A stretch of DNA of 64,000 nt, from positions 2,666,001 through 2,730,000 of the forward strand of contig NZ_JBGKAD010000001.1 of NCBI RefSeq assembly GCF_041361345.1. The letters run 5' to 3'. The stretch comes from Halobaculum sp. MBLA0147 (GTDB lineage Archaea; Halobacteriota; Halobacteria; Halobacteriales; Haloferacaceae). A program made the position numbers and the translations under genes. Under the pieces are notes generated by a model, which was not told the DNA's origin, ran no database searches, and saw only the letters and a program-made list of their open reading frames with translations. Position 1 is the first letter of the stretch, and every line of letters starts with the position of its first letter. Positions 1-64,000 of this stretch are shown here, piece after piece.

Positions 1-1
1 C

Positions 2-1006
2 CGGCTCGGCGTCGACACGCTGGCGGCCGTGATCGGTGGCAGCGTCGGCGGGATGAACGCACTCGACTGGGCGGCGCGGTTCCCCGACCGCGTCGAGCGC
101 GTGGCGGCGGTCGCGTCCGGCGCCCGCCTCGACACGGAGTGTCTCGCACTGAACACGGTCGCGCGGCGTGCGATCACGACGGACCCCGCCTGGCACGGTG
201 GCGACTACCACGAGACGGCCGGGCGCCCGGTCGACGGGTTGGCGCAGGCGCGCCGGATCGGCCACGTCATGTACCGCTCGAAGGCGTCGCTCGACGAGCA
301 GTTCGGACGCGACGCCGCGGGTCGCACGTCGCCGCTCGCGGCGGTCGACCCGACGAGCGACGCCGGCACCTACCGGGCGGTCGAGTCGTACCTCGACTAC
401 AACGCCGAGCGGTTCGCGCGAGCGTTCGACGCGGGGAGCTACCTCCGACTGCTCCGCGCGATGGACGAGTACGACCTCGCGCGTGTCGGCTCTGGGGGGA
501 GCGGTGACGCCGCGAGTGGGGGGAGCGGTGACGCCGCGAGTGGGAGGAGCGACGACGCAGCCGGCGGAGTCGAGGGCGACGCGGCGACCGCCGCCGCCGT
601 CGACGCGTCGGCCGTCGACGGGGCGGTCGACACGGGTGTCGCGCGGGCGCTGGCGGGGTTCGACGGGGACCTCTGTCTGGTCTCGTACACCGGCGACTGG
701 CACTTCCCGGTCGCCGCCTCGGAGACGGTGGCGGACGCCGCTCGCGCGGCCGGCGTCGACGTGACTCACCACACCGTCGTCTCCGAGTACGGCCACGACG
801 CCTTCCTCGCCGACCAGTCGACGCTCGTCGACCCACTGTCGGCGCTGTTGGCGGACGACGCGGGGACGGATCGGCGGCGGCGTGCTGGCGGCTCGTCTGG
901 GGTTCGATCCGAGAGCGGACGGGAGGCGTCCGGCGAGGACCGGGTTCTCGGGCGATCGAGTGTGGACTCGACCGCGCCGGTTCACTCGAGTCTGTACGGG
1001 CGGTGA
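2..1006 (+). CDS. metX: Homoserine O-acetyltransferase (MetX family), 5' end outside window
   Basis: This is the C-terminal 334 residues of an alpha/beta-hydrolase of the homoserine O-acyltransferase family, the first committed step of methionine synthesis from homoserine. The nucleophile elbow reads [10 protein letters not shown], with the Ser expected to carry the acyl group. The acid and base of the triad are seen in SYTGDWHFP (Asp) and in YGHDAFL (His). The reading frame is open to the left edge, so the start codon lies outside the window. Two features are unusual: a Gly/Ser/Ala/Asp-rich insertion encoded by imperfect 24-base tandem repeats (about 490-620), and a polar tail of about 60 residues after the catalytic His. 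Homoserine O-succinyltransferase is the alternative within the same fold. Confidence 0.9.
491..560 (+). repeat. 24-base in-frame tandem repeat inside metX
   Basis: A 24-base unit encoding roughly GSGDAASG occurs twice almost perfectly and a third time in degraded form (GRSDDAAG). It expands a hydrophilic loop between the lid region and the last strands of the MetX hydrolase fold. The period is a multiple of three, so the frame is kept. Confidence 0.75.
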
Positions 1007-1033
1007 GGAGTGTCGCTCGCGGGGACCGACGCT

Positions 1034-1462
1034 TCAGTAGCTGTAGGCCACATCGTAGCCGTGTTCGAGCGCGAACTCGATCATGTGCTGACACGTGGCG
1101 ATGGTCTGATCAGTGGGGTCGGACAGTTCGTCGTTGGCGGCCAGTGTGGTCCGTGCACTCTCGAGCCACGCGGAGAACGCCTCCATCCCCTCGCGGTCGG
1201 TGAATCGGTGTCCGTTCTCCGTGTGTTCGTCGAGTAGATCCGGCAGTGTGTCTGGAGCAGCCTCGATGATTGTGTGAGGTATTTTCTTGTAGATCATAAA
1301 TAGACCACTCTCCCTCATACGACGTATAAAGTGTTGGTACGGAGGGTAGCCCTCGATAGAGTCGAGATGCTCCGACCGTTCAACATGATACGTATAAAAC
1401 TGTCTGCCCATTTCGGCTGTCTCTTTATTCGCAGGCACTTCGAGTGAGAGTCCAGATCCCAT
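1034..1462 (-). CDS. Hypothetical protein, third of three tandem paralogs (putative immunity protein)
   Basis: This 142-residue acidic protein has no signal peptide or membrane segment. It is a clear paralog of the two genes upstream on the same strand: all three share an N-terminal LSLEVPA-like motif, FMIYKKIPHTI, a near-identical FTDREGMEAFSAWLE block, and an ending like QHMIEFALEHGYDVAYSY. It lies 26 bases after its sister, in an operon led by the DUF4157 gene. I do not recognise the family. Small clustered paralogs directly downstream of a polymorphic-toxin-like gene are typically immunity proteins, so that role is inferred from context only. The gene is more A/T-rich than the genome average. 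Confidence 0.7.
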   Translation of the reverse strand: MGSGLSLEVPANKETAEMGRQFYTYHVERSEHLDSIEGYPPYQHFIRRMRESGLFMIYKKIPHTIIEAAPDTLPDLLDEHTENGHRFTDREGMEAFSAWLESARTTLAANDELSDPTDQTIATCQHMIEFALEHGYDVAYSY

Positions 1463-1488
1463 CGTTCACGCTCGTGCTGATCGGTGAT

Positions 1489-1920
1489 TCAGTGACTATA
1501 GACGACGCTGTAGCCGTGTTCGAGAGCGAACTCGACCATGTGTTGGCACTTGGAGATCGTTTGGTTGTTTGCTCTTACCAAGTCTTCCTTGCCGGTTGTC
1601 GGCGACTCCCGAGCACTTTCGAGCCACGCCGAGAGCGCTTCCATTCCCTCACGATCAGTGAACTCGTACCCGTCTTCTGTGTGTTCTTTACATACTTCCC
1701 ACAGCGGCTCCGGAGCAGCCTCAAAGATCGAATGTGGAATCTTCTGATAGATCATAAATCGGTTACGCTCTCTTATTCGACGCGTAAACTGCTCGTAGGG
1801 GAGATGGTCGTCAACAGAGTCGAGATGTTCGGACTGTTCGACGTGATACTCGTAGAACCGCCTTCCTGTCTCGACTGTCTGCTCGTCGGCTGGCACTTCG
1901 AGTGAGAGTGCTGATCCCAT
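1489..1920 (-). CDS. Hypothetical protein, second of three tandem paralogs (putative immunity protein)
   Basis: This 143-residue protein is the middle copy of the tandem trio. It retains the shared blocks (FMIYQKIPHSI, FTDREGMEALSAWLE, CQHMVEFALEHGYSVVYS) but is the most divergent. The other two copies share LLDEHTENGHRF, where this one reads VCKEHTEDGYEF, and it carries its own segment ESPTTGKEDLVRANN in place of a TLAAN-type stretch. That divergence suggests specificity for a different partner, or a resident immunity gene for a toxin tip that has been replaced. It is 26 bases from each neighbour on the same strand. The function is unknown and the immunity role is inferred. Confidence 0.7.
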   Translation of the reverse strand: MGSALSLEVPADEQTVETGRRFYEYHVEQSEHLDSVDDHLPYEQFTRRIRERNRFMIYQKIPHSIFEAAPEPLWEVCKEHTEDGYEFTDREGMEALSAWLESARESPTTGKEDLVRANNQTISKCQHMVEFALEHGYSVVYSH

Positions 1921-1946
1921 ACCTTACCCTTGTGTCGACTGACGGT

Positions 1947-2378
1947 TCAGTAGCTGTAGACGATGTCGTAGTCGTGTTCGAGGGCGAACTCGATCATGTG
2001 CTGACACGTGGTGATCGTCTGATCGCGTGGATTCGACAGTTCGCCGTTGGCGGCTAGTGTGCTCCGTGCATCCTCGAGCCACGCGGAGAGCGCCTCCATT
2101 CCCTCGCGGTCGGTGAATCGGTGTCCGTTCTCCGTGTGTTCGTCGAGCAGGTCGGATAGTATGTCTGGTGCAGGTTCGATGATGGTGTGTGGGATTTTCC
2201 GATAGATCATAAACCGACCCCGATCGTCCAACCGCTCCCGAAAGTACTTGTAGTCCAAGATATCGTCGATAGACTCGTGATACTGTGACTGGTCGGCGTG
2301 GTACTGATAGAACCGCCTCCCTGTCTCGGCTGTCTCTTCGTCAGCTGGAACTTTGAGTGAGAGTCCGTCCCCCATCAT
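1947..2378 (-). CDS. Hypothetical protein, first of three tandem paralogs (putative immunity protein)
   Basis: This 143-residue protein has its start codon directly abutting the stop of the upstream DUF4157 gene. On the minus strand the sequence reads TGA ATG ATG with no gap, so translation is very probably coupled. It shares FMIYRKIPHTI, the FTDREGMEALSAWLE block and the QHMIEFALEH ending with its two downstream paralogs. Being the copy fused most tightly to the toxin-like gene, it is the best candidate for the cognate partner of that protein's present C-terminus. I see no catalytic motif. A plain regulatory or accessory role cannot be excluded. Confidence 0.72.
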   Translation of the reverse strand: MMGDGLSLKVPADEETAETGRRFYQYHADQSQYHESIDDILDYKYFRERLDDRGRFMIYRKIPHTIIEPAPDILSDLLDEHTENGHRFTDREGMEALSAWLEDARSTLAANGELSNPRDQTITTCQHMIEFALEHDYDIVYSY

Positions 2379-3959
2379 TCACCCCCACGGAGCGGCTTCT
2401 CGCACTATTTTGTACATTAGCTTGAGTTGTTGCGTGGACCAGGGATAGGTCGCGACCCGATCATCGTTAATATCTTGCGTGTGATCAGCGGCGGCCCTGT
2501 CAGCCGGAACAACAGTACCCACCTCTACATCGCCGAAATCACCAGAATTCAGTTCGTCGATGCTAACAGTGAGCCGATTTGAACGGTCGACCTTCTCACT
2601 CACGTCTCCGTCGAGCAATTGTCCATTTACAATCTTGTCTGCATTTGTTTGCGCTTGTTCGATCGCTGTCTCTGAAGTCGAGTCGTCACTACCTCCTATT
2701 TTCTCTTCAATAACCGCTACTACATCCATACTTTCTATGTTGAGCACTACCTTGTCGAATTCTGGATTCCCTGGGGCGTTGATCTGGAACCCTTTGACTG
2801 TATTGTCGTTCTTCGGGACGGCGACTAACTCGTCTCGTTCGCGCAACTCGGGGACGAGATCACTCAAGATACCACTGTCGGGGTGCGCGGAGAGAACTTC
2901 CCCCACGTCTCCTTTTGAATCTCCGACATCTTTCTGTGACTCTGCGATCCGGTAGATGTCCGTGAGGAACTCTTCGTAGCGGTCGTCGTCGACGAGCGTC
3001 TCGATTCGCGCGACCAGCGACTCGGGAACGTTGCGTTCTTCGGCGAACGTGGCGAGCGGGTCGTCGGCAACGGCGGGGTCCGTCATCCGATCGTCCCACG
3101 CGGGGAACCGCTGGAGGTGGACGCCGTCCACGTCCGTCGATCCACTCGTCCACTCGCGCGTCACGTACCCGGGCACGGTGGGTGACTGCCTCGGTTCGCC
3201 ATCGTCTTCTGTCGGAACTGCTGCCGAGCGAGGCAACATCGACACCACCCCGTCGGTCTGCTGACGAACGTGCGCCAACTCGTGGACCAAGACGTGTTGG
3301 CCCTCCGCAGATGCGGGGTCGTACTCGCCGGCCCCGAACGCGACGTGATTCCCCACGGTGAACGCGCGGGCGTCGATCTCGTCGGCGGCCGCGGCGGCCT
3401 TCGCGTCGGTGTGAATCCGCACGTCTCCGAACGACTCGTCCATTCGCTCCTCCACAGCACGCTGGATCGAGGTGTCCAGCGATCGGCCGGGAGAGGTCAT
3501 CACGTCGCGAACCGAGTCGGGCACGTCGGTTTGCCCGTCGCGGCCCTCGCGGTCGTCCTCGAAGATGTCGGTCGTGTTGCGCCACAGGGAGTTGTCGTTG
3601 AAGTCGTCGATGTACCACGGGATCGGCGTTCCCTTGTGTCGCCGGTAGGCTTGGATGCTCTCGCGGTCGCCCATCGCGTCCGTGGGCACACCCTCTTCGA
3701 CCCACTGGTCGAACAGCCGTCCGTAGCGTTTCTCCATCCGCTGGAGTGTCTTGTACTCGTCTGTGTCTTCGATCTCACGCTGGTAGTACGCCTCGGCCTC
3801 TTCCCACGAGGGGTTCGTGCCGGGACCGGCGGACTGACGCTGGACCGAGTCGCCCTCGCCGCTCCACCACTCCCACGAGTCGTCGAACTCTGTTCGCTGT
3901 CCCTCGTCGTCTGACCGCTCCGAGTTCCGGTTCTCTCGTGACGCGTACTCTCGTCCCAT
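2379..3959 (-). CDS. DUF4157 (eCIS core-type) domain protein, putative polymorphic toxin
   Basis: This 526-residue protein has three recognisable parts. Residues 1-150 are acidic and rich in Trp and Tyr. Residues about 160-235 match DUF4157: an amphipathic SIQRAVEERM helix, VRIHTDAKAAAAADEIDARA, and the metal-binding HELAH at 226-230 followed by VRQQ. A variable C-terminal region follows after about residue 360. DUF4157 marks cargo of extracellular contractile injection systems and other export-linked polymorphic toxins. The N-terminal two thirds are GC-rich like the genome, but the last third (about 2380-2870) is visibly A/T-rich, as expected when a toxin tip is swapped by recombination. No known toxin motif is seen in the tip. 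Three paralogous small genes follow immediately. No injection-system structural genes are present in this window. Confidence 0.82.
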   Translation of the reverse strand: MGREYASRENRNSERSDDEGQRTEFDDSWEWWSGEGDSVQRQSAGPGTNPSWEEAEAYYQREIEDTDEYKTLQRMEKRYGRLFDQWVEEGVPTDAMGDRESIQAYRRHKGTPIPWYIDDFNDNSLWRNTTDIFEDDREGRDGQTDVPDSVRDVMTSPGRSLDTSIQRAVEERMDESFGDVRIHTDAKAAAAADEIDARAFTVGNHVAFGAGEYDPASAEGQHVLVHELAHVRQQTDGVVSMLPRSAAVPTEDDGEPRQSPTVPGYVTREWTSGSTDVDGVHLQRFPAWDDRMTDPAVADDPLATFAEERNVPESLVARIETLVDDDRYEEFLTDIYRIAESQKDVGDSKGDVGEVLSAHPDSGILSDLVPELRERDELVAVPKNDNTVKGFQINAPGNPEFDKVVLNIESMDVVAVIEEKIGGSDDSTSETAIEQAQTNADKIVNGQLLDGDVSEKVDRSNRLTVSIDELNSGDFGDVEVGTVVPADRAAADHTQDINDDRVATYPWSTQQLKLMYKIVREAAPWG

Positions 3960-3991
3960 CTACTCGTCAGCACACTATTTCATATCAGTTT

Positions 3992-3998
3992 CATATAG
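3992..3998 (-). promoter_or_regulatory. TATA-like element of the DUF4157 operon
   Basis: On the minus strand the upstream region reads CAACTATATGAAAC, about 35-40 bases before the ATG at 3959. It sits in an A/T-rich stretch, where the surrounding genome is GC-rich. This is the only obvious promoter-like element for the four-gene operon. The transcription start is inferred. Confidence 0.45.
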
Positions 3999-4147
3999 TT
4001 GTTTTGCCTGTATAGCGGATCAGGCAGTGAGCACGAGCGGAGTACGCCGAGAGAGCAGCCGAGAAGCGTTAGACAACCAACACGTAATGTATCGCAACGT
4101 TTTTACCGCTCGCTCTGCGACGGATAGACACGACACTCCGGGTTCGT

Positions 4148-4199
4148 CACTTCCTGCGGTAGAAGTGGCGAGGGTGCTGGTACACCCTCACCGGGGTGT
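4148..4199 (+). promoter_or_regulatory. Leader with mutually exclusive hairpins upstream of the 126-residue gene
   Basis: Three stems are visible. Stem A pairs CACTTC (4148-4153) with GAAGTG (4162-4167). Stem B pairs GAGGGTG (4170-4176) with CACCCTC (4183-4189), a perfect 7-bp stem with a 6-base loop. Stem C pairs ACACCC (4182-4187) with GGGTGT (4194-4199). B and C share the same CACCC strand and cannot form together, so the leader could switch states. A TTTTTA element at 4100-4105 would place the transcription start near 4130, giving a leader of about 90 bases, which is long for a haloarchaeon. The switching function is inference. Confidence 0.4.
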
Positions 4200-4215
4200 C
4201 GTAGGCAGAACACCC

Positions 4216-4596
4216 ATGTGTGATTCCAACTCGCCGTCACAAGAGCGTGACGGACAGCCAGCAGCACAGCACACGACCGACACCGCGACCCCTACGCAGT
4301 CGCGACACGAGGGAGCACCCTCGCTCTCGGTCGAGGAGCGAGCCGAACTGCTCGAGGAGAGCGCCGCCGCGTTCGAGACGCTGGACGACTACGACCGCGC
4401 GGAGAGTCTGGCGGCACTCGCTCGTCGCGCGGCAGCCGACGTACGCGATCACGGGGCCGTCGCGACGGCCACGCGAGACGCGCTGTTCGCCGAACTCACC
4501 GAGACGGCCGGCGACCTCGCGGACAACACCGACGGGACCGACGCCGTCGTCGCACGCGAACTGTTCGAGCTACTCGGGGTGATCGGCGCGACGTAG
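4216..4596 (+). CDS. Hypothetical acidic helical protein
   Basis: I do not recognise this 126-residue protein. A polar, low-complexity N-terminus (residues 1-40) precedes a helical region with LSVEERAELLEESAAAFE and AESLAALARRAAADVRDHG, which may be a small helical bundle. There is no signal peptide, membrane helix or cysteine pair beyond Cys2. I chose the ATG at 4216. The open frame continues upstream to 4027, but that extension would translate the hairpin-forming leader and reads as non-acidic, Arg/His-rich sequence unlike a halophilic protein. It is a single-gene unit between the divergent DUF4157 operon and the M20 hydrolase. Confidence 0.6.
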   Translation: MCDSNSPSQERDGQPAAQHTTDTATPTQSRHEGAPSLSVEERAELLEESAAAFETLDDYDRAESLAALARRAAADVRDHGAVATATRDALFAELTETAGDLADNTDGTDAVVARELFELLGVIGAT

Positions 4597-4760
4597 CGAC
4601 CCACGGTAGAGCGTTCGGTTCCCGGAACTGACTCTCCGTCTCTTCGGTCCACGAGAACCACACCTACTGATGTCTTCTCGCCGGCGCGGACATCACGTCG
4701 GAACCACGCGAATCACCGCCGCCGCAACCCCCAAGCGAGCGCCGGGTGAACCGAGACGGT

Positions 4761-6044
4761 ATGGAGATATCCGTCGACGCCGAGCGACTGCGGGCCGACA
4801 TCGAACGGACGGGGGCGTTCGGAGCCGTCGAGACGACCGAGGGCCACGGCCGGACGGTCCTGGCCGGCACCGAGCCGAACCGACGGGCACGCGAGTACCT
4901 CTGCGAACAGTTCGACGCGGCGGGGTTGACGACGACCGTCGACGCAGTCGGCAACGTCGCCGGCACGTGGACGCCCGCGTCGGCCGACCCCGACGCCGCG
5001 CCCGTCGCCGTCGGGAGCCACCTCGACTCCGTCCCCGAGGGCGGGATCTTCGACGGCCCACTCGGGGTGTACGCGGGACTGGAGGCGGTCCGCGCGCTCC
5101 AAGACGCCGGTGTCGAGCCGACGCGACCGATCACCGTCGTCTCGTTCACGGAGGAGGAGGGCCAGCGGTTCGCGGACGGCCTCCTCGGCTCCTCCGTCGC
5201 GGTCGGCCACCGGAGCGTCGCGGAGGCACTCGCACTCGAGGACGACGACGGCGTCACACTGGAGACGGCGCTGTCGGAGATCGGCTTCCGGGGGGAGGGA
5301 CTGCTCGCCCCGAGCGAGTGGGACGCGTGGTTCGAACTCCACGTCGAACAGGACACGGTGCTGGAGACGGCCGGCGTCCCGGTCGGCGTGGTGACGACGA
5401 TCACGGGGATCACGCACTGTGAGGCGACGCTGCGTGGCGAGGCGAACCACGCCGGCGCGACGGGGATGGACGACCGCACGGACGCGCTGGCGGCGGCCGC
5501 CGAGTTCGTCTCGGCGGTCGAACGCGCCGCGACCGAGGTGGTCGCGACGGACAGCGAGTCGGCGGTCGGGACGGTCGGCTCGCTGGACGTGGCACCGAAC
5601 GCCACCAACGTCGTCCCGGGGACGGTGACGGCCGGCGTCGACGTCCGGGACGTCGAGCGAGAGTCGATGGAGCGGATCGTCGCTCGCGCCCGCGAGACGC
5701 TGGCGCGACTCGAACGCGAGCGGGGCGTGGAGACGAGCTTCGAGCGGCCGTTCGACCTCGACCCGACCCCGATGAGTGACCGGCTCCGGCGTGCGGCCCA
5801 CGACGCCGGGGCGCAGGCCGGACTGGAGACGCTGGACCTCCACTCCGGCGCGGCCCACGACACGATGCACGTCGCGGACGCCACCGACGCGGCGCTGTTG
5901 TTCGCCCCCTCGCGCGACGGGATCAGCCACAACCCGTTGGAGTGGACGGACTGGGACGACTGCGCGGCCGCCACGCGGGTGCTCGCGGGTGCGCTCGCAG
6001 ACGCTGCGGGTGCGTCACGTGACGGGTCTCAGGGCGGCACGTAG
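4761..6044 (+). CDS. M20-family amidohydrolase (N-carbamoyl-L-amino-acid hydrolase / allantoate amidohydrolase type)
   Basis: This 427-residue cytoplasmic enzyme of the Zn-dependent M20/M28 amidase group hydrolyses carbamoyl- or ureido-type amide bonds. Metal-ligand motifs appear in order: VGSHLDSVPEGG (His and Asp), FTEEEGQRF (Glu pair), ELHVEQDTVLE (His), and the C-terminal HSGAAHDTMHVA. A dimerisation domain lies between them (about residues 210-330), including the ITHCEATLRGEANHAGAT stretch. I start at the ATG at 4761; a GTG five codons upstream (4746) is possible. The exact substrate (N-carbamoyl amino acids, allantoate or ureidoglycolate) cannot be read from sequence, and no urate-pathway genes are nearby. 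Confidence 0.87.
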   Translation: MEISVDAERLRADIERTGAFGAVETTEGHGRTVLAGTEPNRRAREYLCEQFDAAGLTTTVDAVGNVAGTWTPASADPDAAPVAVGSHLDSVPEGGIFDGPLGVYAGLEAVRALQDAGVEPTRPITVVSFTEEEGQRFADGLLGSSVAVGHRSVAEALALEDDDGVTLETALSEIGFRGEGLLAPSEWDAWFELHVEQDTVLETAGVPVGVVTTITGITHCEATLRGEANHAGATGMDDRTDALAAAAEFVSAVERAATEVVATDSESAVGTVGSLDVAPNATNVVPGTVTAGVDVRDVERESMERIVARARETLARLERERGVETSFERPFDLDPTPMSDRLRRAAHDAGAQAGLETLDLHSGAAHDTMHVADATDAALLFAPSRDGISHNPLEWTDWDDCAAATRVLAGALADAAGASRDGSQGGT

Positions 6045-6168
6045 AGCGTCGTGGCTCCCCGACGGGACGTCTCGACAGGTGTGTCCGCCGACGGAGGACC
6101 GGTGCGAGCGGGTGAACGGGGCCGTCGTGACGGGTACGGCACCGGGTAGCAAAAGGCCTATAATACAC

Positions 6169-6174
6169 TCCGAG
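6169..6174 (+). promoter_or_regulatory. TATA box of the tatA-like gene
   Basis: TATAAT lies in the stretch GGCCTATAATACAC, centred about 28 bases before the ATG at 6200. That spacing fits a leaderless transcript starting at the second in-frame ATG rather than at 6191. Confidence 0.6.
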
Positions 6175-6199
6175 TTACGGACGGGTAGAGATGGTCGAC

Positions 6200-6442
6200 A
6201 TGGCACTACTGTTCGGGGCGATCCCGGGCGGGCCGGAGATGATCGTGATCCTGCTCGTGCTCGTCCTGCTGTTCGGTGCGAACAAGATCCCCAAGCTGGC
6301 CCGGTCGACGGGGCAGGCGATGGGCGAGTTCAAGAAGGGGCGCGAGGAGATCGAGGAGGAGCTCGAGGAGATGCAGGGTGACACCGACGACGACACGGAC
6401 ACGGAGTTCGTCGACACCGAGATGGGCACCGAGGAGAACTGA
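6200..6442 (+). CDS. tatA: Sec-independent protein translocase TatA-type subunit
   Basis: This 80-residue protein has the TatA/B architecture: a short N-terminal transmembrane helix (MIVILLVLVLLFGANKIPKL), the Phe-Gly hinge and K-IP-L motif, then an amphipathic helix (ARSTGQAMGEFKKGREEIEE) and an acidic tail. TatA forms the pore that exports folded proteins, which is the main secretion route in haloarchaea. The Tat-signal protein at 46.4-49 kb is the kind of client it would serve. An in-frame ATG at 6191 is an alternative start, but TATA spacing favours 6200. The gene is a single unit followed by tRNA-Arg. No tatC is in the window. Confidence 0.88.
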   Translation: MALLFGAIPGGPEMIVILLVLVLLFGANKIPKLARSTGQAMGEFKKGREEIEEELEEMQGDTDDDTDTEFVDTEMGTEEN

Positions 6443-6496
6443 CGCGGCCCACACGATCGTCTCCGACCTTTCTGTCCGTCTGCCAGTCCGGCAGTG

Positions 6497-6569
6497 GGGC
6501 GTGTGGCCAAGTGGACACGGCGAGCGGCTCCTAACCGCTAGATCGCGGGTTCGAATCCCGCCACGCCCG
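6497..6569 (+). tRNA. tRNA-Arg (anticodon CCT)
   Basis: The cloverleaf can be drawn fully: acceptor GGGCGTG with CACGCCC, a D arm closed by GCC/GGC, an anticodon stem AGCGG/CCGCT around loop CTCCTAA (anticodon CCT, reads AGG), and a T arm GCGGG/CCCGC with loop TTCGAAT. No CCA is encoded and no intron is seen. The 3' end of this gene is duplicated downstream. Confidence 0.95.
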
Positions 6570-6694
6570 TACAGGGAGTCGCGAGCGGAGCGAGCGACGA
6601 CCGAACCGGAACGGGATTCGAGCCCTGCCAGTCGCAGCGGCCGAGTGAAACGAGGCCGACCGTCTGGCTCCGGTTCGAATCCCGCCACGCCCGT
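6548..6694 (+). repeat. Direct repeat of the tRNA-Arg 3' end (attachment-site-like scar)
   Basis: The last 23 bases around the T arm and acceptor of tRNA-Arg (6548-6570) recur without mismatch at 6672-6694, 124 bases downstream. Between them, at about 6607-6630, lies a degenerate copy with a GGGATTCGAGCCC T-arm-like core. Duplication of a tRNA 3' end is the usual footprint left by tyrosine-recombinase integrative elements. No integrase is present here, so this reads as a scar or as one boundary of a larger rearranged island. Confidence 0.7.
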
Positions 6695-6895
6695 TCGTCC
6701 TCGCAGGACTCGGACTCACGGGCGTGATGTAGTCCAGTCGTGTAGTGAAGTACGAGTACCGCAGCTGGCGGCCACGGTGAGGTTGACCCTACGACTGTCA
6801 GACGAGGAGTGGGTGACGTTAAGCCTGTCAAATGTATTCCGTCAGCCTCTTGACCAAGAGCAACAACCAGTCACGAAACTGCTGGGGAGCAAACC
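6570..6895. other. Gene-free stretch between tRNA-Arg and an A/T-richer islet
   Basis: This interval contains the duplicated tRNA 3' fragments (up to 6694) and then about 200 bases that become gradually more A/T-rich towards the next gene. I see no convincing reading frame. In-frame stops and the repeat structure argue that it is non-coding remnant DNA. Confidence 0.5.
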
Positions 6896-7627
6896 ATGGA
6901 CAAGGATACTCGTCGGGCTGTATCCTCTGTTATCGCGAGACTGATTCCGGTTGGTATCGCGATAGGGCTGGCCCTGTGGAACAACAACATTGGTATTACA
7001 ATTGCGGTCGTCTTCGCGGTCGTATCTCTCGTTGTTGCTATCCCTGTTGAATACGTTCTAACCTACTCTCCAGCCGTTTCGTACCGTGACAAACAGCTAT
7101 CGACGTTCTTCAGTCGGTACCTCAAACTGGTAGAAGCCGATATCGAGTCTGTCGCTCACGGGGATGTCGACGTACGTGCCAACATCATGCGACTCTCGTC
7201 CGACGGACTGAGAGATTCTCCCAGTTACAAAGTTGCATTTTACGCACGTGAGGCCGACTACGCCGACGAGGAGTTCGAACTGGAATTTGACATCGGGCAG
7301 GGGTGTGTCGGTAAGGTACACGAGGCACGCGATCAGAAGTTTGCAATCTCTCCACACCATCACGAAGCGTGGGGCGAGGGCTGGAGCACGAGCGACAGAC
7401 ATGATCGCGTCACCGAGGATCTCAACACGATTATCGGAACACCAGTGTTCGACCCTGAAAAGAGCGGGAAAGAGCCTATAGCAGTACTGATAATCGACAG
7501 TGAGGATCCAATCGAAGATTTCGTTTCGTTGGGTGAAGACCAAACCCTGGAAGATGTATCGTTCAAGGGTACTGATGTAGCCGACCGCGCGACGGACCAC
7601 GCTTCGGACGTAGGAATACTTTTATAA
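6896..7627 (+). CDS. Two-helix membrane protein with a GAF-like C-terminal domain
   Basis: This 243-residue protein begins with two hydrophobic segments (about residues 8-30 and 31-55), leaving a large cytoplasmic part. The later region contains LEFDIGQGCVGKVHEARDQ, then NTIIGTPVFDP and PIAVLIIDSEDPIEDF. That series (gain of cover over a ligand pocket, then an I-G-T-P-V and A-V-L-I-I-D strand pair) resembles GAF sensory domains. The DNA is visibly more A/T-rich than its neighbours and lies just after the tRNA-Arg repeat, so acquisition by transfer is likely. The function is unknown. A role as a sensor or effector in a lost mobile element is inference. Confidence 0.75.
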   Translation: MDKDTRRAVSSVIARLIPVGIAIGLALWNNNIGITIAVVFAVVSLVVAIPVEYVLTYSPAVSYRDKQLSTFFSRYLKLVEADIESVAHGDVDVRANIMRLSSDGLRDSPSYKVAFYAREADYADEEFELEFDIGQGCVGKVHEARDQKFAISPHHHEAWGEGWSTSDRHDRVTEDLNTIIGTPVFDPEKSGKEPIAVLIIDSEDPIEDFVSLGEDQTLEDVSFKGTDVADRATDHASDVGILL

Positions 7628-7649
7628 CCTCGGGTGAGTAGTAGCGAAC

Positions 7650-7820
7650 ATGGCACAGGCTGGCTCCGAGCAATCGGGTGAGTACGATGTCGGACGGGAC
7701 GAGATGATGATAGTCTCCGTCGACAGGACGCCCGACGAACACGAGGAAGCGTACAGAGTCGAGTGGCAAGAGCCAGCCAACAGTCTGAGTCTCGCGGATC
7801 GGATTCGGCGACTGCTCTGA
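7650..7820 (+). CDS. Small hypothetical protein, 56 residues
   Basis: This short frame encodes an acidic peptide with MMIVSVDRTPDEHEEAYRVE and an ending LADRIRRLL. It starts 22 bases after the GAF-like gene and shares its islet, so the two may be co-transcribed. The acidic composition and lack of rare codons make it credible, but there are no motifs to name. An A/T-rich TTTTATAACC just upstream could also act as its own promoter. Confidence 0.5.
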   Translation: MAQAGSEQSGEYDVGRDEMMIVSVDRTPDEHEEAYRVEWQEPANSLSLADRIRRLL

Positions 7821-7903
7821 GTTCACCCCCCGTCCCTGCGGGAGACGAGACGACACTGGAAACCCACACCACTTAGGCCCCCACCGACCGCAGGCTCGCG
7901 TAG

Positions 7904-9325
7904 ATGCTGTTCACCGCCGCCACCCTCGCAGACGGCCGCACCCGAGACGTTCGTGTCCGCGACGGCGAGATCGTCGCCGTCGCGCCGACGCTCGACCCCG
8001 ACCCCGGCGAGGAGACCGTCGACGCGAGCGAGTACCACCTCCTACCCGGCGCAGTCGACGCACACGTCCACTTCCGGCAGCCCGGCTACCCACACAAGGA
8101 GGACTGGACCACCGGCTCGCGAGCGGCCGCGGCCGGCGGCGTCACCACCGTCGTCGACCAGCCGAACACGGACCCGGCGACGGTCGACGGCGCCGCCTTC
8201 GACACGAAGGCCGAGCTGGCGGCCGACTCGCTGGTCGACTACGGGCTCAACGGCGGCGTCACGGCCGACTGGGACCCCGAGGGACTGTTCGAGCGCCCGC
8301 TGTTCGCGCTCGGAGAGGTGTTCCTCGCGGACTCGACCGGCGACATGGGGATCGACGAGGAACTGTTCCAAGCGGCGCTCGCCCGTGCCAGCGACGCCGA
8401 CGTGCCAGTGACCGTCCACGCCGAAGACGCGACGCTGTTCGAACCCGCGGCACTGGAAGGGAACGACGAGTCCGGCGCCGGCGACGGAACGAGCGCCGAC
8501 ACCGACGGAACGAGCGCCGACACCGACGGAACGACCGTCGACGGGAACGGACGGGCCGGCGACGCCACGGGACGGGCGGCACCGGCGGACCGGTGGAGTC
8601 GCTACCGCCCCGCGGAGGCGGAGGTCGCCGCCGTCGAGACCGCGTTGGCGGCCGCCGAACGCGAGGGGGCGTCGATCCACGTCGCGCACACCTCGACGCC
8701 GGAGGCGGTCGACCGTGTCGCGGCGGCGGCCGCCGAGGCGGACGACGACCGCCGGGTCACCTGCGAGGTGACGCCACACCACCTCCTCCTGTCGCGCGAC
8801 GATCTCGACGCGCTCGGGACGTTCGGGCGGATGAACCCGCCGCTCCGGAGCGAACGGCGCCGCGCTGCACTGTTCGAGCGGGTCCGGGACGGCACCGTCG
8901 ACCTGATCGCCACCGACCACGCCCCACACACGACTGCAGAGAAGGAGACGGCACTGACCGACGCCCCCTCCGGCGTGCCGGGCGTCGAGACGCTGCTCCC
9001 GCTGTTGTTGGGCGAGGTCGTCGCGGACCGACTCGACGTGGCGCGTGTCCGGGACCTGGTCGCTGCGACACCGGCAGCGGTGTTCGGACTTCCCCAGAAG
9101 GGCCGCGTCGCGCCCGGCAGCGACGCCGATCTGGTGCTCGTCGACTTGGACGACCCGGACGAGGTGCGGGGGGAGCGACTCCACTCGAAGTGCGAGTGGA
9201 CGCCGTTCGAGGGTGCGCGGGCGGTGTTCCCGGAGCTGACGCTCCTCCGTGGGCAGGTGGTCTACGACGGACGCGGCGACGCGGAGCAGTTCGGCGAGGC
9301 GATCGGCCGGAACGTCCGCGAGTGA
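7904..9325 (+). CDS. pyrC: Dihydroorotase
   Basis: This 473-residue zinc enzyme of the amidohydrolase superfamily closes carbamoyl-aspartate to dihydroorotate, step three of pyrimidine synthesis. Metal ligands appear in DAHVHFRQPGYPHKEDW, in the second-shell His of VTVHAED and IHVAHTST, and in IATDHAPHTTAEKE (Asp). Its partners PyrB and PyrI are encoded about 50 kb away, so the pathway is not one operon. Residues about 187-228 form an extra acidic Ala/Ser/Gly/Asp/Thr loop made from 21-base tandem repeats, which the usual enzyme of about 430 residues lacks. The core motifs are intact, so the loop is probably tolerated on the surface. Confidence 0.95.
   Translation: MLFTAATLADGRTRDVRVRDGEIVAVAPTLDPDPGEETVDASEYHLLPGAVDAHVHFRQPGYPHKEDWTTGSRAAAAGGVTTVVDQPNTDPATVDGAAFDTKAELAADSLVDYGLNGGVTADWDPEGLFERPLFALGEVFLADSTGDMGIDEELFQAALARASDADVPVTVHAEDATLFEPAALEGNDESGAGDGTSADTDGTSADTDGTTVDGNGRAGDATGRAAPADRWSRYRPAEAEVAAVETALAAAEREGASIHVAHTSTPEAVDRVAAAAAEADDDRRVTCEVTPHHLLLSRDDLDALGTFGRMNPPLRSERRRAALFERVRDGTVDLIATDHAPHTTAEKETALTDAPSGVPGVETLLPLLLGEVVADRLDVARVRDLVAATPAAVFGLPQKGRVAPGSDADLVLVDLDDPDEVRGERLHSKCEWTPFEGARAVFPELTLLRGQVVYDGRGDAEQFGEAIGRNVRE
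8478..8545 (+). repeat. 21-base in-frame tandem repeat inside pyrC
   Basis: Units encoding GTSADTD repeat (GTSADTDGTSADTDGTTVDG), with the third copy degraded. The repeat sits in a loop between two metal-site strands of dihydroorotase and keeps the frame. Confidence 0.75.
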
Positions 9326-9399
9326 GCGCGACGCCGGCACGACGCAGAGCCGGTGCCGACGACCGGCAGCTATTCGTCGTGTGCGTCCCGTCATCCGGT

Positions 9400-9864
9400 G
9401 TGTCGCGCCCTCCAGACGACGCACCGACGGAGACGGATCGGACGGGAGACGGCGACGGATACCCGAGGAGCGACACCGACGGGCCAGCGGCGAACACACA
9501 CGCCGCCGGGGAGTCGCAGACGCTCACCGGGTTGTTCCGACGACCCGGCGGTGCGGCGGTACTCGGCGTCGGCTTCCTCGTACTGGTGTACGCGTTGTTG
9601 ATCCTCGGCAACGTGTTGTTGGGTGTCCTCGCGGCGACGCTGCTCGTCGGCGGCTACGTCACCGCGGTGGTGGCGCTGCGACTCCTCGCGGTACTCGAAC
9701 GGATCGCTCGCGCTCGCGAGCGGGCCGCCGAGGCTGAGGCACGCCTCGCCGAGCGACGACTGCGGACGGACCGGCTGGAGTCGACCGCCGACGACCGTGC
9801 CGATCACCCGGCGGCCACGGACGACGAGCGACGGACGGAGACGGACTCCGAGTGGGCCGACTGA
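9400..9864 (+). CDS. Small membrane protein with coiled-coil tail
   Basis: This 154-residue protein has a polar N-terminus (about 50 residues), two strongly hydrophobic helices (AAVLGVGFLVLVYALLILG and LGVLAATLLVGGYVTAVVAL), then a charged helical region, RIARARERAAEAEARLAERR, predicted to be a coiled coil. I chose the GTG at 9400; a GTG at 9379 is also in frame. It follows pyrC by 74 bases. The family is not recognised. The topology suggests a membrane-anchored scaffold or regulatory protein, but nothing more can be said. Confidence 0.65.
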   Translation: MSRPPDDAPTETDRTGDGDGYPRSDTDGPAANTHAAGESQTLTGLFRRPGGAAVLGVGFLVLVYALLILGNVLLGVLAATLLVGGYVTAVVALRLLAVLERIARARERAAEAEARLAERRLRTDRLESTADDRADHPAATDDERRTETDSEWAD

Positions 9865-9924
9865 GTCCACCGATCACCACCGCCGCCCCCAAACGCTATT
9901 CCCGTCGTCCACCTACCGGGTGGT

Positions 9925-10551
9925 ATGTACGTCCGTGACGCACGCAACCGAGACGAGGTGTGGTTGCTCGACCGGATGGAGGAGTTGGGGCTCTCGGAGA
10001 CCTCCTTCCGCTCGCGCGACTACGTGATCGCCGTCGACCAGGAGACGGACGAGCGTGCGGGGTTCGGTCGGGTTCGGGTCCACAAGACCGCGGACGGCGA
10101 CGAGGTGTGTGAACTCACCAGCATCGGCGTGCTCCCGGCGTGGCGCGGCCAGGGCGTCGGCGCACACGTCGTCGAGCGGTTGGTCCAGACCGCCGGCGAC
10201 GACGGGTTCGACGACGTGTACTCGTTCACGGACCGCGGGGAGTACCTCGCACAGTTCGGCTTCGAGCCCGTCCCGGAGGAGGAGCTCCCGCCGGTGTTGG
10301 CCGACCGCCTGGCGACCGTGCGTGCGGAGGCCGACGAGGAGTCGTCCGTGGTCGAGGATCCGGACGGCGTCGTCGCACTCGCGGTGCCGACGGACGGCTT
10401 CAAGATGCCCGCAGAGTTCCGCGAGCGGTTCAAGACCGCCAGTCCCACGGGAGACACGGACGGCGACGGCGGGCAAGACGCCGCGGAGATGGCCGAGGAG
10501 TTCGGAATCGACCCCGACGACGCGACGTACAAGTACGACACCGGGAGTTGA
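9925..10551 (+). CDS. GNAT-family N-acetyltransferase
   Basis: This 208-residue protein has the acetyl-CoA binding motif A at LTSIGVLPAWRGQGVGAHVV (residues about 65-85) with the R-G-Q-G-V-G pyrophosphate loop. The GNAT strand pattern precedes it (YVIAVDQETDERAGFGRVRV), and a C-terminal extension beyond the catalytic fold ends in DPDDATYKYDTGS. The acceptor (amino acid, small amine or protein N-terminus) is unknown. It is a single gene whose 3' end is followed by a 23-base tandem repeat. The CSTs of the fold are otherwise typical. Confidence 0.85.
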   Translation: MYVRDARNRDEVWLLDRMEELGLSETSFRSRDYVIAVDQETDERAGFGRVRVHKTADGDEVCELTSIGVLPAWRGQGVGAHVVERLVQTAGDDGFDDVYSFTDRGEYLAQFGFEPVPEEELPPVLADRLATVRAEADEESSVVEDPDGVVALAVPTDGFKMPAEFRERFKTASPTGDTDGDGGQDAAEMAEEFGIDPDDATYKYDTGS

Positions 10552-10567
10552 GGGCGACACGCCGCGA

Positions 10568-10659
10568 GTCACTCGGTGGCGGGCGTCCCCGTCACTCGGT
10601 GGCGGGCGTCCCCGTCACTCGTCGTCGGGCGTCCCCGTCACTCGGCGTCGTCCGCCTCC
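10568..10659. repeat. Intergenic 23-base tandem repeat, about four copies
   Basis: Copies start at 10568, 10591, 10614 and 10637. The first two are identical, the third differs in the middle, and the fourth is degraded at its end. They fill the gap between the convergent GNAT and yihY genes. The unit length is not a multiple of three, and there is no frame through it. Confidence 0.8.
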
Positions 10660-10660
10660 G

Positions 10661-11554
10661 TCAGTCGTCGTCGTCGGGGTCCTCTGGCGTCCCGTCGCCG
10701 GACACCTCCGGCCCCGGACCGCGGTGGCCGGAGACGACCGCGTTGAGTGACGCGCCGACGAGCACCAGCAGCGCGGCGGCGTAGAACCACGTCACGAGCA
10801 ACAGGACGCCGCCGAGTGCCCCCGCAGCGGAGTCACTGGCGACGGTGGCGGCGTACACCGCGACGGCGACCTGCAGGACGGTCCACCCACCCGCGGCGAG
10901 CACCGCACCGGGGAGCACGTGTCGGAGTCGCAACGACGTGTCCGGAAACACGTAGTACGTCGGGAGGAAGACGAGCGTCAGCGTCGCGACGAGCACGAAC
11001 GGCCCGAACACACGTGCCGGAACCCCGCCGAGCCCGGTGAACACGCCACCGACGGCGACCGTCGCGACGAACGCCACGCCGGTCGACCCCAAGACGACGG
11101 CCGCGTCCCGGACCCCGTCGAGGAACGACCCGCTCCCAGTCGTCCCGTACACGCGCGAGAACGCGGTGTCGACACCCCGAAACAGCTTCAGTGCTCCCCA
11201 GGTCAAGACGACAGCCCCGGCAACCGTCACACCGCCGCGTCCCGACGGATCTCCGACCGCTCCGCCGACGACGTTCTGGCCGGCCGGCGAGAGGAACGCC
11301 CCGACGCGTCTCACCACGGCGGCCGCGAGCGCCCCGTCGGCGACGACGGAGACGAGGAGGAACACGAACAGCGTCAACGGCACGACGGACACCAGCGCGT
11401 AGTAGGCCAACGCCGCCGCGAGGAAGGTCGCCTCCGTCTCTCTGACCGCCCGCACCGTCCCGCGTGCGACGGCGACGGCGCCGTCGACGGTTCGACGCCA
11501 CCCGGCGGTCGTCGACCCACTCGGCCGCTCGACGCGCCCGTCGTCGGTCGTCAC
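10661..11554 (-). CDS. YihY/BrkB-family inner membrane protein
   Basis: This 297-residue polytopic protein shows the YihY order of features: an N-terminal cytosolic stretch, an AYYALVSVVPLTLFVFLLVS helix, a long loop with LTWGALKLFRGVDTAFSRVYG (family signature region), then four further helices including FVLVATLTLVFLPTYYVFPD and VLLLVTWFYAAALLVLVGA. The family is widespread and its transport role is not settled. The GTG start lies 10 bases after the stop of the NADH dehydrogenase gene, so the two form an operon. The C-terminus is short and acidic, typical of halophiles. Confidence 0.88.
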   Translation of the reverse strand: MTTDDGRVERPSGSTTAGWRRTVDGAVAVARGTVRAVRETEATFLAAALAYYALVSVVPLTLFVFLLVSVVADGALAAAVVRRVGAFLSPAGQNVVGGAVGDPSGRGGVTVAGAVVLTWGALKLFRGVDTAFSRVYGTTGSGSFLDGVRDAAVVLGSTGVAFVATVAVGGVFTGLGGVPARVFGPFVLVATLTLVFLPTYYVFPDTSLRLRHVLPGAVLAAGGWTVLQVAVAVYAATVASDSAAGALGGVLLLVTWFYAAALLVLVGASLNAVVSGHRGPGPEVSGDGTPEDPDDDD

Positions 11555-11564
11555 CGTCCCGGAC

Positions 11565-12746
11565 TCACATGTCCGTCCACGCGCCGACCGCGCGACCCAC
11601 CGAGGAGACCTGCGCGATCCAGCGCGCAGCGACGAACTTCTTCAGGAACACCGCACCGGGGCCGCCGAACGTCTGGATCGGCATCCCGACCACGTCGTGG
11701 GCGACTGCCTTCTCCCCCACGGAGATGAGCGTCCCCTTGTCCTCGTGGGTCCACGACTTCAGCGGTGCCCCGCGGACCTTCCGAGCGAGGTTCTCGCCGG
11801 CGACCTCGGCGGCCTGCCAGGCGGCCTGCGCCGTCGGCGGTGCCACGTCCTCCTCGCCCTGCTCGACGAGAGCGGTGTCGCCCATCGCGAACACGCGGTC
11901 GTCGCTCGTCTGGAACGTCGCGTCCGCGTGGACGCGCTTCGACCGCTCGTCTTTGTCCACGTCCGCCTCGGCGAACTCGTCGCGCCCCGTGATCCCGCCA
12001 GTCCAGATCAACACGTCGTAGGCCATCTCCGCGGGGGCCTCGTCCTCGCCGCCGCCGACGTACACCGTCTCGTCGTCGACCTCGGAGATGAACTCCCCCG
12101 TCTCGATGGCCACGTCCTGCTGGTCGAGGTACTTCCGGAGTTTCCCCTGTACCTCGGGGTCGTTGCCCGGGAAGATCTCGTCGAGCCCCTCCACGAGCGT
12201 CACGTTCAGGTGCGCGTCGTGGTCGTCGCGGTACTCTGCGATCTCGCCGGCCGTCTGGATCCCCGAGAGGCCGGCACCGCCGACGATCACCTCGGCGGGG
12301 TCCTCGGCCGTCGCTGCGTCGGCCGCGTCGGACACCTGCCGGTTGATCTCGCGGGCGTCCTCGAGACTCTTCAGGGTGAGCGAGTGCTCCTCCAGCCCGT
12401 CGATGCCGTAGAACGCCGTGCGCGTCCCGACGGCGAGCAGACAGTAGTCGTACGACACCGTCTCCCCGTCGTCCAGCTCCAGTTCGCGTTCGTCGGCGTC
12501 CAACTCTGTCACGCGTCCCTGCCGGAACGTGGTGCGTGGCTCCTTGATCTCCTCGACGGGGATCGTCACCTTCGACTCCACCGTCGGGTCGCGGACACAC
12601 CGGTGTGCCTCGTGGAGCACGAGGTGGTAGTCCACGTCCGAGATCCACGTCAAGTTCGCCTCGCCCGGTTCGACCGCGTCTTCGAACGCCTTCACCGCGC
12701 CGGCCCCGGCGTACCCCGAGCCGACCACGACGACGTCGTCTGTCAT
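11565..12746 (-). CDS. ndh: Type II NADH dehydrogenase-like FAD oxidoreductase
   Basis: This 393-residue two-dinucleotide-binding flavoprotein has FAD loop VVVVGSGYAGAG (residues 3-15), NAD loop VIVGGAGLSGIQTAGEIAEY (about residues 150-170) and the C-terminal FAD contact RVFAMGDTALVEQ. It is expected to pass electrons from NADH to menaquinone at the membrane without proton pumping. The ATG at 12746 begins MTDDVVVVG. The open frame could extend three codons to a GTG at 12755, which I consider unlikely. It is first in an operon with the YihY-like gene. A sulfide:quinone oxidoreductase is the main alternative, but I do not see its paired catalytic cysteines. Confidence 0.86.
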   Translation of the reverse strand: MTDDVVVVGSGYAGAGAVKAFEDAVEPGEANLTWISDVDYHLVLHEAHRCVRDPTVESKVTIPVEEIKEPRTTFRQGRVTELDADERELELDDGETVSYDYCLLAVGTRTAFYGIDGLEEHSLTLKSLEDAREINRQVSDAADAATAEDPAEVIVGGAGLSGIQTAGEIAEYRDDHDAHLNVTLVEGLDEIFPGNDPEVQGKLRKYLDQQDVAIETGEFISEVDDETVYVGGGEDEAPAEMAYDVLIWTGGITGRDEFAEADVDKDERSKRVHADATFQTSDDRVFAMGDTALVEQGEEDVAPPTAQAAWQAAEVAGENLARKVRGAPLKSWTHEDKGTLISVGEKAVAHDVVGMPIQTFGGPGAVFLKKFVAARWIAQVSSVGRAVGAWTDM

Positions 12747-12998
12747 AGGTGCCACTACCGGTACCCTCCGTAAATCGGTGTTGGAACGTCGCGCCCCGTC
12801 CCGTCCGTTCTGGGGGACGAGACGATTCCCACTCGTCAGTACCCGGCTCCGTCACGACGACTGCGGCCTCGTCGTCGACAGTCGGACTCGTGCACCCGTA
12901 CCGTCCGTGACTGGCGCTACGAAGTGGAACCTGTCGGGATCGACGAGAGCATCAATCGGAGGCGGAACGGAACGGGAGCTACCCCACGGCGGTGTCGG

Positions 12999-13511
12999 TC
13001 AGGCGACGATCTCCGATACGTCGGTGTGGCGGTACCGCTCTTTCTCCGACGGGTCGATCCCGAGTAGCTCGAGCGACCGGTCGGCGAGTGTCGATCCCGT
13101 CTCGTCCCCGAACTGGTCGACGATCTCCTCGAAGTCGTCCGTCTCGAACTCTGGCTCTACGTTCACCTCGCCGTTCCGCTCGATCACCTTGCCACGGCGA
13201 CCGTCGACGTACTCGTCGGACTCCGACACGACGCCGTCCGACTTCAGTTCGTCGAAGGCGTCCATCACGTCACCGCTGAACGGGCCGTAGTCGTAGATGT
13301 GGAAGTCGTCGAAGACACCGAACCGTGGCTCGGAGACCAGACGCCGCGTCGCCGGATCGAAGTGTTCGAGCATGAACACCAACTTCATGAACTTCGTCCG
13401 GCCAGACACCTCGCCGTCACACGCAGCCAGCAGTGTGTCGAGGAACGACTGCTGCCGCTCGGTGGCGCGTGGGCCGAGGTCGAAGTCGTAGTGGTCGGTG
13501 TTCGTCGTCAC
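12999..13511 (-). CDS. YwgA/Panacea-like protein, partner of the nuclease gene
   Basis: This 170-residue protein carries the two blocks typical of YwgA-like and Panacea (DUF4065) proteins: a helix with RTKFMKLVFMLEHF (residues 38-51) and YDYGPFSGDVMDAFDELKS (residues 73-91). A winged-helix-like DGVVSESDEYVDGRRGKVIE region follows. Panacea domains act as antitoxins in several toxin-antitoxin pairs, and YwgA-like proteins often sit in restriction or defence loci. It lies 41 bases downstream of a nuclease-like gene on the same strand. An antitoxin or regulatory role is an inference from this context and fold resemblance. A search against PF13274 would test it. Confidence 0.6.
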   Translation of the reverse strand: MTTNTDHYDFDLGPRATERQQSFLDTLLAACDGEVSGRTKFMKLVFMLEHFDPATRRLVSEPRFGVFDDFHIYDYGPFSGDVMDAFDELKSDGVVSESDEYVDGRRGKVIERNGEVNVEPEFETDDFEEIVDQFGDETGSTLADRSLELLGIDPSEKERYRHTDVSEIVA

Positions 13512-13552
13512 AGTGGTCCATCGACTCTCGTGAGGTAAGAAGTTTGTCGTTG

Positions 13553-14260
13553 TTACGGTACAAATTCATCCACGATGCTCACCGCCCGTCGAAGTGGAAG
13601 TTCTTTCGTATCTTCTTCCACGTCCAGTGGTGCGGCTACGATTCGAGTGTGCATCGAGTCGTCGTGCCACTCATCGAGTTCTTTACAAAATCCGTGATAC
13701 CCGGTCGTGAGGAGCTCTGCGCGCCAGGCGTCGACCGACAGAAGTGGGAACACGAACAGTAGAATCGACGGATGCCTCGGATCGTACCGTTGCCACTCTT
13801 TGTCGGCGAATCCCTTGGCGTACGCCCGCATGTTTGTCGCCGAGACGATTCGTTTGACTTCGACATTGCAGGAGTGGACTTCGTGGTGAGAGATACTGAT
13901 ATCGGGTTCTGAGTCGTTGTTGTTGCTCTCTACCTTACAGTGAACACCGTCGAGTGTCTCTTGGAGGTACCACGCTAGAAACTCGACCGCGTACTCGTCG
14001 CCTTCCAGCAGTGTGTTGTTGAGTAAGTCTCGTGGACCGTCGTAGCCGAGTCGGTCCTGCATACTCTCTACCGACTCGTTGCGGACCTCACCCAGTCGCT
14101 TGAGCGTCGGCTTGACGACAGTGTCGTCGATCTCGCTTCCGGACCACTCGAACCCCTGTGCCCACAGTTGCTCGCTACTCAGACAACACGGCGCGAACAG
14201 GCGTTCCTGCACGAGGGGTTCGAGGTCGACGAACGTCGCACGTCCGATCAGATCCGCCAC
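13553..14260 (-). CDS. PD-(D/E)XK-like nuclease, candidate defence or toxin gene
   Basis: This 235-residue protein has a possible PD-(D/E)XK core: Pro119-Asp120 in DSEPDISISHHEVHS, then, 13 residues later, Glu134-Val135-Lys136 in CNVEVKRIVS. The order PD...EXK with a strand-turn-strand between fits the restriction-endonuclease-like fold. The N-terminal 100 residues are helical. The DNA is A/T-richer than its surroundings and the start is a GTG. It precedes the YwgA/Panacea-like gene by 41 bases and is divergent from nothing; korB follows upstream on the same strand 83 bases away. DNA or RNA cleavage is inferred. The pair may be a toxin-antitoxin or restriction-like module. Confidence 0.6.
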   Translation of the reverse strand: MADLIGRATFVDLEPLVQERLFAPCCLSSEQLWAQGFEWSGSEIDDTVVKPTLKRLGEVRNESVESMQDRLGYDGPRDLLNNTLLEGDEYAVEFLAWYLQETLDGVHCKVESNNNDSEPDISISHHEVHSCNVEVKRIVSATNMRAYAKGFADKEWQRYDPRHPSILLFVFPLLSVDAWRAELLTTGYHGFCKELDEWHDDSMHTRIVAAPLDVEEDTKELPLRRAVSIVDEFVP

Positions 14261-14343
14261 GAGGTTGCATATGCTCGACAGACAATTATCTATTTCGGAA
14301 CTGCGGGAATGTGGTGGCGTCCGACCGAGTGGTCAGACGGGCG

Positions 14344-15282
14344 TCACTTGTGCTTGTCGAGGAACAGGTCGGCGGACCGCTCCCACTCGTAGTCGTCGTC
14401 GAAGTACCGCTCGGCCAGCGGCTCCTCGGGGAGTTCGCCGATGTTCTGCTTCTCCTGCTGGTAGGAGGGGCGCTCCTCGTCGCGGTAGTAGACGCCGGTG
14501 AGCACCTCGCCCTCGTACAGCTTCTCCTCCGTCTCGCGCATCATCTCCTGGGCCTCGGCCCGGTCCGTCGGGTCGAACTCGAACTCGTCGTCCTCGTTGA
14601 CGTCCTTGTACGGGACGTACTGCTTGGCGTCCTTGTTCCAGGTCGGACACTGTGTGAGGAAGTCGACGTGTGCGAACCCGTCGTGTTCCATCGCCTCCAC
14701 CAGGATGTCACGCGCCTGGTTGGGGTTGACCGCCGCCGTGCGGGCGACGAAGGAGGCCCCGGAGGTCAGCGCCAACGAGAGCGGCCGGATCGGGTCCTTC
14801 GCGGACCCGGACGGCTGGGTCTTGGACTTGTGACCCTTCGGACTGGTCGGGGAGGTCTGCCCCTTCGTCAGCCCGAAGATCTCGTTGTTGAACACGATGT
14901 AGGTCATGTCGTGGTTCTCGCGGGCGGTGTGCATGAAGTGGTTGCCACCGATCCCGTAGCCGTCGCCGTCGCCGCCGGCGGCGACGACCTCCAGCTCGGG
15001 GTTGGTCAGCGCCGCCGCCCGGGCGACCGGCAGCGACCGGCCGTGGATGGTGTGGAACCCGTAGCTGTCGAAGTAGCTGTTGAGCTTCCCCGAACAGCCG
15101 ATCCCCGTCACCATGAGGATCTCCTCGGGTGTGCGCCCGATCTCGGGCATCGCACCCTTCAGGGCCTTCAGCACGCCGAAGTCGCCACAGCCAGGACACC
15201 ACGTCGGCTGCGGTTCGACCTGTGGCGTGTACTCGTCGCGGTCGATCTCGCGGTCGTCGTCGATTGCACTGAACGCGCTCAT
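14344..15282 (-). CDS. korB: 2-oxoacid:ferredoxin oxidoreductase, beta subunit
   Basis: This 312-residue thiamine-diphosphate subunit oxidatively decarboxylates 2-oxoacids (pyruvate or 2-oxoglutarate) to the acyl-CoA, reducing ferredoxin. Visible features are WCPGCGDFG near residue 30, TGIGCSGKLNSYF, and the ThDP/Mg motif GGDGDGYGIGGNHFMH with the following NNEIFGLTKGQTSPTS. The cysteines of the first two motifs ligate the Fe-S cluster. It starts 6 bases after korA. Haloarchaea use such enzymes in place of pyruvate and oxoglutarate dehydrogenases. Which acid this pair prefers cannot be decided from sequence, so the Kor label is by family resemblance. Confidence 0.93.
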   Translation of the reverse strand: MSAFSAIDDDREIDRDEYTPQVEPQPTWCPGCGDFGVLKALKGAMPEIGRTPEEILMVTGIGCSGKLNSYFDSYGFHTIHGRSLPVARAAALTNPELEVVAAGGDGDGYGIGGNHFMHTARENHDMTYIVFNNEIFGLTKGQTSPTSPKGHKSKTQPSGSAKDPIRPLSLALTSGASFVARTAAVNPNQARDILVEAMEHDGFAHVDFLTQCPTWNKDAKQYVPYKDVNEDDEFEFDPTDRAEAQEMMRETEEKLYEGEVLTGVYYRDEERPSYQQEKQNIGELPEEPLAERYFDDDYEWERSADLFLDKHK

Positions 15283-15288
15283 TGTGTG

Positions 15289-17181
15289 TCAGTCTCCCGC
15301 CGCCGGGACGAACTTGGTCTCGTGGCCGGGGAGCTCCCCGCCCTCGACGATGCTGGTCTCGAACCCCTCGACGATCTCCGCCGGCTCGAACGGGTTCCCG
15401 TTGTACTTCAACAACGAGTGGAGCTTCTCGCCGTACTGGCCGAGCTCCTTCTGCGTGAGCCCGCGGAACTGCGCGGAGGCGTTCATCTCGACGACCATCG
15501 CGTCCTCGACGGACGCGAGGAACTCGCTCACCTGCTCGACCGGGTACGGGGCGAGTTCGTTGACGGCCAACGCCTTCACGCTGTGACCCTGCTCGTTGAG
15601 CCGGTCGACCGCCTCTTCGACGGTCCCCTGCTGGCTGCCGAAGGTGAGGATGCCGTACTCGGCCTCCTCGGGGCCGTGTGGCGCGAGCAGCGAGTCCTCG
15701 TCGAGGTCGGCACGGATCGCCGCCTCCTTCTCCAGCCGTCGGTCCACCTGCGCGACCCGGTTGTCCGGGTCCTCGCTGATGTGGCCCGCCGGGCTGTGTT
15801 CGTTCCCGGTGACGAGGTAGCGACCACCCTCCTGGCCCGGGATCGAGCGCGGGCTGACGCCGTCCTCGACGTCGTGCTGGAAGCGGTGGAACTTCCCGTC
15901 TGCCGTGTGCGGCTCCTCGGCGAGTTCCGCCTCGGTGAGCGTCTTCCCCAGCGACGGGTTCGGCTCGCGGTCGAAGTGACTCGCCGGGACGTTCGTCGAC
16001 TCCCCCGACAGCTTCTGGTCGTAGACGACCATCGTCGGGATCTGGTACTCGTAGGCCAACTCGAAAGCCTTCCGCGAGTGATCGTACGCCTCCTGGACGG
16101 TCCCGGGCGCGAGGACGACGCGGTGGGAGTCACCCTGACTCGTGTACAGGACGTGTTCGAGGTCGCCCTGCTCGGGCTTCGTCGGCATCCCGGTCGAGGG
16201 ACCGGCACGCATCGCCTCGACGAGTACCACCGGCGTCTCGGACATCTCGGCCAACCCGAGCGGCTCGGACATCAGCGCGAACCCGCCGCCAGAGGACCCG
16301 GACATCGCCTTCGCCCCGGCGTGACTCGCCCCGATGGCGAGTGCGGCCGCCGCGATCTCGTCTTCCACCTGCTCGGAGATCCCGCCCAGCTCGGGCAGGT
16401 TCTGGCTCATGATGGTGAACACCTCCGTCCACGGCGTCATCGGGTAGCCGGCGATGAACCGACAGCCCTCGTCGATGGCGCCGTAGGCGATGGCGTCCGA
16501 GCCGGACATGAGCACCTGCTCTTCCTCGTGTTCGCCCGAGGGGACGGACACGTCAGGCGCGTCGGCGTCGTACTCCTCCTGGACGTGTTCGTACCCCAAC
16601 TCGAGCAGTTCGAGGTTCGGGTCGAGGATCTTCTCGGGCATCGCCTCTCGCATGAGGTCTTTGACGTACGAGAGGTCGATCCCGGCGATGGCGGCGGTGA
16701 CGCCGACACCGGCGGTGTTGCGCATGACCTCGCGCCCGTGTTCGCGGGCCATCGTGCGCAGGTCCACGTCGTAGACGTGCCAGTCGTTCTCCGCGACGCG
16801 CTCTTCGAAGTTCGGTACCTCGTCGGGGTCGACGAGGCCGGAGTCGTAGACGATCACGCCGCCCTCGCGGAGGTCGTCCAAGTTCTCCGCGAGCGGTTTG
16901 ATCTCCTCGTTGCCGTAGTACGCCTCCTCCTGTGGGTTGCGAGCGAAGGAGTCACCCAACGCGAGCAGGAAGTTGTACCCGTCGCCGCGCGACTTGACGG
17001 GGTCGGACGAGGCGCGCACTTCGACGTACGTGTGGCCACCGCGGATGCGCGAGGGGTAGTGCCGGTGTGTGAACACGTGCAGCCCCGCACGCATCAGCGA
17101 CTTGGCGAAGTTCTGGCTGGTCGAGGCGATGCCGTCGCCCGACCCACCAGCGATCCGCCAGATGAGTTCGTCGTCAGTCAT
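15289..17181 (-). CDS. korA: 2-oxoacid:ferredoxin oxidoreductase, alpha subunit (fused gamma domain)
   Basis: This 630-residue protein carries the gamma domain first (residues 1-190, starting with RIAGGSGDGIASTSQNFAKS), then the alpha pyrimidine-binding domain with ISEQVEDEIAAAALAIGASHAG and KAMSGSSGGGFALMSEPLGL. Residues 480-620 form the CoA/transketolase C-terminal-like domain. It pairs with the beta subunit encoded downstream in a two-gene operon. The upstream region (17182-17208) can fold into a 6-bp CGGCCT/AGGCCG hairpin just before the start codon. No ferredoxin gene is in the window. Confidence 0.93.
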   Translation of the reverse strand: MTDDELIWRIAGGSGDGIASTSQNFAKSLMRAGLHVFTHRHYPSRIRGGHTYVEVRASSDPVKSRGDGYNFLLALGDSFARNPQEEAYYGNEEIKPLAENLDDLREGGVIVYDSGLVDPDEVPNFEERVAENDWHVYDVDLRTMAREHGREVMRNTAGVGVTAAIAGIDLSYVKDLMREAMPEKILDPNLELLELGYEHVQEEYDADAPDVSVPSGEHEEEQVLMSGSDAIAYGAIDEGCRFIAGYPMTPWTEVFTIMSQNLPELGGISEQVEDEIAAAALAIGASHAGAKAMSGSSGGGFALMSEPLGLAEMSETPVVLVEAMRAGPSTGMPTKPEQGDLEHVLYTSQGDSHRVVLAPGTVQEAYDHSRKAFELAYEYQIPTMVVYDQKLSGESTNVPASHFDREPNPSLGKTLTEAELAEEPHTADGKFHRFQHDVEDGVSPRSIPGQEGGRYLVTGNEHSPAGHISEDPDNRVAQVDRRLEKEAAIRADLDEDSLLAPHGPEEAEYGILTFGSQQGTVEEAVDRLNEQGHSVKALAVNELAPYPVEQVSEFLASVEDAMVVEMNASAQFRGLTQKELGQYGEKLHSLLKYNGNPFEPAEIVEGFETSIVEGGELPGHETKFVPAAGD

Positions 17182-17473
17182 AGTTGGTCCTCGGCCTGCG
17201 AGAGGCCGTTACCGAGCCTTGCCACGCACCGCTGAAAGGGTTTGCTATGGGTTCGCAAGGATCGTTCGTGATGGTTCGCGAGATCCGTCCGTTCTGGAGA
17301 CGAGACGGCGGCTGGCGTGGTCGGTGCTGTCGCCGCTCGACGGGTACGTCGGCCGGGGACGACCGCCGCTCGACGGAGACACCGGCGGAGCCGTCGCCCG
17401 GCGAGCACACCGTCGACGCCGCGGCGGTGTATCACCTCGCTTATGAGCCCCCCGGGACAACCGGACGGCAGAG

Positions 17474-18538
17474 ATGCGCGTCGCGGTGGTCTCGATGGAC
17501 ACGCCGGCGACCGACGACTCGCGGGCGCTCCGCCGGACACGCCGCATCGCGGAGGGGCTCGTGGACCGCGGCCACGACGTCGTCTGGCTGTGTGCGCGCT
17601 GGTGGGACGGCGAGGGGAAGGAGTTCCTCTACCGCGACGTGCGCTACCGTGCGGTGACGGGCGGCCCCGCGGCGGGAGCGTTCCGGTCGAAACTCCCATT
17701 CTCGTTGCGTCGCGTCGACCCGACGGTGGTCCACGCGACCAACGTCCCGCCGACACACGCCACGACCGCGGCGACGACCTGTCGTCTGCTGCGGACCCCC
17801 GTCGTCGTCGACTGGTGGGAGACGGACGGGGACTGCGGGTCGTCCGGCCAGTACCGCAAGGCCGCCCGCAAGCCGGACCGGGTGACGGTGCCCTCGGAGA
17901 CCGTCCGAACCGCCGTCCGCGAACACGACGTGCCGGCCAACGACGTGTGTGTCCTCCCGGAGAGCGTCGCCTTCGAGACGGTGCGATCGGCCGGCGTCGA
18001 CGATCGCGCGGACGTAGTGTATATGCGCGACCCGATCGACGGGGACGCCAACGTGGAGTCGTTCCTGCTCGCGCTGGCGGAGTTGCGCGACCGGGACTGG
18101 CGGGCGGCCGTGATCGGCGACGGCTCGGGGCAGGGGACGGCTCGTCAGAGTGCCGCCGACCTCCGGATCGACGACCGCGTGGAGTTCCTCGGCGCGTTGG
18201 AGCCCGCCGAGTTCGTCCCGATCCTGAAGGGCGCGCACGTGTTCGCACAGACGGCCACACGGGAGCCGTTCGCGAACGGACTCCTGTGGGCGCTGGCGTG
18301 TGGCTGTGTCGGGATCGTCGAGTACCAGGCCGGGTCGAGCGCCCACGAGTTGGTCGAGAACGTCGACCGTGGCCGTCTGGTGACGAACCCGCAGGAACTG
18401 GCCGACGAGATCGTCGCCTGTGCCGACGAGCCCCGCGAGACGATCAACGAGACGTTCTCGGGGTTCGACGACGACGCCGTCTTGGACGAGTACGTCGCCA
18501 CCTACGAGGCCGTCGTCGACGAACGCGGACTGTTCTGA
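17474..18538 (+). CDS. Glycosyltransferase, GT4-like (GT-B fold)
   Basis: This 354-residue cytosolic enzyme has an N-terminal Rossmann domain beginning MRVAVVSMD and containing RRTRRIAEGLVDRGHDVVWL. The C-terminal donor-binding domain contains AAVIGDGSGQG, RVEFLGALEPAEFVPILKGA and REPFANGLLWALACGCVGIVE, where the Glu in the EPFA-NGLLWALACG stretch is the GT4 ribose-binding position. It may build a surface glycan or an N-glycan. The TTAT-like element CGCTTATGAG (17449-17458) is suitable as promoter. It is convergent with the histidine kinase gene. No other glycan genes are adjacent. Confidence 0.82.
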   Translation: MRVAVVSMDTPATDDSRALRRTRRIAEGLVDRGHDVVWLCARWWDGEGKEFLYRDVRYRAVTGGPAAGAFRSKLPFSLRRVDPTVVHATNVPPTHATTAATTCRLLRTPVVVDWWETDGDCGSSGQYRKAARKPDRVTVPSETVRTAVREHDVPANDVCVLPESVAFETVRSAGVDDRADVVYMRDPIDGDANVESFLLALAELRDRDWRAAVIGDGSGQGTARQSAADLRIDDRVEFLGALEPAEFVPILKGAHVFAQTATREPFANGLLWALACGCVGIVEYQAGSSAHELVENVDRGRLVTNPQELADEIVACADEPRETINETFSGFDDDAVLDEYVATYEAVVDERGLF

Positions 18539-18576
18539 GTGGACACTGAATCGTGTCGAGAGTCGTTCTCCCGGCG

Positions 18577-20283
18577 TCACGGCGGCTCGCCGACGGGGTC
18601 GGGTCTCGCCGCTGCCGTCGGCGCCGCCTCCCGATCCTCGGCGGCGGGGAGGCGGAGACGGACGACGCTGCCGCGTGGCTCGTTGGGTTCGTAGCGCAGT
18701 TCCCCGCCGAGTCGCGTCACGGCCCAGCGGACGGCCCACAGCCCGAGCCCGCTGCCGTGTTCCAGCGGTGTCTCCTCGCCCTCCTCGATGGCGGTCCACT
18801 CGTGTGGCGGGATCCCCGGTCCGTTGTCGCGGACGGCGATCTCGACCGGGTATGTGCCTTCGCGGTCCGTCTCGACGACGAGTTCGACGCGCGGCTCGTC
18901 GGCGTCGTTGTGGACGACGGCGTTGTGTGCGAGGTGTTCGACCGACCGGTGCAACAGCGCCGGGTCCGTCTCCACGGTCGCGTCGTCCGGGACCCGCGTC
19001 TCGACGGTGAGCGTCGCCGACTCGTCGTGGAGGTCCCCGGCGATCTCCCCGAGGAACGCGGCGAGGTCGACACGCTCCGTCTCCGGGTCGTGGTCGAGCA
19101 GTTCCGCGGCCTCGCGGGCCCGTTCGCCCAACGCCATCAGGTTGTCCGACGCCTCGACGATGCGGTCGGCGGCCTCGTCGTCGGCGACGCCCTCGGTACC
19201 GATCTCCTCGGCGAACCCACGGACGACGGAGAGTTCGTTCCGGAGGTTGTGCCGCACCACCCGGTTGAGCACGGCCAACCGCTGTTCGCGCAGCTTCTGG
19301 TCGGTGATGTCCGGCAAGACGACGATTGTCCCACGGACGCGGCCGTGGTGGTCCGTCAACTCCGTCACCCGCGGCGCGAACTGCCGCCGCCCCTCGTCGG
19401 TGATCAACTCCACGCTGTCGCTGTCGACCAGCGCCGACAGCGTCTCGCCGACGACCGCCGGCAGCGGGTCGCCGACGACGGCGGTCTCCCGGACGCCGAA
19501 CTGCCGCTCGAAGGCGTCGTTCGCCTCGATCACGTCCTCGTCGGCGTCCAGGAACGCCACCGGATCGGTGATCTCGTCGGCCAACCGTCGCCGTCCGAAC
19601 CGCCCCGCGGCCGGCGTCGTCTCCAGGGTGTCCAGCCACCGGACGGTCGCGAGCAGACACACCGCGCCGACGGCGAACGCCGCGGTCTGTCTGAGTACAC
19701 CGGCGACGGCCGTCTCGACGCCGAACAGTCCGACGACCGCCGGAACCGCCACGGGGGCGACCAACCCGAGCCCCTCGACGCCACGGACCGTGTCGTAGCT
19801 GTACGTCGCGTACGTCAACAGGACCGTCCCGGCGACCAGCAGGATCAACAACGCCAGGAACGTCAGTGTCGCCAGCGACCGGACGGTGACGCCGACCAGC
19901 CCAGTCACCGCGCTCGGCGCGGCCGCACTCCCGACGAGCACCGACAGCAGTGCGACGACCCCGACGGTCGCCCCGACGATCCGCCACGGACGGACGAACG
20001 CACCGTTACCGGTGTAGTGGAGCACGAACGACAGCCACGGCACCAACGCGACCGCGAGCCCGACGTACAGCGTCAGCCCCCACGCGTCCGCGAGCAACGA
20101 CGGCAACTGGAGCCAGTACACGCCCGGCGTCGCCAGCCCGGCCACCGCGACGATCGCCAGCGCCACGGCCAGCGACCGCGTCCCCGGCTCGCCCTGCCGT
20201 CGGACGACGACCGCGGCGACGCCGTACAACACCCCGACGAGGACACTCACGCCGAGTGCGACGGCTACGGACTGGGCGACCAT
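18577..20283 (-). CDS. Membrane histidine kinase with N-terminal 7TM, PAS and HATPase domains
   Basis: This 568-residue sensor kinase has seven hydrophobic segments (residues 1-220), then a PAS-type sensory domain (about 235-335) with DAFERQFGVRETAVVGDPL. A dimerisation/phosphoacceptor helix follows with LNRVVRHNLRNELSVVRGFA (His at about residue 343). The HATPase domain shows LAHNAVVHND (N box), DNGPGIPPHEW (G1) and GSGLGLWAVRW (G2). The ATG at 20283 is chosen because TTTTATTA lies 28 bases upstream; a longer frame to 20463 would read through that box. No response regulator is encoded nearby, as is common for haloarchaeal kinases. It is divergent from the carotenoid cluster. Confidence 0.9.
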   Translation of the reverse strand: MVAQSVAVALGVSVLVGVLYGVAAVVVRRQGEPGTRSLAVALAIVAVAGLATPGVYWLQLPSLLADAWGLTLYVGLAVALVPWLSFVLHYTGNGAFVRPWRIVGATVGVVALLSVLVGSAAAPSAVTGLVGVTVRSLATLTFLALLILLVAGTVLLTYATYSYDTVRGVEGLGLVAPVAVPAVVGLFGVETAVAGVLRQTAAFAVGAVCLLATVRWLDTLETTPAAGRFGRRRLADEITDPVAFLDADEDVIEANDAFERQFGVRETAVVGDPLPAVVGETLSALVDSDSVELITDEGRRQFAPRVTELTDHHGRVRGTIVVLPDITDQKLREQRLAVLNRVVRHNLRNELSVVRGFAEEIGTEGVADDEAADRIVEASDNLMALGERAREAAELLDHDPETERVDLAAFLGEIAGDLHDESATLTVETRVPDDATVETDPALLHRSVEHLAHNAVVHNDADEPRVELVVETDREGTYPVEIAVRDNGPGIPPHEWTAIEEGEETPLEHGSGLGLWAVRWAVTRLGGELRYEPNEPRGSVVRLRLPAAEDREAAPTAAARPDPVGEPP

Positions 20284-20306
20284 GTAACCCGGTCGCGGTG
20301 CACCTG

Positions 20307-20315
20307 TAATAAAAT
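20307..20315 (-). promoter_or_regulatory. TATA box of the histidine kinase gene
   Basis: ATTTTATTA (minus strand) is centred 28 bases upstream of the ATG at 20283. This is the standard spacing for a leaderless haloarchaeal transcript and fixes the start choice. Confidence 0.65.
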
Positions 20316-20465
20316 CTCGTGTCGCGTGTCGGGCGACGAGGACGGGACGACCGGGCTGCGGCGTCGGGTTGACGAGGGGGGTCACCCGCGACGACGGCGC
20401 CGAGCGACACCGTCGCCGCCGGCCCGAATGCCACCCGTCACCACACGGCGACCGGCGTACCACGT

Positions 20466-20471
20466 TTTATA
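20466..20471 (+). promoter_or_regulatory. TATA box of the carotenoid cluster
   Basis: TTTATA in CACGTTTTATACACG lies 27 bases before the ATG at 20496. This supports that start over the internal ATG at 20538 and indicates a leaderless transcript for crtD. Confidence 0.65.
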
Positions 20472-20495
20472 CACGCGCCGACCGTACCGTGGTCT

Positions 20496-22016
20496 ATGTC
20501 ATCACCGGCAGCGACGCCGTGGCGCGAGCCGCGGGACATGTCTTCGGTCGCTGGCGACGACGTGGTCGTCGTCGGCAGCGGCTTCGGCGGGCTCTCGACT
20601 GCCTGTTACCTCGCGGACGCGGGTGCGGACGTGACCGTTCTGGAGAAGAACGAACAACTCGGTGGGCGTGCGTCCGTGCTGGAGCGCGACGGGTTCCGGT
20701 TCGACATGGGTCCCTCGTGGTACCTGATGCCGGACGTGTTCGAGAACTTCTTCGGCCACTTCGGGAAGTCCCCCGAGGACTACTACGAACTCCAACGGCT
20801 CGACCCCCACTACCGGATCTTCTTCAAGGACGGCGACCAGGTGGACATGACCCCGGACGTCGAGCGGAACAAGGAGCTGTTCGAGGAGTACGAGGCCGGA
20901 GCGGGCGAGGCGTTCGGCGAGTACCTCGAGAAGTCCGAGCGTAACTACGAGATCGGGATGGAACACTTCGTGTACGAACACCGCGACCGGCTGCGGGACT
21001 TCGTGGACACGGACGTGCTCCGGCACGCGTGGGGGTTGTCGCTGATCGGCTCGATGCAAGACCACGTCGAGGAGTACTTCGACCACCCGAAGCTCCAGCA
21101 GATCATGCAGTACACGCTGGTGTTCCTCGGCGGCTCGCCGAACAACACGCCGGCGCTGTACAACCTGATGAGTCACGTCGACTTCAACCTCGGCGTCTAC
21201 TACCCGGAGGGTGGCACCGGTGCCGTCGTCGACGCGATGGTCGAGTTGGCCGAGGAGTTGGGCGTCACCTTCGAGACGGACCAGCCGGTGTCGAAGATCG
21301 CCGGCCAGCGCGGCGGGTTCGCGGTGCGGACGGAACACGGCGGGGAGTACCTCGCGGACCGCGTCGTCTCGAACGCGGACATGGCCCACACGGAACGGGA
21401 ACTGCTCGCCGAGCGGAAGCGCTCGTACGACGACGACTACTGGGACTCGCGGACGTACGCCCCGTCGGCGTTCCTGCTGTACCTGGGTGTCGAGGGGGAC
21501 GTGCCGGAGTTGACCCACCACACGCTGGTGTTCCCGACGGAGTGGGACGACCACTTCACGGCGATCTTCGACGACCCGGCGTGGCCCGACGACCCGGCGT
21601 ACTACCTCTGTGTCCCGTCGAAGACGGACGACACCGTCGCGCCCGAGGGTCACTCGAACCTGTTCGCGCTGGTGCCGATCGCCGCCGGGCTGGAGGACAC
21701 GCCCGAACTCCGCGAGCAGTACCGCGAGTTGGTGTTGGACGACATCGCCGCGAACACCGGGACGGAGCTCCACGACCGGATCGTGGTCGAGGAGTCGTTC
21801 TGTGTCGACGACTTCGCCTCGCGGTACAACGCCGAACAGGGGACCGCACTCGGGATGGCCCACACGCTGCGCCAGACGGCGCCGTTCCGACCGGGCCACA
21901 CCTCCGAGGAGGTGCCGGGCCTGTACTACACCGGGTCGTTCACGACGCCCGGCATCGGCGTCCCGATGTGTCTGATCAGCGGCCTGCTGACGGCCGAGGT
22001 CGTCGGCGGCGAGTGA
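20496..22016 (+). CDS. crtD: Carotenoid desaturase (phytoene desaturase / CrtD-type)
   Basis: This 506-residue FAD-dependent desaturase of the phytoene desaturase family has the FAD loop VVVVGSGFGGLSTACYLADAG near the N-terminus. RASVLERDGFRFDMGPSWYL and the C-terminal GLYYTGSFTTPGIGVPMCLIS are the family's substrate and FAD signatures. It heads a cluster with a lycopene elongase and a carotenoid hydratase, the gene set for bacterioruberin. In that context the protein probably performs 3,4-desaturation of C45/C50 intermediates (CrtD), though phytoene desaturation (CrtI) cannot be excluded. The start is chosen at 20496 by TATA spacing. Confidence 0.88.
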   Translation: MSSPAATPWREPRDMSSVAGDDVVVVGSGFGGLSTACYLADAGADVTVLEKNEQLGGRASVLERDGFRFDMGPSWYLMPDVFENFFGHFGKSPEDYYELQRLDPHYRIFFKDGDQVDMTPDVERNKELFEEYEAGAGEAFGEYLEKSERNYEIGMEHFVYEHRDRLRDFVDTDVLRHAWGLSLIGSMQDHVEEYFDHPKLQQIMQYTLVFLGGSPNNTPALYNLMSHVDFNLGVYYPEGGTGAVVDAMVELAEELGVTFETDQPVSKIAGQRGGFAVRTEHGGEYLADRVVSNADMAHTERELLAERKRSYDDDYWDSRTYAPSAFLLYLGVEGDVPELTHHTLVFPTEWDDHFTAIFDDPAWPDDPAYYLCVPSKTDDTVAPEGHSNLFALVPIAAGLEDTPELREQYRELVLDDIAANTGTELHDRIVVEESFCVDDFASRYNAEQGTALGMAHTLRQTAPFRPGHTSEEVPGLYYTGSFTTPGIGVPMCLISGLLTAEVVGGE

Positions 22017-22136
22017 CCCCCGAGGTGATCGAGGCGTGCGACACCAGCCGACACGCGACCCTCGACCCCCCGACGCGTCGATCCGTCGTGTCGCGTCGAC
22101 GTACCCGAGTGGACACACCGAGTGGCCCACCGAGCG

Positions 22137-22146
22137 GGAGGTGATC
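22137..22146 (+). promoter_or_regulatory. Strong Shine-Dalgarno sequence before the UbiA-family gene
   Basis: GGAGGTGATC is fully complementary to the 3' end expected of archaeal 16S rRNA. It lies five bases before the GTG at 22152, and this decides the start over the upstream in-frame GTG at 22122. Such a complete match is rare among the mostly leaderless genes here and suggests internal translation initiation within the crtD mRNA. Confidence 0.8.
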
Positions 22147-22151
22147 CGGTC

Positions 22152-23033
22152 GTGAGCGCGGCGACGGTGGGCGGCGACACGACGTTCCCGCGGCTCCAGT
22201 ACCTGCTGAAGCTGTCGCGGCCGCGGTTCTGGCCGTACCTCGCCGGGCCGGTGGTCGTCGGCGTCGCCGGTGCGGCGACGACCGTCCCGGAGCTGTTCGC
22301 GCCGCTGAACCTCCTGTTGTTCGCGTTCTTCCTCGTGCCGGCGAACGTCCAGTTGTACGGCGTCAACGACGTGTTCGACCGGGACGTCGACGAGTCGAAC
22401 CCGAAGAAAGACGACAAGGAGGTGCGGTACGGCGGCGACGTGTTAGTGCCGGCGACGGTCGCGGTCGTCTCGCTGGCCGGACTGGCGCTGTTCGCGGCGG
22501 TCCCCTGCGTCGCGTGGCCGTACCTCGCCGCCTACTTCCTGTTGGCGGTGGAGTACAGCGCGCCGCCGTTCCGGTTCAAGACCACGCCGATCCTCGACTC
22601 CGTCTCGAACGGCCTGTACGTCCTGCCGGGTGCGGTGGCGTACGCGACCGTCGCAGGCGTCGACCCGCCGATCACGGCGCTGGTCGGCGGGTGGCTGTGG
22701 TCGATGGCGATGCACACCTTCTCCGCCATCCCGGACATCGAGCCGGACCGCGAGGCCGGGATCCGCACGACGGCGACCGTGTTGGGCGAGGTGCGGACGT
22801 ACGCCTACTGCGGGTTCGTGTGGCTTGCGGCGGCGACGGTGTTCTCGTTCCACAGCCACCCGATCGGGCTGCTCCTGCTCGCGTACCCGGCGACCGTCCT
22901 CGGGATCGTCTGGTCGGACGTGTCCGTCGACCGGGCGTACTGGTGGTTCCCGGCGTTGAACACGGTCGTCGGCGCACTGTTGACGATGGGACTGTTGACG
23001 CGGATCGTCCCGCCCGGGGCGGTGGTGCCGTGA
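22152..23033 (+). CDS. lyeJ: UbiA-family prenyltransferase, lycopene elongase/hydratase
   Basis: This 293-residue polytopic prenyltransferase carries the two Asp-rich motifs of the family: NDVFDRDVDESNPKKDD (first) and AIPDIEPDREAGIRTTA (second), each binding a Mg-diphosphate. In the bacterioruberin pathway it adds C5 dimethylallyl units and water to the ends of lycopene. It sits between crtD and the CruF-type gene, with a GTGA overlap of four bases to the latter, so the two are coupled. The choice over a heme or menaquinone prenyltransferase rests on the neighbouring carotenoid genes. Confidence 0.87.
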   Translation: MSAATVGGDTTFPRLQYLLKLSRPRFWPYLAGPVVVGVAGAATTVPELFAPLNLLLFAFFLVPANVQLYGVNDVFDRDVDESNPKKDDKEVRYGGDVLVPATVAVVSLAGLALFAAVPCVAWPYLAAYFLLAVEYSAPPFRFKTTPILDSVSNGLYVLPGAVAYATVAGVDPPITALVGGWLWSMAMHTFSAIPDIEPDREAGIRTTATVLGEVRTYAYCGFVWLAAATVFSFHSHPIGLLLLAYPATVLGIVWSDVSVDRAYWWFPALNTVVGALLTMGLLTRIVPPGAVVP

Positions 23034-23926
23034 GCACGTCCGTCGCGGACTTGCGCGAGCAGGTGCCGGAGTCGCGGGCAGAGTTCGAACGCCGCCTCGA
23101 CGCGCTGATCGTCGACAACCGGTTCACCATCAGCGTCTTCTTCCCGCTGAACGGGATCGTGTTGCTGTTGGCGAGTGCCGAAGGGTGGCTCCCGGAGCCG
23201 CTGGCGTTCAACGGACTGTTGATCCTCACCGGCGTCGCCGTGATGCGTGCACCACTGATCGCGGGTGTGCTCCCCGTCGCGGACCGGAAGGCGGCCCTCG
23301 GCGTAGGGCTCCTGACGCTGTACGCCTACGGGATCGAGTACGTCGGCGTCCACACCGGGGAGCCGTACGGGCGGTTCGAGTACGTCGTCGACCTCGGGCC
23401 GACGCTGGCGGGGGTGCCCGTCGGGCTGCCGGTGTTCTTCCTCCCGCTGGTGGTGAACGCCTACCTGCTCGTCTCGCTGTTGTTGGGCGAGCGGGCCGAG
23501 CGGGCGCTCGTCAGACTCGCGGCCGTGATCGGCCTCGTCTTGATCATGGACGTGGTGTTGGACCCCGGTGCGGTGGCGTTGACCTTCTGGCGCTACTTCG
23601 AACCCGGCGCGCCGGTGTTCGGGGGACTACTCTCCTCGCAGGGTGGGTTCTACGGCGTCCCGGTCTCGAACTACCAGGGCTGGGTGTTGTCCGCGACGGT
23701 CTCGGTGGTCGTGTTGGACCGCGCGTTCGACCGCGAGGCGCTGTTGGAGCGGGTGCGCGACTGCCAGTTCATGCTCGACGACATGGTGAGTTTCGTGATC
23801 CTGTGGGGTGGCGTGAACGTCTGGTTCGGCAACTGGGTGCCCGCGCTGGTCGCCGGCCTGATCGGCGTCGGCCTGTGGCGCGCCGACCAGTTCGACACGA
23901 ACCTCGTGGCCGCGGAGTTCGGCTGA
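23030..23926 (+). CDS. cruF: CruF-type carotenoid 1',2'-hydratase (bisanhydrobacterioruberin hydratase)
   Basis: This 298-residue polytopic membrane protein has about seven helices, and the central loops contain YGIEYVGVHTGEPYGRFEYV and LIMDVVLDPGAVALTFW. These are the conserved CruF blocks, with HTG-PYG and D-V-x-x-D as likely active-site positions. It hydrates the terminal double bonds to give the C50 tetrahydroxy carotenoid bacterioruberin, which colours and protects haloarchaeal membranes. The GTG start overlaps the stop of the elongase gene by four bases. The three genes form the complete lye-cru-crtD set, with no phytoene synthase nearby. Confidence 0.87.
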   Translation: MSTSVADLREQVPESRAEFERRLDALIVDNRFTISVFFPLNGIVLLLASAEGWLPEPLAFNGLLILTGVAVMRAPLIAGVLPVADRKAALGVGLLTLYAYGIEYVGVHTGEPYGRFEYVVDLGPTLAGVPVGLPVFFLPLVVNAYLLVSLLLGERAERALVRLAAVIGLVLIMDVVLDPGAVALTFWRYFEPGAPVFGGLLSSQGGFYGVPVSNYQGWVLSATVSVVVLDRAFDREALLERVRDCQFMLDDMVSFVILWGGVNVWFGNWVPALVAGLIGVGLWRADQFDTNLVAAEFG

Positions 23927-23998
23927 TCGAGCGGACACAACCCTCCTCACCTCGCGGTGTACCGACGACGGTATCACCACCGCAGCCACAGACCGACC

Positions 23999-24910
23999 AT
24001 GAGCGAGTACGCGGTCGTCGTCGTCGAGCCGGAGACGCCCGGCAACGTCGGCACCATCGCGCGGTCGATGAAGAACTTCGGACTGTACGACCTGAAACTG
24101 GTCGACCCCCCGGAGATCGGCGAGGGGACGGAGGCGTACGGCTTCGCCGGGCACGCACGCGAGGACGTGCTCCCGAACGCAGACACGGTCACGCTCGACG
24201 AGGTGATCGAGTCGTACCACACCGTCGGGTTCACCGGGATCACCGCCGAGGACGCCACCAGTCACACGCGGTTCCCGTACACCACGCCCGCAGAGCTACG
24301 CGATGATCTCGCGACGGTCGACACGGACACGGCCCTCGTGTTCGGCCGGGAGTCGCGGGGGCTGAACAACGACGAACTCGACCGCCTCGACGAGGTGGCG
24401 TCGATCCCCGCGAACCCGGAGTACCCCGTGTTGAACCTCGGGCAGGCGGCGACAGTGACGCTGTACGAACTCCGCGAGCTGTTCCTAGACGAGACGCACC
24501 TCCCCGACCGCGAGCGGGAGCGAGCCGACGAGGCGGAGATCGAACGCCTCCACGAGCAGTTCGGTCGCTACCTCGACGCGGTGGAACACCGCGAGCACGT
24601 CCGCGAGCGGGCGGGGACGCTCCTCCGGCGTGTCGTCGGGCGTGCCCACCCGACGGACCGCGAGGTGACGACGCTCACCGGACTGTTCCGGAAGACCGCC
24701 GACCGCTGGAACGTCGTCGACGAGCCGGACGACACGGCAGGATCGGACGAGCCGGACGACACGGCAGGATCGGACGAGCCGGACGACACGGCAGGATCGG
24801 ACGAGCCAGACGACACGGCAGGATCGGACGAGCCAGACGACACGGCCGCCTCGGACGAGCCGGACGACACGACGGGGTCGGACGAGCCGGACGACACCGG
24901 CGAGGCGTGA
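23999..24910 (+). CDS. SpoU/TrmH-family RNA methyltransferase (TrmJ-like) with repeat tail
   Basis: This 303-residue SPOUT methyltransferase acts on tRNA or rRNA ribose 2'-O positions using SAM. Motif 1 is PETPGNVGTIARSMKNFG, motif 2 FGRESRGLNNDEL, and motif 3 IPANPEYPVLNLGQAATVTL, which forms the trefoil knot. The layout fits TrmJ, which methylates position 32 of tRNA. I start at the ATG at 23999. An unusual feature is the C-terminal 62 residues, seven copies of a DEPDDTAGS nonapeptide encoded by near-identical 27-base repeats. This tail is absent from the usual enzyme and is probably disordered. Confidence 0.9.
   Translation: MSEYAVVVVEPETPGNVGTIARSMKNFGLYDLKLVDPPEIGEGTEAYGFAGHAREDVLPNADTVTLDEVIESYHTVGFTGITAEDATSHTRFPYTTPAELRDDLATVDTDTALVFGRESRGLNNDELDRLDEVASIPANPEYPVLNLGQAATVTLYELRELFLDETHLPDRERERADEAEIERLHEQFGRYLDAVEHREHVRERAGTLLRRVVGRAHPTDREVTTLTGLFRKTADRWNVVDEPDDTAGSDEPDDTAGSDEPDDTAGSDEPDDTAGSDEPDDTAASDEPDDTTGSDEPDDTGEA
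24719..24907 (+). repeat. 27-base in-frame tandem repeat, seven copies
   Basis: Seven 27-base units, each encoding DEPDDTAGS with small changes (AAS, TGS), form the 3' end of the TrmJ-like gene. The first copies are nearly identical at the DNA level, which points to recent slippage or unequal crossover and likely length variation between strains. Confidence 0.9.
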
Positions 24911-25030
24911 GACGAGACACGACGGGGAACGACGAACGGTGTCGCCACTGGAGCACTGTCGTCGACACACCTGTCGGACGGCGTCGCCACTGTGACACCG
25001 TCGCTGTCGTTGAGTACTGCGCGAGAACGC

Positions 25031-25270
25031 TCAGTCGGCCGTCGGCGCGACCGGCTCGGACTCCGTGTCCTTCTCCGGGGACGCACCCGTGATGCCTTCG
25101 GCCAGCTTGAACACCGCCGCCTTGTGGTCGGTCTTCGACTTGTGAATGGATGTCGGTTTCACGCCGAGATTCTCGTACGCCTCGAGGTCGAGCTCTTCTC
25201 CCCAGTGTTCGTACTGAGTCTCTACTTCGCTGAGAAGGCCGTGCAGGTGGATGAGCTCTTGCTTCTTCAT
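25031..25270 (-). CDS. UPF0058 family protein
   Basis: This 79-residue acidic helical protein with MKKQELIHLHGLLSEVETQY at the N-terminus is a typical UPF0058 member. The family occurs across euryarchaea; its role is not established. The ATG at 25270 gives this family start, while a GTG two codons upstream is less likely. The upstream region (25271-25310) is A/T-rich with TTCATAACC as a TATA candidate and a CGTTAACG palindrome at 25281-25288 between it and the gene. It is a single gene on the minus strand. Confidence 0.85.
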   Translation of the reverse strand: MKKQELIHLHGLLSEVETQYEHWGEELDLEAYENLGVKPTSIHKSKTDHKAAVFKLAEGITGASPEKDTESEPVAPTAD

Positions 25271-25579
25271 GGGCACGAACCGTTAACGACCGAGGGGTTA
25301 TGAATCTATCTTGAGTGACGTTACCACGATCCGGGGTCGACCGGCCGTCTCGGCGGCCGAGACGCCCGTTTCCGGTTCTGGTCCCGTGTGAACGATCGGG
25401 ACAGACCGGGTCGACCGTGGCCGTTCGGGGTCGTTCGCGTCGCTCCACCGGGGGTCGAGGGGCCGGTCGAGTGGGTGTCCTGCTCGCGCGCGGACGAATA
25501 TCGGTAGCGTTTTGTGGGAGGTATCGCCCCCGGTGAATCGGTCGACAGAGGTTTCCCCGTCGGGTGGCACCCCGGAGGC
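25271..25579. other. Gene-free stretch between UPF0058 and HAD phosphatase genes
   Basis: This intergenic region holds the divergent promoters of the flanking genes: A/T-rich sequence with the CGTTAACG palindrome near 25285, and the AATATCGGTAGCGTTTTG stretch near 25498-25515. No credible frame was seen, apart from the non-acidic upstream extension of the HAD frame. Confidence 0.5.
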
Positions 25580-26290
25580 ATGCACTACGAGGCGGTGTTG
25601 TTCGACTTGGACGACACACTGTACCCGTACGAGCCGGCGGCTGCGACGGCGCGCGCGGCGGCGTTCGAGCGGGCGCGAGCGTTGGGGTACGAGTTCGACC
25701 GGTCGACGTTCGCGGACCTGTACGAGACCGGGCGTCGGGAGACGAAACGGGAACTCTCCGGCGTTGCAGCCACGCACGGGCGTCACAACTACTTCAAACG
25801 GGGACTGGAACTCGTCACCGGCGAGTCGCGACCGGCGGACGCACTCGCGCTGGGGGACGCCTACTGGGACGCGTTCCTTGACGCGATGGAACCCGCACCG
25901 GAGCTGTCCGCGACGCTGACCGCGATCCGCGACGCGGGTGCCGCCGTCGGGATCACGACGAACCTCACCACCAGGATCCAGCTGCGGAAGCTGTCGCGGC
26001 TCGGAGTCGCCGCGGCGGTTGACACCGTCGTCACCTCCGAGGAGGTGGGCCGCGAGAAGCCCGGCTCGGCGATGTTCACGGTGCCGCTGGCGCGTCTCGA
26101 CTGCGCACCCAGCGAGACGGTCGTCGTCGGCGACAACGTCACCGCGGACGTCGGCGGCGGGAACGCCGTCGGACTCGACACGGTGTTGCTCGACCGTGAC
26201 GACAGCGTCGACACCGAGGACCTGCCGGAGCGACACCGTCCCGACCACACCGTCGACGCGTTGGCGGCCGTTCGGGAGGTGGTGGCGTGA
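25580..26290 (+). CDS. HAD-family phosphatase
   Basis: This 236-residue HAD hydrolase has motif [12 protein letters not shown], with the nucleophile Asp and the +2 Asp. Motif II is GITTNLTTR, motif III the Lys in [10 protein letters not shown], and motif [20 protein letters not shown] helical cap (residues 15-90) fits the subfamily I phosphatases. The ATG at 25580 is preferred to the earlier in-frame GTG/ATG codons because it begins directly at the HAD strand. The GTGA overlap with the next gene by four bases means translational coupling with a class II aldolase, so a sugar-phosphate substrate is likely. The exact substrate is unknown. Confidence 0.88.
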
Positions 26291-26958
26291 GCCGCGACGG
26301 TGCGGAGTCGATCCGTGCCGCCCGCGAGGCCGTCGTGGAGTACGCGCCACGACTCGCGGATCTCACGCCCGGTCGCAGTGGGAACCTCTCCGTCCGCGTG
26401 GGGGACCGCGTCGCTGTCACGCCCACCGGGGTGGCGTACGACGCCTTCGACGTGGCGGACGTGCCGGTCGTCACCCTCGACGGCGAGCAGGTCGACGGGG
26501 AGATGGCCCCCTCCAGCGAGGTGCCGATGCACACCGGGATCTACCGGCACAGAGACACCGGTGCGATCGTCCACGCGCACTCGCCGGCCGCGACGACGCT
26601 GTCGATCCTGGGAGAGCCGCTCCCGCCGATCCACTACATGCTCGTCGCCGTCGGCGGCGAGGTGCCGGTCGCGGGGTACGCGCCGTTCGGCACGGAGGAG
26701 CTGGCGGCCAACGCCGTCGCAGCGATGGACGAGGCGGACGCGGACGCGGTGATCCTCGCCAACCACGGACTCGTCGTCGGCGGCGACGACCTGGAGAGCA
26801 CCGTCGAGAACACGGTCCACGTCGACGCGCTCGCCGGACAGTACCTCCAGGCCCGTGCGGTCGGCGACCCGGTCGAGTTGTCCGAGGCGGACCTGGACGA
26901 CGCCCGCGAGCGGTTCGCCACGTACGGCCAGCAACCCGACGAGTCCGACGAGGAGTGA
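26287..26958 (+). CDS. Class II aldolase/adducin family protein
   Basis: This 223-residue zinc enzyme matches L-fuculose-1-phosphate aldolase and methylthioribulose-phosphate dehydratase relatives. Motifs are [20 protein letters not shown] near the start (substrate loop), [14 protein letters not shown] (the acid Glu), [11 protein letters not shown] (two zinc His), [11 protein letters not shown], and a C-terminal His in [12 protein letters not shown]. It cleaves or dehydrates a phosphorylated sugar, possibly a salvage product of 5'-deoxynucleosides. Coupling to the HAD phosphatase supports a small sugar-phosphate pathway. The exact reaction is not deducible. Confidence 0.85.
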
Positions 26959-27158
26959 GATGTCGCGGGATCTGGTCGCACTGCGGCGTCCGTGATCGTG
27001 GAGTCGTCGGCCCGACCGACACCGCCACTCGGGGGGAACTCGACACCGGCACTCGGACCCGGAACTCGACCCCGCCGTGGCACGTCACACCACGCCGCCC
27101 TCCGGCGATTCCTCCGATCCGACAGGGTTAAGTAGCAACCAGCGGAACTGTTGGATGC

Positions 27159-27229
27159 GCACCGGTAGTGTAGTGGTATCACGCGACCTTGCCATGGTCG
27201 CAACCCGGATTCAAATTCCGGCCGGTGCA
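27159..27229 (+). tRNA. tRNA-Gly (anticodon GCC)
   Basis: The acceptor is GCACCGG with CCGGTGC, the D arm includes TAGTGTAGTGGTATCA, and the anticodon stem CGACC/GGTCG encloses loop TTGCCAT (anticodon GCC). The T arm is CCGGATTCAAATTCCGG-like. No CCA is encoded. A second glycine tRNA with anticodon CCC lies near 57.4 kb on the other strand. Confidence 0.95.
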
Positions 27230-27430
27230 CTCCTCTCGTTCACAGTTCGATCAGACTCGTCGCCGTCACTCTCGTCACTGCCGCCTCCTCGACGCGGTCG
27301 ACACCGCTTCTCACGGCACCCCTCACACCCCTCCACGCAGTCGAGGGTTTAACACTGCCAGCTATCGCGAGGTGGAAATATACACCCCGTCAACACCTTC
27401 ATACTGTGTCGTGCCGTACGGTGACACGTC

Positions 27431-27907
27431 ATGGACCGCAGAGTTGTCGTCGAGGCCGCCGTGCCCGTGTACGACGTGGAGTCTCCCGACGAGGCGGTGC
27501 GGATCGCAATCTCGAAGACGGGTGAGATGCTCAACCCCGACCTCAACTACGTCGAGATCGACATGGCCGAGCGGACCTCGCCGAGCGGCGAGTCGTTGCC
27601 CCCGGCGTTCATCGCGGCGGACGAGGCGCTGGTCGCCCTGGAGTTGGAGATGACCGTCTTCAACGTCGAGCGCGACGAGCACGCCTCGCGGATCGCACGC
27701 AAGGAGATCGGCCAGCGGCTGGAGAACATCCCGCTGAAGGTGGTCCGTGTCGAGGAAGTGCCAGACGAGGTCGTCGAAGACGAAGAGACCGACGACGCCG
27801 ACGAGACCGTCCCCGTCGGTTCGGACGACGACGCCGAGGAGACGGCCAGTTCCGACGACGGGGACCTCCTGCCGGAGTTCGAGGAGATGGTCGAAGAGGA
27901 GTCCTGA
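27431..27907 (+). CDS. UPF0212 (DUF555) family protein
   Basis: This 158-residue protein has the family core in residues 1-115: MDRRVVVEAAVPVYDVES, ALVALELEMTVFNVE and RIARKEIGQRLENIPLKVV. An acidic disordered tail of about 40 residues follows. Members are conserved in euryarchaea and their function is not established. Cys residues seen in some orthologs (zinc ribbon) are absent here, so this one is probably metal-free. Upstream is a CTCGAGG/TTTAAC-rich promoter region after tRNA-Gly. It is a single gene. Confidence 0.85.
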   Translation: MDRRVVVEAAVPVYDVESPDEAVRIAISKTGEMLNPDLNYVEIDMAERTSPSGESLPPAFIAADEALVALELEMTVFNVERDEHASRIARKEIGQRLENIPLKVVRVEEVPDEVVEDEETDDADETVPVGSDDDAEETASSDDGDLLPEFEEMVEEES

Positions 27908-28079
27908 CGACCGGTCCGACACGGTCCCGACACGCGCCACCAGTCTGTTCCGCCGTTCCGACCTCGCGGTGCCCCCGTCGTCTACCACCACGGCACTCTC
28001 CGTCACGGCCACTCCTGCGACACCGGTCGCGTCGACCGGAACGGCCGGTTTGAAGACGCTCCGCCGGCTGTCGACGACC

Positions 28080-29717
28080 ATGACAGACGCGGCGGACGTG
28101 GTGCTGGTCGACGGGGAGGTCCACACGCTCGGTGAGCCAGACGAGACACACGAGGCGGTCGCGGTCCGCGACGGAGAGATCGTCCGCGTCGGCTCGACGT
28201 ACGACGTGGAGTTCCTCGCAGACGCCGAGACGGACGTGATCGACCTCGACGGCGACGTGTTGCTCCCGGGGTTCGTCGACGCCCACACGCACCTGACGAA
28301 CAGCGGTCGCTACCTCGTCCACGCGGACCTCTCGACGGCCGACTCTCCCGAAGACGCCGTCGAGTTGCTCCGCGAACGTGCCACGGAGACGACGGGCGAC
28401 ACGGCGGCGAGCGGGGACGGCGCGACGGCGGCCGGCGGGGGTGACGACCGGACGGCCGGCGACGCGGTGGGAGACGACTCCGCGGCCGACGAGTACGTGC
28501 TCGGGTTCGGCTACGACGAGAGCACGTGGACGCCCTCGCGGTACCTCACGCGCGAGGACCTCGACGCCGTGAGCGAGACACGTCCGGTGATCGCCTTCCG
28601 CGAGGACATGCACGTCGCATCCGTCAACGGTGTCGCGTTGGAGCGCCACCGCGGCGAGATGCCCGACGGCGACGTACAGACCGACACCGAGCGGGCCGGC
28701 GCGGGCGATCCGACGGGGGTCGTCGTCGAGGAGGCGGTCGACCCGCTGTACGACGCCGTCGAGCCGGACTACGAGGCGACGCGGGAGCTGGTGACGGCCG
28801 CACAGGCGGCCGCGAACGAGCGCGGGGTCACCGGGATCCACGACATGGTGCGACGCTCGCACGCACCGGCGGTGTACCGCGACCTCGCCGCGGCGGGCGA
28901 GTTGACCCTCCGCGTGCGCCTCAACTACTGGACGGACCACCTCGACGCCCTGATCGAGTTGGGCGAGCGGACGAACCACGGGAGCGAGTTGGTCCAGACC
29001 GGTGCGGTCAAGAGCTACACGGACGGCTCCTTCGGCGGACGAACGGCGAAGCTCTCCGCGCCGTACGCGGACGGCGACGGAACCGGGCAGTGGGTGGTCG
29101 ACCCCGAGGAACTCCGCGAGTACGTCGCCCGCGCGGAGGCACACGATCTCCAGTTCACCGCCCACGCTATCGGGGACGAAGCCGTCCGCGCGGTCGTCGA
29201 GGCGTACGAGGACCTCACGGACCCCGCCGCGGCACGCCACCGGATCGAACACGTGGAGTTGGCCGACGCCGACCTCCGCGAGCGGATCGCCGAGAGCGGC
29301 ATCGTCGCCTCGATGCAGCCGAACTTCCTCAAGTGGGCCGGCGAAGACGGCCTGTACGCCGACCGACTCGGGGAGCGCCGGGCGGAGACGAACCGGCTCG
29401 CGGACTACACGGCTCGCGACGCCCACCTGGCGTTCGGCTCCGACTGTATGCCGCTGGACCCGCTGTTGGGCGTCCACCACGCGGTCAACGCGCCCGCGGC
29501 GGGACAGCGACTCGACCCGACCACGGCGCTGCGTGCCTACACCCGCGGCGCGGCGTACGCCGGCTTCGACGAGGACCGCCTCGGGACGGTCGAACCCGGC
29601 AAGCGCGCGGACTTGGTCGCACTCGACGCCTCCCCGTGGGACGAGCCGGGGGCCATCCGCGACATCGACGTGACGCTCACGACCCTCGGCGGCGACGTGG
29701 TGTACGAGCGAGACTGA
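28080..29717 (+). CDS. Amidohydrolase family protein (YtcJ-like)
   Basis: This 545-residue metal-dependent hydrolase of the amidohydrolase superfamily, YtcJ-like group, has metal ligands in LPGFVDAHTHLTNSGRY (His-x-His). TAHAIGDEAVRAVVEAYED, RIEHVELADADL and FGSDCMPLDPLLGVH complete the barrel (last Asp). The substrate is unknown; family members act on N-substituted amides, including formamidine and amino-acid derivatives. A polar insertion at about residues 103-138, rich in Ala, Gly, Asp and Thr, breaks the N-terminal part of the barrel in a surface position. The ATG at 28080 begins the first strand at MTDAADVVLVDGEV. It is a single gene. Confidence 0.85.
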   Translation: MTDAADVVLVDGEVHTLGEPDETHEAVAVRDGEIVRVGSTYDVEFLADAETDVIDLDGDVLLPGFVDAHTHLTNSGRYLVHADLSTADSPEDAVELLRERATETTGDTAASGDGATAAGGGDDRTAGDAVGDDSAADEYVLGFGYDESTWTPSRYLTREDLDAVSETRPVIAFREDMHVASVNGVALERHRGEMPDGDVQTDTERAGAGDPTGVVVEEAVDPLYDAVEPDYEATRELVTAAQAAANERGVTGIHDMVRRSHAPAVYRDLAAAGELTLRVRLNYWTDHLDALIELGERTNHGSELVQTGAVKSYTDGSFGGRTAKLSAPYADGDGTGQWVVDPEELREYVARAEAHDLQFTAHAIGDEAVRAVVEAYEDLTDPAAARHRIEHVELADADLRERIAESGIVASMQPNFLKWAGEDGLYADRLGERRAETNRLADYTARDAHLAFGSDCMPLDPLLGVHHAVNAPAAGQRLDPTTALRAYTRGAAYAGFDEDRLGTVEPGKRADLVALDASPWDEPGAIRDIDVTLTTLGGDVVYERD

Positions 29718-29921
29718 GTGAGGTCGCCGTCCCGCGAGTGCTCCCGACCACTCCGGAGCGCTCCGGAGTCACACCACGGAGTCGCTTCGGACGACCGATC
29801 CGGGCGGTCGACTCCCTCCAGAGTCCCGAACCGACGAGTCACGACTCCGTCTCGGCGGTGTCCGGCGACGAATTCGCTTCGGAGCGGGCTCGTCCGAAGG
29901 AGTCTCTACCCGAACGGCTCT

Positions 29922-29942
29922 TTGAAGAGAAATCTTCTTCAA
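29922..29942. promoter_or_regulatory. Palindromic operator candidate upstream of nadABC
   Basis: The half-sites TTGAAGA and TCTTCAA are separated by seven bases and are exact reverse complements; one more pair in the spacer also matches. The site lies 29 bases upstream of the chosen nadA start, in an A/T-rich dip, where promoter and repressor signals would be expected. It probably binds a regulator that senses NAD or a precursor. The regulator's identity is unknown and the role is inferred. Confidence 0.5.
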
Positions 29943-29970
29943 CAGTGCGCCCCGAGTGGAGACAGATACG

Positions 29971-31107
29971 ATGCCCCGGATGGAGACTGCGGACATCGAG
30001 ACGGACCTGAGTCTGTTCAAGTACGACAACCTCGAGCAACTCCCCCCACACTACCGGGAGTTGGACGAGGCCGAACGGACCGAGAAGATCGAGTCGGCGC
30101 TCGCGGAGCTGGGCGACGACGTGGTGATCCTCGGGCACAACTACCAGCGGCGGGAGATCGTCGACCACGCGGACTTCGTGGGTGACTCCTATCAGCTGTC
30201 GAAACAGGCGGCAGAGTCGGACGCGGAGTACGTCGTCTTCGGCGGCGTGACGTTCATGGCGGAGTCGGCCGACATCATCACCGACGACGACCAGACCGTC
30301 CTCCTGCCGTCGATGGAGGCGTCGTGTCCGATGGCCGGGATGGCCGAGGCGCTACAGGTCGACGCCGCGTGGGCGGAGATCACCGAGGCGGCCGGCGACG
30401 ACGAGGAGATCGTCCCGGTGACGTACATGAACAGCTACGCCGACCTGAAGGCGTTCTGTGCCGAGCAGGGTGGGCTCGTCTGTACCTCCTCGAACGCGGC
30501 CGACGCCTTCGAGTGGGCGTTCGAGCGCGGGGACACCGTGCTCTTCCTCCCCGACAAACACCTCGGGACGAACACCGCCTACGAACTCGGGATGGAAGAC
30601 GACATCGTCGAGTGGGACCCGTGGGACCCCGAGGGGAAGGACGCCGAGGAGGTCGCCGAGGCAGAGATCGTCCTCTGGGACGGCTACTGTCAGGTCCACG
30701 AGCGGTTCTGCGCGAGTCACGTGGAGGAGCTGCGTGCGGAGCGGCCGGACGCGAACGTGGTCGTCCACCCCGAGTGTCGCCGCGAGGTCGTCGAGGCCGC
30801 GGACGTGGTCGGCTCTACGTCGACGATCACCCAGACCGTCGAGGAGGCAGAACCGGGGGAGACGTGGGCCATCGGGACGGAGATCCACCTCGCGAACCAC
30901 CTCGACCGCTGGCACCCGGAGGTGGAGGTGTTGCCGCTGTGTGGTGACGCCTGTATGGACTGTAACGCGATGCGGCAGATCGACCCGAACTACCTCGCGT
31001 GGATCCTCGACGGCCTCGTCGCGGGCGAGGAGCGCAACGTGGTCGAGGTCGCCCCTCGCGAGAAGGAGCTGGCGAAGGTCGCCACCGAACGGATGTTGGA
31101 GCTGTGA
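29971..31107 (+). CDS. nadA: Quinolinate synthase A
   Basis: This 378-residue enzyme condenses iminoaspartate with dihydroxyacetone phosphate to quinolinate using a 4Fe-4S cluster. Cluster ligands are the Cys in LPSMEASCPMAGMA, in AEQGGLVCTSSNA and in LCGDACMDCNAMRQ. Pseudo-repeats typical of the threefold NadA fold are present, e.g. VILGHNYQRREIVDHADFVG. The ATG at 29971 is taken; a GTG at 29956 is in frame. It is first in a three-gene operon, followed after two bases by nadB. It is the de novo entry to NAD. Confidence 0.95.
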   Translation: MPRMETADIETDLSLFKYDNLEQLPPHYRELDEAERTEKIESALAELGDDVVILGHNYQRREIVDHADFVGDSYQLSKQAAESDAEYVVFGGVTFMAESADIITDDDQTVLLPSMEASCPMAGMAEALQVDAAWAEITEAAGDDEEIVPVTYMNSYADLKAFCAEQGGLVCTSSNAADAFEWAFERGDTVLFLPDKHLGTNTAYELGMEDDIVEWDPWDPEGKDAEEVAEAEIVLWDGYCQVHERFCASHVEELRAERPDANVVVHPECRREVVEAADVVGSTSTITQTVEEAEPGETWAIGTEIHLANHLDRWHPEVEVLPLCGDACMDCNAMRQIDPNYLAWILDGLVAGEERNVVEVAPREKELAKVATERMLEL

Positions 31108-31109
31108 CC

Positions 31110-32762
31110 ATGACGGGACTCACCGACGGGGCCGCGCTACCGGACGGCGGCGACGCCCCAGAACGGTACACGGCGGACGTGCTCGTGATCGGCTCCGGCA
31201 TCGCCGGCTGTGCGGCCGCACTCGCGGCCGCCCGCGAGGGTGCGGACGTGCTCGTCGCGACGAAAGCCGAGCGGCCGGAAGACGCCGCGACCGACTGGGC
31301 ACAGGGCGGTATCGCCGTCACGCAGTCCGATCCGGAGGCGTTCGCCGCCGACATCCGCGCGGCAGGGGCGGGTGAGACGGACCCGGAGGCGGTCGAGGTG
31401 CTCGTCGAGAACGCCCGCGAGGCGGTCGACGACGTGTTGTTGGACACGCTCGACGTGGACTTCGACACGACGGGTGACGACGAGGACGCCCCGCTCGACC
31501 TGGGACGGGAGGCGGCCCACTCCGAGCGGCGCATCCTCCACGTCGACGCCGAGACGGGGCGGCACGTCCTGCGGCCGTTCCTCGGTCACCTCGAGGCCCA
31601 CGACGGCGTCGAGCTCCTCGCGGACACCGCCGCCTACGACCTACTCACACACGAGGGGCGTGTCCACGGCGCGCTGTTGGAGACGACCGACGAGGAGCGG
31701 TCCGCGGTGCCGGCGTACGCCGGGGCGACGGTGGTGGCGACCGGCGGGATCGGCTCGCTGTACCGCGACTCGACGAACCCGGACGGGGCGACGGGTGACG
31801 GGATCGCGATGGCCGCGCTGGCCGGTGCGGACGTGGCCGACGCCCAGTACGTCCAGTTCCACCCGACGGTGTTCGACACGGCCGCCGTCGACGGGGACGC
31901 CGAGCCGTTCCTCGTCAGCGAGGCGGTTCGCGGCGAGGGTGGCGTGTTGCGCGACGGCGACGGGGAGCGGTTCATGACGGAGGTCCACGAGGACGCCGAG
32001 TTGGCCCCCCGCGACGTGGTCGCTCGTGCGGTCGCGGACGCCCGCGAGGCGACGGGCGAGGTGCGACTCGACGTGTCCGCGGTGGACTTCGCCGAGGAGT
32101 TCCCCGGACTCGCGGAGAAGTGCGAGGCGCGCGGTGTCGACCCCGCGGATGGGATCCCGGTCGCGCCCGCGGAACACTTCCTGTGTGGTGGGATCGACGT
32201 GGACACCCGGGGGCGTGCCTCGCTGGACCGCCTGTTCGCGGCCGGCGAGTGTGCGCGGACCGGCGTCCACGGCGCGAACCGACTCGCCTCCACCTCGCTG
32301 TTGGAGGGGCTCGTCTGGGGGCTGCGTGCCGGGGAGACGGCCGCGGGGTTCGAGCCGGAGCCGTCGGCGGTCGACGCACCGGAGCCGCGCGACAGCGACC
32401 CGGCACTCCCGGAGAACTTCGCCCACGGGAAGTTCCACCGGCTGCGCGACGTGATGACGGACGCGTTCGGGCTCGAACGTGACCGCGAGTCGATGCGGCG
32501 CGCATCGGCGGTGTTGCGGCGCCTGAAGGGTGAGGTGGACGCCTACACCCGGACGCGCACCTCGCGGAGTCTGTACGAACTCCGCAACGCGAGCGTCACG
32601 GCGTTACTGATCGCGAAGGCGGCCGTCGAGGCCGAGCCGGCCGGTACTCACCACGTCGTCGACGCGACCGGCGAGACGGACGCCGACGGCGGCGACCGCG
32701 GCGACGAGGCCGGATCGGACGGAGACGAGGCCGAACGAGCCGCCGGGACGCCGGAGCGATGA
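31110..32762 (+). CDS. nadB: L-aspartate oxidase
   Basis: This 550-residue flavoprotein oxidises L-aspartate to iminoaspartate. The FAD loop is VLVIGSGIAGCAAALAAA. TDWAQGGIAV and the catalytic region HGANRLASTSLLEGLVWGLR are hallmarks separating it from succinate dehydrogenase flavoprotein. The C-terminal helical domain runs to residue about 520. The tail is acidic and Gly-rich. The ATG two bases after the nadA stop and the ATGA overlap with nadC tie the three genes together. Confidence 0.95.
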   Translation: MTGLTDGAALPDGGDAPERYTADVLVIGSGIAGCAAALAAAREGADVLVATKAERPEDAATDWAQGGIAVTQSDPEAFAADIRAAGAGETDPEAVEVLVENAREAVDDVLLDTLDVDFDTTGDDEDAPLDLGREAAHSERRILHVDAETGRHVLRPFLGHLEAHDGVELLADTAAYDLLTHEGRVHGALLETTDEERSAVPAYAGATVVATGGIGSLYRDSTNPDGATGDGIAMAALAGADVADAQYVQFHPTVFDTAAVDGDAEPFLVSEAVRGEGGVLRDGDGERFMTEVHEDAELAPRDVVARAVADAREATGEVRLDVSAVDFAEEFPGLAEKCEARGVDPADGIPVAPAEHFLCGGIDVDTRGRASLDRLFAAGECARTGVHGANRLASTSLLEGLVWGLRAGETAAGFEPEPSAVDAPEPRDSDPALPENFAHGKFHRLRDVMTDAFGLERDRESMRRASAVLRRLKGEVDAYTRTRTSRSLYELRNASVTALLIAKAAVEAEPAGTHHVVDATGETDADGGDRGDEAGSDGDEAERAAGTPER

Positions 32763-33610
32763 TCACGGACGGTGACGTGGAGCGGTGGCTCTGCGAGGAC
32801 GTGGGTCACCACGACGTGACGAACCAGGTCCCGGGCGAGACGACCGGCCGACTCGTCGCCAAGGAGGACGGCGTCGTCGCGGGACTCGACGCGGCGCTCG
32901 CGGTGTTCGAGTACCTCGGCGTCGACGCCGAGGCGGTGGCCGACGACGGCGAGCCCGTGGCGGACGGCGACCGCGTGACCGCCGGGCAGCGAGTGCTCCG
33001 GGTCCGGGGGCCGGCACGCGAGGTGTTGCGTGGGGAGCGTCCCGCGGTGAACGTCGCGAGTCACGCCTCCGGCGTCGCCACGGCGACCGCGGCGGCCGTC
33101 GCGGCGGCACGCGAGGGAGCCGAGTGCTCGCCAGACGCCGACCCGGACGCGGTTCGGGTCGCCGCGACGCGGAAGACCACACCGGGACTACGCGGCGTCG
33201 AGAAGCGCGCGGTGGTCGCGGGCGGGGGTGACACCCACCGACTCGACCTGAGTCACATGGTGATGGTCAAGGAGAACCACGTCGCGGAACTCGGCTTCGA
33301 GGGGGCCATCGAGCGGTTCCGCGAGCGAGTCTCCTTCGCGACGCAGATCGAGGTGGAGGTCGAGCGACCCGAAGACGGCGTGCGTGCCGCCGAGGCGGGT
33401 GCGGACGTGGTGTTGTTCGACAACCTCGACCCGGACGCACTCCGGGAGGGCGTGGCGGCGCTACCGGCGGACACGCTGGCGGAGGCCAGCGGCGGGATCG
33501 GACTCGACGACGTGCCGGCGTACGCCGCGACGGGCGTCGACGTGATCTCGATGGGATCGTTGACCCACTCGGCGGACGCGCTGGACCTGTCCTTCTACAC
33601 CGAGGGGTGA
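32759..33610 (+). CDS. nadC: Nicotinate-nucleotide pyrophosphorylase (carboxylating)
   Basis: This 283-residue quinolinate phosphoribosyltransferase makes nicotinate mononucleotide from quinolinate and PRPP with loss of CO2. Visible are ERPAVNVASHASGVATAT (N-terminal substrate site), ATRKTTPGLRGVEKRAVVAG and HMVMVKENH, which contact quinolinate and PRPP. SGGIGLDDVPAYAATGVDVI is the C-terminal phosphate loop. The ATG overlaps nadB by four bases (ATGA), indicating coupled translation. It completes the operon. Confidence 0.96.
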   Translation: MITDGDVERWLCEDVGHHDVTNQVPGETTGRLVAKEDGVVAGLDAALAVFEYLGVDAEAVADDGEPVADGDRVTAGQRVLRVRGPAREVLRGERPAVNVASHASGVATATAAAVAAAREGAECSPDADPDAVRVAATRKTTPGLRGVEKRAVVAGGGDTHRLDLSHMVMVKENHVAELGFEGAIERFRERVSFATQIEVEVERPEDGVRAAEAGADVVLFDNLDPDALREGVAALPADTLAEASGGIGLDDVPAYAATGVDVISMGSLTHSADALDLSFYTEG

Positions 33611-33736
33611 GCAGGCGGTCCCGGCTCGGTGTCCGGACGGGTCCACCTCGGGGCCGTCCCGCTCCGAGCGACACGTTCCGACGCGGCGGGAACCTGCCGT
33701 CGCGGTGAAGTACCGGCTCCGCGTAGCGTCGGGCAG

Positions 33737-34633
33737 GTGATCACGGTGACCGACACGCTCCTCGTGCCGACGGACGGCAGCGCCCCCGCGACGGTCGCGG
33801 CGAGACACGCGAGTCTGCTCGCGGCCGGGTTCGACGCCGAGATCCACGTGTTGAGTGTCGTCCCCGACGGCGGCGCGTTCCACGGCGTCGACGACCCGGG
33901 CGAGGCCGCCGAGGCGGCCGTCGAGTCGGCCACGGCGGAACTGGGCGACGCCTCGGTGACGACGGCCGTCCGGGAGGGTGCCCCTGCCGAGACCATCGTC
34001 GAGTACGCCGACGCGGCCCACGCCGACCTGATCGTGATGGGCACGCACGGTCGGACCGGCGTCCGGCGGATGGTGTCGGGCTCGGTCACGGAACACGTCA
34101 CCCGTGCCGCCGAGGTGCCGGTGTTCACGGTGCGTGGCGACGGCGAGACACCGGCTCCGGCGGACTACGAGGACGTGCTCGTGCCGACGGACGGCAGCGG
34201 GTGTGCAGAGGCAGCCGTCGACGTGGCGCTCGACCTGGCGACGACGTTCGACGCCGAGATCCACGTCGTCAGCGTCGTCGACGTGAACACGGTCGCGGCA
34301 CAGTCGGAACTGACGAACGCACGGCTCGTGCTCGACGAACTGGAAGCGCAGGCGCAGGCGGCCGTCGACCGCGTCGCCGACCGCACCCGCTCTCGTGGAC
34401 TCGGCGGCGAGACGGCCGTGTTGCAAGGGTCGCCGGCGAGTGCGCTGATGGACTACACCGAGGAGAACGGCGTCGACGTGGTCGTGATGGGGACCCACGG
34501 TCGGAGCGGCCTCGGCCGGTTCCTCCTCGGGTCGACGACGGAACGGCTGATCCGCCGCGCGAGCGTCCCCGTGATGTCCGTCCGTCCCACGCGCGAGGGA
34601 CGTGACGAGCGCGACGAGCGCGACGGCGAGTGA
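33737..34633 (+). CDS. Double-domain universal stress protein
   Basis: This 298-residue protein has two Usp domains of about 140 residues in tandem. Each has the ATP-binding glycine loop: VMGTHGRTGVRRMVSGSVTE in the first and VMGTHGRSGLGRFLLGSTTE in the second. Each begins TLLVPTDGS or VLVPTDGSG. The second half matches the first in order, so it arose by duplication. Usp proteins bind ATP and modulate stress survival. I take the GTG at 33737 (MITVTDTLLVP), though a GTG three codons later is also possible. It is a single gene after nadC. Confidence 0.88.
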   Translation: MITVTDTLLVPTDGSAPATVAARHASLLAAGFDAEIHVLSVVPDGGAFHGVDDPGEAAEAAVESATAELGDASVTTAVREGAPAETIVEYADAAHADLIVMGTHGRTGVRRMVSGSVTEHVTRAAEVPVFTVRGDGETPAPADYEDVLVPTDGSGCAEAAVDVALDLATTFDAEIHVVSVVDVNTVAAQSELTNARLVLDELEAQAQAAVDRVADRTRSRGLGGETAVLQGSPASALMDYTEENGVDVVVMGTHGRSGLGRFLLGSTTERLIRRASVPVMSVRPTREGRDERDERDGE

Positions 34634-34672
34634 GGGGGTGGCGAGCGGCTCCCCCCGCCGCGCCCGACTCTC

Positions 34673-35599
34673 TCACTCGGGGCCGGCGACACCCTCGTCG
34701 ACGCTCGTCTCCAACACGGAGAACGTCTCGTCGACGGTGACGCGCAACACGTCGCCGTCACACGGGAGCGCGAGTCTGGCCCGGACGGGCTCGGTCGACA
34801 ACAGCGTCGTCCGGCGGTCCGAGACACACCAGTCGTTGCGCCAGAACGGCCGTGTGGTCAGGTCCACGCCGCGGTCGGCGTGGAACGTCAACACCGGCGT
34901 CGTGTCCAGCAGGTTCAACCCGAGCGTCGAGGTGAGCCGGTTGTCACACCGCCGACAGGTGTGGACGACCGCCACGTCCCAGTCCGGCACCTCCGTGTCG
35001 GGGTCGACGGTCGTCTCGACGCGACCCATACACTCCGGACAGACGCCGTCGGCGGCCAGACAGTAGTGGTGGCGGACGTGGTGGTGGAAGGCGTCGAGGA
35101 ACTCGTCCGGGGTGCGGTCGTCCAACCCACCCGGCGGGAACGGGTAGTCGACGTGCGATCGGCCGCAGTCCTCGCACTCGATCGACAGTCGCTCCTCCAC
35201 GTAGCGTGCCGCCAGCGGCCCGTCACAGTGGTAACACGTTCCGGGCGCTTCGAACGGCCCGGCGTCGGAGAGCCCGGTGAACGTCCCGGCGAACACGGAG
35301 CGGACCACCTTCCAGCCGGGCGTCCGGAAGCGGTAACCGTCCCCCTCCTTCCGGACGAAGTGGTCGCGGAGTTGTTTGAGGTGGTAGTTGAAGTGTGCGC
35401 TGTCGTCGACGTCGACGCGGTCGTAGATGTCCGAGAACGGCACCGGCTCGTCGTCCGGCCGCTCGGCGACGGCCGTCTGGAGCGCACGGAGGATCTCGAT
35501 GCGGGTCTCGTTGCCCAAGAGCGCGAACGCCTCGGCGGGCGAGAGGTCCGCCGCCTCGGCGGCCGCCTCCTCGGACCCGTCGTCTACGGGGGTGCTCAC
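34673..35599 (-). CDS. Winged-helix transcription regulator with zinc-ribbon domain
   Basis: This 308-residue protein has an ArsR-like winged helix at residues about 18-95 (AFALLGNETRIEILRALQ, HFNYHLKQLRDHFVRKEG). A long C-terminal region holds three Cys pairs: CYHCDGP, CEDCGR and CPECMG, plus CRRCDN. Such zinc-ribbon halophile regulators are common and usually repress nearby genes or genes in distant operons. No obvious target is adjacent, except the convergent usp gene. The ligand is unknown. The acidic N-terminal tail (MSTPVDDGSEEAAAEAAD) is typical. Confidence 0.85.
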   Translation of the reverse strand: MSTPVDDGSEEAAAEAADLSPAEAFALLGNETRIEILRALQTAVAERPDDEPVPFSDIYDRVDVDDSAHFNYHLKQLRDHFVRKEGDGYRFRTPGWKVVRSVFAGTFTGLSDAGPFEAPGTCYHCDGPLAARYVEERLSIECEDCGRSHVDYPFPPGGLDDRTPDEFLDAFHHHVRHHYCLAADGVCPECMGRVETTVDPDTEVPDWDVAVVHTCRRCDNRLTSTLGLNLLDTTPVLTFHADRGVDLTTRPFWRNDWCVSDRRTTLLSTEPVRARLALPCDGDVLRVTVDETFSVLETSVDEGVAGPE

Positions 35600-35724
35600 A
35601 CCTCCGAGTGGTGTCGCCCCCGACTAATTCGTTCGGGTACCCCCACCGGTCCCGTCCGACCCGAGTACGCGACGAGCGACGGACGCCACGACGCCGACCA
35701 GAGCGACCGACACTCGGACGCCGC

Positions 35725-36252
35725 TCACAGCGACGTGACGTGTGACTCGACCTCGTCGTAGTCCGGGAAGTCGGGCCACTCGCTGGCCACCCACGCGTAC
35801 TCGACGGTGCGGTCCTCGTCGAGCAGGAACACCGCCGGCCGGTGTTCGGTCACGCCCGTCATCCCGTCGAGGTCGTGTGCGAGGTCGTACTGTGCGGCCA
35901 CCTCCGCACCGGGATCGGAGAACAACCGGTACGACATCTCTCGCTCGGCGAGGAAGTCGCGGTGTTCGTACGGCGTCGAGATCGAGATCCCGACGACGGT
36001 CACGTCGCTGCCCACGTCCTCGCCCCACCCGCGGTCGCGGATCTCGTTCCAGACGTACGTCGCCGGGAACGCGCCGTCCATCGTGTAGAACACCAACGCC
36101 ACCGGCCCCTCGTCGGTGAGCTCGTCCAGACTGGTGTCGGCCCAGTACTCCTCGCCGACCAGCGGGCGGGTAAAGTCGGGCGCCGTCTCCCCCTCCGTCG
36201 GGTGGTCCGTCTCGGGCAACTCGACCACGTCGAAGTCGAGCGCCACGATCAC
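35725..36252 (-). CDS. Peroxiredoxin-fold (AhpC/TSA) protein lacking cysteines
   Basis: This 175-residue thioredoxin-like protein keeps the peroxiredoxin layout: GETAPDFTRPLVG (start of the fold), then ALVFYTMDGAFPATYVWNEI, where the peroxidatic Cys of a real Prx normally sits. GISISTPYEHRDFLAEREM and RPAVFLLDEDRTVEYAWV follow. There is no Cys anywhere in the protein, so it cannot be a thiol peroxidase. It may be a redox-dead partner or chaperone. The GTG start overlaps the upstream glutaredoxin-like gene by four bases. Confidence 0.82.
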   Translation of the reverse strand: MIVALDFDVVELPETDHPTEGETAPDFTRPLVGEEYWADTSLDELTDEGPVALVFYTMDGAFPATYVWNEIRDRGWGEDVGSDVTVVGISISTPYEHRDFLAEREMSYRLFSDPGAEVAAQYDLAHDLDGMTGVTEHRPAVFLLDEDRTVEYAWVASEWPDFPDYDEVESHVTSL

Positions 36253-36548
36253 GCACCTCCTGCGGCGGCGTCGGCGGGCTCGCCGTCGCCGTAGGTGTTC
36301 TCCAGGTACTCCACGATGTTGGCCGACTCGGACATCGTCACGCCGGTCGCGTGGTCGACGATGGCCGGGACGGTCCGCTTGCCGGTGAGTCGCGCGACGG
36401 CGTTCCGCTCGGAGTGCATCGGCTCGACGAACCGCGACTCGTAGTCGAGCCCCTGCGCCTCCAGTACCCGAACGACGCGCTCACAGAACGGACACGCCTG
36501 CAGTCGGTAGAGGACGATCCCGTCCTCGGTCGCCGTGTCTACTGCCAT
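36249..36548 (-). CDS. Glutaredoxin-like protein (GST N-terminal fold)
   Basis: This 99-residue protein has the thioredoxin-fold redox motif CPFC (YRLQACPFCERVVRVLEAQ), cis-Pro loop TVPAIVDHATG and the SESANIVEYLENTY helix. This is the N-terminal GST/glutaredoxin pattern. It would reduce disulfides using gamma-glutamylcysteine or a similar halophile thiol. The stop overlaps the start of the Cys-less peroxiredoxin-fold gene (GTGA), so the two proteins are made together. No signal peptide; cytosolic. Confidence 0.87.
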   Translation of the reverse strand: MAVDTATEDGIVLYRLQACPFCERVVRVLEAQGLDYESRFVEPMHSERNAVARLTGKRTVPAIVDHATGVTMSESANIVEYLENTYGDGEPADAAAGGA

Positions 36549-36795
36549 ACCACGTCGTAGGTCGTCACCCGGCGTAACCTCTTCGCCCGCGGTAGCCCGG
36601 CGACGGGAGCCGACGAACCGTCACCGGCGAGAGTCGACGAACTGGTGTCGCCGGGGGTGACGCGGCGTCGAATCGTCGGGACACCCGATCCCCCGTCAGA
36701 CACGCGCGTACTCGCCTCGTGACGGCAGTCTCTGCCGATACCCACCGGGAGAGAGGACAACCCTTAACCACGGTGCCGGCGAACGCGTCGGTCGT

Positions 36796-38184
36796 ATGGA
36801 TTTGTCGTCGGCGCTCACTCTCGCCACGTCTGACGCCCTCCTCCAGCTCGGAGGACTGACGGACGCGATTCCGATCAACGACACGACGATCACGATCGGT
36901 GGATCGCTGTCTATCCTCGTGTTGATCGGCCTCTCGGCGTTCTTCTCCTCCTCGGAGATCGCCATGTTCTCGCTCGCGAGCCACCGCGTCGAGTCGCTCG
37001 TCGAGGAGGGACGCCCGGGGTCGGCCGCGGTCAAGGAGCTGAAGGACGACCCGCACCGGCTGCTCGTGACGATCCTCGTCGGCAACAACATCGTCAACAT
37101 CGCGATGTCCTCGATCGCGACTGGGCTGTTCGCCCGCTTCATGAGTCAGGGGCAGGCGGTGTTGGCGGCGACGTTCGGCATCACCGCGCTGGTGTTGCTG
37201 TTCGGGGAGTCGGCGCCGAAGAGCTACGCCGTCGAGAACACGGAGTCGTGGTCGCTGCGGATCGCGCGCCCGCTCCAGCTCTCGGAGTACGTCCTCTACC
37301 CGCTGATCGTCCTCTTCGACTACCTCACGCGGATCGTCAACCAGATCACCGGCGGTCGCTCGGCCATCGAGACCTCCTACGTCACCCGCGACGAGATCCA
37401 GGACATGATCCAGACCGGGGAACGGGAGGGGGTCATCGAGGAGGAGGAACGGGAGATGCTCGACCGGATCTTCCGGTTCAACAACACCATCGCCAAGGAG
37501 GTGATGACGCCGCGACTGGACGTGCACGCCGTCTCGAAGGAGGCGACCGTCGACGAGGCCATCGAGACCTGCGTCCAGGCGGACCACGAGCGCGTCCCGG
37601 TGTACGAGGGGACGCTGGACAACATCATCGGCGTCGTCAACATCCGCGACCTGGTGCGGGAACGCTACTACGGCGAGGCGAACCCGGACCTCGACGACGT
37701 GGTGAAGCCGACGCTACACGTTCCCGAGTCGAAGAACGTCGACGACCTGTTGGAGGAGATGCAGGAGTCGCGCGTCCAGATGGTGGTCGTCATCGACGAG
37801 TTCGGCACCACGGAGGGACTGATCACGCTGGAGGACATGGCCGAGGAGATCGTCGGGGAGATTCTCGAGGGCGACGAGGACGAACCGATCGAGTTCGTGG
37901 ACGACGACACCGCCATCGTCCGCGGCGAGGTGAACGTCGACGAGGTCAACGAGGTGTTGGGGATCGACCTCCCGGAGGGCGAGGAGTTCGAGACGCTGGC
38001 CGGCTTCGTGTTCAACCGCGCCGGTCGGCTCGTCGAGGAGGGCGAGGAGATCACCTACGACGGGATCACCATCCGGATCGAGAGTGTCGACAACACCCGG
38101 ATCATCCGGGCCCGCGTCACCGTCACCGACGAGCACGGCGAGCAGCCGAGCGACGACGACGCCGGCGTCGAGGCGGAGAGCTAG
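36796..38184 (+). CDS. CNNM/CorC-type transporter with DUF21, CBS pair and CorC domains
   Basis: This 462-residue protein has four transmembrane helices in a DUF21 domain (residues 35-195, with FFSSSEIAMFSLASHRVESL and LVGNNIVNIAMSSIA). Two CBS motifs follow (MTPRLDVHAVSKEATVDEAI; ESRVQMVVVIDEFGTTEGLI), then a CorC/HlyC transporter-associated domain (residues about 365-440) with VRGEVNVDEVNEVLGID. Such proteins export Mg2+ or other divalent ions under adenylate control. A leaderless start is likely (CCCTTAACC, about 24 bases upstream). It is a single gene divergent from the Grx-Prx pair. Confidence 0.92.
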   Translation: MDLSSALTLATSDALLQLGGLTDAIPINDTTITIGGSLSILVLIGLSAFFSSSEIAMFSLASHRVESLVEEGRPGSAAVKELKDDPHRLLVTILVGNNIVNIAMSSIATGLFARFMSQGQAVLAATFGITALVLLFGESAPKSYAVENTESWSLRIARPLQLSEYVLYPLIVLFDYLTRIVNQITGGRSAIETSYVTRDEIQDMIQTGEREGVIEEEEREMLDRIFRFNNTIAKEVMTPRLDVHAVSKEATVDEAIETCVQADHERVPVYEGTLDNIIGVVNIRDLVRERYYGEANPDLDDVVKPTLHVPESKNVDDLLEEMQESRVQMVVVIDEFGTTEGLITLEDMAEEIVGEILEGDEDEPIEFVDDDTAIVRGEVNVDEVNEVLGIDLPEGEEFETLAGFVFNRAGRLVEEGEEITYDGITIRIESVDNTRIIRARVTVTDEHGEQPSDDDAGVEAES

Positions 38185-38234
38185 CTCGCGACCGGTTCGC
38201 GGTGTCGCCGTCTACCTTCTCGCGAGCCGCCGCG

Positions 38235-39416
38235 TCAGACGACCGCGTCGACCACGGTGAAGGCGGCGTAGCCGCCGCCGAGCGAGAGGGCCAGCGAGCC
38301 GAGCCACGCGAGGACGGTGTACACCATCTTCCGGCGGGAGACGCCGCTCCCACCGGCGGCGTAGCCGGAGCCGACGATCGCCGAGACGATGATCTCGTTG
38401 AACGAGACCGGAATCCCGAACGCGACCGCGGTCTGTGCGATGGCGAACGAGGGGATCAACGCCGCGATGGACCGCCGCGGTCCGAGACTCGAGTAGTCCT
38501 GCGACAGCGCCTTGATCATCCGCGGCGCGCCGGTCCACGAGCCGGCGAGCAGCCCGAGGCCGCCGCCGACCAGCAGGGCGATCACCGGGAGGTCGATCCC
38601 GTCACCGAGTAGCGGCACCAGCGGGCCGATGGCGAGTCCGACCTGCGACCCACCGGCGGAGAAGGCGACCAGTCCGCCCAACACGAGCAGGAAGTGGCGC
38701 TGTCCGGCGGTCTCGTCGCGACGCAGGTCGAGCCAGAGTAGTCCGCCCGCGAAGCTCGCCGCGGCGAGCGTGACGACGACGGTCCCGACGGCTCCACCGC
38801 CGACGAGTGGCCCGGCGAGACTCGCGAGCGATCCCTGTTCGCCGGCCGGGCCGAGGACGGTGAAGCCGACGTTGGCGAGGATCGCACCCACGAGCCCGCC
38901 GAGTGCGGGGACGGCGACGGTCTCGGGGACGGACTCGGCCCGCAGAATACGGGCCGTCGCGTAGGCGACCGAGCCGCCGACGACGGGGACGAGCGCCCAC
39001 AGCGTCGCGATCTCCGTGTACTTCGCCCACGCCGGGTCGCCCCCGAGCGCGAGTCCGACGCCGACGACGGCGCCGGTGACGGTGAACGCGGTCGCGATGG
39101 GGTAGCCGGCGAAGACGCCGATCGCGACGAGGATCGCCGCGGTGAGCAGCCCGACGATGGCCGCGACGGCGGTGATCGTGACGCCGCCGATCAGCGAGGT
39201 ACCGACCGCCTCCGTCACGTTCGCTCCCTGGAGGACGGCCCCGAGGAACCCGAGAATCCCGACGACGAGTCCGGCACGCATCACGGAGATGGCGTTGGCC
39301 CCGACGGCCGGCGCGAACGGTGTCGATCCGGAGGAGCCGGCCCCGATGGCCCACGCCATGAACAACGACGCGACGCTGGCGACCGCGAACAACCCCAGCG
39401 TCTCCAGGCCTACCAT
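38235..39416 (-). CDS. Inorganic phosphate transporter, PiT family
   Basis: This 393-residue polytopic transporter has the PiT signature near the N-terminus (VGANAISVMRAGLVVGILGF with the GAN core, followed by GAVLQGANVTEAVG). A repeated second half shows SAIVGSGYAAGGSGVSRRK near the end. About ten helices are seen. It imports phosphate with H+ or Na+. Start at the ATG at 39416; the open frame extends nine codons upstream without membrane character. Convergent with the CNNM gene (50 bases apart). No phoU-like regulator is adjacent. Confidence 0.88.
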   Translation of the reverse strand: MVGLETLGLFAVASVASLFMAWAIGAGSSGSTPFAPAVGANAISVMRAGLVVGILGFLGAVLQGANVTEAVGTSLIGGVTITAVAAIVGLLTAAILVAIGVFAGYPIATAFTVTGAVVGVGLALGGDPAWAKYTEIATLWALVPVVGGSVAYATARILRAESVPETVAVPALGGLVGAILANVGFTVLGPAGEQGSLASLAGPLVGGGAVGTVVVTLAAASFAGGLLWLDLRRDETAGQRHFLLVLGGLVAFSAGGSQVGLAIGPLVPLLGDGIDLPVIALLVGGGLGLLAGSWTGAPRMIKALSQDYSSLGPRRSIAALIPSFAIAQTAVAFGIPVSFNEIIVSAIVGSGYAAGGSGVSRRKMVYTVLAWLGSLALSLGGGYAAFTVVDAVV

Positions 39417-39591
39417 ACCGCGCACCTCGTCGCCCGCACACAAGTGGGTGTCTACTCTGTCGTCGGATCGAGTGTGCGAGGGCTCTCTGCCGGACTGGGA
39501 TCGTCCCGACTGTGTACAGTCGACTCCGATCTGGTATCGATCACACTACGAAACGACAACGACGAATTCGATAATCTGCACACAGTAAAGC

Positions 39592-39595
39592 TTAT
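39592..39595 (+). promoter_or_regulatory. TATA-like element of the secreted-protein gene
   Basis: AAAGCTTATG includes TTAT about 30 bases before the ATG at 39624. The surrounding 60 bases are A/T-rich in an otherwise GC-rich genome, as expected of a promoter. Confidence 0.45.
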
Positions 39596-39608
39596 GTCTG
39601 GTGCAATA

Positions 39609-39623
39609 GTGATACATTATCAC
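39609..39623. promoter_or_regulatory. Perfect palindrome abutting the start codon
   Basis: GTGATA-CAT-TATCAC is a perfect 6+3+6 inverted repeat ending one base before the ATG at 39624. It lies between the TATA-like element and the expected transcription start. Repressor binding here would block initiation. The regulator is unknown. Confidence 0.6.
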
Positions 39624-39872
39624 ATGCGACGTGTACTACTGACGGTCGCGGTCGCAGTCGGACTGCTCGCACTGACACAGGGTGCCGCTGCAGCACCCAC
39701 TCCGACGGAGTCGGTCGACGCGGACGTCGCCACGTGGGACGAACCGATCGACGACTGTGTCGGCGTCTGTGACGACGAGACGATCTCCAGTGTCGGTGAC
39801 CCCGTGAACTTCGCCACGTGGGACGAACCGATCGACGACTGTGTCGGTGTGTGTGACGACGAGACGGTCTGA
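39624..39872 (+). CDS. Small secreted protein with duplicated CVGVC motif
   Basis: This 82-residue precursor has a Sec-type signal peptide (MRRVLLTVAVAVGLLALTQG then AAAAP, probable cleavage near residue 24). The mature part is about 58 residues and acidic. It carries two copies of an 18-residue block, ATWDEPIDDCVGVCDDET, spaced 28 residues apart. Each has C-x3-C, so four Cys could form two disulfides or bind a metal. The DNA copies are almost identical (39729-39781, 39813-39865). The family is unknown; a halocin-like or surface peptide is speculation. The upstream frame to 39444 is not part of the gene because the signal peptide sets the start. Confidence 0.7.
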   Translation: MRRVLLTVAVAVGLLALTQGAAAAPTPTESVDADVATWDEPIDDCVGVCDDETISSVGDPVNFATWDEPIDDCVGVCDDETV

Positions 39873-39914
39873 TCCCAGAGACAGACGGGTGGTGTGACCA
39901 CCCGAGCGGCACTC

Positions 39915-40070
39915 TCACCGTTTTCCGCGCTGGTACTCGCGCATCGAGTTCACGAGGATCCGTCTGAGGAAGAAGTAGCCGCCGAACACCAACACGAGGA
40001 GCCCGACGACGATCACCGTCAGGTCGGGGTCGGCGGTGAGCAGGTCGACCGCGCCGTCGACGACGCCCAT
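39915..40070 (-). CDS. Small single-pass membrane protein, 51 residues
   Basis: One hydrophobic helix (LTVIVVGLLVLVFGGYFFLR) follows a short acidic N-terminus; a basic C-tail ends REYQRGKR. Such small membrane proteins are common in haloarchaea and unknown in function. The ATG at 40070 begins MGVVDGAVDLL. It is transcribed opposite to the TRAM gene, whose ATG lies 111 bases away, and it converges on the secreted-protein gene. Confidence 0.6.
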   Translation of the reverse strand: MGVVDGAVDLLTADPDLTVIVVGLLVLVFGGYFFLRRILVNSMREYQRGKR

Positions 40071-40181
40071 ACCTCCACGTGCGACGGCGCGTCGTATAGG
40101 CCTTCGGGGGTCGATCGAGCGTCGACGACCGACCGGGCAGCGACGGGAAGAGTTAATCACCCGCCCCAGCGAAGAGGTGGT

Positions 40182-40646
40182 ATGGCGGACTGTCCACTGG
40201 CGGACGAGTGTCCGCGGTACACGGAGCGCATCCAGGGGATGGGGTGTTCTCACTACGGCGACCGCGGCGGAGCCGAGTGGTGTAGCAGCTACGACATGCC
40301 GATCTCGGACCTGAAGTCACAGCCGGTCAAGCCCGGCGAGGAGGTCACCCTCGAGGTCGACGACATCCACGAGAGCGGCGCGGGCGTCGGGAAGACCGGC
40401 GACGGGTTCATCGTCCTCGTCGACGGGGTGCTCCCGCCGGCCCACGTCACGGTCCGGATCGACCAGGTGAAACAGAACCACGCGCGGGCGAAGACCGTCG
40501 TCGACGAACACGATCCCGAGGACGAGGACGTCGACGACGAGGTGACGGTTGAGCAGGCCGACGCCGACCCCGAGTCCGACCGCAGTGACGACGGCCGGGT
40601 CGACGAGGAACGGCTGGGCTCGCGCGAGAACTTCTGGGGCGGCTGA
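40182..40646 (+). CDS. TRAM-domain protein with N-terminal Cys cluster
   Basis: This 154-residue protein has four N-terminal Cys (residues 4, 10, 22, 34), a possible metal site. A TRAM fold follows at residues about 47-108 (EEVTLEVDDIHESGAGVGKT, GFIVLVDGVLPPAHVTVRI), then an acidic tail ending RLGSRENFWGG. TRAM domains bind RNA and are found as stand-alone or fused RNA chaperones in archaea. The Cys cluster is the unusual part. The ATG at 40182 is preferred to the long upstream frame since it starts the Cys-rich region. Confidence 0.87.
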   Translation: MADCPLADECPRYTERIQGMGCSHYGDRGGAEWCSSYDMPISDLKSQPVKPGEEVTLEVDDIHESGAGVGKTGDGFIVLVDGVLPPAHVTVRIDQVKQNHARAKTVVDEHDPEDEDVDDEVTVEQADADPESDRSDDGRVDEERLGSRENFWGG

Positions 40647-40996
40647 GACCGCGTCGGTCTCGGGCCCGCCACCCGCCAGTCTGGACTCCGCCACCCTCTG
40701 TGACACCTCGCCACTGCTCCGCTCCGCCGGAATCGAGCAGTGGGCTCCGCCCTGCCGGAATCGAGCAGTGGGCTCCGCCGCGTCGGAGTTACCACTGTCG
40801 ACCCTTCTCCACCGGTCACCACACTCCGCTACACTCCGTTCCACCTCCGCCACTCACCCTCGGGCACACGCTCGGGACTCACCGCCTCTCTCGCCACCAG
40901 CCACTGCGACCGGCCGTTCGGTCGTCGTCCGCACCGCTCACACCTCGCGGGACGTGTGTCCCGTCGTTTATCAGACTCGCCGCCACACGGGGAGGT
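40647..40996. other. Intergenic region with 28-base repeats before the Tfx gene
   Basis: This 350-base interval between the TRAM and Tfx genes holds a 28-base tandem repeat (40726-40781) and scattered partial copies of the CTCCGCC motif. The rest is GC-rich with no acidic reading frame, and I see no gene. A promoter for the Tfx gene is probably the GTTTATCAGA stretch near 40965-40974, about 28 bases before its start. Confidence 0.55.
40726..40781. repeat. 28-base tandem repeat, two copies
   Basis: Copies at 40726-40753 and 40754-40781 are identical except for the last two bases. The unit is rich in CTCCGCC and GAATCGAGCAG. It is non-coding and lacks CRISPR-like spacers. Confidence 0.75.
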
Positions 40997-41674
40997 ATGA
41001 GTCGAGACGAGCGGGTGGGCGAGGACCCCGAGCCAGCCGGCGACCCTGTCGCGGACGGGAGCGGCGTCACCGAGGGGGACGAGCGGGGCGGTAGCTCCAA
41101 GAGCGAGTCCCACTCCCGCGACGGGTCCACGGGCGGCGACGGGTCCGCGGGCGGCGACGGGTCCGCGGGCGGCGACGGGTCCGCGGGCGGCGACGGCTCC
41201 CCGGACGGCGACGACGGCGTGCCAGCCGCGGCAGAACTGCTGTCGCGTGCGGGGTTCGACTCCGACGGGAACGTCCTCACGCGGCGGCAGGCGGAGGTGT
41301 TGGCGCTGCGCGAGCGGGGGCTCCGACAGGCGGACATCGCCGAGCGACTGGGCACCTCGCGGGCGAACGTCTCCAGCGTCGAGGCGAGCGCCCGGGAGAA
41401 CGTCGAGAAGGCCCGCGAGACGGTCGCGTTCGCCGAGACCGTCGCCGCGCCCGTCCGCGTCGAGGTGCCGGCCGGGTCGGACCTGTACGACGTGCCGGAC
41501 CAGGTGTACGACGCCTGCGACGAGGCGGACCTGAAGGTGAGCTACTCCGCGCCGGACCTGATGAAACTCGTCAGCGACGCGGCGGGTGACGCCGTCGCCG
41601 GCCGGCGCGTCGACGCCGATCTCCTCGTGGGTGTCCGCTCGGACGGCTCCGTCCGCGTGCGTCGGGCCGACTGA
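40997..41674 (+). CDS. Tfx-family DNA-binding protein
   Basis: This 225-residue regulator has an acidic, Gly/Ser-rich N-terminus with GGDGSA repeats (about residues 42-66). A sigma-like helix-turn-helix follows with LTRRQAEVLALRERGLRQAD and AERLGTSRANVSSVEASARE (residues about 95-135), the Tfx hallmark. A C-terminal domain (140-225) contains LYDVPDQVYDACDEADLKVS. In methanogens, Tfx activates molybdate-linked genes; here the target is unknown. The ATG at 40997 has a GGAGG five bases before it. Confidence 0.87.
   Translation: MSRDERVGEDPEPAGDPVADGSGVTEGDERGGSSKSESHSRDGSTGGDGSAGGDGSAGGDGSAGGDGSPDGDDGVPAAAELLSRAGFDSDGNVLTRRQAEVLALRERGLRQADIAERLGTSRANVSSVEASARENVEKARETVAFAETVAAPVRVEVPAGSDLYDVPDQVYDACDEADLKVSYSAPDLMKLVSDAAGDAVAGRRVDADLLVGVRSDGSVRVRRAD
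41122..41200 (+). repeat. 18-base in-frame repeat in the Tfx gene
   Basis: About four near-identical copies encode GGDGSA, forming a flexible acidic Gly/Ser linker in front of the HTH domain. The period is a multiple of three. Confidence 0.8.
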
Positions 41675-41811
41675 GTCGCGCTCTCCGACCCCGGGTACCG
41701 GCGGTGTTGCAACCCGCTCGCCCTGCACCCGTCGGCGACGCGGTGACCCCCGCACGCGGTCTACCGCCACCCAAGCACCTTTTCGCCGTCGTGGCGAACG
41801 CCGGGTCACAG

Positions 41812-42594
41812 ATGGATCTGGGTCTCGACGGCGACACGGCACTGGTGACGGCGAGTTCGAGCGGTCTCGGGTTCGCGTCCGCGAAGGCGTTGACCCGCGA
41901 GGGGGCCGACGTGGTGATCTGTGGGCGGACCCCGGAGCGACTGGACGACGCCGCGGCGGAGCTGGCGGACACACCCGGCGCGGTGGAGACGGTGGCGGCG
42001 GACCTCACCGAACGCGGCGACGTGACGGCGCTCGTCGAGGCGACCGTCGAGGCGTTCGGCGGGATCGACCACGTCGTCACCTCCGCCGGCGGCGTCCCGC
42101 CGGGCTCGTTCGCGGACGCGGCGGACCGCGACTGGTACGGCGCATACGACACGCTCGTGATGAGCGTCGTCTGGACGCTCCGCGAGGCGCGACCGCACCT
42201 CGAAGCCAGCGAGAACGGGACGATCACGGCGATCACCTCGACGAGCGTGCAGGAACCCATCGAGAACCTGATCCTCTCGAACGTCGTCCGCCGCGGCGTG
42301 ATCGGGCTGGTGAAGAGCCTCGCCCGCGAGTGGGCACCGGACGTGCGCGCGAACGCGGTCCTCCCCGGCGCCCACGAGACCGCCCGGATCGAGGAGTTGA
42401 TCGAGGACGCCATCGACCGCGGGGAGTTCGACGACTACGACGCGGGGCTGGCCGACTGGGCCGACGGCGTGCCACTGGCGCGGATCGGCGACCCCGAACG
42501 GTTCGGCGAGGTGGTGGCGTTCCTCGCGAGTGACGCCGCCGGCTTCGTGAACGGCGCGACGCTCCCGGTGGACGGCGGGCGGTTGCGGAGTTGA
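41812..42594 (+). CDS. SDR-family oxidoreductase with non-canonical active site
   Basis: This 260-residue short-chain dehydrogenase fold has a dinucleotide loop ALVTASSSGLGFASAKAL (T-x3-GxG variant), the HVVTSAGG strand motif and a C-terminal GFVNGATLPVDGG. The usual catalytic Tyr-x3-Lys is replaced: where YxxSK is expected the sequence reads LILSN (in ENLILSNVVRRGV). The Ser of the triad (ITSTS) remains. Some SDR subgroups use this LSN form, so it may have a different mechanism or bind rather than reduce. The ATG at 41812 is preferred. Confidence 0.85.
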   Translation: MDLGLDGDTALVTASSSGLGFASAKALTREGADVVICGRTPERLDDAAAELADTPGAVETVAADLTERGDVTALVEATVEAFGGIDHVVTSAGGVPPGSFADAADRDWYGAYDTLVMSVVWTLREARPHLEASENGTITAITSTSVQEPIENLILSNVVRRGVIGLVKSLAREWAPDVRANAVLPGAHETARIEELIEDAIDRGEFDDYDAGLADWADGVPLARIGDPERFGEVVAFLASDAAGFVNGATLPVDGGRLRS

Positions 42595-42661
42595 TCCACT
42601 TCGGCGGCTCGGCGGGGTGGCTCGGCTACGGAGACAGAGACATCCCACAGTACACGGGTGT

Positions 42662-43798
42662 TCAGAACTCGTCCGACTCCCGCAACTCGGCCACCACCTC
42701 ACGCACTCGTTGACTCTCCGCCTTCGGCACCACCAACACGCGGTCGTCGTACGCGACCACACACAGGTCGTCGACGCCGACGAGGGAGACGTGCGTCTCG
42801 GCGTCGCCCGCGACGACGTTCCCGGTCGCGTCGACGGTCACCGCGTCGGCGTGGAGCGCGTTCCCGTCGTCGTCCCGCTCGCCGAGGCGTTCGAGCGCGT
42901 CCCACGAGCCGAGGTCGTCCCACGCGAAGTCGGCGGGGACGACCGCGGCGCGGTCCGTCCGCTCCATCACGGCGTAGTCGACACTCACCGGCTCGACAGC
43001 GTCGAACGCGGCCGCCGGCTCGCCGTCGGCGAGCGGGTCGAGCATCGGCGCCAGCGGCGTCCCCTCGGCGGCGGCGAACAGGGCCGTCGGTGTCCACGCG
43101 AAGATCCCCGCGTTCCAGCGGTAGCCGTCCGCGCGGAACTGCTCGGCCGTCTCCGCGTCCGGCTTCTCGTGGAACGCGACGAGGTCGTGGTACGCGCCTC
43201 GATCTGCGCCGGGTTCGACGTACCCGTACCCCGTCTCCGGGCGCGTCGGCTCGACGCCGAAAGTGACGAGCCGCTCCGTCTCGGCGGCGACAGACACCCC
43301 CGTCGCCAGCGTCCGCTCGAAGGCCGTCGCGTCCGGGACGTGGTGGTCCGCCGGGAGGATGGCGACCACGGGCTCGGGGCCGTGGGCGGGCACCGGCAAC
43401 TCCCCCGCGGCGGCCAACTCGCGGACGCGGTGGGTGGCGTACAGCATCGCCGGACCAGTGTCCTTCGGCTCCGGTTCCGTGAGCACCGTCGCCGTCGGCG
43501 CCCGCTCGCGCACGGCGTCGGCGAACCGCTCGCGCGTCGCGACGACCGTCGCGTCGGCGAAGCCGGTGCGGTCGAGTGTCCGCGCGAGCAGCGAGCGCTC
43601 GCCACCCAGCGGGAGGAACTGCTTCGGGCGATCCGAACGCGCTGCGGGGTACAAGCGTGTGCCAGTGCCGCCGGCCAACACGACGGCGACCACCGGTCGG
43701 TCGATCGCCGGCGGCGACTCGGCCGCTCCGCTGCCGCCACCGTCGATCACACCGTCACCGTCACCCGCACCCTCCTCGGCCTCACTCGAACGATCCAT
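42662..43798 (-). CDS. Mannose-1-phosphate guanylyltransferase
   Basis: This 378-residue nucleotidyltransferase makes GDP-mannose from mannose-1-phosphate and GTP for glycan synthesis. The NTP loop VVLAGGTGTRLYPAARSDRP is followed by KQFLPLGG (PKQFL signature). Further motifs are ILPADHHVPD and TFGVEPTRPETGYGYVEPG, then FHEKPDAETAEQF. The RNAGIFAW-type WNAGIFAWTP is conserved. The ATG at 43798 begins after a Gly/Asp-rich tail; the longer open frame to 43891 is unlikely. Possibly supplies the glycosyltransferase at 17.5 kb. Confidence 0.9.
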   Translation of the reverse strand: MDRSSEAEEGAGDGDGVIDGGGSGAAESPPAIDRPVVAVVLAGGTGTRLYPAARSDRPKQFLPLGGERSLLARTLDRTGFADATVVATRERFADAVRERAPTATVLTEPEPKDTGPAMLYATHRVRELAAAGELPVPAHGPEPVVAILPADHHVPDATAFERTLATGVSVAAETERLVTFGVEPTRPETGYGYVEPGADRGAYHDLVAFHEKPDAETAEQFRADGYRWNAGIFAWTPTALFAAAEGTPLAPMLDPLADGEPAAAFDAVEPVSVDYAVMERTDRAAVVPADFAWDDLGSWDALERLGERDDDGNALHADAVTVDATGNVVAGDAETHVSLVGVDDLCVVAYDDRVLVVPKAESQRVREVVAELRESDEF

Positions 43799-43881
43799 GC
43801 CCACACCCTGCGTGATCGGGAGAGAAAAGTGGCCGTGGTGTCGCGTCGCCCCGACGCCGTCGCCCGAGTGTAGTCGGTCGA

Positions 43882-43977
43882 GTGCCCTCACCAGAGACCC
43901 GTCACCCGGGTGCCCTCACCAGAGACCCGTCACCCGGGTGCCCTCACCAGAGACCCGTCACCCGGGTGCCCTCACCC
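43882..43977. repeat. 28-base tandem repeat, 3.4 copies
   Basis: Copies start at 43882, 43910 and 43938 with no mismatches between them, followed by a 12-base partial copy. The unit contains ACCAGAGACCCGTCACCCGG. It lies between the ManC-like gene and the end of the M23-like gene. The unit is not a CRISPR repeat because copies abut without spacers. Confidence 0.9.
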
Positions 43978-44967
43978 GAGCCGTCGTGGGTCGTCGACTC
44001 GCTCGACGGAGACGGACACCGTCTCGCCGATCTCGAAGGACGGCTCGCCGGCCGCCGGGCGCGAGACGACCTTGGGGCCGAAGCCGGCCTCCCGAGAGGC
44101 GAACAGCGACAGTCCGGTGACGCGCTTGCCGTCGACGGAGACTGCCACGTCGTCCCAGGTGACCGTCCGTCCGGTCGCCGTCCCCACGGGGGTCCCGAAC
44201 AGCGAGAGCGAGGCCTCGTCGCTCGCCGTCGGCGTTCTGTCGAGTCGCCCGCCGCCCGTGTAGTGTGGGAGTCCGCCGTCCAGTGGGACGCCCTCGTCGC
44301 TGGCGAGCGAGACGTACGTCCCGGGATCGGGGTGACTCGGCGCGTCGAGGACGGCGTACGTCTCTCCCGTGTCGACGACACGCGCGGTGCCGTTCCACGT
44401 CACGGGCGCGACGGGTACGTCGACGGCCAGCGGCAGCGACCCGCTGGCGCGGTAGAGGTTCGCCGTCGGGTCGCGGAACTCGACGTGGACGTGGTTGTCC
44501 ACCCACTGCCCGAAGAATCCCGAGCGGACCATCCCGCCGAGCGGGTCGCCGACGGCGACGTGGTCGCCAGCCGCCACGGCGGGGTCGACGTGGAGGACCC
44601 GCGCGACCACGTCGCCGGTGTCGATCAGTATCAGGTGGTCGTGGTCGACGGCGTACGACCGGTCCGGACACTGCACCGTCCGTGTGTCGAGCACCTCCCC
44701 GGCGACGGGGGCGGCGGCGACGTTCGTCTCCGGGTAGAGGTCGATCCCGTGGCCGCGGTCGTGGGCCGGGTACGGGGAGTTGTACACCGAGAACCGTCGA
44801 TAGCGCTCGACGACGGCTCGTAGGAGCGTCACCTGGACGACCTCGCCGCAGCTACCGTCGCCGTCTCCGCCGCGGGTGACGGACAGACTCGTGTCGGTGT
44901 CGCCGTCCGATCCACCTGTGCCCGCGTCGCTCCGACGCTCACCGGCTCGGTCCGCGTGGTCGGTCAC
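43972..44967 (-). CDS. M23 (LytM)-like fold protein
   Basis: This 331-residue protein has a region (residues 60-170) resembling M23 metallopeptidases: RGHGIDLYPETNVAAAPVAG (the H/D strand), HDHLILIDTGDVVARVLHVD and NHVHVEFRDP with the H-x-H pair. In a canonical enzyme the first His is four residues before the Asp; here it is three before (His73, Asp76), so activity is uncertain. The C-terminal 150 residues are beta-rich with no known domain. No signal peptide. Archaea have no peptidoglycan, so its substrate is unknown. GTG start. Confidence 0.75.
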   Translation of the reverse strand: MTDHADRAGERRSDAGTGGSDGDTDTSLSVTRGGDGDGSCGEVVQVTLLRAVVERYRRFSVYNSPYPAHDRGHGIDLYPETNVAAAPVAGEVLDTRTVQCPDRSYAVDHDHLILIDTGDVVARVLHVDPAVAAGDHVAVGDPLGGMVRSGFFGQWVDNHVHVEFRDPTANLYRASGSLPLAVDVPVAPVTWNGTARVVDTGETYAVLDAPSHPDPGTYVSLASDEGVPLDGGLPHYTGGGRLDRTPTASDEASLSLFGTPVGTATGRTVTWDDVAVSVDGKRVTGLSLFASREAGFGPKVVSRPAAGEPSFEIGETVSVSVERVDDPRRLG

Positions 44968-45019
44968 ACCACTCGTCGGGGTCGCAACGGCTTAGACGCC
45001 CCGGACCGGAACGGGCATC

Positions 45020-45724
45020 GTGACGACCGTTCGGGTGTACCGCGGCCGCCGAAGCACGCGCGAGGCGGACCGTGCGGCGACGCGGGCGATGGTCGACCGG
45101 GCCGGCGAGACGGGGGTGCCGGCGGTCCGCGTGTGGACGCCCGGCCGACAGCTCGCCTTCGGTCGCCGGGACACGCGCGCCGACGGCTACGAGGCGGCTC
45201 GCGACGCGGCGGCGGCCCACGCGTTCCCGCCGGTCGAGCGGTCCGTCGGCGGCCGTGCGGTGGCGTACGCCGAGACGACCCTCGCGTTCGCCCACGCCGT
45301 GCCGACGGACGGCGACCGGACCGGGTTGGACGACCGCTACGAGACGGCCGTCGACACCGTCGTCGACGCCCTCCGCGCCGTGGACGCCTCCGTGACGCGG
45401 GGGGAACCGGCCGACAGCTACTGTCCGGGTGACTACTCCGTCCGCGCCGTCGAGGGCGGGAAGGTGGCCGGCATCGCGCAGCGCGTCCGGAAGGGGGCCG
45501 CGCTCGTCGCCGGGAGCGTCACCGTCGCCGAGCGGGACGCGATCCGGGCGGTGCTCGCGGACGTGTACGACCACCTCGCCGTGGCGTTCGCGCCGGACTC
45601 GGTCGGGAGCGTCGCGGCCGCCGGCGGTCCCGCCGAGCCGCGTCCAGTGCGTCGGGCCCTGGAGTCGGCGCTCGTCGACGACCGCGAGCGGACGCTGCGG
45701 GACGTGACCGAACTGGCGGAGTAG
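45020..45724 (+). CDS. Lipoate-protein ligase family protein
   Basis: This 234-residue protein of the biotin/lipoate ligase (BPL/LplA) fold has the binding motif VERSVGGRAVAYAETTLAFA, then GDYSVRAVEGGKVAGIAQRV with the catalytic-like Lys (in GGK). The family attaches lipoate or octanoate to a Lys of a carrier protein such as GcvH. It is a single gene divergent from the M23-like gene with 52 bases between starts. The ATG at 45020 follows a short GC-rich leader. The C-terminus lacks the extra LplA domain, so a split system is possible. Confidence 0.87.
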   Translation: MTTVRVYRGRRSTREADRAATRAMVDRAGETGVPAVRVWTPGRQLAFGRRDTRADGYEAARDAAAAHAFPPVERSVGGRAVAYAETTLAFAHAVPTDGDRTGLDDRYETAVDTVVDALRAVDASVTRGEPADSYCPGDYSVRAVEGGKVAGIAQRVRKGAALVAGSVTVAERDAIRAVLADVYDHLAVAFAPDSVGSVAAAGGPAEPRPVRRALESALVDDRERTLRDVTELAE

Positions 45725-45840
45725 GCTCCCTGCCGACGGTACCCACGAGACTGCGAGCGCCGTGTAGCGACAGCGTCAGACCACGGCACGTGCGAAGTCG
45801 GCGGCAGAAGACCACGGACCGTGCGAGCCCGCCGACGGAG

Positions 45841-46374
45841 TCAGACCACGGACCGTGCGAGCCCGCCGATCAGTCCGGCGACGAGCGGGACGGCGACGCC
45901 GACGCCGAACACCTGTCGCATCGCGACGGCGGTCGCCACCACCGACGAGCCGCTCGCCGCGAGGACGGCGACGTGTGTGACGACGACCACGACGCCGAAC
46001 CCGACGCCGGCGGCGAGGCCGCGCCGTGGCGTCTCACGAGTGAGCGAGACGAGCGCCGCGCCGACGACGAGTCCGACCCAGTGGAGCGAGCCGAGCACGA
46101 CCCCGACGACGACTGCGAGAATCGCCGTCGCCATCCGCGTCCGCGGCTCGCCACGGAGCCGGTCGAGCGTGCTCGGGGCGCCGCCGGTCACGGCCGCCGT
46201 CTCGTCCGCGGCGACCGGGTCCGTCCCCGTCGCGTCTGTGTCCAGTGCGGCTTCCGCCTCCACCTCTCGTGCTGTCGTGTCCGCGTCCGACACACCGTCT
46301 GCGTCCGTCTCCCCGGCGGCCGGTGACGGCGCCGTCTCGGCGTCGTCGTCCGGGGACCACTCGTCGTCGCTCAC
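45841..46374 (-). CDS. Polytopic membrane protein, acidic N-terminus
   Basis: This 177-residue protein has an acidic, Ala/Asp/Thr-rich N-terminal half and three to four hydrophobic helices later (ATAILAVVVGVVLGSLHWVG; GFGVVVVVTHVAVLAA; VFGVGVAVPLVAGLIGGLA). The GTG start overlaps the penicillin-acylase stop by four bases (GTGA), so the two genes are coupled. I do not recognise the family. Possible role: holding or regulating the exported enzyme. The longer upstream frame to 46452 is not favoured. Confidence 0.7.
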   Translation of the reverse strand: MSDDEWSPDDDAETAPSPAAGETDADGVSDADTTAREVEAEAALDTDATGTDPVAADETAAVTGGAPSTLDRLRGEPRTRMATAILAVVVGVVLGSLHWVGLVVGAALVSLTRETPRRGLAAGVGFGVVVVVTHVAVLAASGSSVVATAVAMRQVFGVGVAVPLVAGLIGGLARSVV

Positions 46375-48956
46375 TGTGACCCCTCCTCGAAGGTGACCGC
46401 CACCGGGCCGCGGTGCTCGCGGTCCATCCGTTTGAACTCGCCGTCGGCCCACAGCTTCAGTTGGTCGTCGTAGTGCTCGGAGAACGGCACGCCGTCGTTA
46501 CCCCCCGGGAGCACACACTGCGAGGTGCGCTCGTCCATCGGACACACCTGTCGCCAACTGCTGCCGGCGTCCGCCTCGTCGTGGACGTTGAACAGTGTCG
46601 CCGCCGAGCCGTCCGTGGGGTACACCTCGTAGTTGAGTCCGCCACGGTCGAACGGGTGCGTGACGGTCGTCCGCTGGTAGTCGCCGTACGTCTCCCACCC
46701 TTCCGTCTCGCGCTCGGCGACCGTACGCGACAGCGCCTCCCGCACCGCGGCGTCGCGCCCCTCGGGGAACCACTCGGCGTCCGGCGGCAACCCCGCCAAC
46801 ACCCAGTCGTTCGGGAGGTACTCGGACGGGTCCCGCCGATCGTCGAGTCGCTCCGCCAGAACCGGACGGACGGCCACGTCGCGGTAGTGTGCCCGGAAGC
46901 GGACGAACAGCAGCGCGCCGACGGAGTCGCGGGTCACACGGCCGTCCCACGAGAGGATCTCGTCGGCGGCGCTCGCGACCTCGCCGGAGAGCCCCTCGCG
47001 TGCCGCGGCGATCACCGGACGGAGTCTGTCGTACCGTCGCGACCGCACGTCCCGTTGGATCGACCGGAGGTCTGCGGGCGTGACCGAGTCGCCGTCCTCG
47101 CGCGCTCGGTCGACGACGGCGTCGAGGCGTCGCCAGAGTTGCTGTCCACGGAACGGCTCGCCGTACGCCTCGGCGAAGTAGTGTGGGTACGCCTCGTCGT
47201 CGACGATCCGCTGGTTCGCCGTCCCGACGTACGCCGGGTTCCGGACGTGTGGCATCTCCTCGTAGGGGATCACCGCACCGGCAGGTGCGAGTTCGCCGTC
47301 GGCGGTGTCGCCGCCCGTCCCGTCGCCGCCGGTCGTCTCCGGGTCGCCGTTCCACGTCGACTCGCCGTACGGCGTGTAGCCGCGCCACTCCCCCTCGCGA
47401 GCGGAGCCGTCGAACACGCGGTCGCCTCGCACCGGCTCGCCGTCCGTGTACCGGATCGGGACGCGACCCGTGACGCGGTAGAGTACGTTCCCGTCGCGGT
47501 CGGCGTACACGCAGTTCTGTGTGGGCTCGTCGAACCGCCGGAGGGCGGTCTCCACGTCGTCGATCCCTGTCGAGCGGTTGAGGTCCCGCACCGCGAGTGT
47601 CGTGTCCGTGGCCGTGAGCCCGGTCCACGCGAGCCCGACGGGAGCGCGGAGTTCGTCTCCGTCCGACTCGCGGTCGAGCACCGCGCCGTGGACGGACTTC
47701 CGCACCGTCACCGTCCGGTCTTCGCCGTCCGCGACTTCGATGGTCGTCTCCTCGGTGTCGAACGCGCGCCACTCGTCGCCGTAGCGGTACTCCGTGCCGT
47801 CGGCGCGCGTCTCGTAGGTGTAGAAGTCGATCACGTCCGCGCCGGCGTTGGTGAACCCCCACGTGCCGTGGTCGTTCTCGCCGATGACGACCGGCGGCAC
47901 GCCGGGGAACGAGACACCACGCACCCGGTAGTCGGGCGCGTCGAGCACCTGCTCGTACCACACCGGCGGCGCCTGCAGCGTCAGGTGTGGGTCGTTCGCC
48001 ACGATCGGCGCGCCGGTGTCGGTGAACTCGCCGGACACGGCCCACGAGTTCGACCCGATCCACGGCGGCGGCTCGACCGCCGACAGCCACCGTTCCGTCT
48101 CGGGGTCGAGTGCCGGCGAGCGCGCGCCGGCAGACCGGTCGGCGTCGTCCGGGCGCGTGTCGGTCGATCCACCCGAGCCGACGGCGCCGCGAGCGGTCGG
48201 GTCCGACACCGACGCCGCCCCGTCGCCGTCGACGCGTGGCGAGAACCCAGTCGTCGCGCCCTCGTGGCCGAGGATCGCGTCGTCGTGGTCGAGTCTGGCC
48301 GGGAGCAACTGGCGGGCGGCGTCCGCGCCGAGTTCCCCCGCCAGCGTCGCGCGGCGGAGGGTACGGAAACTCCCCGTGAGCCCCCAGGCGATCTGTTTCT
48401 CCGCGAGCATCACGTCCGTCGGCCGCCACGGGTCCGGTTCGAACTCGAGCAGTTGGAACTCCACCGGGAGCGGGTGGTCCCCGCGAGCGCGGTTCACCCC
48501 GTCGCAGTACGCCTCGACGAGCGGGCCGGCCTCCGTGTCGGCGATCCGATCCCAGGTGGCGGCCGCCGCCCCGGCGAAGTCGACCTGCGTGTAGAAGCGG
48601 TCGGAGTCCAGCGTCGCCTCGCCGACCACCGCCGACAGTTCCCCGCGCATCTGCCGTCGCTGGAGGTCCATCTGGAACAACCGGTCGCGGCCGTGTGCGT
48701 AGCCGACGGCGAAGTACGTCGCCGCCTCCGACTCGCCGGAGACGCGAGCGACGCCGTAGTCGTCGTACCGCAGCTCCGCGGTGCCGTACGGCGATGTGAC
48801 GGTCCCGGGCGTGTCTCGGTCGGCGGCGTCCCACACGCCGCCCGACAGCGGCGCGAACCGATCGAGGTACCCCCGGACGGGGCCGAGGAACCCGCCGGCC
48901 GTCGCGCCGGCGGCGACCGCGGCGACCAGCCCGCGCCGGGTGATATCAGTGTCCAT
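46371..48956 (-). CDS. Penicillin acylase family protein, Tat-exported
   Basis: This 861-residue Ntn-hydrolase precursor begins with a Tat signal (DITRRGLVAAVAAGATAGG), so it is exported folded, via TatA. The alpha part (residues 30-290) precedes the autoprocessing site at about residue 300 in WIGSNSWAVSGEF, where the Ser becomes the N-terminal nucleophile. VANDPHLTLQAPPVWYE and ETPTQNCVYADRDGN-type motifs follow. Family members cleave amide bonds of penicillins, acyl-homoserine lactones or acyl peptides; here the substrate is unknown. It is the first gene of an operon with a membrane protein. Confidence 0.9.
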   Translation of the reverse strand: MDTDITRRGLVAAVAAGATAGGFLGPVRGYLDRFAPLSGGVWDAADRDTPGTVTSPYGTAELRYDDYGVARVSGESEAATYFAVGYAHGRDRLFQMDLQRRQMRGELSAVVGEATLDSDRFYTQVDFAGAAAATWDRIADTEAGPLVEAYCDGVNRARGDHPLPVEFQLLEFEPDPWRPTDVMLAEKQIAWGLTGSFRTLRRATLAGELGADAARQLLPARLDHDDAILGHEGATTGFSPRVDGDGAASVSDPTARGAVGSGGSTDTRPDDADRSAGARSPALDPETERWLSAVEPPPWIGSNSWAVSGEFTDTGAPIVANDPHLTLQAPPVWYEQVLDAPDYRVRGVSFPGVPPVVIGENDHGTWGFTNAGADVIDFYTYETRADGTEYRYGDEWRAFDTEETTIEVADGEDRTVTVRKSVHGAVLDRESDGDELRAPVGLAWTGLTATDTTLAVRDLNRSTGIDDVETALRRFDEPTQNCVYADRDGNVLYRVTGRVPIRYTDGEPVRGDRVFDGSAREGEWRGYTPYGESTWNGDPETTGGDGTGGDTADGELAPAGAVIPYEEMPHVRNPAYVGTANQRIVDDEAYPHYFAEAYGEPFRGQQLWRRLDAVVDRAREDGDSVTPADLRSIQRDVRSRRYDRLRPVIAAAREGLSGEVASAADEILSWDGRVTRDSVGALLFVRFRAHYRDVAVRPVLAERLDDRRDPSEYLPNDWVLAGLPPDAEWFPEGRDAAVREALSRTVAERETEGWETYGDYQRTTVTHPFDRGGLNYEVYPTDGSAATLFNVHDEADAGSSWRQVCPMDERTSQCVLPGGNDGVPFSEHYDDQLKLWADGEFKRMDREHRGPVAVTFEEGSQ

Positions 48957-49143
48957 ACCACGCGTGGTGTGCTGCCGGGGCTTAAATCCAGAGACACACC
49001 GCCCCACGGCACCGGGGTTGGAACTCGGCCGCGAGTGAGTCGTCTCTCGGCGTCTCTCCGCGGTCGAGTCGTCTCTCGGCGTCCGTCGAGGCAGGGTCAC
49101 CACCCCGTCATTGAAGACGCCGTACCGCCACGAGACGACCAAG

Positions 49144-51018
49144 ATGGTCGGAGTCGTCGGTCAGGTACCGCCCGTCGCACAGCGTGGGGCGCTGCTCGTC
49201 GCGGTCGTGCTCGCGGTCGTCGTCGGTGTCGCGCTGGAACGGCGGAGCGGTCGCCGCCCGCTCGCACGGGTCAGACGGCGATTGCTCTTCGGCGTCCCGT
49301 GGGGGACGATCACCGCCGCGGCGTTCGTCGTCGCCGTCTACCTGTTCGTCCAGGGTGGGTGGTCCAACTGGTACGACCCCGTCGTCGTCCCGTTCCGGGC
49401 GTGGTCGTACTTCGCGCCGACCGGCGTCGCGGTCGCGGCGTTCGGTCACGCGAACCCGAGTCACCTGCTCGGGAACCTGGTCGGGACCGTGACGGTCGCC
49501 CCGCTCGTCGAGTACGTCTGGGGTCACTACCCCCGCGAGCGTGGGGCACACAGCTTCGACGGGTACGCTCGGAACCCGTACGTCAGGGCGTTCGTGCTGT
49601 TCCCCGCGGCGGTCGTCGCCGTCGGCGTCGCGACGGCGGTGTTCTCGTTGGGGCCGGTGATCGGCTTCTCCGGCGTCGTCTTCGCGTTCGTCGGCTTCGC
49701 GCTGGTGTACTACCCGCTGGGTACCGTCGTCGCGCTCTCGGCGGGCAGTGTCGTCCGACTGGCGTACCGCGCGCTCCGCGACCCGTCGCTGACGGCGTCC
49801 GGTCGGTCGGCGTTCGTCACGCCGTGGTGGGCCGACATCGCGATCCAGGGGCACGCGTTCGGACTGCTGCTCGGGGTCGTCGCCGCGGGCGCGCTCGCAC
49901 AGCGACGCACGAGCGGGCTCCCCTCGCCCGGCCGGCTGCTCGTCGGCGCGGTGCTCGTCGGCGTCGCACAGAACCTCTGGGCGGTGTACTGGTTCCTCGG
50001 CGGGGGGGAGTACGTCCTCTTCCGTGCCGTCGGCCTCTCGCTCGTGGTGGTGCTCGCGGTGCTCGTCGCCGCGGTGGCGGTCGACGACACCGAAGACGAC
50101 GGCTCGGTGGAGAGCGACCGGGACGAGCGTGACCCAGACGAGACCGGCCCCTCACCGACCACCTCGGGTTCCACACCCGATCCGACCACGACGCGCGCGG
50201 ACGGCGGTGACGACCGAGAGCGAGCAGCCCCCGACCACGGAGACTCGACTACGGGCGACGACGAGGCGTCTGGAACGAGCGAACAGACACCCGGACTCCT
50301 GGTGGGTCTCGACGCGACGACCGTCCGGACGCTGTCGGTCACGCTCCTCGTGATGGTGCTGGCGGTGTTGGCGGGTGTCGCCGTGCCGACGAACATGTTG
50401 GCGGTCGACGACGAGCCGCTCCCCGGCGAGCCGGTCGAGGTCCGTGGGTACACGGTCACCTACGCCGAGGACGTGGAGAACGGGATGGTGTCCGTCGTCG
50501 ACGTGGCCGCCTTCGGCCTCTCGACCAGCGTGAACACCTCGGGGGTGATCGTCCGCAACCCGGACCGGAACGTCTGGACGACGGCCGTCCCACGGGACAG
50601 ACTGGCGTTCGGCGGGCGCCAGACCGTCGTCCTCGGTGGCGTCGGCTGGCGCGAGACGGTGGCCGTCGACCGACGTGGCTACTCGGCGGCGGGCGGCGGC
50701 ACCGCCTACACCGTCTCGCTCGTGCACGACGGCGAGCGCCGGCGGGTGTTCCGTTCGGAACCAGCGCGTGCAGAACCACGGGTCGCTGGGTGGAACGTCT
50801 CCGTCGTCGCCGCCGAGCGTGGCTTCGCACTCGCGCTGTCGGACGGCAACGAGACACTCGCGACGCCGATTCCCGAGGGCAACGAGTCCGCGACGCTCGG
50901 CGGGGTCACCTTCGTCCGCGACGGCCGCGCCGTGTTCGCGCTCGTCGGCTCCGACGGGAACCAGACCCGCGTCCGTGTCGCCGCCCGCGAACGGTACCGC
51001 GGGCAGAGCGACCGGTAG
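49144..51018 (+). CDS. Rhomboid-family intramembrane serine protease with long C-terminal domain
   Basis: This 624-residue protein has about six helices (residues 10-330) with the rhomboid motifs: GHANPSHLLGNL near residue 101, GFSGVVFAF (Ser in GFSG, about residue 175), and GHAFGLLLG (catalytic His, about residue 236). A polar acidic segment (residues about 320-400), another helix (TLSVTLLVMVLAVLAGVAVP), and an exported-type beta-rich domain (residues 440-620) with several N-x-S/T sites (NTS, NET, NES, NQT) follow. The tail is much longer than in simple rhomboids and may recruit substrates. ATG at 49144. Confidence 0.85.
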   Translation: MVGVVGQVPPVAQRGALLVAVVLAVVVGVALERRSGRRPLARVRRRLLFGVPWGTITAAAFVVAVYLFVQGGWSNWYDPVVVPFRAWSYFAPTGVAVAAFGHANPSHLLGNLVGTVTVAPLVEYVWGHYPRERGAHSFDGYARNPYVRAFVLFPAAVVAVGVATAVFSLGPVIGFSGVVFAFVGFALVYYPLGTVVALSAGSVVRLAYRALRDPSLTASGRSAFVTPWWADIAIQGHAFGLLLGVVAAGALAQRRTSGLPSPGRLLVGAVLVGVAQNLWAVYWFLGGGEYVLFRAVGLSLVVVLAVLVAAVAVDDTEDDGSVESDRDERDPDETGPSPTTSGSTPDPTTTRADGGDDRERAAPDHGDSTTGDDEASGTSEQTPGLLVGLDATTVRTLSVTLLVMVLAVLAGVAVPTNMLAVDDEPLPGEPVEVRGYTVTYAEDVENGMVSVVDVAAFGLSTSVNTSGVIVRNPDRNVWTTAVPRDRLAFGGRQTVVLGGVGWRETVAVDRRGYSAAGGGTAYTVSLVHDGERRRVFRSEPARAEPRVAGWNVSVVAAERGFALALSDGNETLATPIPEGNESATLGGVTFVRDGRAVFALVGSDGNQTRVRVAARERYRGQSDR

Positions 51019-51046
51019 GTGAGGACTCTCGACGGGCGACGCGTCC

Positions 51047-52516
51047 TCAGAGTCGCACTCGGTCGTCCACCGACCAGTCTCCCGTCGAGCGGCTCCGTGT
51101 CGGCGACGCGACACGCCGCGCCGGGGGAGCGACACTCTGCGACCGGAGCGCGTCGCCGACCGTCACCGGTCGGAGCGGCGTCGTCGAGACGATCACCGCG
51201 CCGTCGTTCTGGTCGACGGCCGTGATCGCGTACCCACCCTGGTTCGAGGGGCCAAGTGCCCACAACACGCCGTCGTCACCGGTCGTCCCGAGCCGGGTGA
51301 CCCGGTTCGCACCGATCGTGTTGACCAACACGGAGGCGTTCACCGGCTCGCCGGTCGTGTTGTCCGTCACGGTCACACGGAGCGGCCCACCGGGGAAGGT
51401 CCGGGTGACCTCCATCCGGAGGTTGTTCAGTACCTCGCTCTTCGTCTCCCGCGCGGGGTAGCGGTCGAGGTCGAGTCGCTGGACCTCGCGGAACACGCGA
51501 CCGACACCGCCACGGACGGAGGTCTCCAACACGCCACCCGGGTAGTCGACGGTGAGCGTGAACGTCTCGTTCGAGCCCTCGCCGCTGGTCCCGTTGCGTG
51601 CCGCCCAGATCTCCGGGTAGCTCCGGGCGGTGACGTTCGCCGCCGCCGCCCCGGTCAGCCCCGGCGTCCCCTCCTCCCAGAGGAACCCGCGGTACACCTC
51701 GCGGACGTACGTGCCGTCGCGGAGCGTCGAGAGAGCGAGTCCCTTGTCGGTCGTCGCCACGTACACCCGGATCGGCCCGATCTCGCCGGCGAGGGCGGCG
51801 GCCACTCGTTCGCGGATCGGACTGTCGAACGTCGTCAACTCGGCGTCGAGCCGGGACAGTTCCGTCGACGTCGGTGCCCCCGACGGGAGCGACGACTCGG
51901 CGACACTGCCGAGGTAGTCGCTCCGATCGTGTAACAACTCCGCCGTCCGGTCGACACTCGCCAGTCCCGTCAGGAACGTCCGCTCGTCGATCCGACCGGC
52001 GTTGAACGCCGCGATCAACGCGGCCTGACGCTGCCGCAACTCGGCCGTCCGGTTGCCCAACTCGTCGGTCGCCGACCGAATCGCCGCCGCGCGGGCGGCA
52101 GCGCCGTCCGTCCCGGCGACCCGCTCTCTGACCGCCAGCGTCTCCAGTCGGACCGCCCCAGCGTCGACACGCCACGCAGTTGCGCTCCCGGCGTCGATCC
52201 GGACACTCGTCAGCTCCGTCGCGTCGACGGCGTTGGACGGGAGTGCGAGCACCCGAGTCACGTTGGGGCTCCCGCTCACGTTCCGTGCGCTGTCACTCGT
52301 CTCGGTCGCTGCGGCAGTCGCCCCCGAGCGGAGTGTCGGCCGATCGGGTGTCGGGAACGGCGCCGGGGCGGCGGCGGTGTCGGGGGACGGCGCCGGGGAC
52401 TGGTCCGGTGTGACGGCGTCCCCGGGTGTCGCGGGCGCCGGCGGGCCGTACGTGGCGGCGTGACCGACGCCGGCGAACACCACCACGGCGGCGAGGATCA
52501 CGGGGAGGGCTCTCAT
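51047..52516 (-). CDS. Secreted/surface-anchored protein (haloarchaeal DUF7096-like)
   Basis: This 489-residue protein has a signal peptide (MRALPVILAAVVVFAGVGHA), a Pro/Ala/Thr-rich low-complexity stalk (residues 20-75), and a helical domain with ATDELGNRTAELRQRQAALI. A beta-rich C-terminal part carries GPLRVTVTDNTTGEPVNASV, a carboxypeptidase-regulatory-like repeat. Potential N-glycosylation sites are many. No LPXTG or PGF anchor. Transcribed divergently from the next gene, with a mirror-image promoter. Possible role: co-sensor or ligand-binding partner of the membrane regulator. Confidence for the family name is modest. Confidence 0.7.
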   Translation of the reverse strand: MRALPVILAAVVVFAGVGHAATYGPPAPATPGDAVTPDQSPAPSPDTAAAPAPFPTPDRPTLRSGATAAATETSDSARNVSGSPNVTRVLALPSNAVDATELTSVRIDAGSATAWRVDAGAVRLETLAVRERVAGTDGAAARAAAIRSATDELGNRTAELRQRQAALIAAFNAGRIDERTFLTGLASVDRTAELLHDRSDYLGSVAESSLPSGAPTSTELSRLDAELTTFDSPIRERVAAALAGEIGPIRVYVATTDKGLALSTLRDGTYVREVYRGFLWEEGTPGLTGAAAANVTARSYPEIWAARNGTSGEGSNETFTLTVDYPGGVLETSVRGGVGRVFREVQRLDLDRYPARETKSEVLNNLRMEVTRTFPGGPLRVTVTDNTTGEPVNASVLVNTIGANRVTRLGTTGDDGVLWALGPSNQGGYAITAVDQNDGAVIVSTTPLRPVTVGDALRSQSVAPPARRVASPTRSRSTGDWSVDDRVRL

Positions 52517-52541
52517 CGGCTCCTCGTACCGCCCGCCGGTA

Positions 52542-52550
52542 CAAAAAATG
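52542..52550 (-). promoter_or_regulatory. TATA element of the secreted-protein gene (mirror of 52620-52628)
   Basis: On the minus strand the sequence CATTTTTTG ends 26 bases before the ATG at 52516. The identical nine bases are found on the plus strand at 52620-52628, also 26 bases before the ATG at 52654. Confidence 0.65.
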
Positions 52551-52619
52551 GTGCGGAACGACGAGTGAGACGGGGCCGACGCGTCGCCGTGTCTCGATCC
52601 ACGGCGGGGCGATAGAAAG

Positions 52620-52628
52620 CATTTTTTG
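52620..52628 (+). promoter_or_regulatory. TATA element of the membrane-HTH gene
   Basis: CATTTTTTG sits 26 bases before the ATG at 52654, giving a leaderless transcript. It is identical to the opposite-strand element at 52542-52550. Confidence 0.65.
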
Positions 52629-52653
52629 GTGCCGGGGTGACCACACAACGACA

Positions 52654-54129
52654 ATGCGGCACGCCGCCCTGCTGTTGGTCGCCCTCCTCCTCTCGACGAC
52701 CGCCGTCGTGCCCGCCGCGACGGCGGCGACCGCGGCGCCCACGCCCGTCGAGACCGCCCACACGACACCCGACACACTCCGAGACGCACCGTCGGGTCTC
52801 ACACTCCGAGACGCGCCGTCGGGTTTCGAGCGCACCCGCTCTCTACCCACGGTCTGGGAGCCGACACGAGGTGCCGAGTCACTCGACGGATCTGCCGGAG
52901 CACTCGCTGGTCGGGCAGTCACACGTGCCGGCACGACGTTCACGGTCTCGTTGCGCAGCGACGGCGACGCCCTGTGGGCGGTCCGAGCGCGGTACCGACT
53001 GTCCGGCCCGGCCGAGCGTGCGGCGTTCGACCGGCTCGCGGGCGACTACGAGGACGGTAACGCCACCGTGGGTCCGGACCCGACGGTCTGGCGACGAGCG
53101 GCCACGCGGGCGGCCGACGCGACCGGGCGGACGATGACGGTCCAGGCGGTCGACCGCCGCGCACGCTTGGTGAACGACAGCGTCGGCGAACTCCGACTCC
53201 GCTTCGAGTGGACCGCGTTCGCCAACCGGACGGGCCCCCGACAGTTCCGCGTCGGCGACGCGTTCCGGACGAGTGAGGGGAGTTGGCTCCCACGGATCGG
53301 ATCGAACCAGACCGTGGTGTTGGAGGCACCGCCGGACTCCCGCGTGACGGACACGGGACAGTACCCGTTGGACGACGCACGCATCAGGGTCGCCGGGCCA
53401 CAGGACTTCACGGAGCAGCCGCTCACGATGGCGTACACACTCGCGGCGCCGACGACCACCACGCCGCCGCCGTCGGAGAACCGTTCGCCGCCGACCACGT
53501 CGCCGCCGACCGCGTCGCCGGTGCCGCCGGGTGACGGCGACGACACGCTCCTGTTCGGGGCCGCACTGTTGGCCGTGGTCCTCGCCGTCGTCGCGTTGAT
53601 CGCCTACCAGGGTGGCCTCGGCGGCGCGACGGTGTCGCCGCCGAACGACGGCGACGGCGGTCCGACGACCGACACCGGTGGCGGGTCGCCGCCGGGTGCG
53701 TCCGCCGACGCCACGGTCGAGAACGGCTCCGGGGTGGCCGGGACTGCGGCGGAGCCCGACACCGAGACGGCCGGGAGTGGTGGCGACGCGACGACCGGAG
53801 GGACGACGGCCGGCGGGACGAGTCCAGAGGGTGCGACGGAGGCCACGGCCGACGACACGGCGGCCGACGACGAGGAGACCGAAGACGACGAGCGGGACGT
53901 GGAACTCCTCTCGGACGAGGAACGCGTCGAGCGACTGCTCGAACGGAACGGCGGGCGGATGCGGCAGGCGGACATCGTCTCCGAGACCGGCTGGTCGGAC
54001 GCGAAGGTGTCACAGCTCCTCTCGGCGATGGCCGACGAGGGCCGTGTCGACAAGCTCCGCCTGGGTCGCGAGAACCTGATCTCGTTCCCCGACGTCGACG
54101 ACACGCCCGGGAACGGCGGCGAAGACTGA
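52654..54129 (+). CDS. Membrane-anchored winged-helix regulator with exported sensor domain
   Basis: This 491-residue protein has an N-terminal signal (MRHAALLLVALLLSTTAVVP), an exported domain (residues 50-280) and a Pro/Thr linker. One transmembrane helix follows (LLFGAALLAVVLAVVALIAY, about residues 300-320), then an acidic linker and a C-terminal winged helix (residues about 415-485): LSDEERVERLLERNGGRMRQ, IVSETGWSDAKVSQLLSAMA, DEGRVDKLRLGRENLISF. It can pass an outside signal directly to DNA. A short 27-base repeat (RDAPSG twice) lies near residue 45. Divergent partner: the secreted gene. Confidence 0.8.
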   Translation: MRHAALLLVALLLSTTAVVPAATAATAAPTPVETAHTTPDTLRDAPSGLTLRDAPSGFERTRSLPTVWEPTRGAESLDGSAGALAGRAVTRAGTTFTVSLRSDGDALWAVRARYRLSGPAERAAFDRLAGDYEDGNATVGPDPTVWRRAATRAADATGRTMTVQAVDRRARLVNDSVGELRLRFEWTAFANRTGPRQFRVGDAFRTSEGSWLPRIGSNQTVVLEAPPDSRVTDTGQYPLDDARIRVAGPQDFTEQPLTMAYTLAAPTTTTPPPSENRSPPTTSPPTASPVPPGDGDDTLLFGAALLAVVLAVVALIAYQGGLGGATVSPPNDGDGGPTTDTGGGSPPGASADATVENGSGVAGTAAEPDTETAGSGGDATTGGTTAGGTSPEGATEATADDTAADDEETEDDERDVELLSDEERVERLLERNGGRMRQADIVSETGWSDAKVSQLLSAMADEGRVDKLRLGRENLISFPDVDDTPGNGGED

Positions 54130-54246
54130 CGACGACGAGCAGTCGAGCCGTGTGGCTCGACGGCGTGCGGTCCGACCGCGCGGCTTCAGCCAGCGATTCA
54201 CAGCGTTCCGAAACTGTTTACCTCCGAGTGGGCGTACGAGCGGCCG

Positions 54247-55035
54247 ATGAAGGTACTCGTCACTGTGAAGGAGGTCGCGGAGGCGGCCGACGACTTCGAG
54301 ATCGAGGGCGACGACATCGGGGAGCAGTACCTCGAGTACGACCTCAACGAGTGGGACGACTACGCCGTCGAGGCGGCCGTCCAGCTCCAGGAGGAGGGTG
54401 ACGACGTGGAGACCGTGGCCGTCACGATCGGGCCAGAACGCTCCGAGGAGACGATCCGGATGGCACTCGCGAAGGGTGTCGACCGCGCAGTTCGCGTGTG
54501 GGACGACGACGTGGCCGGGGCGGAACTCGACGTCGAGGCGCGTGCGGAACTGCTCGCCGCGGTCGCCGAGGAGGAAGAGCCAGACCTGATCCTCTCGGGC
54601 GTCCAGGCCAACGACACTGGGTTCGGCGCGACCGGCGTCGCGCTGGCCGAACGACTCGGCTTCGAGTGGGCGGCGGTCGTCAACCACCTCGACATGGAGG
54701 CGGGCGACCCGGTCGCGGCCGTCCGCCGCGAGTTGGAGGGTGGTGTCGAGGAACTGACGGAGGTCGACCTCCCGGCGGTGTTGACGATCCAGACCGGGAT
54801 CAACGAGCCGCGGTACGCGAGTCTGCGCGGCATCCGGCAGGCACAGTCGAAGGAGATCGCCCCGAAGACGCTCGACGACTTAGGGCTGGGTCCAGACATC
54901 GTCGAGACGCCGATCCGACGGACGGCGATGTACGAGCCGGAGTCGGAGTCGGACGCCACCTACTTCGAGGGTGACGCCGACGAGCAGGCGGCGGCGTTGG
55001 CCGATCTCCTCCGCGAGAAGGGGGTGGCACGATGA
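54247..55035 (+). CDS. etfB: Electron transfer flavoprotein, beta subunit
   Basis: This 262-residue subunit has the EtfB start MKVLVTVKEV, the AMP/FAD signature region VQANDTGFGATGVALAERLG, and RYASLRGIRQAQSKEI near the C-terminus, which is the EtfB recognition loop. It forms a heterodimer with the alpha subunit, moving electrons from acyl-CoA and other dehydrogenases to the quinone pool. The next gene (etfA) overlaps by four bases (ATGA). A TATA-like GTTTACC lies about 30 bases upstream. Confidence 0.94.
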   Translation: MKVLVTVKEVAEAADDFEIEGDDIGEQYLEYDLNEWDDYAVEAAVQLQEEGDDVETVAVTIGPERSEETIRMALAKGVDRAVRVWDDDVAGAELDVEARAELLAAVAEEEEPDLILSGVQANDTGFGATGVALAERLGFEWAAVVNHLDMEAGDPVAAVRRELEGGVEELTEVDLPAVLTIQTGINEPRYASLRGIRQAQSKEIAPKTLDDLGLGPDIVETPIRRTAMYEPESESDATYFEGDADEQAAALADLLREKGVAR

Positions 55036-55991
55036 GCGGCGACGTGTTGGCGGTCGCGGACTACCGCCGCGGCGAGTTGCGCGACGTGAGCTTCGAGCTG
55101 CTCACCGCCGGCCGGGAGTTGGCCGACGACCTGGGCGGCGAGCTCCACGTCGCGGTGATCGCGGGTGACGTGGACGGCTTCGCAGAGGAACTCACCCGCG
55201 AGGGTGTAGACACGATCCACACGGTCGCGGAGGGCGAGGAGTTCAACCACGACGTGTACGTCCAGGCGGTGACGGCGCTGTTCGACGAGTTGTCGCCGAG
55301 CGCGCTGGTGGCGCCCAACTCGGTGAACGGGCTCGACTACGTGCCGGCGGTCGCGACGCGGCTCGAACTCCCCTTGACGACGGACGCGGTCGGGCTCTCG
55401 TACGACGACTCGCTGGAGGTCACCCGCGAGATGTACGGCTCGAAGGTGGAGACGACCGTCGCGGTCGACGCGGAGCCGTTCGCAGTGTCGATCCGCGGCG
55501 GCGAGTGGGAGGCGGCCGCCCCCGGCGGCGACGCGACGGTCGAGTCGTTCTCGTTCGACCTCGACGAGGACGCCGTGGGCTCGCGTGTCACCGGCTTCGA
55601 GGAGGTCGGCGGCGGCGACGTGGACATCGGCGACGCGGAGTTCCTCGTCAGCGTCGGGCGCGGGATCGAGGAGGAGGAGAACATCGAGTTGATCGAGGAG
55701 TTGGTGGAGGCGACGGACGCGACGATGTCCTCCTCGCGGCCGATCGTCGACAACGGGTGGCTCCCGAAGAACCGGCAGGTCGGCCAGTCGGGCAAGCAGG
55801 TGACGCCGGACGTGTACCTCGCCATCGGGATCAGCGGCGCCGTCCAGCACGTCGCCGGCATGAAGGGGTCGGACACCATCGTCGCCGTGAACACGGACCC
55901 GAACGCGCCGATCTTCGACATCGCCGACTACGGGATCGTCGGCGACCTCTTCGACGTGGTGCCCGCGCTGATCGAAGAGTTCGGCGGGTGA
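55032..55991 (+). CDS. etfA: Electron transfer flavoprotein, alpha subunit
   Basis: This 319-residue subunit carries the FAD-binding C-terminal domain with SSRPIVDNGWLPKNRQVGQS, GKQVTPDVYLAIGISGAVQH, AGMKGSDTIVAVNTDPNAPI and FDIADYGIVGDLFDVVPAL, the ETF-alpha signature. The N-terminal domain (residues 1-190) shares the alpha/beta fold of EtfB. It starts by ATGA overlap. No ETF:quinone oxidoreductase gene is beside it. Confidence 0.95.
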   Translation: MSGDVLAVADYRRGELRDVSFELLTAGRELADDLGGELHVAVIAGDVDGFAEELTREGVDTIHTVAEGEEFNHDVYVQAVTALFDELSPSALVAPNSVNGLDYVPAVATRLELPLTTDAVGLSYDDSLEVTREMYGSKVETTVAVDAEPFAVSIRGGEWEAAAPGGDATVESFSFDLDEDAVGSRVTGFEEVGGGDVDIGDAEFLVSVGRGIEEEENIELIEELVEATDATMSSSRPIVDNGWLPKNRQVGQSGKQVTPDVYLAIGISGAVQHVAGMKGSDTIVAVNTDPNAPIFDIADYGIVGDLFDVVPALIEEFGG

Positions 55992-56121
55992 GGTCGCGGC
56001 CGTCTATCGGTCCCCTCTGACAAGCTGACCGTCCGAGGGATCACGCCGAGTGGAGGCAGATAGAGAACAGGTTTCTTCTGACACTGTATGCGGTGGTAGC
56101 AGATATTTTAGGAACAAATAA

Positions 56122-56433
56122 GTGGCACGAGCCGTATTCGATACTGTGGGAGAAATAACAGTCTCTGGAGAAGATGTGGAAGCGGTTGGAGAACTAGCCG
56201 AAGAACTCCGGCTGGCTAGCCGGTTCACCGAGAACGACCTATTCGACGCCTTCACCAAGGTCGTAGACGTGATGGATGCGATCGAAGAACTGTCCGCCGA
56301 GCAGGGAACAGCCAGGAAGAGCGAGGTAGAGGAACGGGCAAAGTACGAATCTGTCGGTACGGAGCTACGACTACTGGAACAGCACGGATTCGTCGAGGTC
56401 GACGACAAGAGTTGGCGGTACGTCGGCGAGTAA
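56122..56433 (+). CDS. Small winged-helix-like protein, A/T-rich
   Basis: This 103-residue protein has an N-terminal segment with AVGELAEELRLASRFTENDL and a C-terminal region with RKSEVEERAKYESVGTELRL and EQHGFVEVDDKSWRYVG. The latter resembles a winged-helix with a beta wing at the end. The DNA is A/T-richer than both neighbours. An A/T-rich element (GATATTTTAGGAAC) lies just upstream. The GTG at 56122 is used; a GTG seven codons later also fits. Function unknown; possibly transferred. Confidence 0.6.
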   Translation: MARAVFDTVGEITVSGEDVEAVGELAEELRLASRFTENDLFDAFTKVVDVMDAIEELSAEQGTARKSEVEERAKYESVGTELRLLEQHGFVEVDDKSWRYVGE

Positions 56434-56486
56434 CCCGTAACCCCGTTCCGCTACCCTCTTGCCGCTCTGTCACGTGCCGTGGAACG

Positions 56487-57329
56487 ATGGAGTACTTGGA
56501 GCGGCGAGTCGCGATGGTGAACGACCGGCTCGAGGACGTGACGGACGCGATCGAGCCGGCAGAGCTGTCGGCGGAGGTCGAACACGTCGCACTCGCCGGG
56601 GGCAAGCGCGTTCGCCCGACCGTCACCCTCCTGGCCTGCGAGGCGGCGGGCGGCGACGCGGAGGCGGCCGTCGACTTCGCCGTCGGCGTGGAGTTGGTCC
56701 ACAACGCCTCTCTAGTGGTCGACGACATCATCGACCGGTCGGAGGTGCGCCGCGGGACGCCGAGCGCGTGGGCGGAGTACGGCCACGGCCCGGCGTTGAT
56801 CGCCTCGGACGGGCTGTTGGGCGAGGCGTTCGGGCTGTTCTCGACGGACGAGCGCGCGATGCAGGTGGTCTCGGAGGCGATGGTGGAGTTGGGCGAGGGG
56901 GAGGCGACGGAACTCGTCGACGAGGTGGACTCCGAGGCCGCCTACATGCAGTTGGCACGCCGGAAGACGGGAGCGCTGTTCCGCGCCGCGGCGGAACTGG
57001 GGGCAATCGCCGCCGGCGCGGACGGGTTCACCGTCGAGTCGTTCGGGGAGTACGCCGAGCGGGTCGGCGTCGCCTTCCAGATCCGCGACGACGTGTTGGA
57101 CGCGACCGCGGACGGTAGCGACTTGGGCAAACCCACCGGGCAAGACGAGGAGATGGACCGCCCGTCGCTGTTGCAGGTGACGGACCTCACCCCCGAGGAG
57201 GCCGACGACCGCGCCCGGACGGAGGTGGACGAGGCACTCGCCGCTCTGGAGACTGCCGGCGTCGGCGAGTCCGACGCGCGCGACTACCTGCGGGACCTCG
57301 CAGAGTTCGTCGTCGTCCGCGAACGGTGA
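56487..57329 (+). CDS. Geranylgeranyl/polyprenyl diphosphate synthase
   Basis: This 280-residue synthase makes the C20 (or longer) isoprenoid diphosphate used for archaeal lipids and carotenoids. The first Asp-rich motif is LVVDDIIDRSEVRRG (DDxxD), the second FQIRDDVLDATAD. LAGGKRVRPTVTLLACEAAG is the KxR-type substrate site. The ATG at 56487 gives a normal-length protein; the upstream frame is not used. Supplies precursor for the carotenoid cluster in this window and for ether lipids. Confidence 0.93.
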   Translation: MEYLERRVAMVNDRLEDVTDAIEPAELSAEVEHVALAGGKRVRPTVTLLACEAAGGDAEAAVDFAVGVELVHNASLVVDDIIDRSEVRRGTPSAWAEYGHGPALIASDGLLGEAFGLFSTDERAMQVVSEAMVELGEGEATELVDEVDSEAAYMQLARRKTGALFRAAAELGAIAAGADGFTVESFGEYAERVGVAFQIRDDVLDATADGSDLGKPTGQDEEMDRPSLLQVTDLTPEEADDRARTEVDEALAALETAGVGESDARDYLRDLAEFVVVRER

Positions 57330-57431
57330 GCCGAGCAGGTCACGTCTCACTCCAGGACCGTCGCGGTCGCCGACGGTGGCTATTAGGCGTCGACGCCAAC
57401 GGCTACCGAGCGTCGACGACACGCCGAGAAC

Positions 57432-57502
57432 TGCGCCAGCCGGGAATCGAACCCGGGCTAGTGGCTTGGGAAGCCACTGTCCTACCACTGGACCACTGGC
57501 GC
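57432..57502 (-). tRNA. tRNA-Gly (anticodon CCC)
   Basis: On the minus strand: acceptor GCGCCAG with CTGGCGC, D arm with TGGTCCAGTGGTAGGACA, and anticodon stem GTGGC/GCCAC around TTCCCAA (anticodon CCC). T arm CCGGG/CCCGG with loop TTCGATT. No CCA encoded. It lies between the GGPP synthase and DICT genes. Confidence 0.95.
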
Positions 57503-57607
57503 GCACCCGAACGTTCCGGACGACTCCACTTCAACGTCACGTTTCGCCGGGCGAGTCGCCCGCCCGCCGTCGGGCCGACCGGACCGGGAGTGGCCGATGA
57601 GCACACG

Positions 57608-57615
57608 TTTAAATT
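57608..57615 (+). promoter_or_regulatory. TATA box of the DICT-domain gene
   Basis: TTTAAATT lies centred about 31 bases before the ATG at 57643 in an A/T dip, matching a leaderless start. Confidence 0.6.
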
Positions 57616-57642
57616 CGTGCGTCACGTACTCGCGACGACCCG

Positions 57643-58359
57643 ATGTCACTCCGGGAGATCATCGAGACGGTCGAGAGTCGCCAGAAGCGGCTGACGGTGT
57701 TCGACCCACCGTCCGAGCGGATCGTCGAGCAACTCCGGGAGTACTTCGCCTCCCAGACGGTCCGGATCGAGCAGAGCACGACGGACAGCAACCTCTCCGG
57801 GTACGCGGTGTTGTCGGACAGCGACGCCGAAGACGAGGTGTTGGCGGCCGTCGACCTCCGGCACCTCGGCGATCCGACGGACGACGCCGACGTGTCTCCG
57901 TTCGCACCGATCATCGAACACTTGGACGACACGACGTTCACCTCTTTCGACCTCCAGCAGATGATGGCCGCGACGCGGGAGGTGGAGGACCGCGCCTGGC
58001 GGAAGGGTGAGGGGGTACTCCACACCGGCTTCCAGCGTACCGGCGCGATCACCCAACAGGAGGACGTGTACGCCGACCTCGCGAGCAAGGACCTCGACAT
58101 CCACGCGTACGCCGCCCCGGCCCCCGGTGTCCCGGAGATCGAGGGCGTCACGCTCCACCAGGAGGACACCCGCGAGATCGCGGAGTCGTGGTTCGTCGTC
58201 TTCGACGGCGGCGGCGACCCACTGGACGCCTGCGCGCTGTTGGCCGAGGAACGCGGCGACACCGACGAGCGGGAGTTCTTCGGCTTCTGGACGTACGACC
58301 CCGAGATCGTCGACGAGATTCTCGGGCACCTCACCGAACGGTACGCGGTCACCGTCTGA
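57643..58359 (+). CDS. DICT sensory domain protein
   Basis: This 238-residue protein matches the DICT domain found in haloarchaeal and cyanobacterial sensors: MSLREIIETVESRQKRLTVF, then VRIEQSTTDSNLSGYAVLSD. The second half has TFTSFDLQQMMAATREVEDR and ALLAEERGDTDEREFFGFWT. DICT domains often lie with histidine kinases or light sensors and are inferred to sense or signal; no catalytic motif. A short stand-alone protein. Confidence 0.82.
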   Translation: MSLREIIETVESRQKRLTVFDPPSERIVEQLREYFASQTVRIEQSTTDSNLSGYAVLSDSDAEDEVLAAVDLRHLGDPTDDADVSPFAPIIEHLDDTTFTSFDLQQMMAATREVEDRAWRKGEGVLHTGFQRTGAITQQEDVYADLASKDLDIHAYAAPAPGVPEIEGVTLHQEDTREIAESWFVVFDGGGDPLDACALLAEERGDTDEREFFGFWTYDPEIVDEILGHLTERYAVTV

Positions 58360-58424
58360 GGCTCGCGACTACCGGAGTGACACCCTCTTGTCGCGACGCG
58401 GATCGACGATCGACGATCCCCGGC

Positions 58425-58709
58425 TCACCGACGGATCGCGAACCCGTCGATCCCCTCGGGTGGCTCGTACTCGACGCTGACACCCTCCACCTCGGCGGCG
58501 GGGCTCCCCTCGTGACAGGAGCTCACCAGTTCCGCGACCGGCCCGGGCTCGCCCTCGAAGACCGCCTCGACGCGGCCGTCCGCGAGGTTCTTCACCCACC
58601 CGTCGACGCCGTGTTCGCGGGCCGTGTCCCGCGTCGTCGCTCTGAAGTACACACCCTGGACGCGCCCCGAGACGAACACGTGTGCTCGCTCGCGTTGTGA
58701 GTCCGTCAT
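58425..58709 (-). CDS. Acylphosphatase
   Basis: This 94-residue enzyme hydrolyses acylphosphates. The active-site Arg sits in [20 protein letters not shown], and the catalytic Asn in [20 protein letters not shown]. The rest of the ferredoxin-like fold is present: [20 protein letters not shown]. The ATG at 58709 begins [13 protein letters not shown]. The gene is single and converges on the DICT gene, 65 bases apart. Confidence 0.95.
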
Positions 58710-58927
58710 CTCACCCGTCGGTTCCACCGCCGAGGGCAAAACGGTGTGGCTGCGCGGAGTCGGGCGACGCTCTCGACGGCCCCCTTCCAGCCACTGTGTG
58801 CTCACGAACCAGTTTCGAGGATCGAAACCCGCGCGCCGCCGGGGTACACGAACGTGCAGAACCGCCCGACACCGGCCGGACACGCGTGCCGGTGGTTTCA
58901 AGACCGCGCCAGTCACCGTTCGACACG

Positions 58928-59851
58928 ATGCGACACGACCACCTGCTGTCGGCGGGCCAACTCGACCGGGCCGACGTCGAGTCGCTGCTCGACAGGGCGG
59001 CCGCGTTCGCGGCCGACCCCGGTGCGGTCGGAGACAGACACGCCGACAAGCTGCTGGCGACGTGTTTCTTCGAACCGAGTACCCGGACGCAGATGTCCTT
59101 CGAGGCGGCGATCAAACGACTCGGCGGCGACGTGGTCGACATGGGGCCCGTCGACACCTCCTCCGTCGAGAAAGGGGAGTCGCTGGCGGACACGATGCGC
59201 GTCGTCGAGGGGTACGCCGACGGGATCGTGCTCCGCCATCCCAGCGAGGGGGCGGCGAAGATGGCCAGCGAGTTCGTGGACGTGCCGGTCGTCAACGCCG
59301 GCGATGGCGCCGGGCAACACCCGAGTCAGACACTGTTGGACCTGTACACGATGCGGGAGGCGGCCGGGTTGGACGACCTGACCGTCGGAATCGTCGGCGA
59401 CCTGAAGTACGGGCGGACGGTCCACTCGCTGGCGGCGGCGTTGACGGAGTTCGGCGCGCGGATGCACTTCGTCTCCCCACCGTCGCTGCGGCTCCCGCGG
59501 AGCGTCCAGTACGACCTCCACGAGAGCGGCGCGCGGATCCGCGAACACGAGTCGTTGGACGAGGTGGTACCGGAGGTGGACGTGTTGTACGTCACGCGGA
59601 TCCAACGCGAGCGGTTCCCCGACGAGGACGAGTACCGCGAGGTCGCGGGGCGGTACCGGGTCGACGAGTCGACACTCGCGGACGCCCGCGACGACCTGAC
59701 GATCATGCACCCGCTCCCACGCGTCGACGAGATCGCACCGGCGATCGACGAAACTTCGAACGCACGCTACTTCGAACAGGCACACAACGGCGTCCCGGTC
59801 CGGATGGCACTGTTAGACGCGCTGTTCGACGAGGAGGGGGGTGACGGGTGA
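58928..59851 (+). CDS. pyrB: Aspartate carbamoyltransferase, catalytic chain
   Basis: This 307-residue catalytic chain joins carbamoyl phosphate to aspartate in pyrimidine synthesis. Carbamoyl-phosphate contacts are in [20 protein letters not shown] (STRT) and [32 protein letters not shown] starts the aspartate domain, and [11 protein letters not shown] closes the site. ATG at 58928. The stop overlaps the GTG start of pyrI by four bases. Confidence 0.97.
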
Positions 59852-60390
59852 CCGAACCCGACCACACCGCCGCGTCGACGGCGGACGAGGTGTGTTGCGG
59901 GGACACGACCGACCTCGCACGGACGGACGGCGGGGAGGACCGCCAACTGCGCGTCTCGAAGATCCGGAACGGGACGGTGATCGACCACGTCGCCGCCGGA
60001 CAGGCGTTGAACGTGCTCTCGTTGCTCGACATCGACGGCTCCGCGGGACTCGGTGTCTCGGTGGTGATGAACGTCCCGTCGGACCGGCTCGGGAGCAAGG
60101 ACGTGGTGAAAGTCGAGGACCGGGAGTTGAGTCAGTCGGAAGTGGACGTGTTGTCGCTTCTGGCCCCGGCCGCGACGGTGAACATCGTCCGCGAGTTCGA
60201 GGTCGTCGAGAAGACGCGCGTCGTCCGGCCGGACCGCGTCACGGGCGTGTTGACGTGTCCGAACAGCAACTGTATCACGAACCGTGGCGAACCCGTCGAC
60301 CCCGCCTTCGAGGTGTTGTCCGACGGCGTCAGGTGCGAGTACTGTGACACGATCACCCGCGAGGGGCTCGGCGACCAGATGCGGGCGTAG
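59848..60390 (+). CDS. pyrI: Aspartate carbamoyltransferase, regulatory chain
   Basis: This 180-residue chain has the nucleotide-binding allosteric domain (residues 25-120; [20 protein letters not shown]) and the zinc domain with four Cys: [11 protein letters not shown] and CEYCDTI. It holds the catalytic trimers and transmits CTP/ATP control. It is translationally coupled to pyrB by the GTGA overlap. The N-terminal 25 residues, with two Cys (EVCCGDTTD), are extra. Confidence 0.96.
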
Positions 60391-60503
60391 TCCGGATCGG
60401 ACGGCGTGAGACGGGTCGGCGGAGTGGAGACGACTCCTCTGGGCCCCACTCGCTCGTGTCGGCTCCCGGAAACGATTTGTAGGTGCCCGTCGAACCGTGA
60501 CGT

Positions 60504-60614
60504 ATGTCCGGGAAATCCAAGCTCGTCCTCCTGTTCGGCATCATCGTACTGCTGTACGTCGTCCTCTCGTCCGGCGAGGAGTCGGTCGAGGTCGAGGTCG
60601 ACACCGAAGAGTAG
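60504..60614 (+). CDS. Small membrane protein, 36 residues
   Basis: A short frame with one hydrophobic helix (LVLLFGIIVLLYVVLSS) and an acidic tail (EESVEVEVDTEE). A TATA-like GATTTGTAG sits about 27 bases before the ATG. The composition fits a real halophilic microprotein, but no function is known. Confidence 0.5.
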   Translation: MSGKSKLVLLFGIIVLLYVVLSSGEESVEVEVDTEE

Positions 60615-60824
60615 ACGCACCACACGACAGACGAGACACGACACCCGCGCGAGCGGGTCGCGTTCTCCGACCACCGACCGCCGAGTCGCGACGCCGTCGA
60701 TGGTCGCCTGGCTCCGGGAAGGGACGTGATCCCGCCGACCATCGCTCGTACCCGAATCCCGACGACCACGGGGGAGTCGGCACGCCTCCGAACGACTTAC
60801 GCCCGGCACGCGCCAACGAGGTGT

Positions 60825-61805
60825 GTGACCGACTACGCCGTCGTGACCCGCAACGAGGAGGAGGTGGCGTGGGACGCCTTCGATCACGCGTTCTTCGAGA
60901 CGAAGGACGTGACCGGCCGCGCGGCGGAGCCGCTGGCGGACGCGGTGAACATGATCTCCTGTTTCGGAGACAACGCCGCCGTCGACGAGACCCCGGAACT
61001 CGCCCCGCTGAGCGACGCCGGGGAACGTGCGACCCGCGAGCGGCCGTACTTCGACTGGGCGTACGTCTGTCCCACACACCCGGAGTACCGCGCCGGCATC
61101 CTCGAGATGATCGCCGACGCCGCCGCCGAGCGGGGCGACGTGCGACTCGACGACGTGGGGTTCCCACGCGCGGAGTACTGTCACTGTGACCGCTGTCTCT
61201 CGCGGTTCCGCGAGTGGGCCGCCGAGCGGGACGACGACGCCCCCGAACCGGGCGGCGAGGTGTGGTACACGTGGCGCGCGTCGGTGATCACCGAGTTCGT
61301 CGCGGAGGCGGTCGAGCGAATCCCGGGACGCGTCTACCTCACGCTGTACCCGGACCCGTACCCCGGCCACCTGTACGAGCGGGCGGGACTGGATTTGGAG
61401 GCGCTGGCGACACACGTCGACGAGTTCGTGGTCCCGCTGTACGACACCGCCTACGGCACCACCTACTGGCTGGAGACCATCGCCAAAGGGTTCCAGAGTC
61501 GCCTCGCACAGCTGCCCGTCGACTTCTCCGTCGAGTTGTACGCGGTGAACGTCGACGTGGACCAGTTGATCCACGCGACCGAGGTCGCCGAGACGTACGC
61601 GGCGGACGTGTTCTTCGGCTACGACGCCAGCGTCGCCGCCGCCGCGCTCCGCCGGAAACGAGCCGACAGACGCGAGGGTGTCGAACACGGCGACGCGGGG
61701 GCGGAGGCAGCCGACGGTGACACGGGAGCGGAGGAACCCGATGGCGACGCGACGACGGACGGAGCCGACGGCGGCACGAAGGCGGAGGAAGCCGACGACG
61801 AGTGA
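60825..61805 (+). CDS. TIM-barrel glycosyl-hydrolase-like protein
   Basis: This 326-residue protein has a region with RPYFDWAYVCPTHPEYRAGI, then DVRLDDVGFPRAEYCHCDRC (CxCxxC cluster) followed by LSRFREWAAE. Similar Cys-containing strands occur in some GH-like TIM barrels. Later strands include RVYLTLYPDPYPGHLYE and VDEFVVPLYDTAYG, matching barrel repeats. No signal peptide; the tail of about 45 residues is acidic. No clear acid pair to confirm activity. GTG at 60825 is preferred since the upstream frame is basic. Confidence 0.65.
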   Translation: MTDYAVVTRNEEEVAWDAFDHAFFETKDVTGRAAEPLADAVNMISCFGDNAAVDETPELAPLSDAGERATRERPYFDWAYVCPTHPEYRAGILEMIADAAAERGDVRLDDVGFPRAEYCHCDRCLSRFREWAAERDDDAPEPGGEVWYTWRASVITEFVAEAVERIPGRVYLTLYPDPYPGHLYERAGLDLEALATHVDEFVVPLYDTAYGTTYWLETIAKGFQSRLAQLPVDFSVELYAVNVDVDQLIHATEVAETYAADVFFGYDASVAAAALRRKRADRREGVEHGDAGAEAADGDTGAEEPDGDATTDGADGGTKAEEADDE

Positions 61806-61903
61806 CCGACTCCAGGCCCCTCGGCGACGCGGATCGAGCCAACCGGCGACCCGTTCAGTCCGGTTGAGGCGGACTTATCCGACCGGGAGCCGTCGACGCG
61901 GAC

Positions 61904-62944
61904 ATGGCGACACCCGACGACGCGGACGTGACCACACCCGACGAGACACGACGGTACCACCTCGCACGACGGCCGGAGGGCCGTCCGGACCACGACACCT
62001 TCGAGCTACGGACGGTCGACGTGCCCGAGCCCGGACCGGGACAGGCGCTCGTGGCGACGCAGTACCTCTCAGTCGACCCGTACATGCGCGACCGGATGCG
62101 GGCCGGCGAGTCGTACTCCGAACCGTGGGAGGTCGGCGACCCGCTGCGTGGCGGCGTCGTCGGCGAGGTCGTGGCGGCGAACGGCGCCGGCGTCGAGCCG
62201 GGTCAGACCGTCGTCGGCAACCTGGAGTGGGCCGACTACAGCGTCGCCGACGGCGACGACCTCACCCCGGTCGACACGGGTGCGCTGCCGACCTCGACGG
62301 CGCTGAGTGTGCTGGGAATGCCCGGACGGACCGCGTACTTCGGCACCCGCGAGGTCGCCGAACCGAAGGCCGGCGACACGATGGTGATCTCCGGTGCCGC
62401 CGGAGCAGTCGGCTCCGTCGCGGGCCAACTCGCGACGCTGCAGGGGGCGGACGTGATCGGCGTCGCCGGCAGCGACGAGAAGGTCGAGTGGCTCACCGAG
62501 GAGTTGGGCTTCGCCGGTGGGATCAACTACGACACCGAAGACGTGGGGGCGCGTCTCGACGACCTCGCACCCGACGGCGTGGACGTGTACTTCGACAACG
62601 TCGGCGGCCCGATCACGGACGCCGTCTTCGGTCGCCTGGCGGTCGACGCACGTGTCGCGGTCTGCGGGCAGATCGCGCTGTACAACGACGAGGAACTCCC
62701 CACCGGCCCGCGCAAGCTCGCGAAGCTGATCGAGACTCGTGCGACCGTCGAGGGGTTCCTCGTCCGCGACTTCGCGCCGCGGTTCCACGAGGCGACCGAA
62801 CACCTCGGAGAGTTGGTCGCCGCGGGCGAACTCCAGTACCGCGAGACGATCACGGAGGGATTGGAGAACGCACCGGACGCGTTCCTCGGACTGTTCGACG
62901 GGGAGAACGTCGGCAAGCAGTTGGTCGCCGTCGACGAGGAGTGA
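61904..62944 (+). CDS. NADP-dependent oxidoreductase, MDR family (zinc-free)
   Basis: This 346-residue medium-chain reductase resembles prostaglandin/leukotriene and curcumin reductases: VSVDPYMRDRM-type opening (TQYLSVDPYMRDRMRAGES), nucleotide loop VISGAAGAVGSVAGQLA and DVYFDNVGGPITDAVFGRL. FLVRDFAPRFHEATEHLGEL closes the domain. No catalytic zinc ligands. Reduces C=C bonds of enones with NADPH; substrate unknown. ATG at 61904. Confidence 0.92.
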   Translation: MATPDDADVTTPDETRRYHLARRPEGRPDHDTFELRTVDVPEPGPGQALVATQYLSVDPYMRDRMRAGESYSEPWEVGDPLRGGVVGEVVAANGAGVEPGQTVVGNLEWADYSVADGDDLTPVDTGALPTSTALSVLGMPGRTAYFGTREVAEPKAGDTMVISGAAGAVGSVAGQLATLQGADVIGVAGSDEKVEWLTEELGFAGGINYDTEDVGARLDDLAPDGVDVYFDNVGGPITDAVFGRLAVDARVAVCGQIALYNDEELPTGPRKLAKLIETRATVEGFLVRDFAPRFHEATEHLGELVAAGELQYRETITEGLENAPDAFLGLFDGENVGKQLVAVDEE

Positions 62945-63024
62945 CCGGCGCCGCGAGGCGACGAGCCGGGTGCGAGGGCGGTCGACTCGCTTCTCTTTTG
63001 ACGCCGTGTCACGTGCGTGGGGGT

Positions 63025-63843
63025 ATGGCCGACCTGCGCGACGTTGGACTGTCGAAGTACGAGGCGCGCGCCTACCGGAGTCTGCTGGAGACGGGCCCGA
63101 CGACGGCGAAGGCGTTGTCGGAGGCCAGCGGCGTCCCGATGGGCCGGATCTACGACGTGCTCAACAGTCTCGAACAACACCGCCTCGCGCGCAGTCAGAC
63201 GGCGAGTCGGCCCAAGAAGTACGTCGCCGTCGAGCCCGAGACGGCACTCGACCGACTCTTGGAGGAGAAGCGTCGCGATCTCCGCCAGCGCGAACGGCAG
63301 TACGAGGAGACGGTCGAGGAACTCGTCGGCGAGTTGGAGGCGGGCGAACCGGCCGACGAGCAGTTCTGGACGGCCGCGGTCGGGCCGACCCAGACCGCGG
63401 AGCTGCTGTTGGAACGACTGGCGGCCGCCGACGATCGGATCGTGATGATCTCCTCGACGACCACCTCCGGGTTGGAACTGGGCGACATCGGCACGGCGAT
63501 CACCGAGGAGTTGGCCGACGCCGCCGACCGGGGGGTCACCGTCTCCGTGTTGCTCGCGGAGTCGGTGCCGGCGGAACTGTCCCCGCAGGTCGGCGAGCGG
63601 TACGCCGACGGGCTGGCCGACCACGAGCGCTTCGAGGTCCGTACCCACCCGGAGGTACAGGGGACGGTCACGCTGATCGACGAGGCCGAGACCTGTCTGG
63701 AGGTGCCGAACCCAGTCGAGACGGGGAGCACGTTCGCGATGATCGACCTCAAAGACGCCGGGTTCGCCGGCGACGTGCGCGAACGGTTCGAGACGCGGTG
63801 GACCGAGGCGGAGCGGTTCTCGTTCGGACTGTCGACGGAGTAG
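63025..63843 (+). CDS. TrmB-family transcription regulator
   Basis: This 272-residue regulator has an N-terminal winged helix (residues 1-80; LSKYEARAYRSLLETGPTTA, ALSEASGVPMGRIYDVLNSL). A coiled linker (RDLRQRERQYEETVEELVGE) leads to a PLD-like C-terminal domain (115-265) typical of TrmB sugar-sensing regulators (IVMISSTTTSGLELGDIGTA). Possible target: the neighbouring MDR gene or distant sugar genes. A TCTCTTTT promoter lies about 28 bases upstream. Confidence 0.9.
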   Translation: MADLRDVGLSKYEARAYRSLLETGPTTAKALSEASGVPMGRIYDVLNSLEQHRLARSQTASRPKKYVAVEPETALDRLLEEKRRDLRQRERQYEETVEELVGELEAGEPADEQFWTAAVGPTQTAELLLERLAAADDRIVMISSTTTSGLELGDIGTAITEELADAADRGVTVSVLLAESVPAELSPQVGERYADGLADHERFEVRTHPEVQGTVTLIDEAETCLEVPNPVETGSTFAMIDLKDAGFAGDVRERFETRWTEAERFSFGLSTE

Positions 63844-63855
63844 TCCCGCGTCGCC

Positions 63856-64000
63856 TCACTCGCGCCGGTACCACTCGACGGCGGCGAGGAGCAGTGACAG
63901 GACGAGTGGGACGGTCAAGATAGCCAATCCTGCGCTCCCCTCGGTCTCCCCGACGAGGAGACCGACCCCGACCGCAGCGACCAAGAAGAAGGGGAGGTAG
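63856..64000 (-). CDS. Membrane protein, C-terminal fragment (cut by window end)
   Basis: This is the last 47 residues of a minus-strand gene: LPFFLVAAVGVGLLVGETEG and GLAILTVPLVLSLLLAAVEW are two hydrophobic helices, followed by YRRE and a stop. The start lies outside the window. Convergent with the TrmB-type regulator gene, 12 bases apart. Family not recognisable from this part. Confidence 0.6.
   Translation of the reverse strand, partial: YLPFFLVAAVGVGLLVGETEGSAGLAILTVPLVLSLLLAAVEWYRRE

Follow-up and report, generated by a model that had tools for sequence, protein, structure and literature searches.

With moderate confidence, we regard a short open reading frame (ORF) in the window, i.e. 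the whole stretch of 64,000 nucleotides of Halobaculum sp. MBLA0147 that was analyzed, as a protein-coding gene whose family is confined to the genus, evolves fast and encodes small, acidic, exported peptides with a role outside the cell. Directly seen in the DNA are the ORF and its repeat, the same-locus relatives with their conserved signal peptide and TATA-like element, the insertion of the gene between its neighbors and its patchy presence. The locus has the following features:

38235..39416, minus strand: PiT-type phosphate permease gene (PF01384 domain match), divergently transcribed neighbor
39591..39596, plus strand: TATA-like element CTTATG, beginning 33 bp before the ATG, at the same distance in both relatives from the congener G002
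39609..39623, no strand: palindrome GTGATA-CAT-TATCAC (perfect 6-bp arms, 3-bp spacer), between the TATA-like element and the ATG
39624..39872, plus strand: ORF of the putative exported peptide, 82 amino acids, ATG to TGA, read directly from the sequence; relatives at the same locus in G002
39624..39695, plus strand: predicted signal peptide MRRVLLTVAVAVGLLALTQGAAAA, of which 17/24 and 14/24 residues are kept in the two G002 relatives
39729..39782, plus strand: block 1, ATWDEPIDDCVGVCDDET, 18 residues, read from the sequence
39813..39866, plus strand: block 2, the same 18 residues, 52/54 nucleotides identical to block 1
39886..39904, plus strand: hairpin CGGGTGG-TGTGA-CCACCCG downstream of the stop codon (weak, z = -1.6 for the folded region)
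39915..40070, minus strand: DUF7859 gene (PF25258 domain match), small single-TM protein, convergent neighbor

Sequence features of the ORF

The TGA stop codon lies at 39870-39872; the interval 39609-39872 begins at the palindrome. The signal peptide combines an RR n-region with a strongly hydrophobic core (Kyte-Doolittle mean of 2.4 for residues 3-17) and an Ala-rich end. Its cleavage site is putative, and Sec is the more likely export route than Tat. The mature part after residue 24 comprises 58 residues with 18 Asp/Glu, four Cys and zero Lys/Arg/His, which gives a computed pI of 4.05. The first-pass annotation had described two 18-residue blocks, 28 residues apart and nearly identical in DNA, and this was confirmed: the translations are identical, the blocks lie 28 codons apart, and both nucleotide differences are synonymous third positions. 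The spacer of 10 residues (30 nucleotides) between the blocks is unrepeated. This repeat is far beyond chance. In a single-sequence AlphaFold2 model (mean pLDDT 50) a helix was found only at residues 5-16, within the signal peptide; the mature part showed no helix at a pLDDT of about 45, a value that in such a model has little bearing on disorder.

Relatives in the genus and searches beyond it

A DNA search of the genus led to two tandem relatives on contig C238 of the congener G002, in exactly the same place, flanked by the PiT and DUF7859 genes:

L121:241-492, minus strand: relative of 83 amino acids, ATG start, same signal peptide, weakly similar mature part
L121:599-814, minus strand: relative of 71 amino acids, GTG start, same signal peptide, weakly similar mature part

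The window protein is 46% and 41% identical to them over the alignment. All three members share the location and the signal peptide MRRxLxTxxVAVGLL, and between the copies the NG86 dN/dS of the signal-peptide codons (2-24) is about 0.34-0.42, an estimate from few codons. Moreover, the mature part of the window protein shares a weak motif, DPxxxxTxDEPV/I, with the first G002 copy (shuffle p = 0.003), whereas the comparison with the second copy gave p = 0.22. While the PiT neighbor is 84% identical between the window species and G002, the mature parts of the small peptide are far more diverged, and the family consists of three sequences only, which are barely alignable in this region. That the product is a small secreted protein, as had been proposed, thus gained support from the signal peptide that both G002 copies retain in this position. 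Its description as a CxxxC-repeat protein holds for the window copy but not for the relatives: one has a single C-terminal CTAPC, the other is Cys-free, and the doubled 18-residue block is absent from both. CxxxC pairs are therefore not a defining feature of the family.

Pfam, NCBIfam and PDB contained no match for the 82-amino-acid protein, in agreement with the earlier statement that it has no recognized family. Profile searches of 170 genomes of the family and 392 of the order revealed no convincing member outside the genus. Besides the gene itself, a whole-protein search of 60 relatives returned only matches with E > 0.009, mostly signal-peptide-like or chance, and the mature part alone gave chance-level matches only in 391 genomes. 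The profile matches in other families were other secreted proteins that score via their signal peptide, for example those of a conserved f7 family with MQRRTLLTIA..PADGPPDDLPDPVPEFVSDIL. A conserved family of small secreted proteins, MQRRTLLTIAIAVTLLVGATGAATAQPADGPPDDLPDPVPEFVSDILGAISDFVGG.., was also seen in many g34 genomes of f7 (L172-L176, L178, L181-L183, L185, L186, L190). A 73-amino-acid secreted protein of G198 (L180:1489-1710) with DAPITND and ADEPISGGGGGDDGGC looks alike but was set aside: it adjoins trm56, and in G317, a close relative of G198, only a decayed C-terminal remnant was seen in the same place (L194:1450-1590). A search for a phage or plasmid source was negative, and no relative was found in the genome_contigs collection, viral contigs, phages or plasmids.

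Genomic neighborhood and origin of the gene

In about two dozen other haloarchaeal loci, including those of Halobaculum, Halonotius, Haloplanus, Halogranum, Haloferax and Haloprofundus, the DUF7859 gene stops 0-139 bp before the start of the PiT gene on the same strand. The two genes are thus normally adjacent and probably co-transcribed; this arrangement also suggests that they form a functional pair. In the window they are about 500 bp apart. Since DUF7859 and PiT adjoin in other haloarchaea, the small gene represents an insertion specific to its lineage, placed between them on the opposite strand. Directly beside the small ORF there is no gene for a partner, for immunity or for processing.

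In a second congener, G001, the flanking genes are adjacent with nothing between them and the small gene is absent. In G003 the PiT and DUF7859 genes lie on different contigs, and no profile match to the family was found there, the single hit (1.7e-4) being a larger unrelated secreted protein. The PiT proteins of G001 and G002 are 86.2% identical, those of the window species (G000) and G001 85.5%, and those of G000 and G002 84.4%. These identities do not group G000 with G002, so that the patchy presence of the gene likely reflects either a loss in G001 or a separate acquisition. An inverted repeat, ACGGTCGTGCGTAG...CTACGCACGACCGT, resembling a miniature inverted-repeat element, was seen in G003 (L123:4222-4276) and in L024 (about 4810-4925), a locus that holds one of the nearest PiT relatives; it is absent from the window.

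Promoter, palindrome and terminator

The upstream region is A/T-rich, as had been noted, with 40% GC in the last 90 bp compared to 69% in the window. A CTTAT or TTTAT element at -33 is kept in the window gene and both G002 copies, from which we infer a promoter role of the element at 39591..39596. At this distance from the ATG the 5' leader would therefore be very short or absent. The perfect palindrome abutting the start codon (ATG at 39624) is present as described, but our results do not support the operator control ascribed to it. The 4.29-Mb genome contains a single exact GTGATA-N3-TATCAC; the closest other sites carry two mismatches, and none of them immediately precedes an ATG. Both G002 copies lack the palindrome but keep the -33 element. 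Moreover, the window contains 57 perfect inverted repeats with 6-bp arms and a 3-bp spacer. When the intergenic region was dinucleotide-shuffled, an inverted repeat with 6-bp arms and a spacer of 0-8 arose within the final 60 bp in about 10% of cases; the tested range stopped short of the last bases of the region, so that the real count omits the palindrome and the shuffle fractions are slightly low. The single genomic occurrence, the absence from G002 and this chance estimate make a regulon operator unlikely, and the palindrome is probably a chance feature. A local repressor site gained no support either. The hairpin downstream of the stop codon is a possible terminator between two convergent genes.

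Coding status and proposed role

The GC3 of the ORF (0.72) is below that of four neighboring genes (0.90-0.95) and lies between 0.69 and 0.72 across all three family copies; the codon usage is therefore unlike that of an established gene. This would also be expected of a young or decaying ORF without selected function, i.e. a signal-peptide-bearing stretch that is weakly expressed at most and drifts. The divergence of the mature part almost past alignment and the absence of the gene in G001, given that G001 is slightly nearer to G002 than G000 is to either, fit this explanation as well. However, the frame has stayed open in three copies despite large length changes, substitutions in the signal peptide lean synonymous, the TATA-like element is kept, the gene was tandemly duplicated in G002, and both differences between the blocks are silent. 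Drift thus retains a modest chance, and on balance the codon usage and the family comparison point to a real gene that is young or weakly expressed.

For such a gene of an exported peptide, we propose that its own TATA-type promoter would give rise to a nearly leaderless mRNA. Guided by the conserved signal peptide, which would then be removed, the product would enter an export pathway, most likely Sec. About 58 flexible acidic residues, which in the window species bear two copies of the WDEPIDDCVGVCDDE unit, would be released or retained at the surface, where they may interact with closely related strains in recognition or antagonism. Export, cleavage and disorder, and most of all a role outside the cell, are our reading of the sequence. 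A role among close relatives is proposed because a constant export tag is combined with a cargo that varies, becomes duplicated and disappears; variability, duplication and loss together suggest such an interaction.

A halocin-like or surface-peptide role of the product is possible. The product is small and probably secreted, and it is restricted to its lineage, variable and duplicated; this fits strain-level antagonism by a peptide precursor that acts either directly or once an extracellular protease has cleaved it. Protease-activated haloarchaeal precursors exist: HmHapP, the nearest documented one in the literature searched, has a coding part of 705 bp without the signal peptide, and its activity depends on N-terminal helices (PMC12893001). 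In contrast, the mature part studied here has no modeled helix and no basic residue or His beside its 18 acidic ones, a sequence relative is lacking in the family searches, and the locus offers no adjoining immunity or processing gene. We consider this explanation rather improbable.

Metal capture had also been proposed. A secreted metal- or cation-binding peptide would use the CVGVC pairs flanked by Asp/Glu, or else the cysteines would form disulfides; the two identical acidic CxxxC blocks, with four Cys in total, and the terminal CTAPC of one G002 relative are in line with it. Nevertheless, the family members have 4, 2 and 0 Cys in their mature parts, and the PiT and DUF7859 genes occur without the small gene in other genera. 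Because the Cys are not conserved, metal capture is not a shared function of the family unless they are dispensable, and the proposal is weakened to a slim chance. By analogy with multi-copy pheromone precursors, the product could be a propeptide from which an intercellular signal is released, the repeated block being its active unit. Two identical units around a different spacer and a conserved leader before variable cargo are in keeping with this. However, the G002 relatives lack the repeat, neither a dedicated receptor nor a dedicated protease was identified, and the titles and abstracts searched contained no archaeal peptide-pheromone precedent, so that this is very improbable.

Comparison with known systems

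Haloarchaeal CPxCG zinc-finger microproteins are small cytoplasmic proteins with two Cys pairs in CPxCG motifs. The window protein resembles them in size and in its two Cys pairs, but has CVGVC motifs and a predicted signal peptide instead of two CPxCG motifs and no signal peptide. Halocins (C8, S8, H4) and HmHapP are likewise small or precursor proteins with haloarchaeal export and often later processing; however, family searches (Pfam, NCBIfam, PDB) revealed no sequence relation, and HmHapP is far larger and helix-dependent, whereas the mature part of the window peptide is an acidic stretch of 58 residues in which no helix is predicted.

Secreted proteins of about 100-170 amino acids, consisting almost wholly of xPIT(xD)-type repeats, were observed in f17, mainly in genus g44 (L229-L237, L245; e.g. 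L229:1456-1959 in G236). They share the signal peptide MNTRxLGILLGFVVLGIAFTGGAAA, and none occurs in the genome of the window. Similar to the window gene, they encode a signal peptide followed by short repeats with xPI motifs, including DEPITQD. However, they differ in locus, in signal peptide, in their many short units and in the lack of Cys. Homology to the window gene is at most tentative.

Taxonomically restricted small secreted proteins, such as fungal SSPs, also combine conserved export with variable short cargo and patchy presence, although the window gene is archaeal and has no host context. At present it is an orphan whose function is inferred. If expressed, it would offer a testable case for the birth, duplication and loss of an exported-peptide gene in a single archaeal genus, and it would be a candidate for interaction between haloarchaea by means of peptides, for which few systems are known. 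A more far-reaching interpretation, which we consider doubtful, is a hypervariable archaeal secreted-peptide locus in which leader and promoter are fixed while the cargo diversifies and duplicates for strain-level recognition or antagonism, a logic comparable to that of pheromone or bacteriocin precursor loci.
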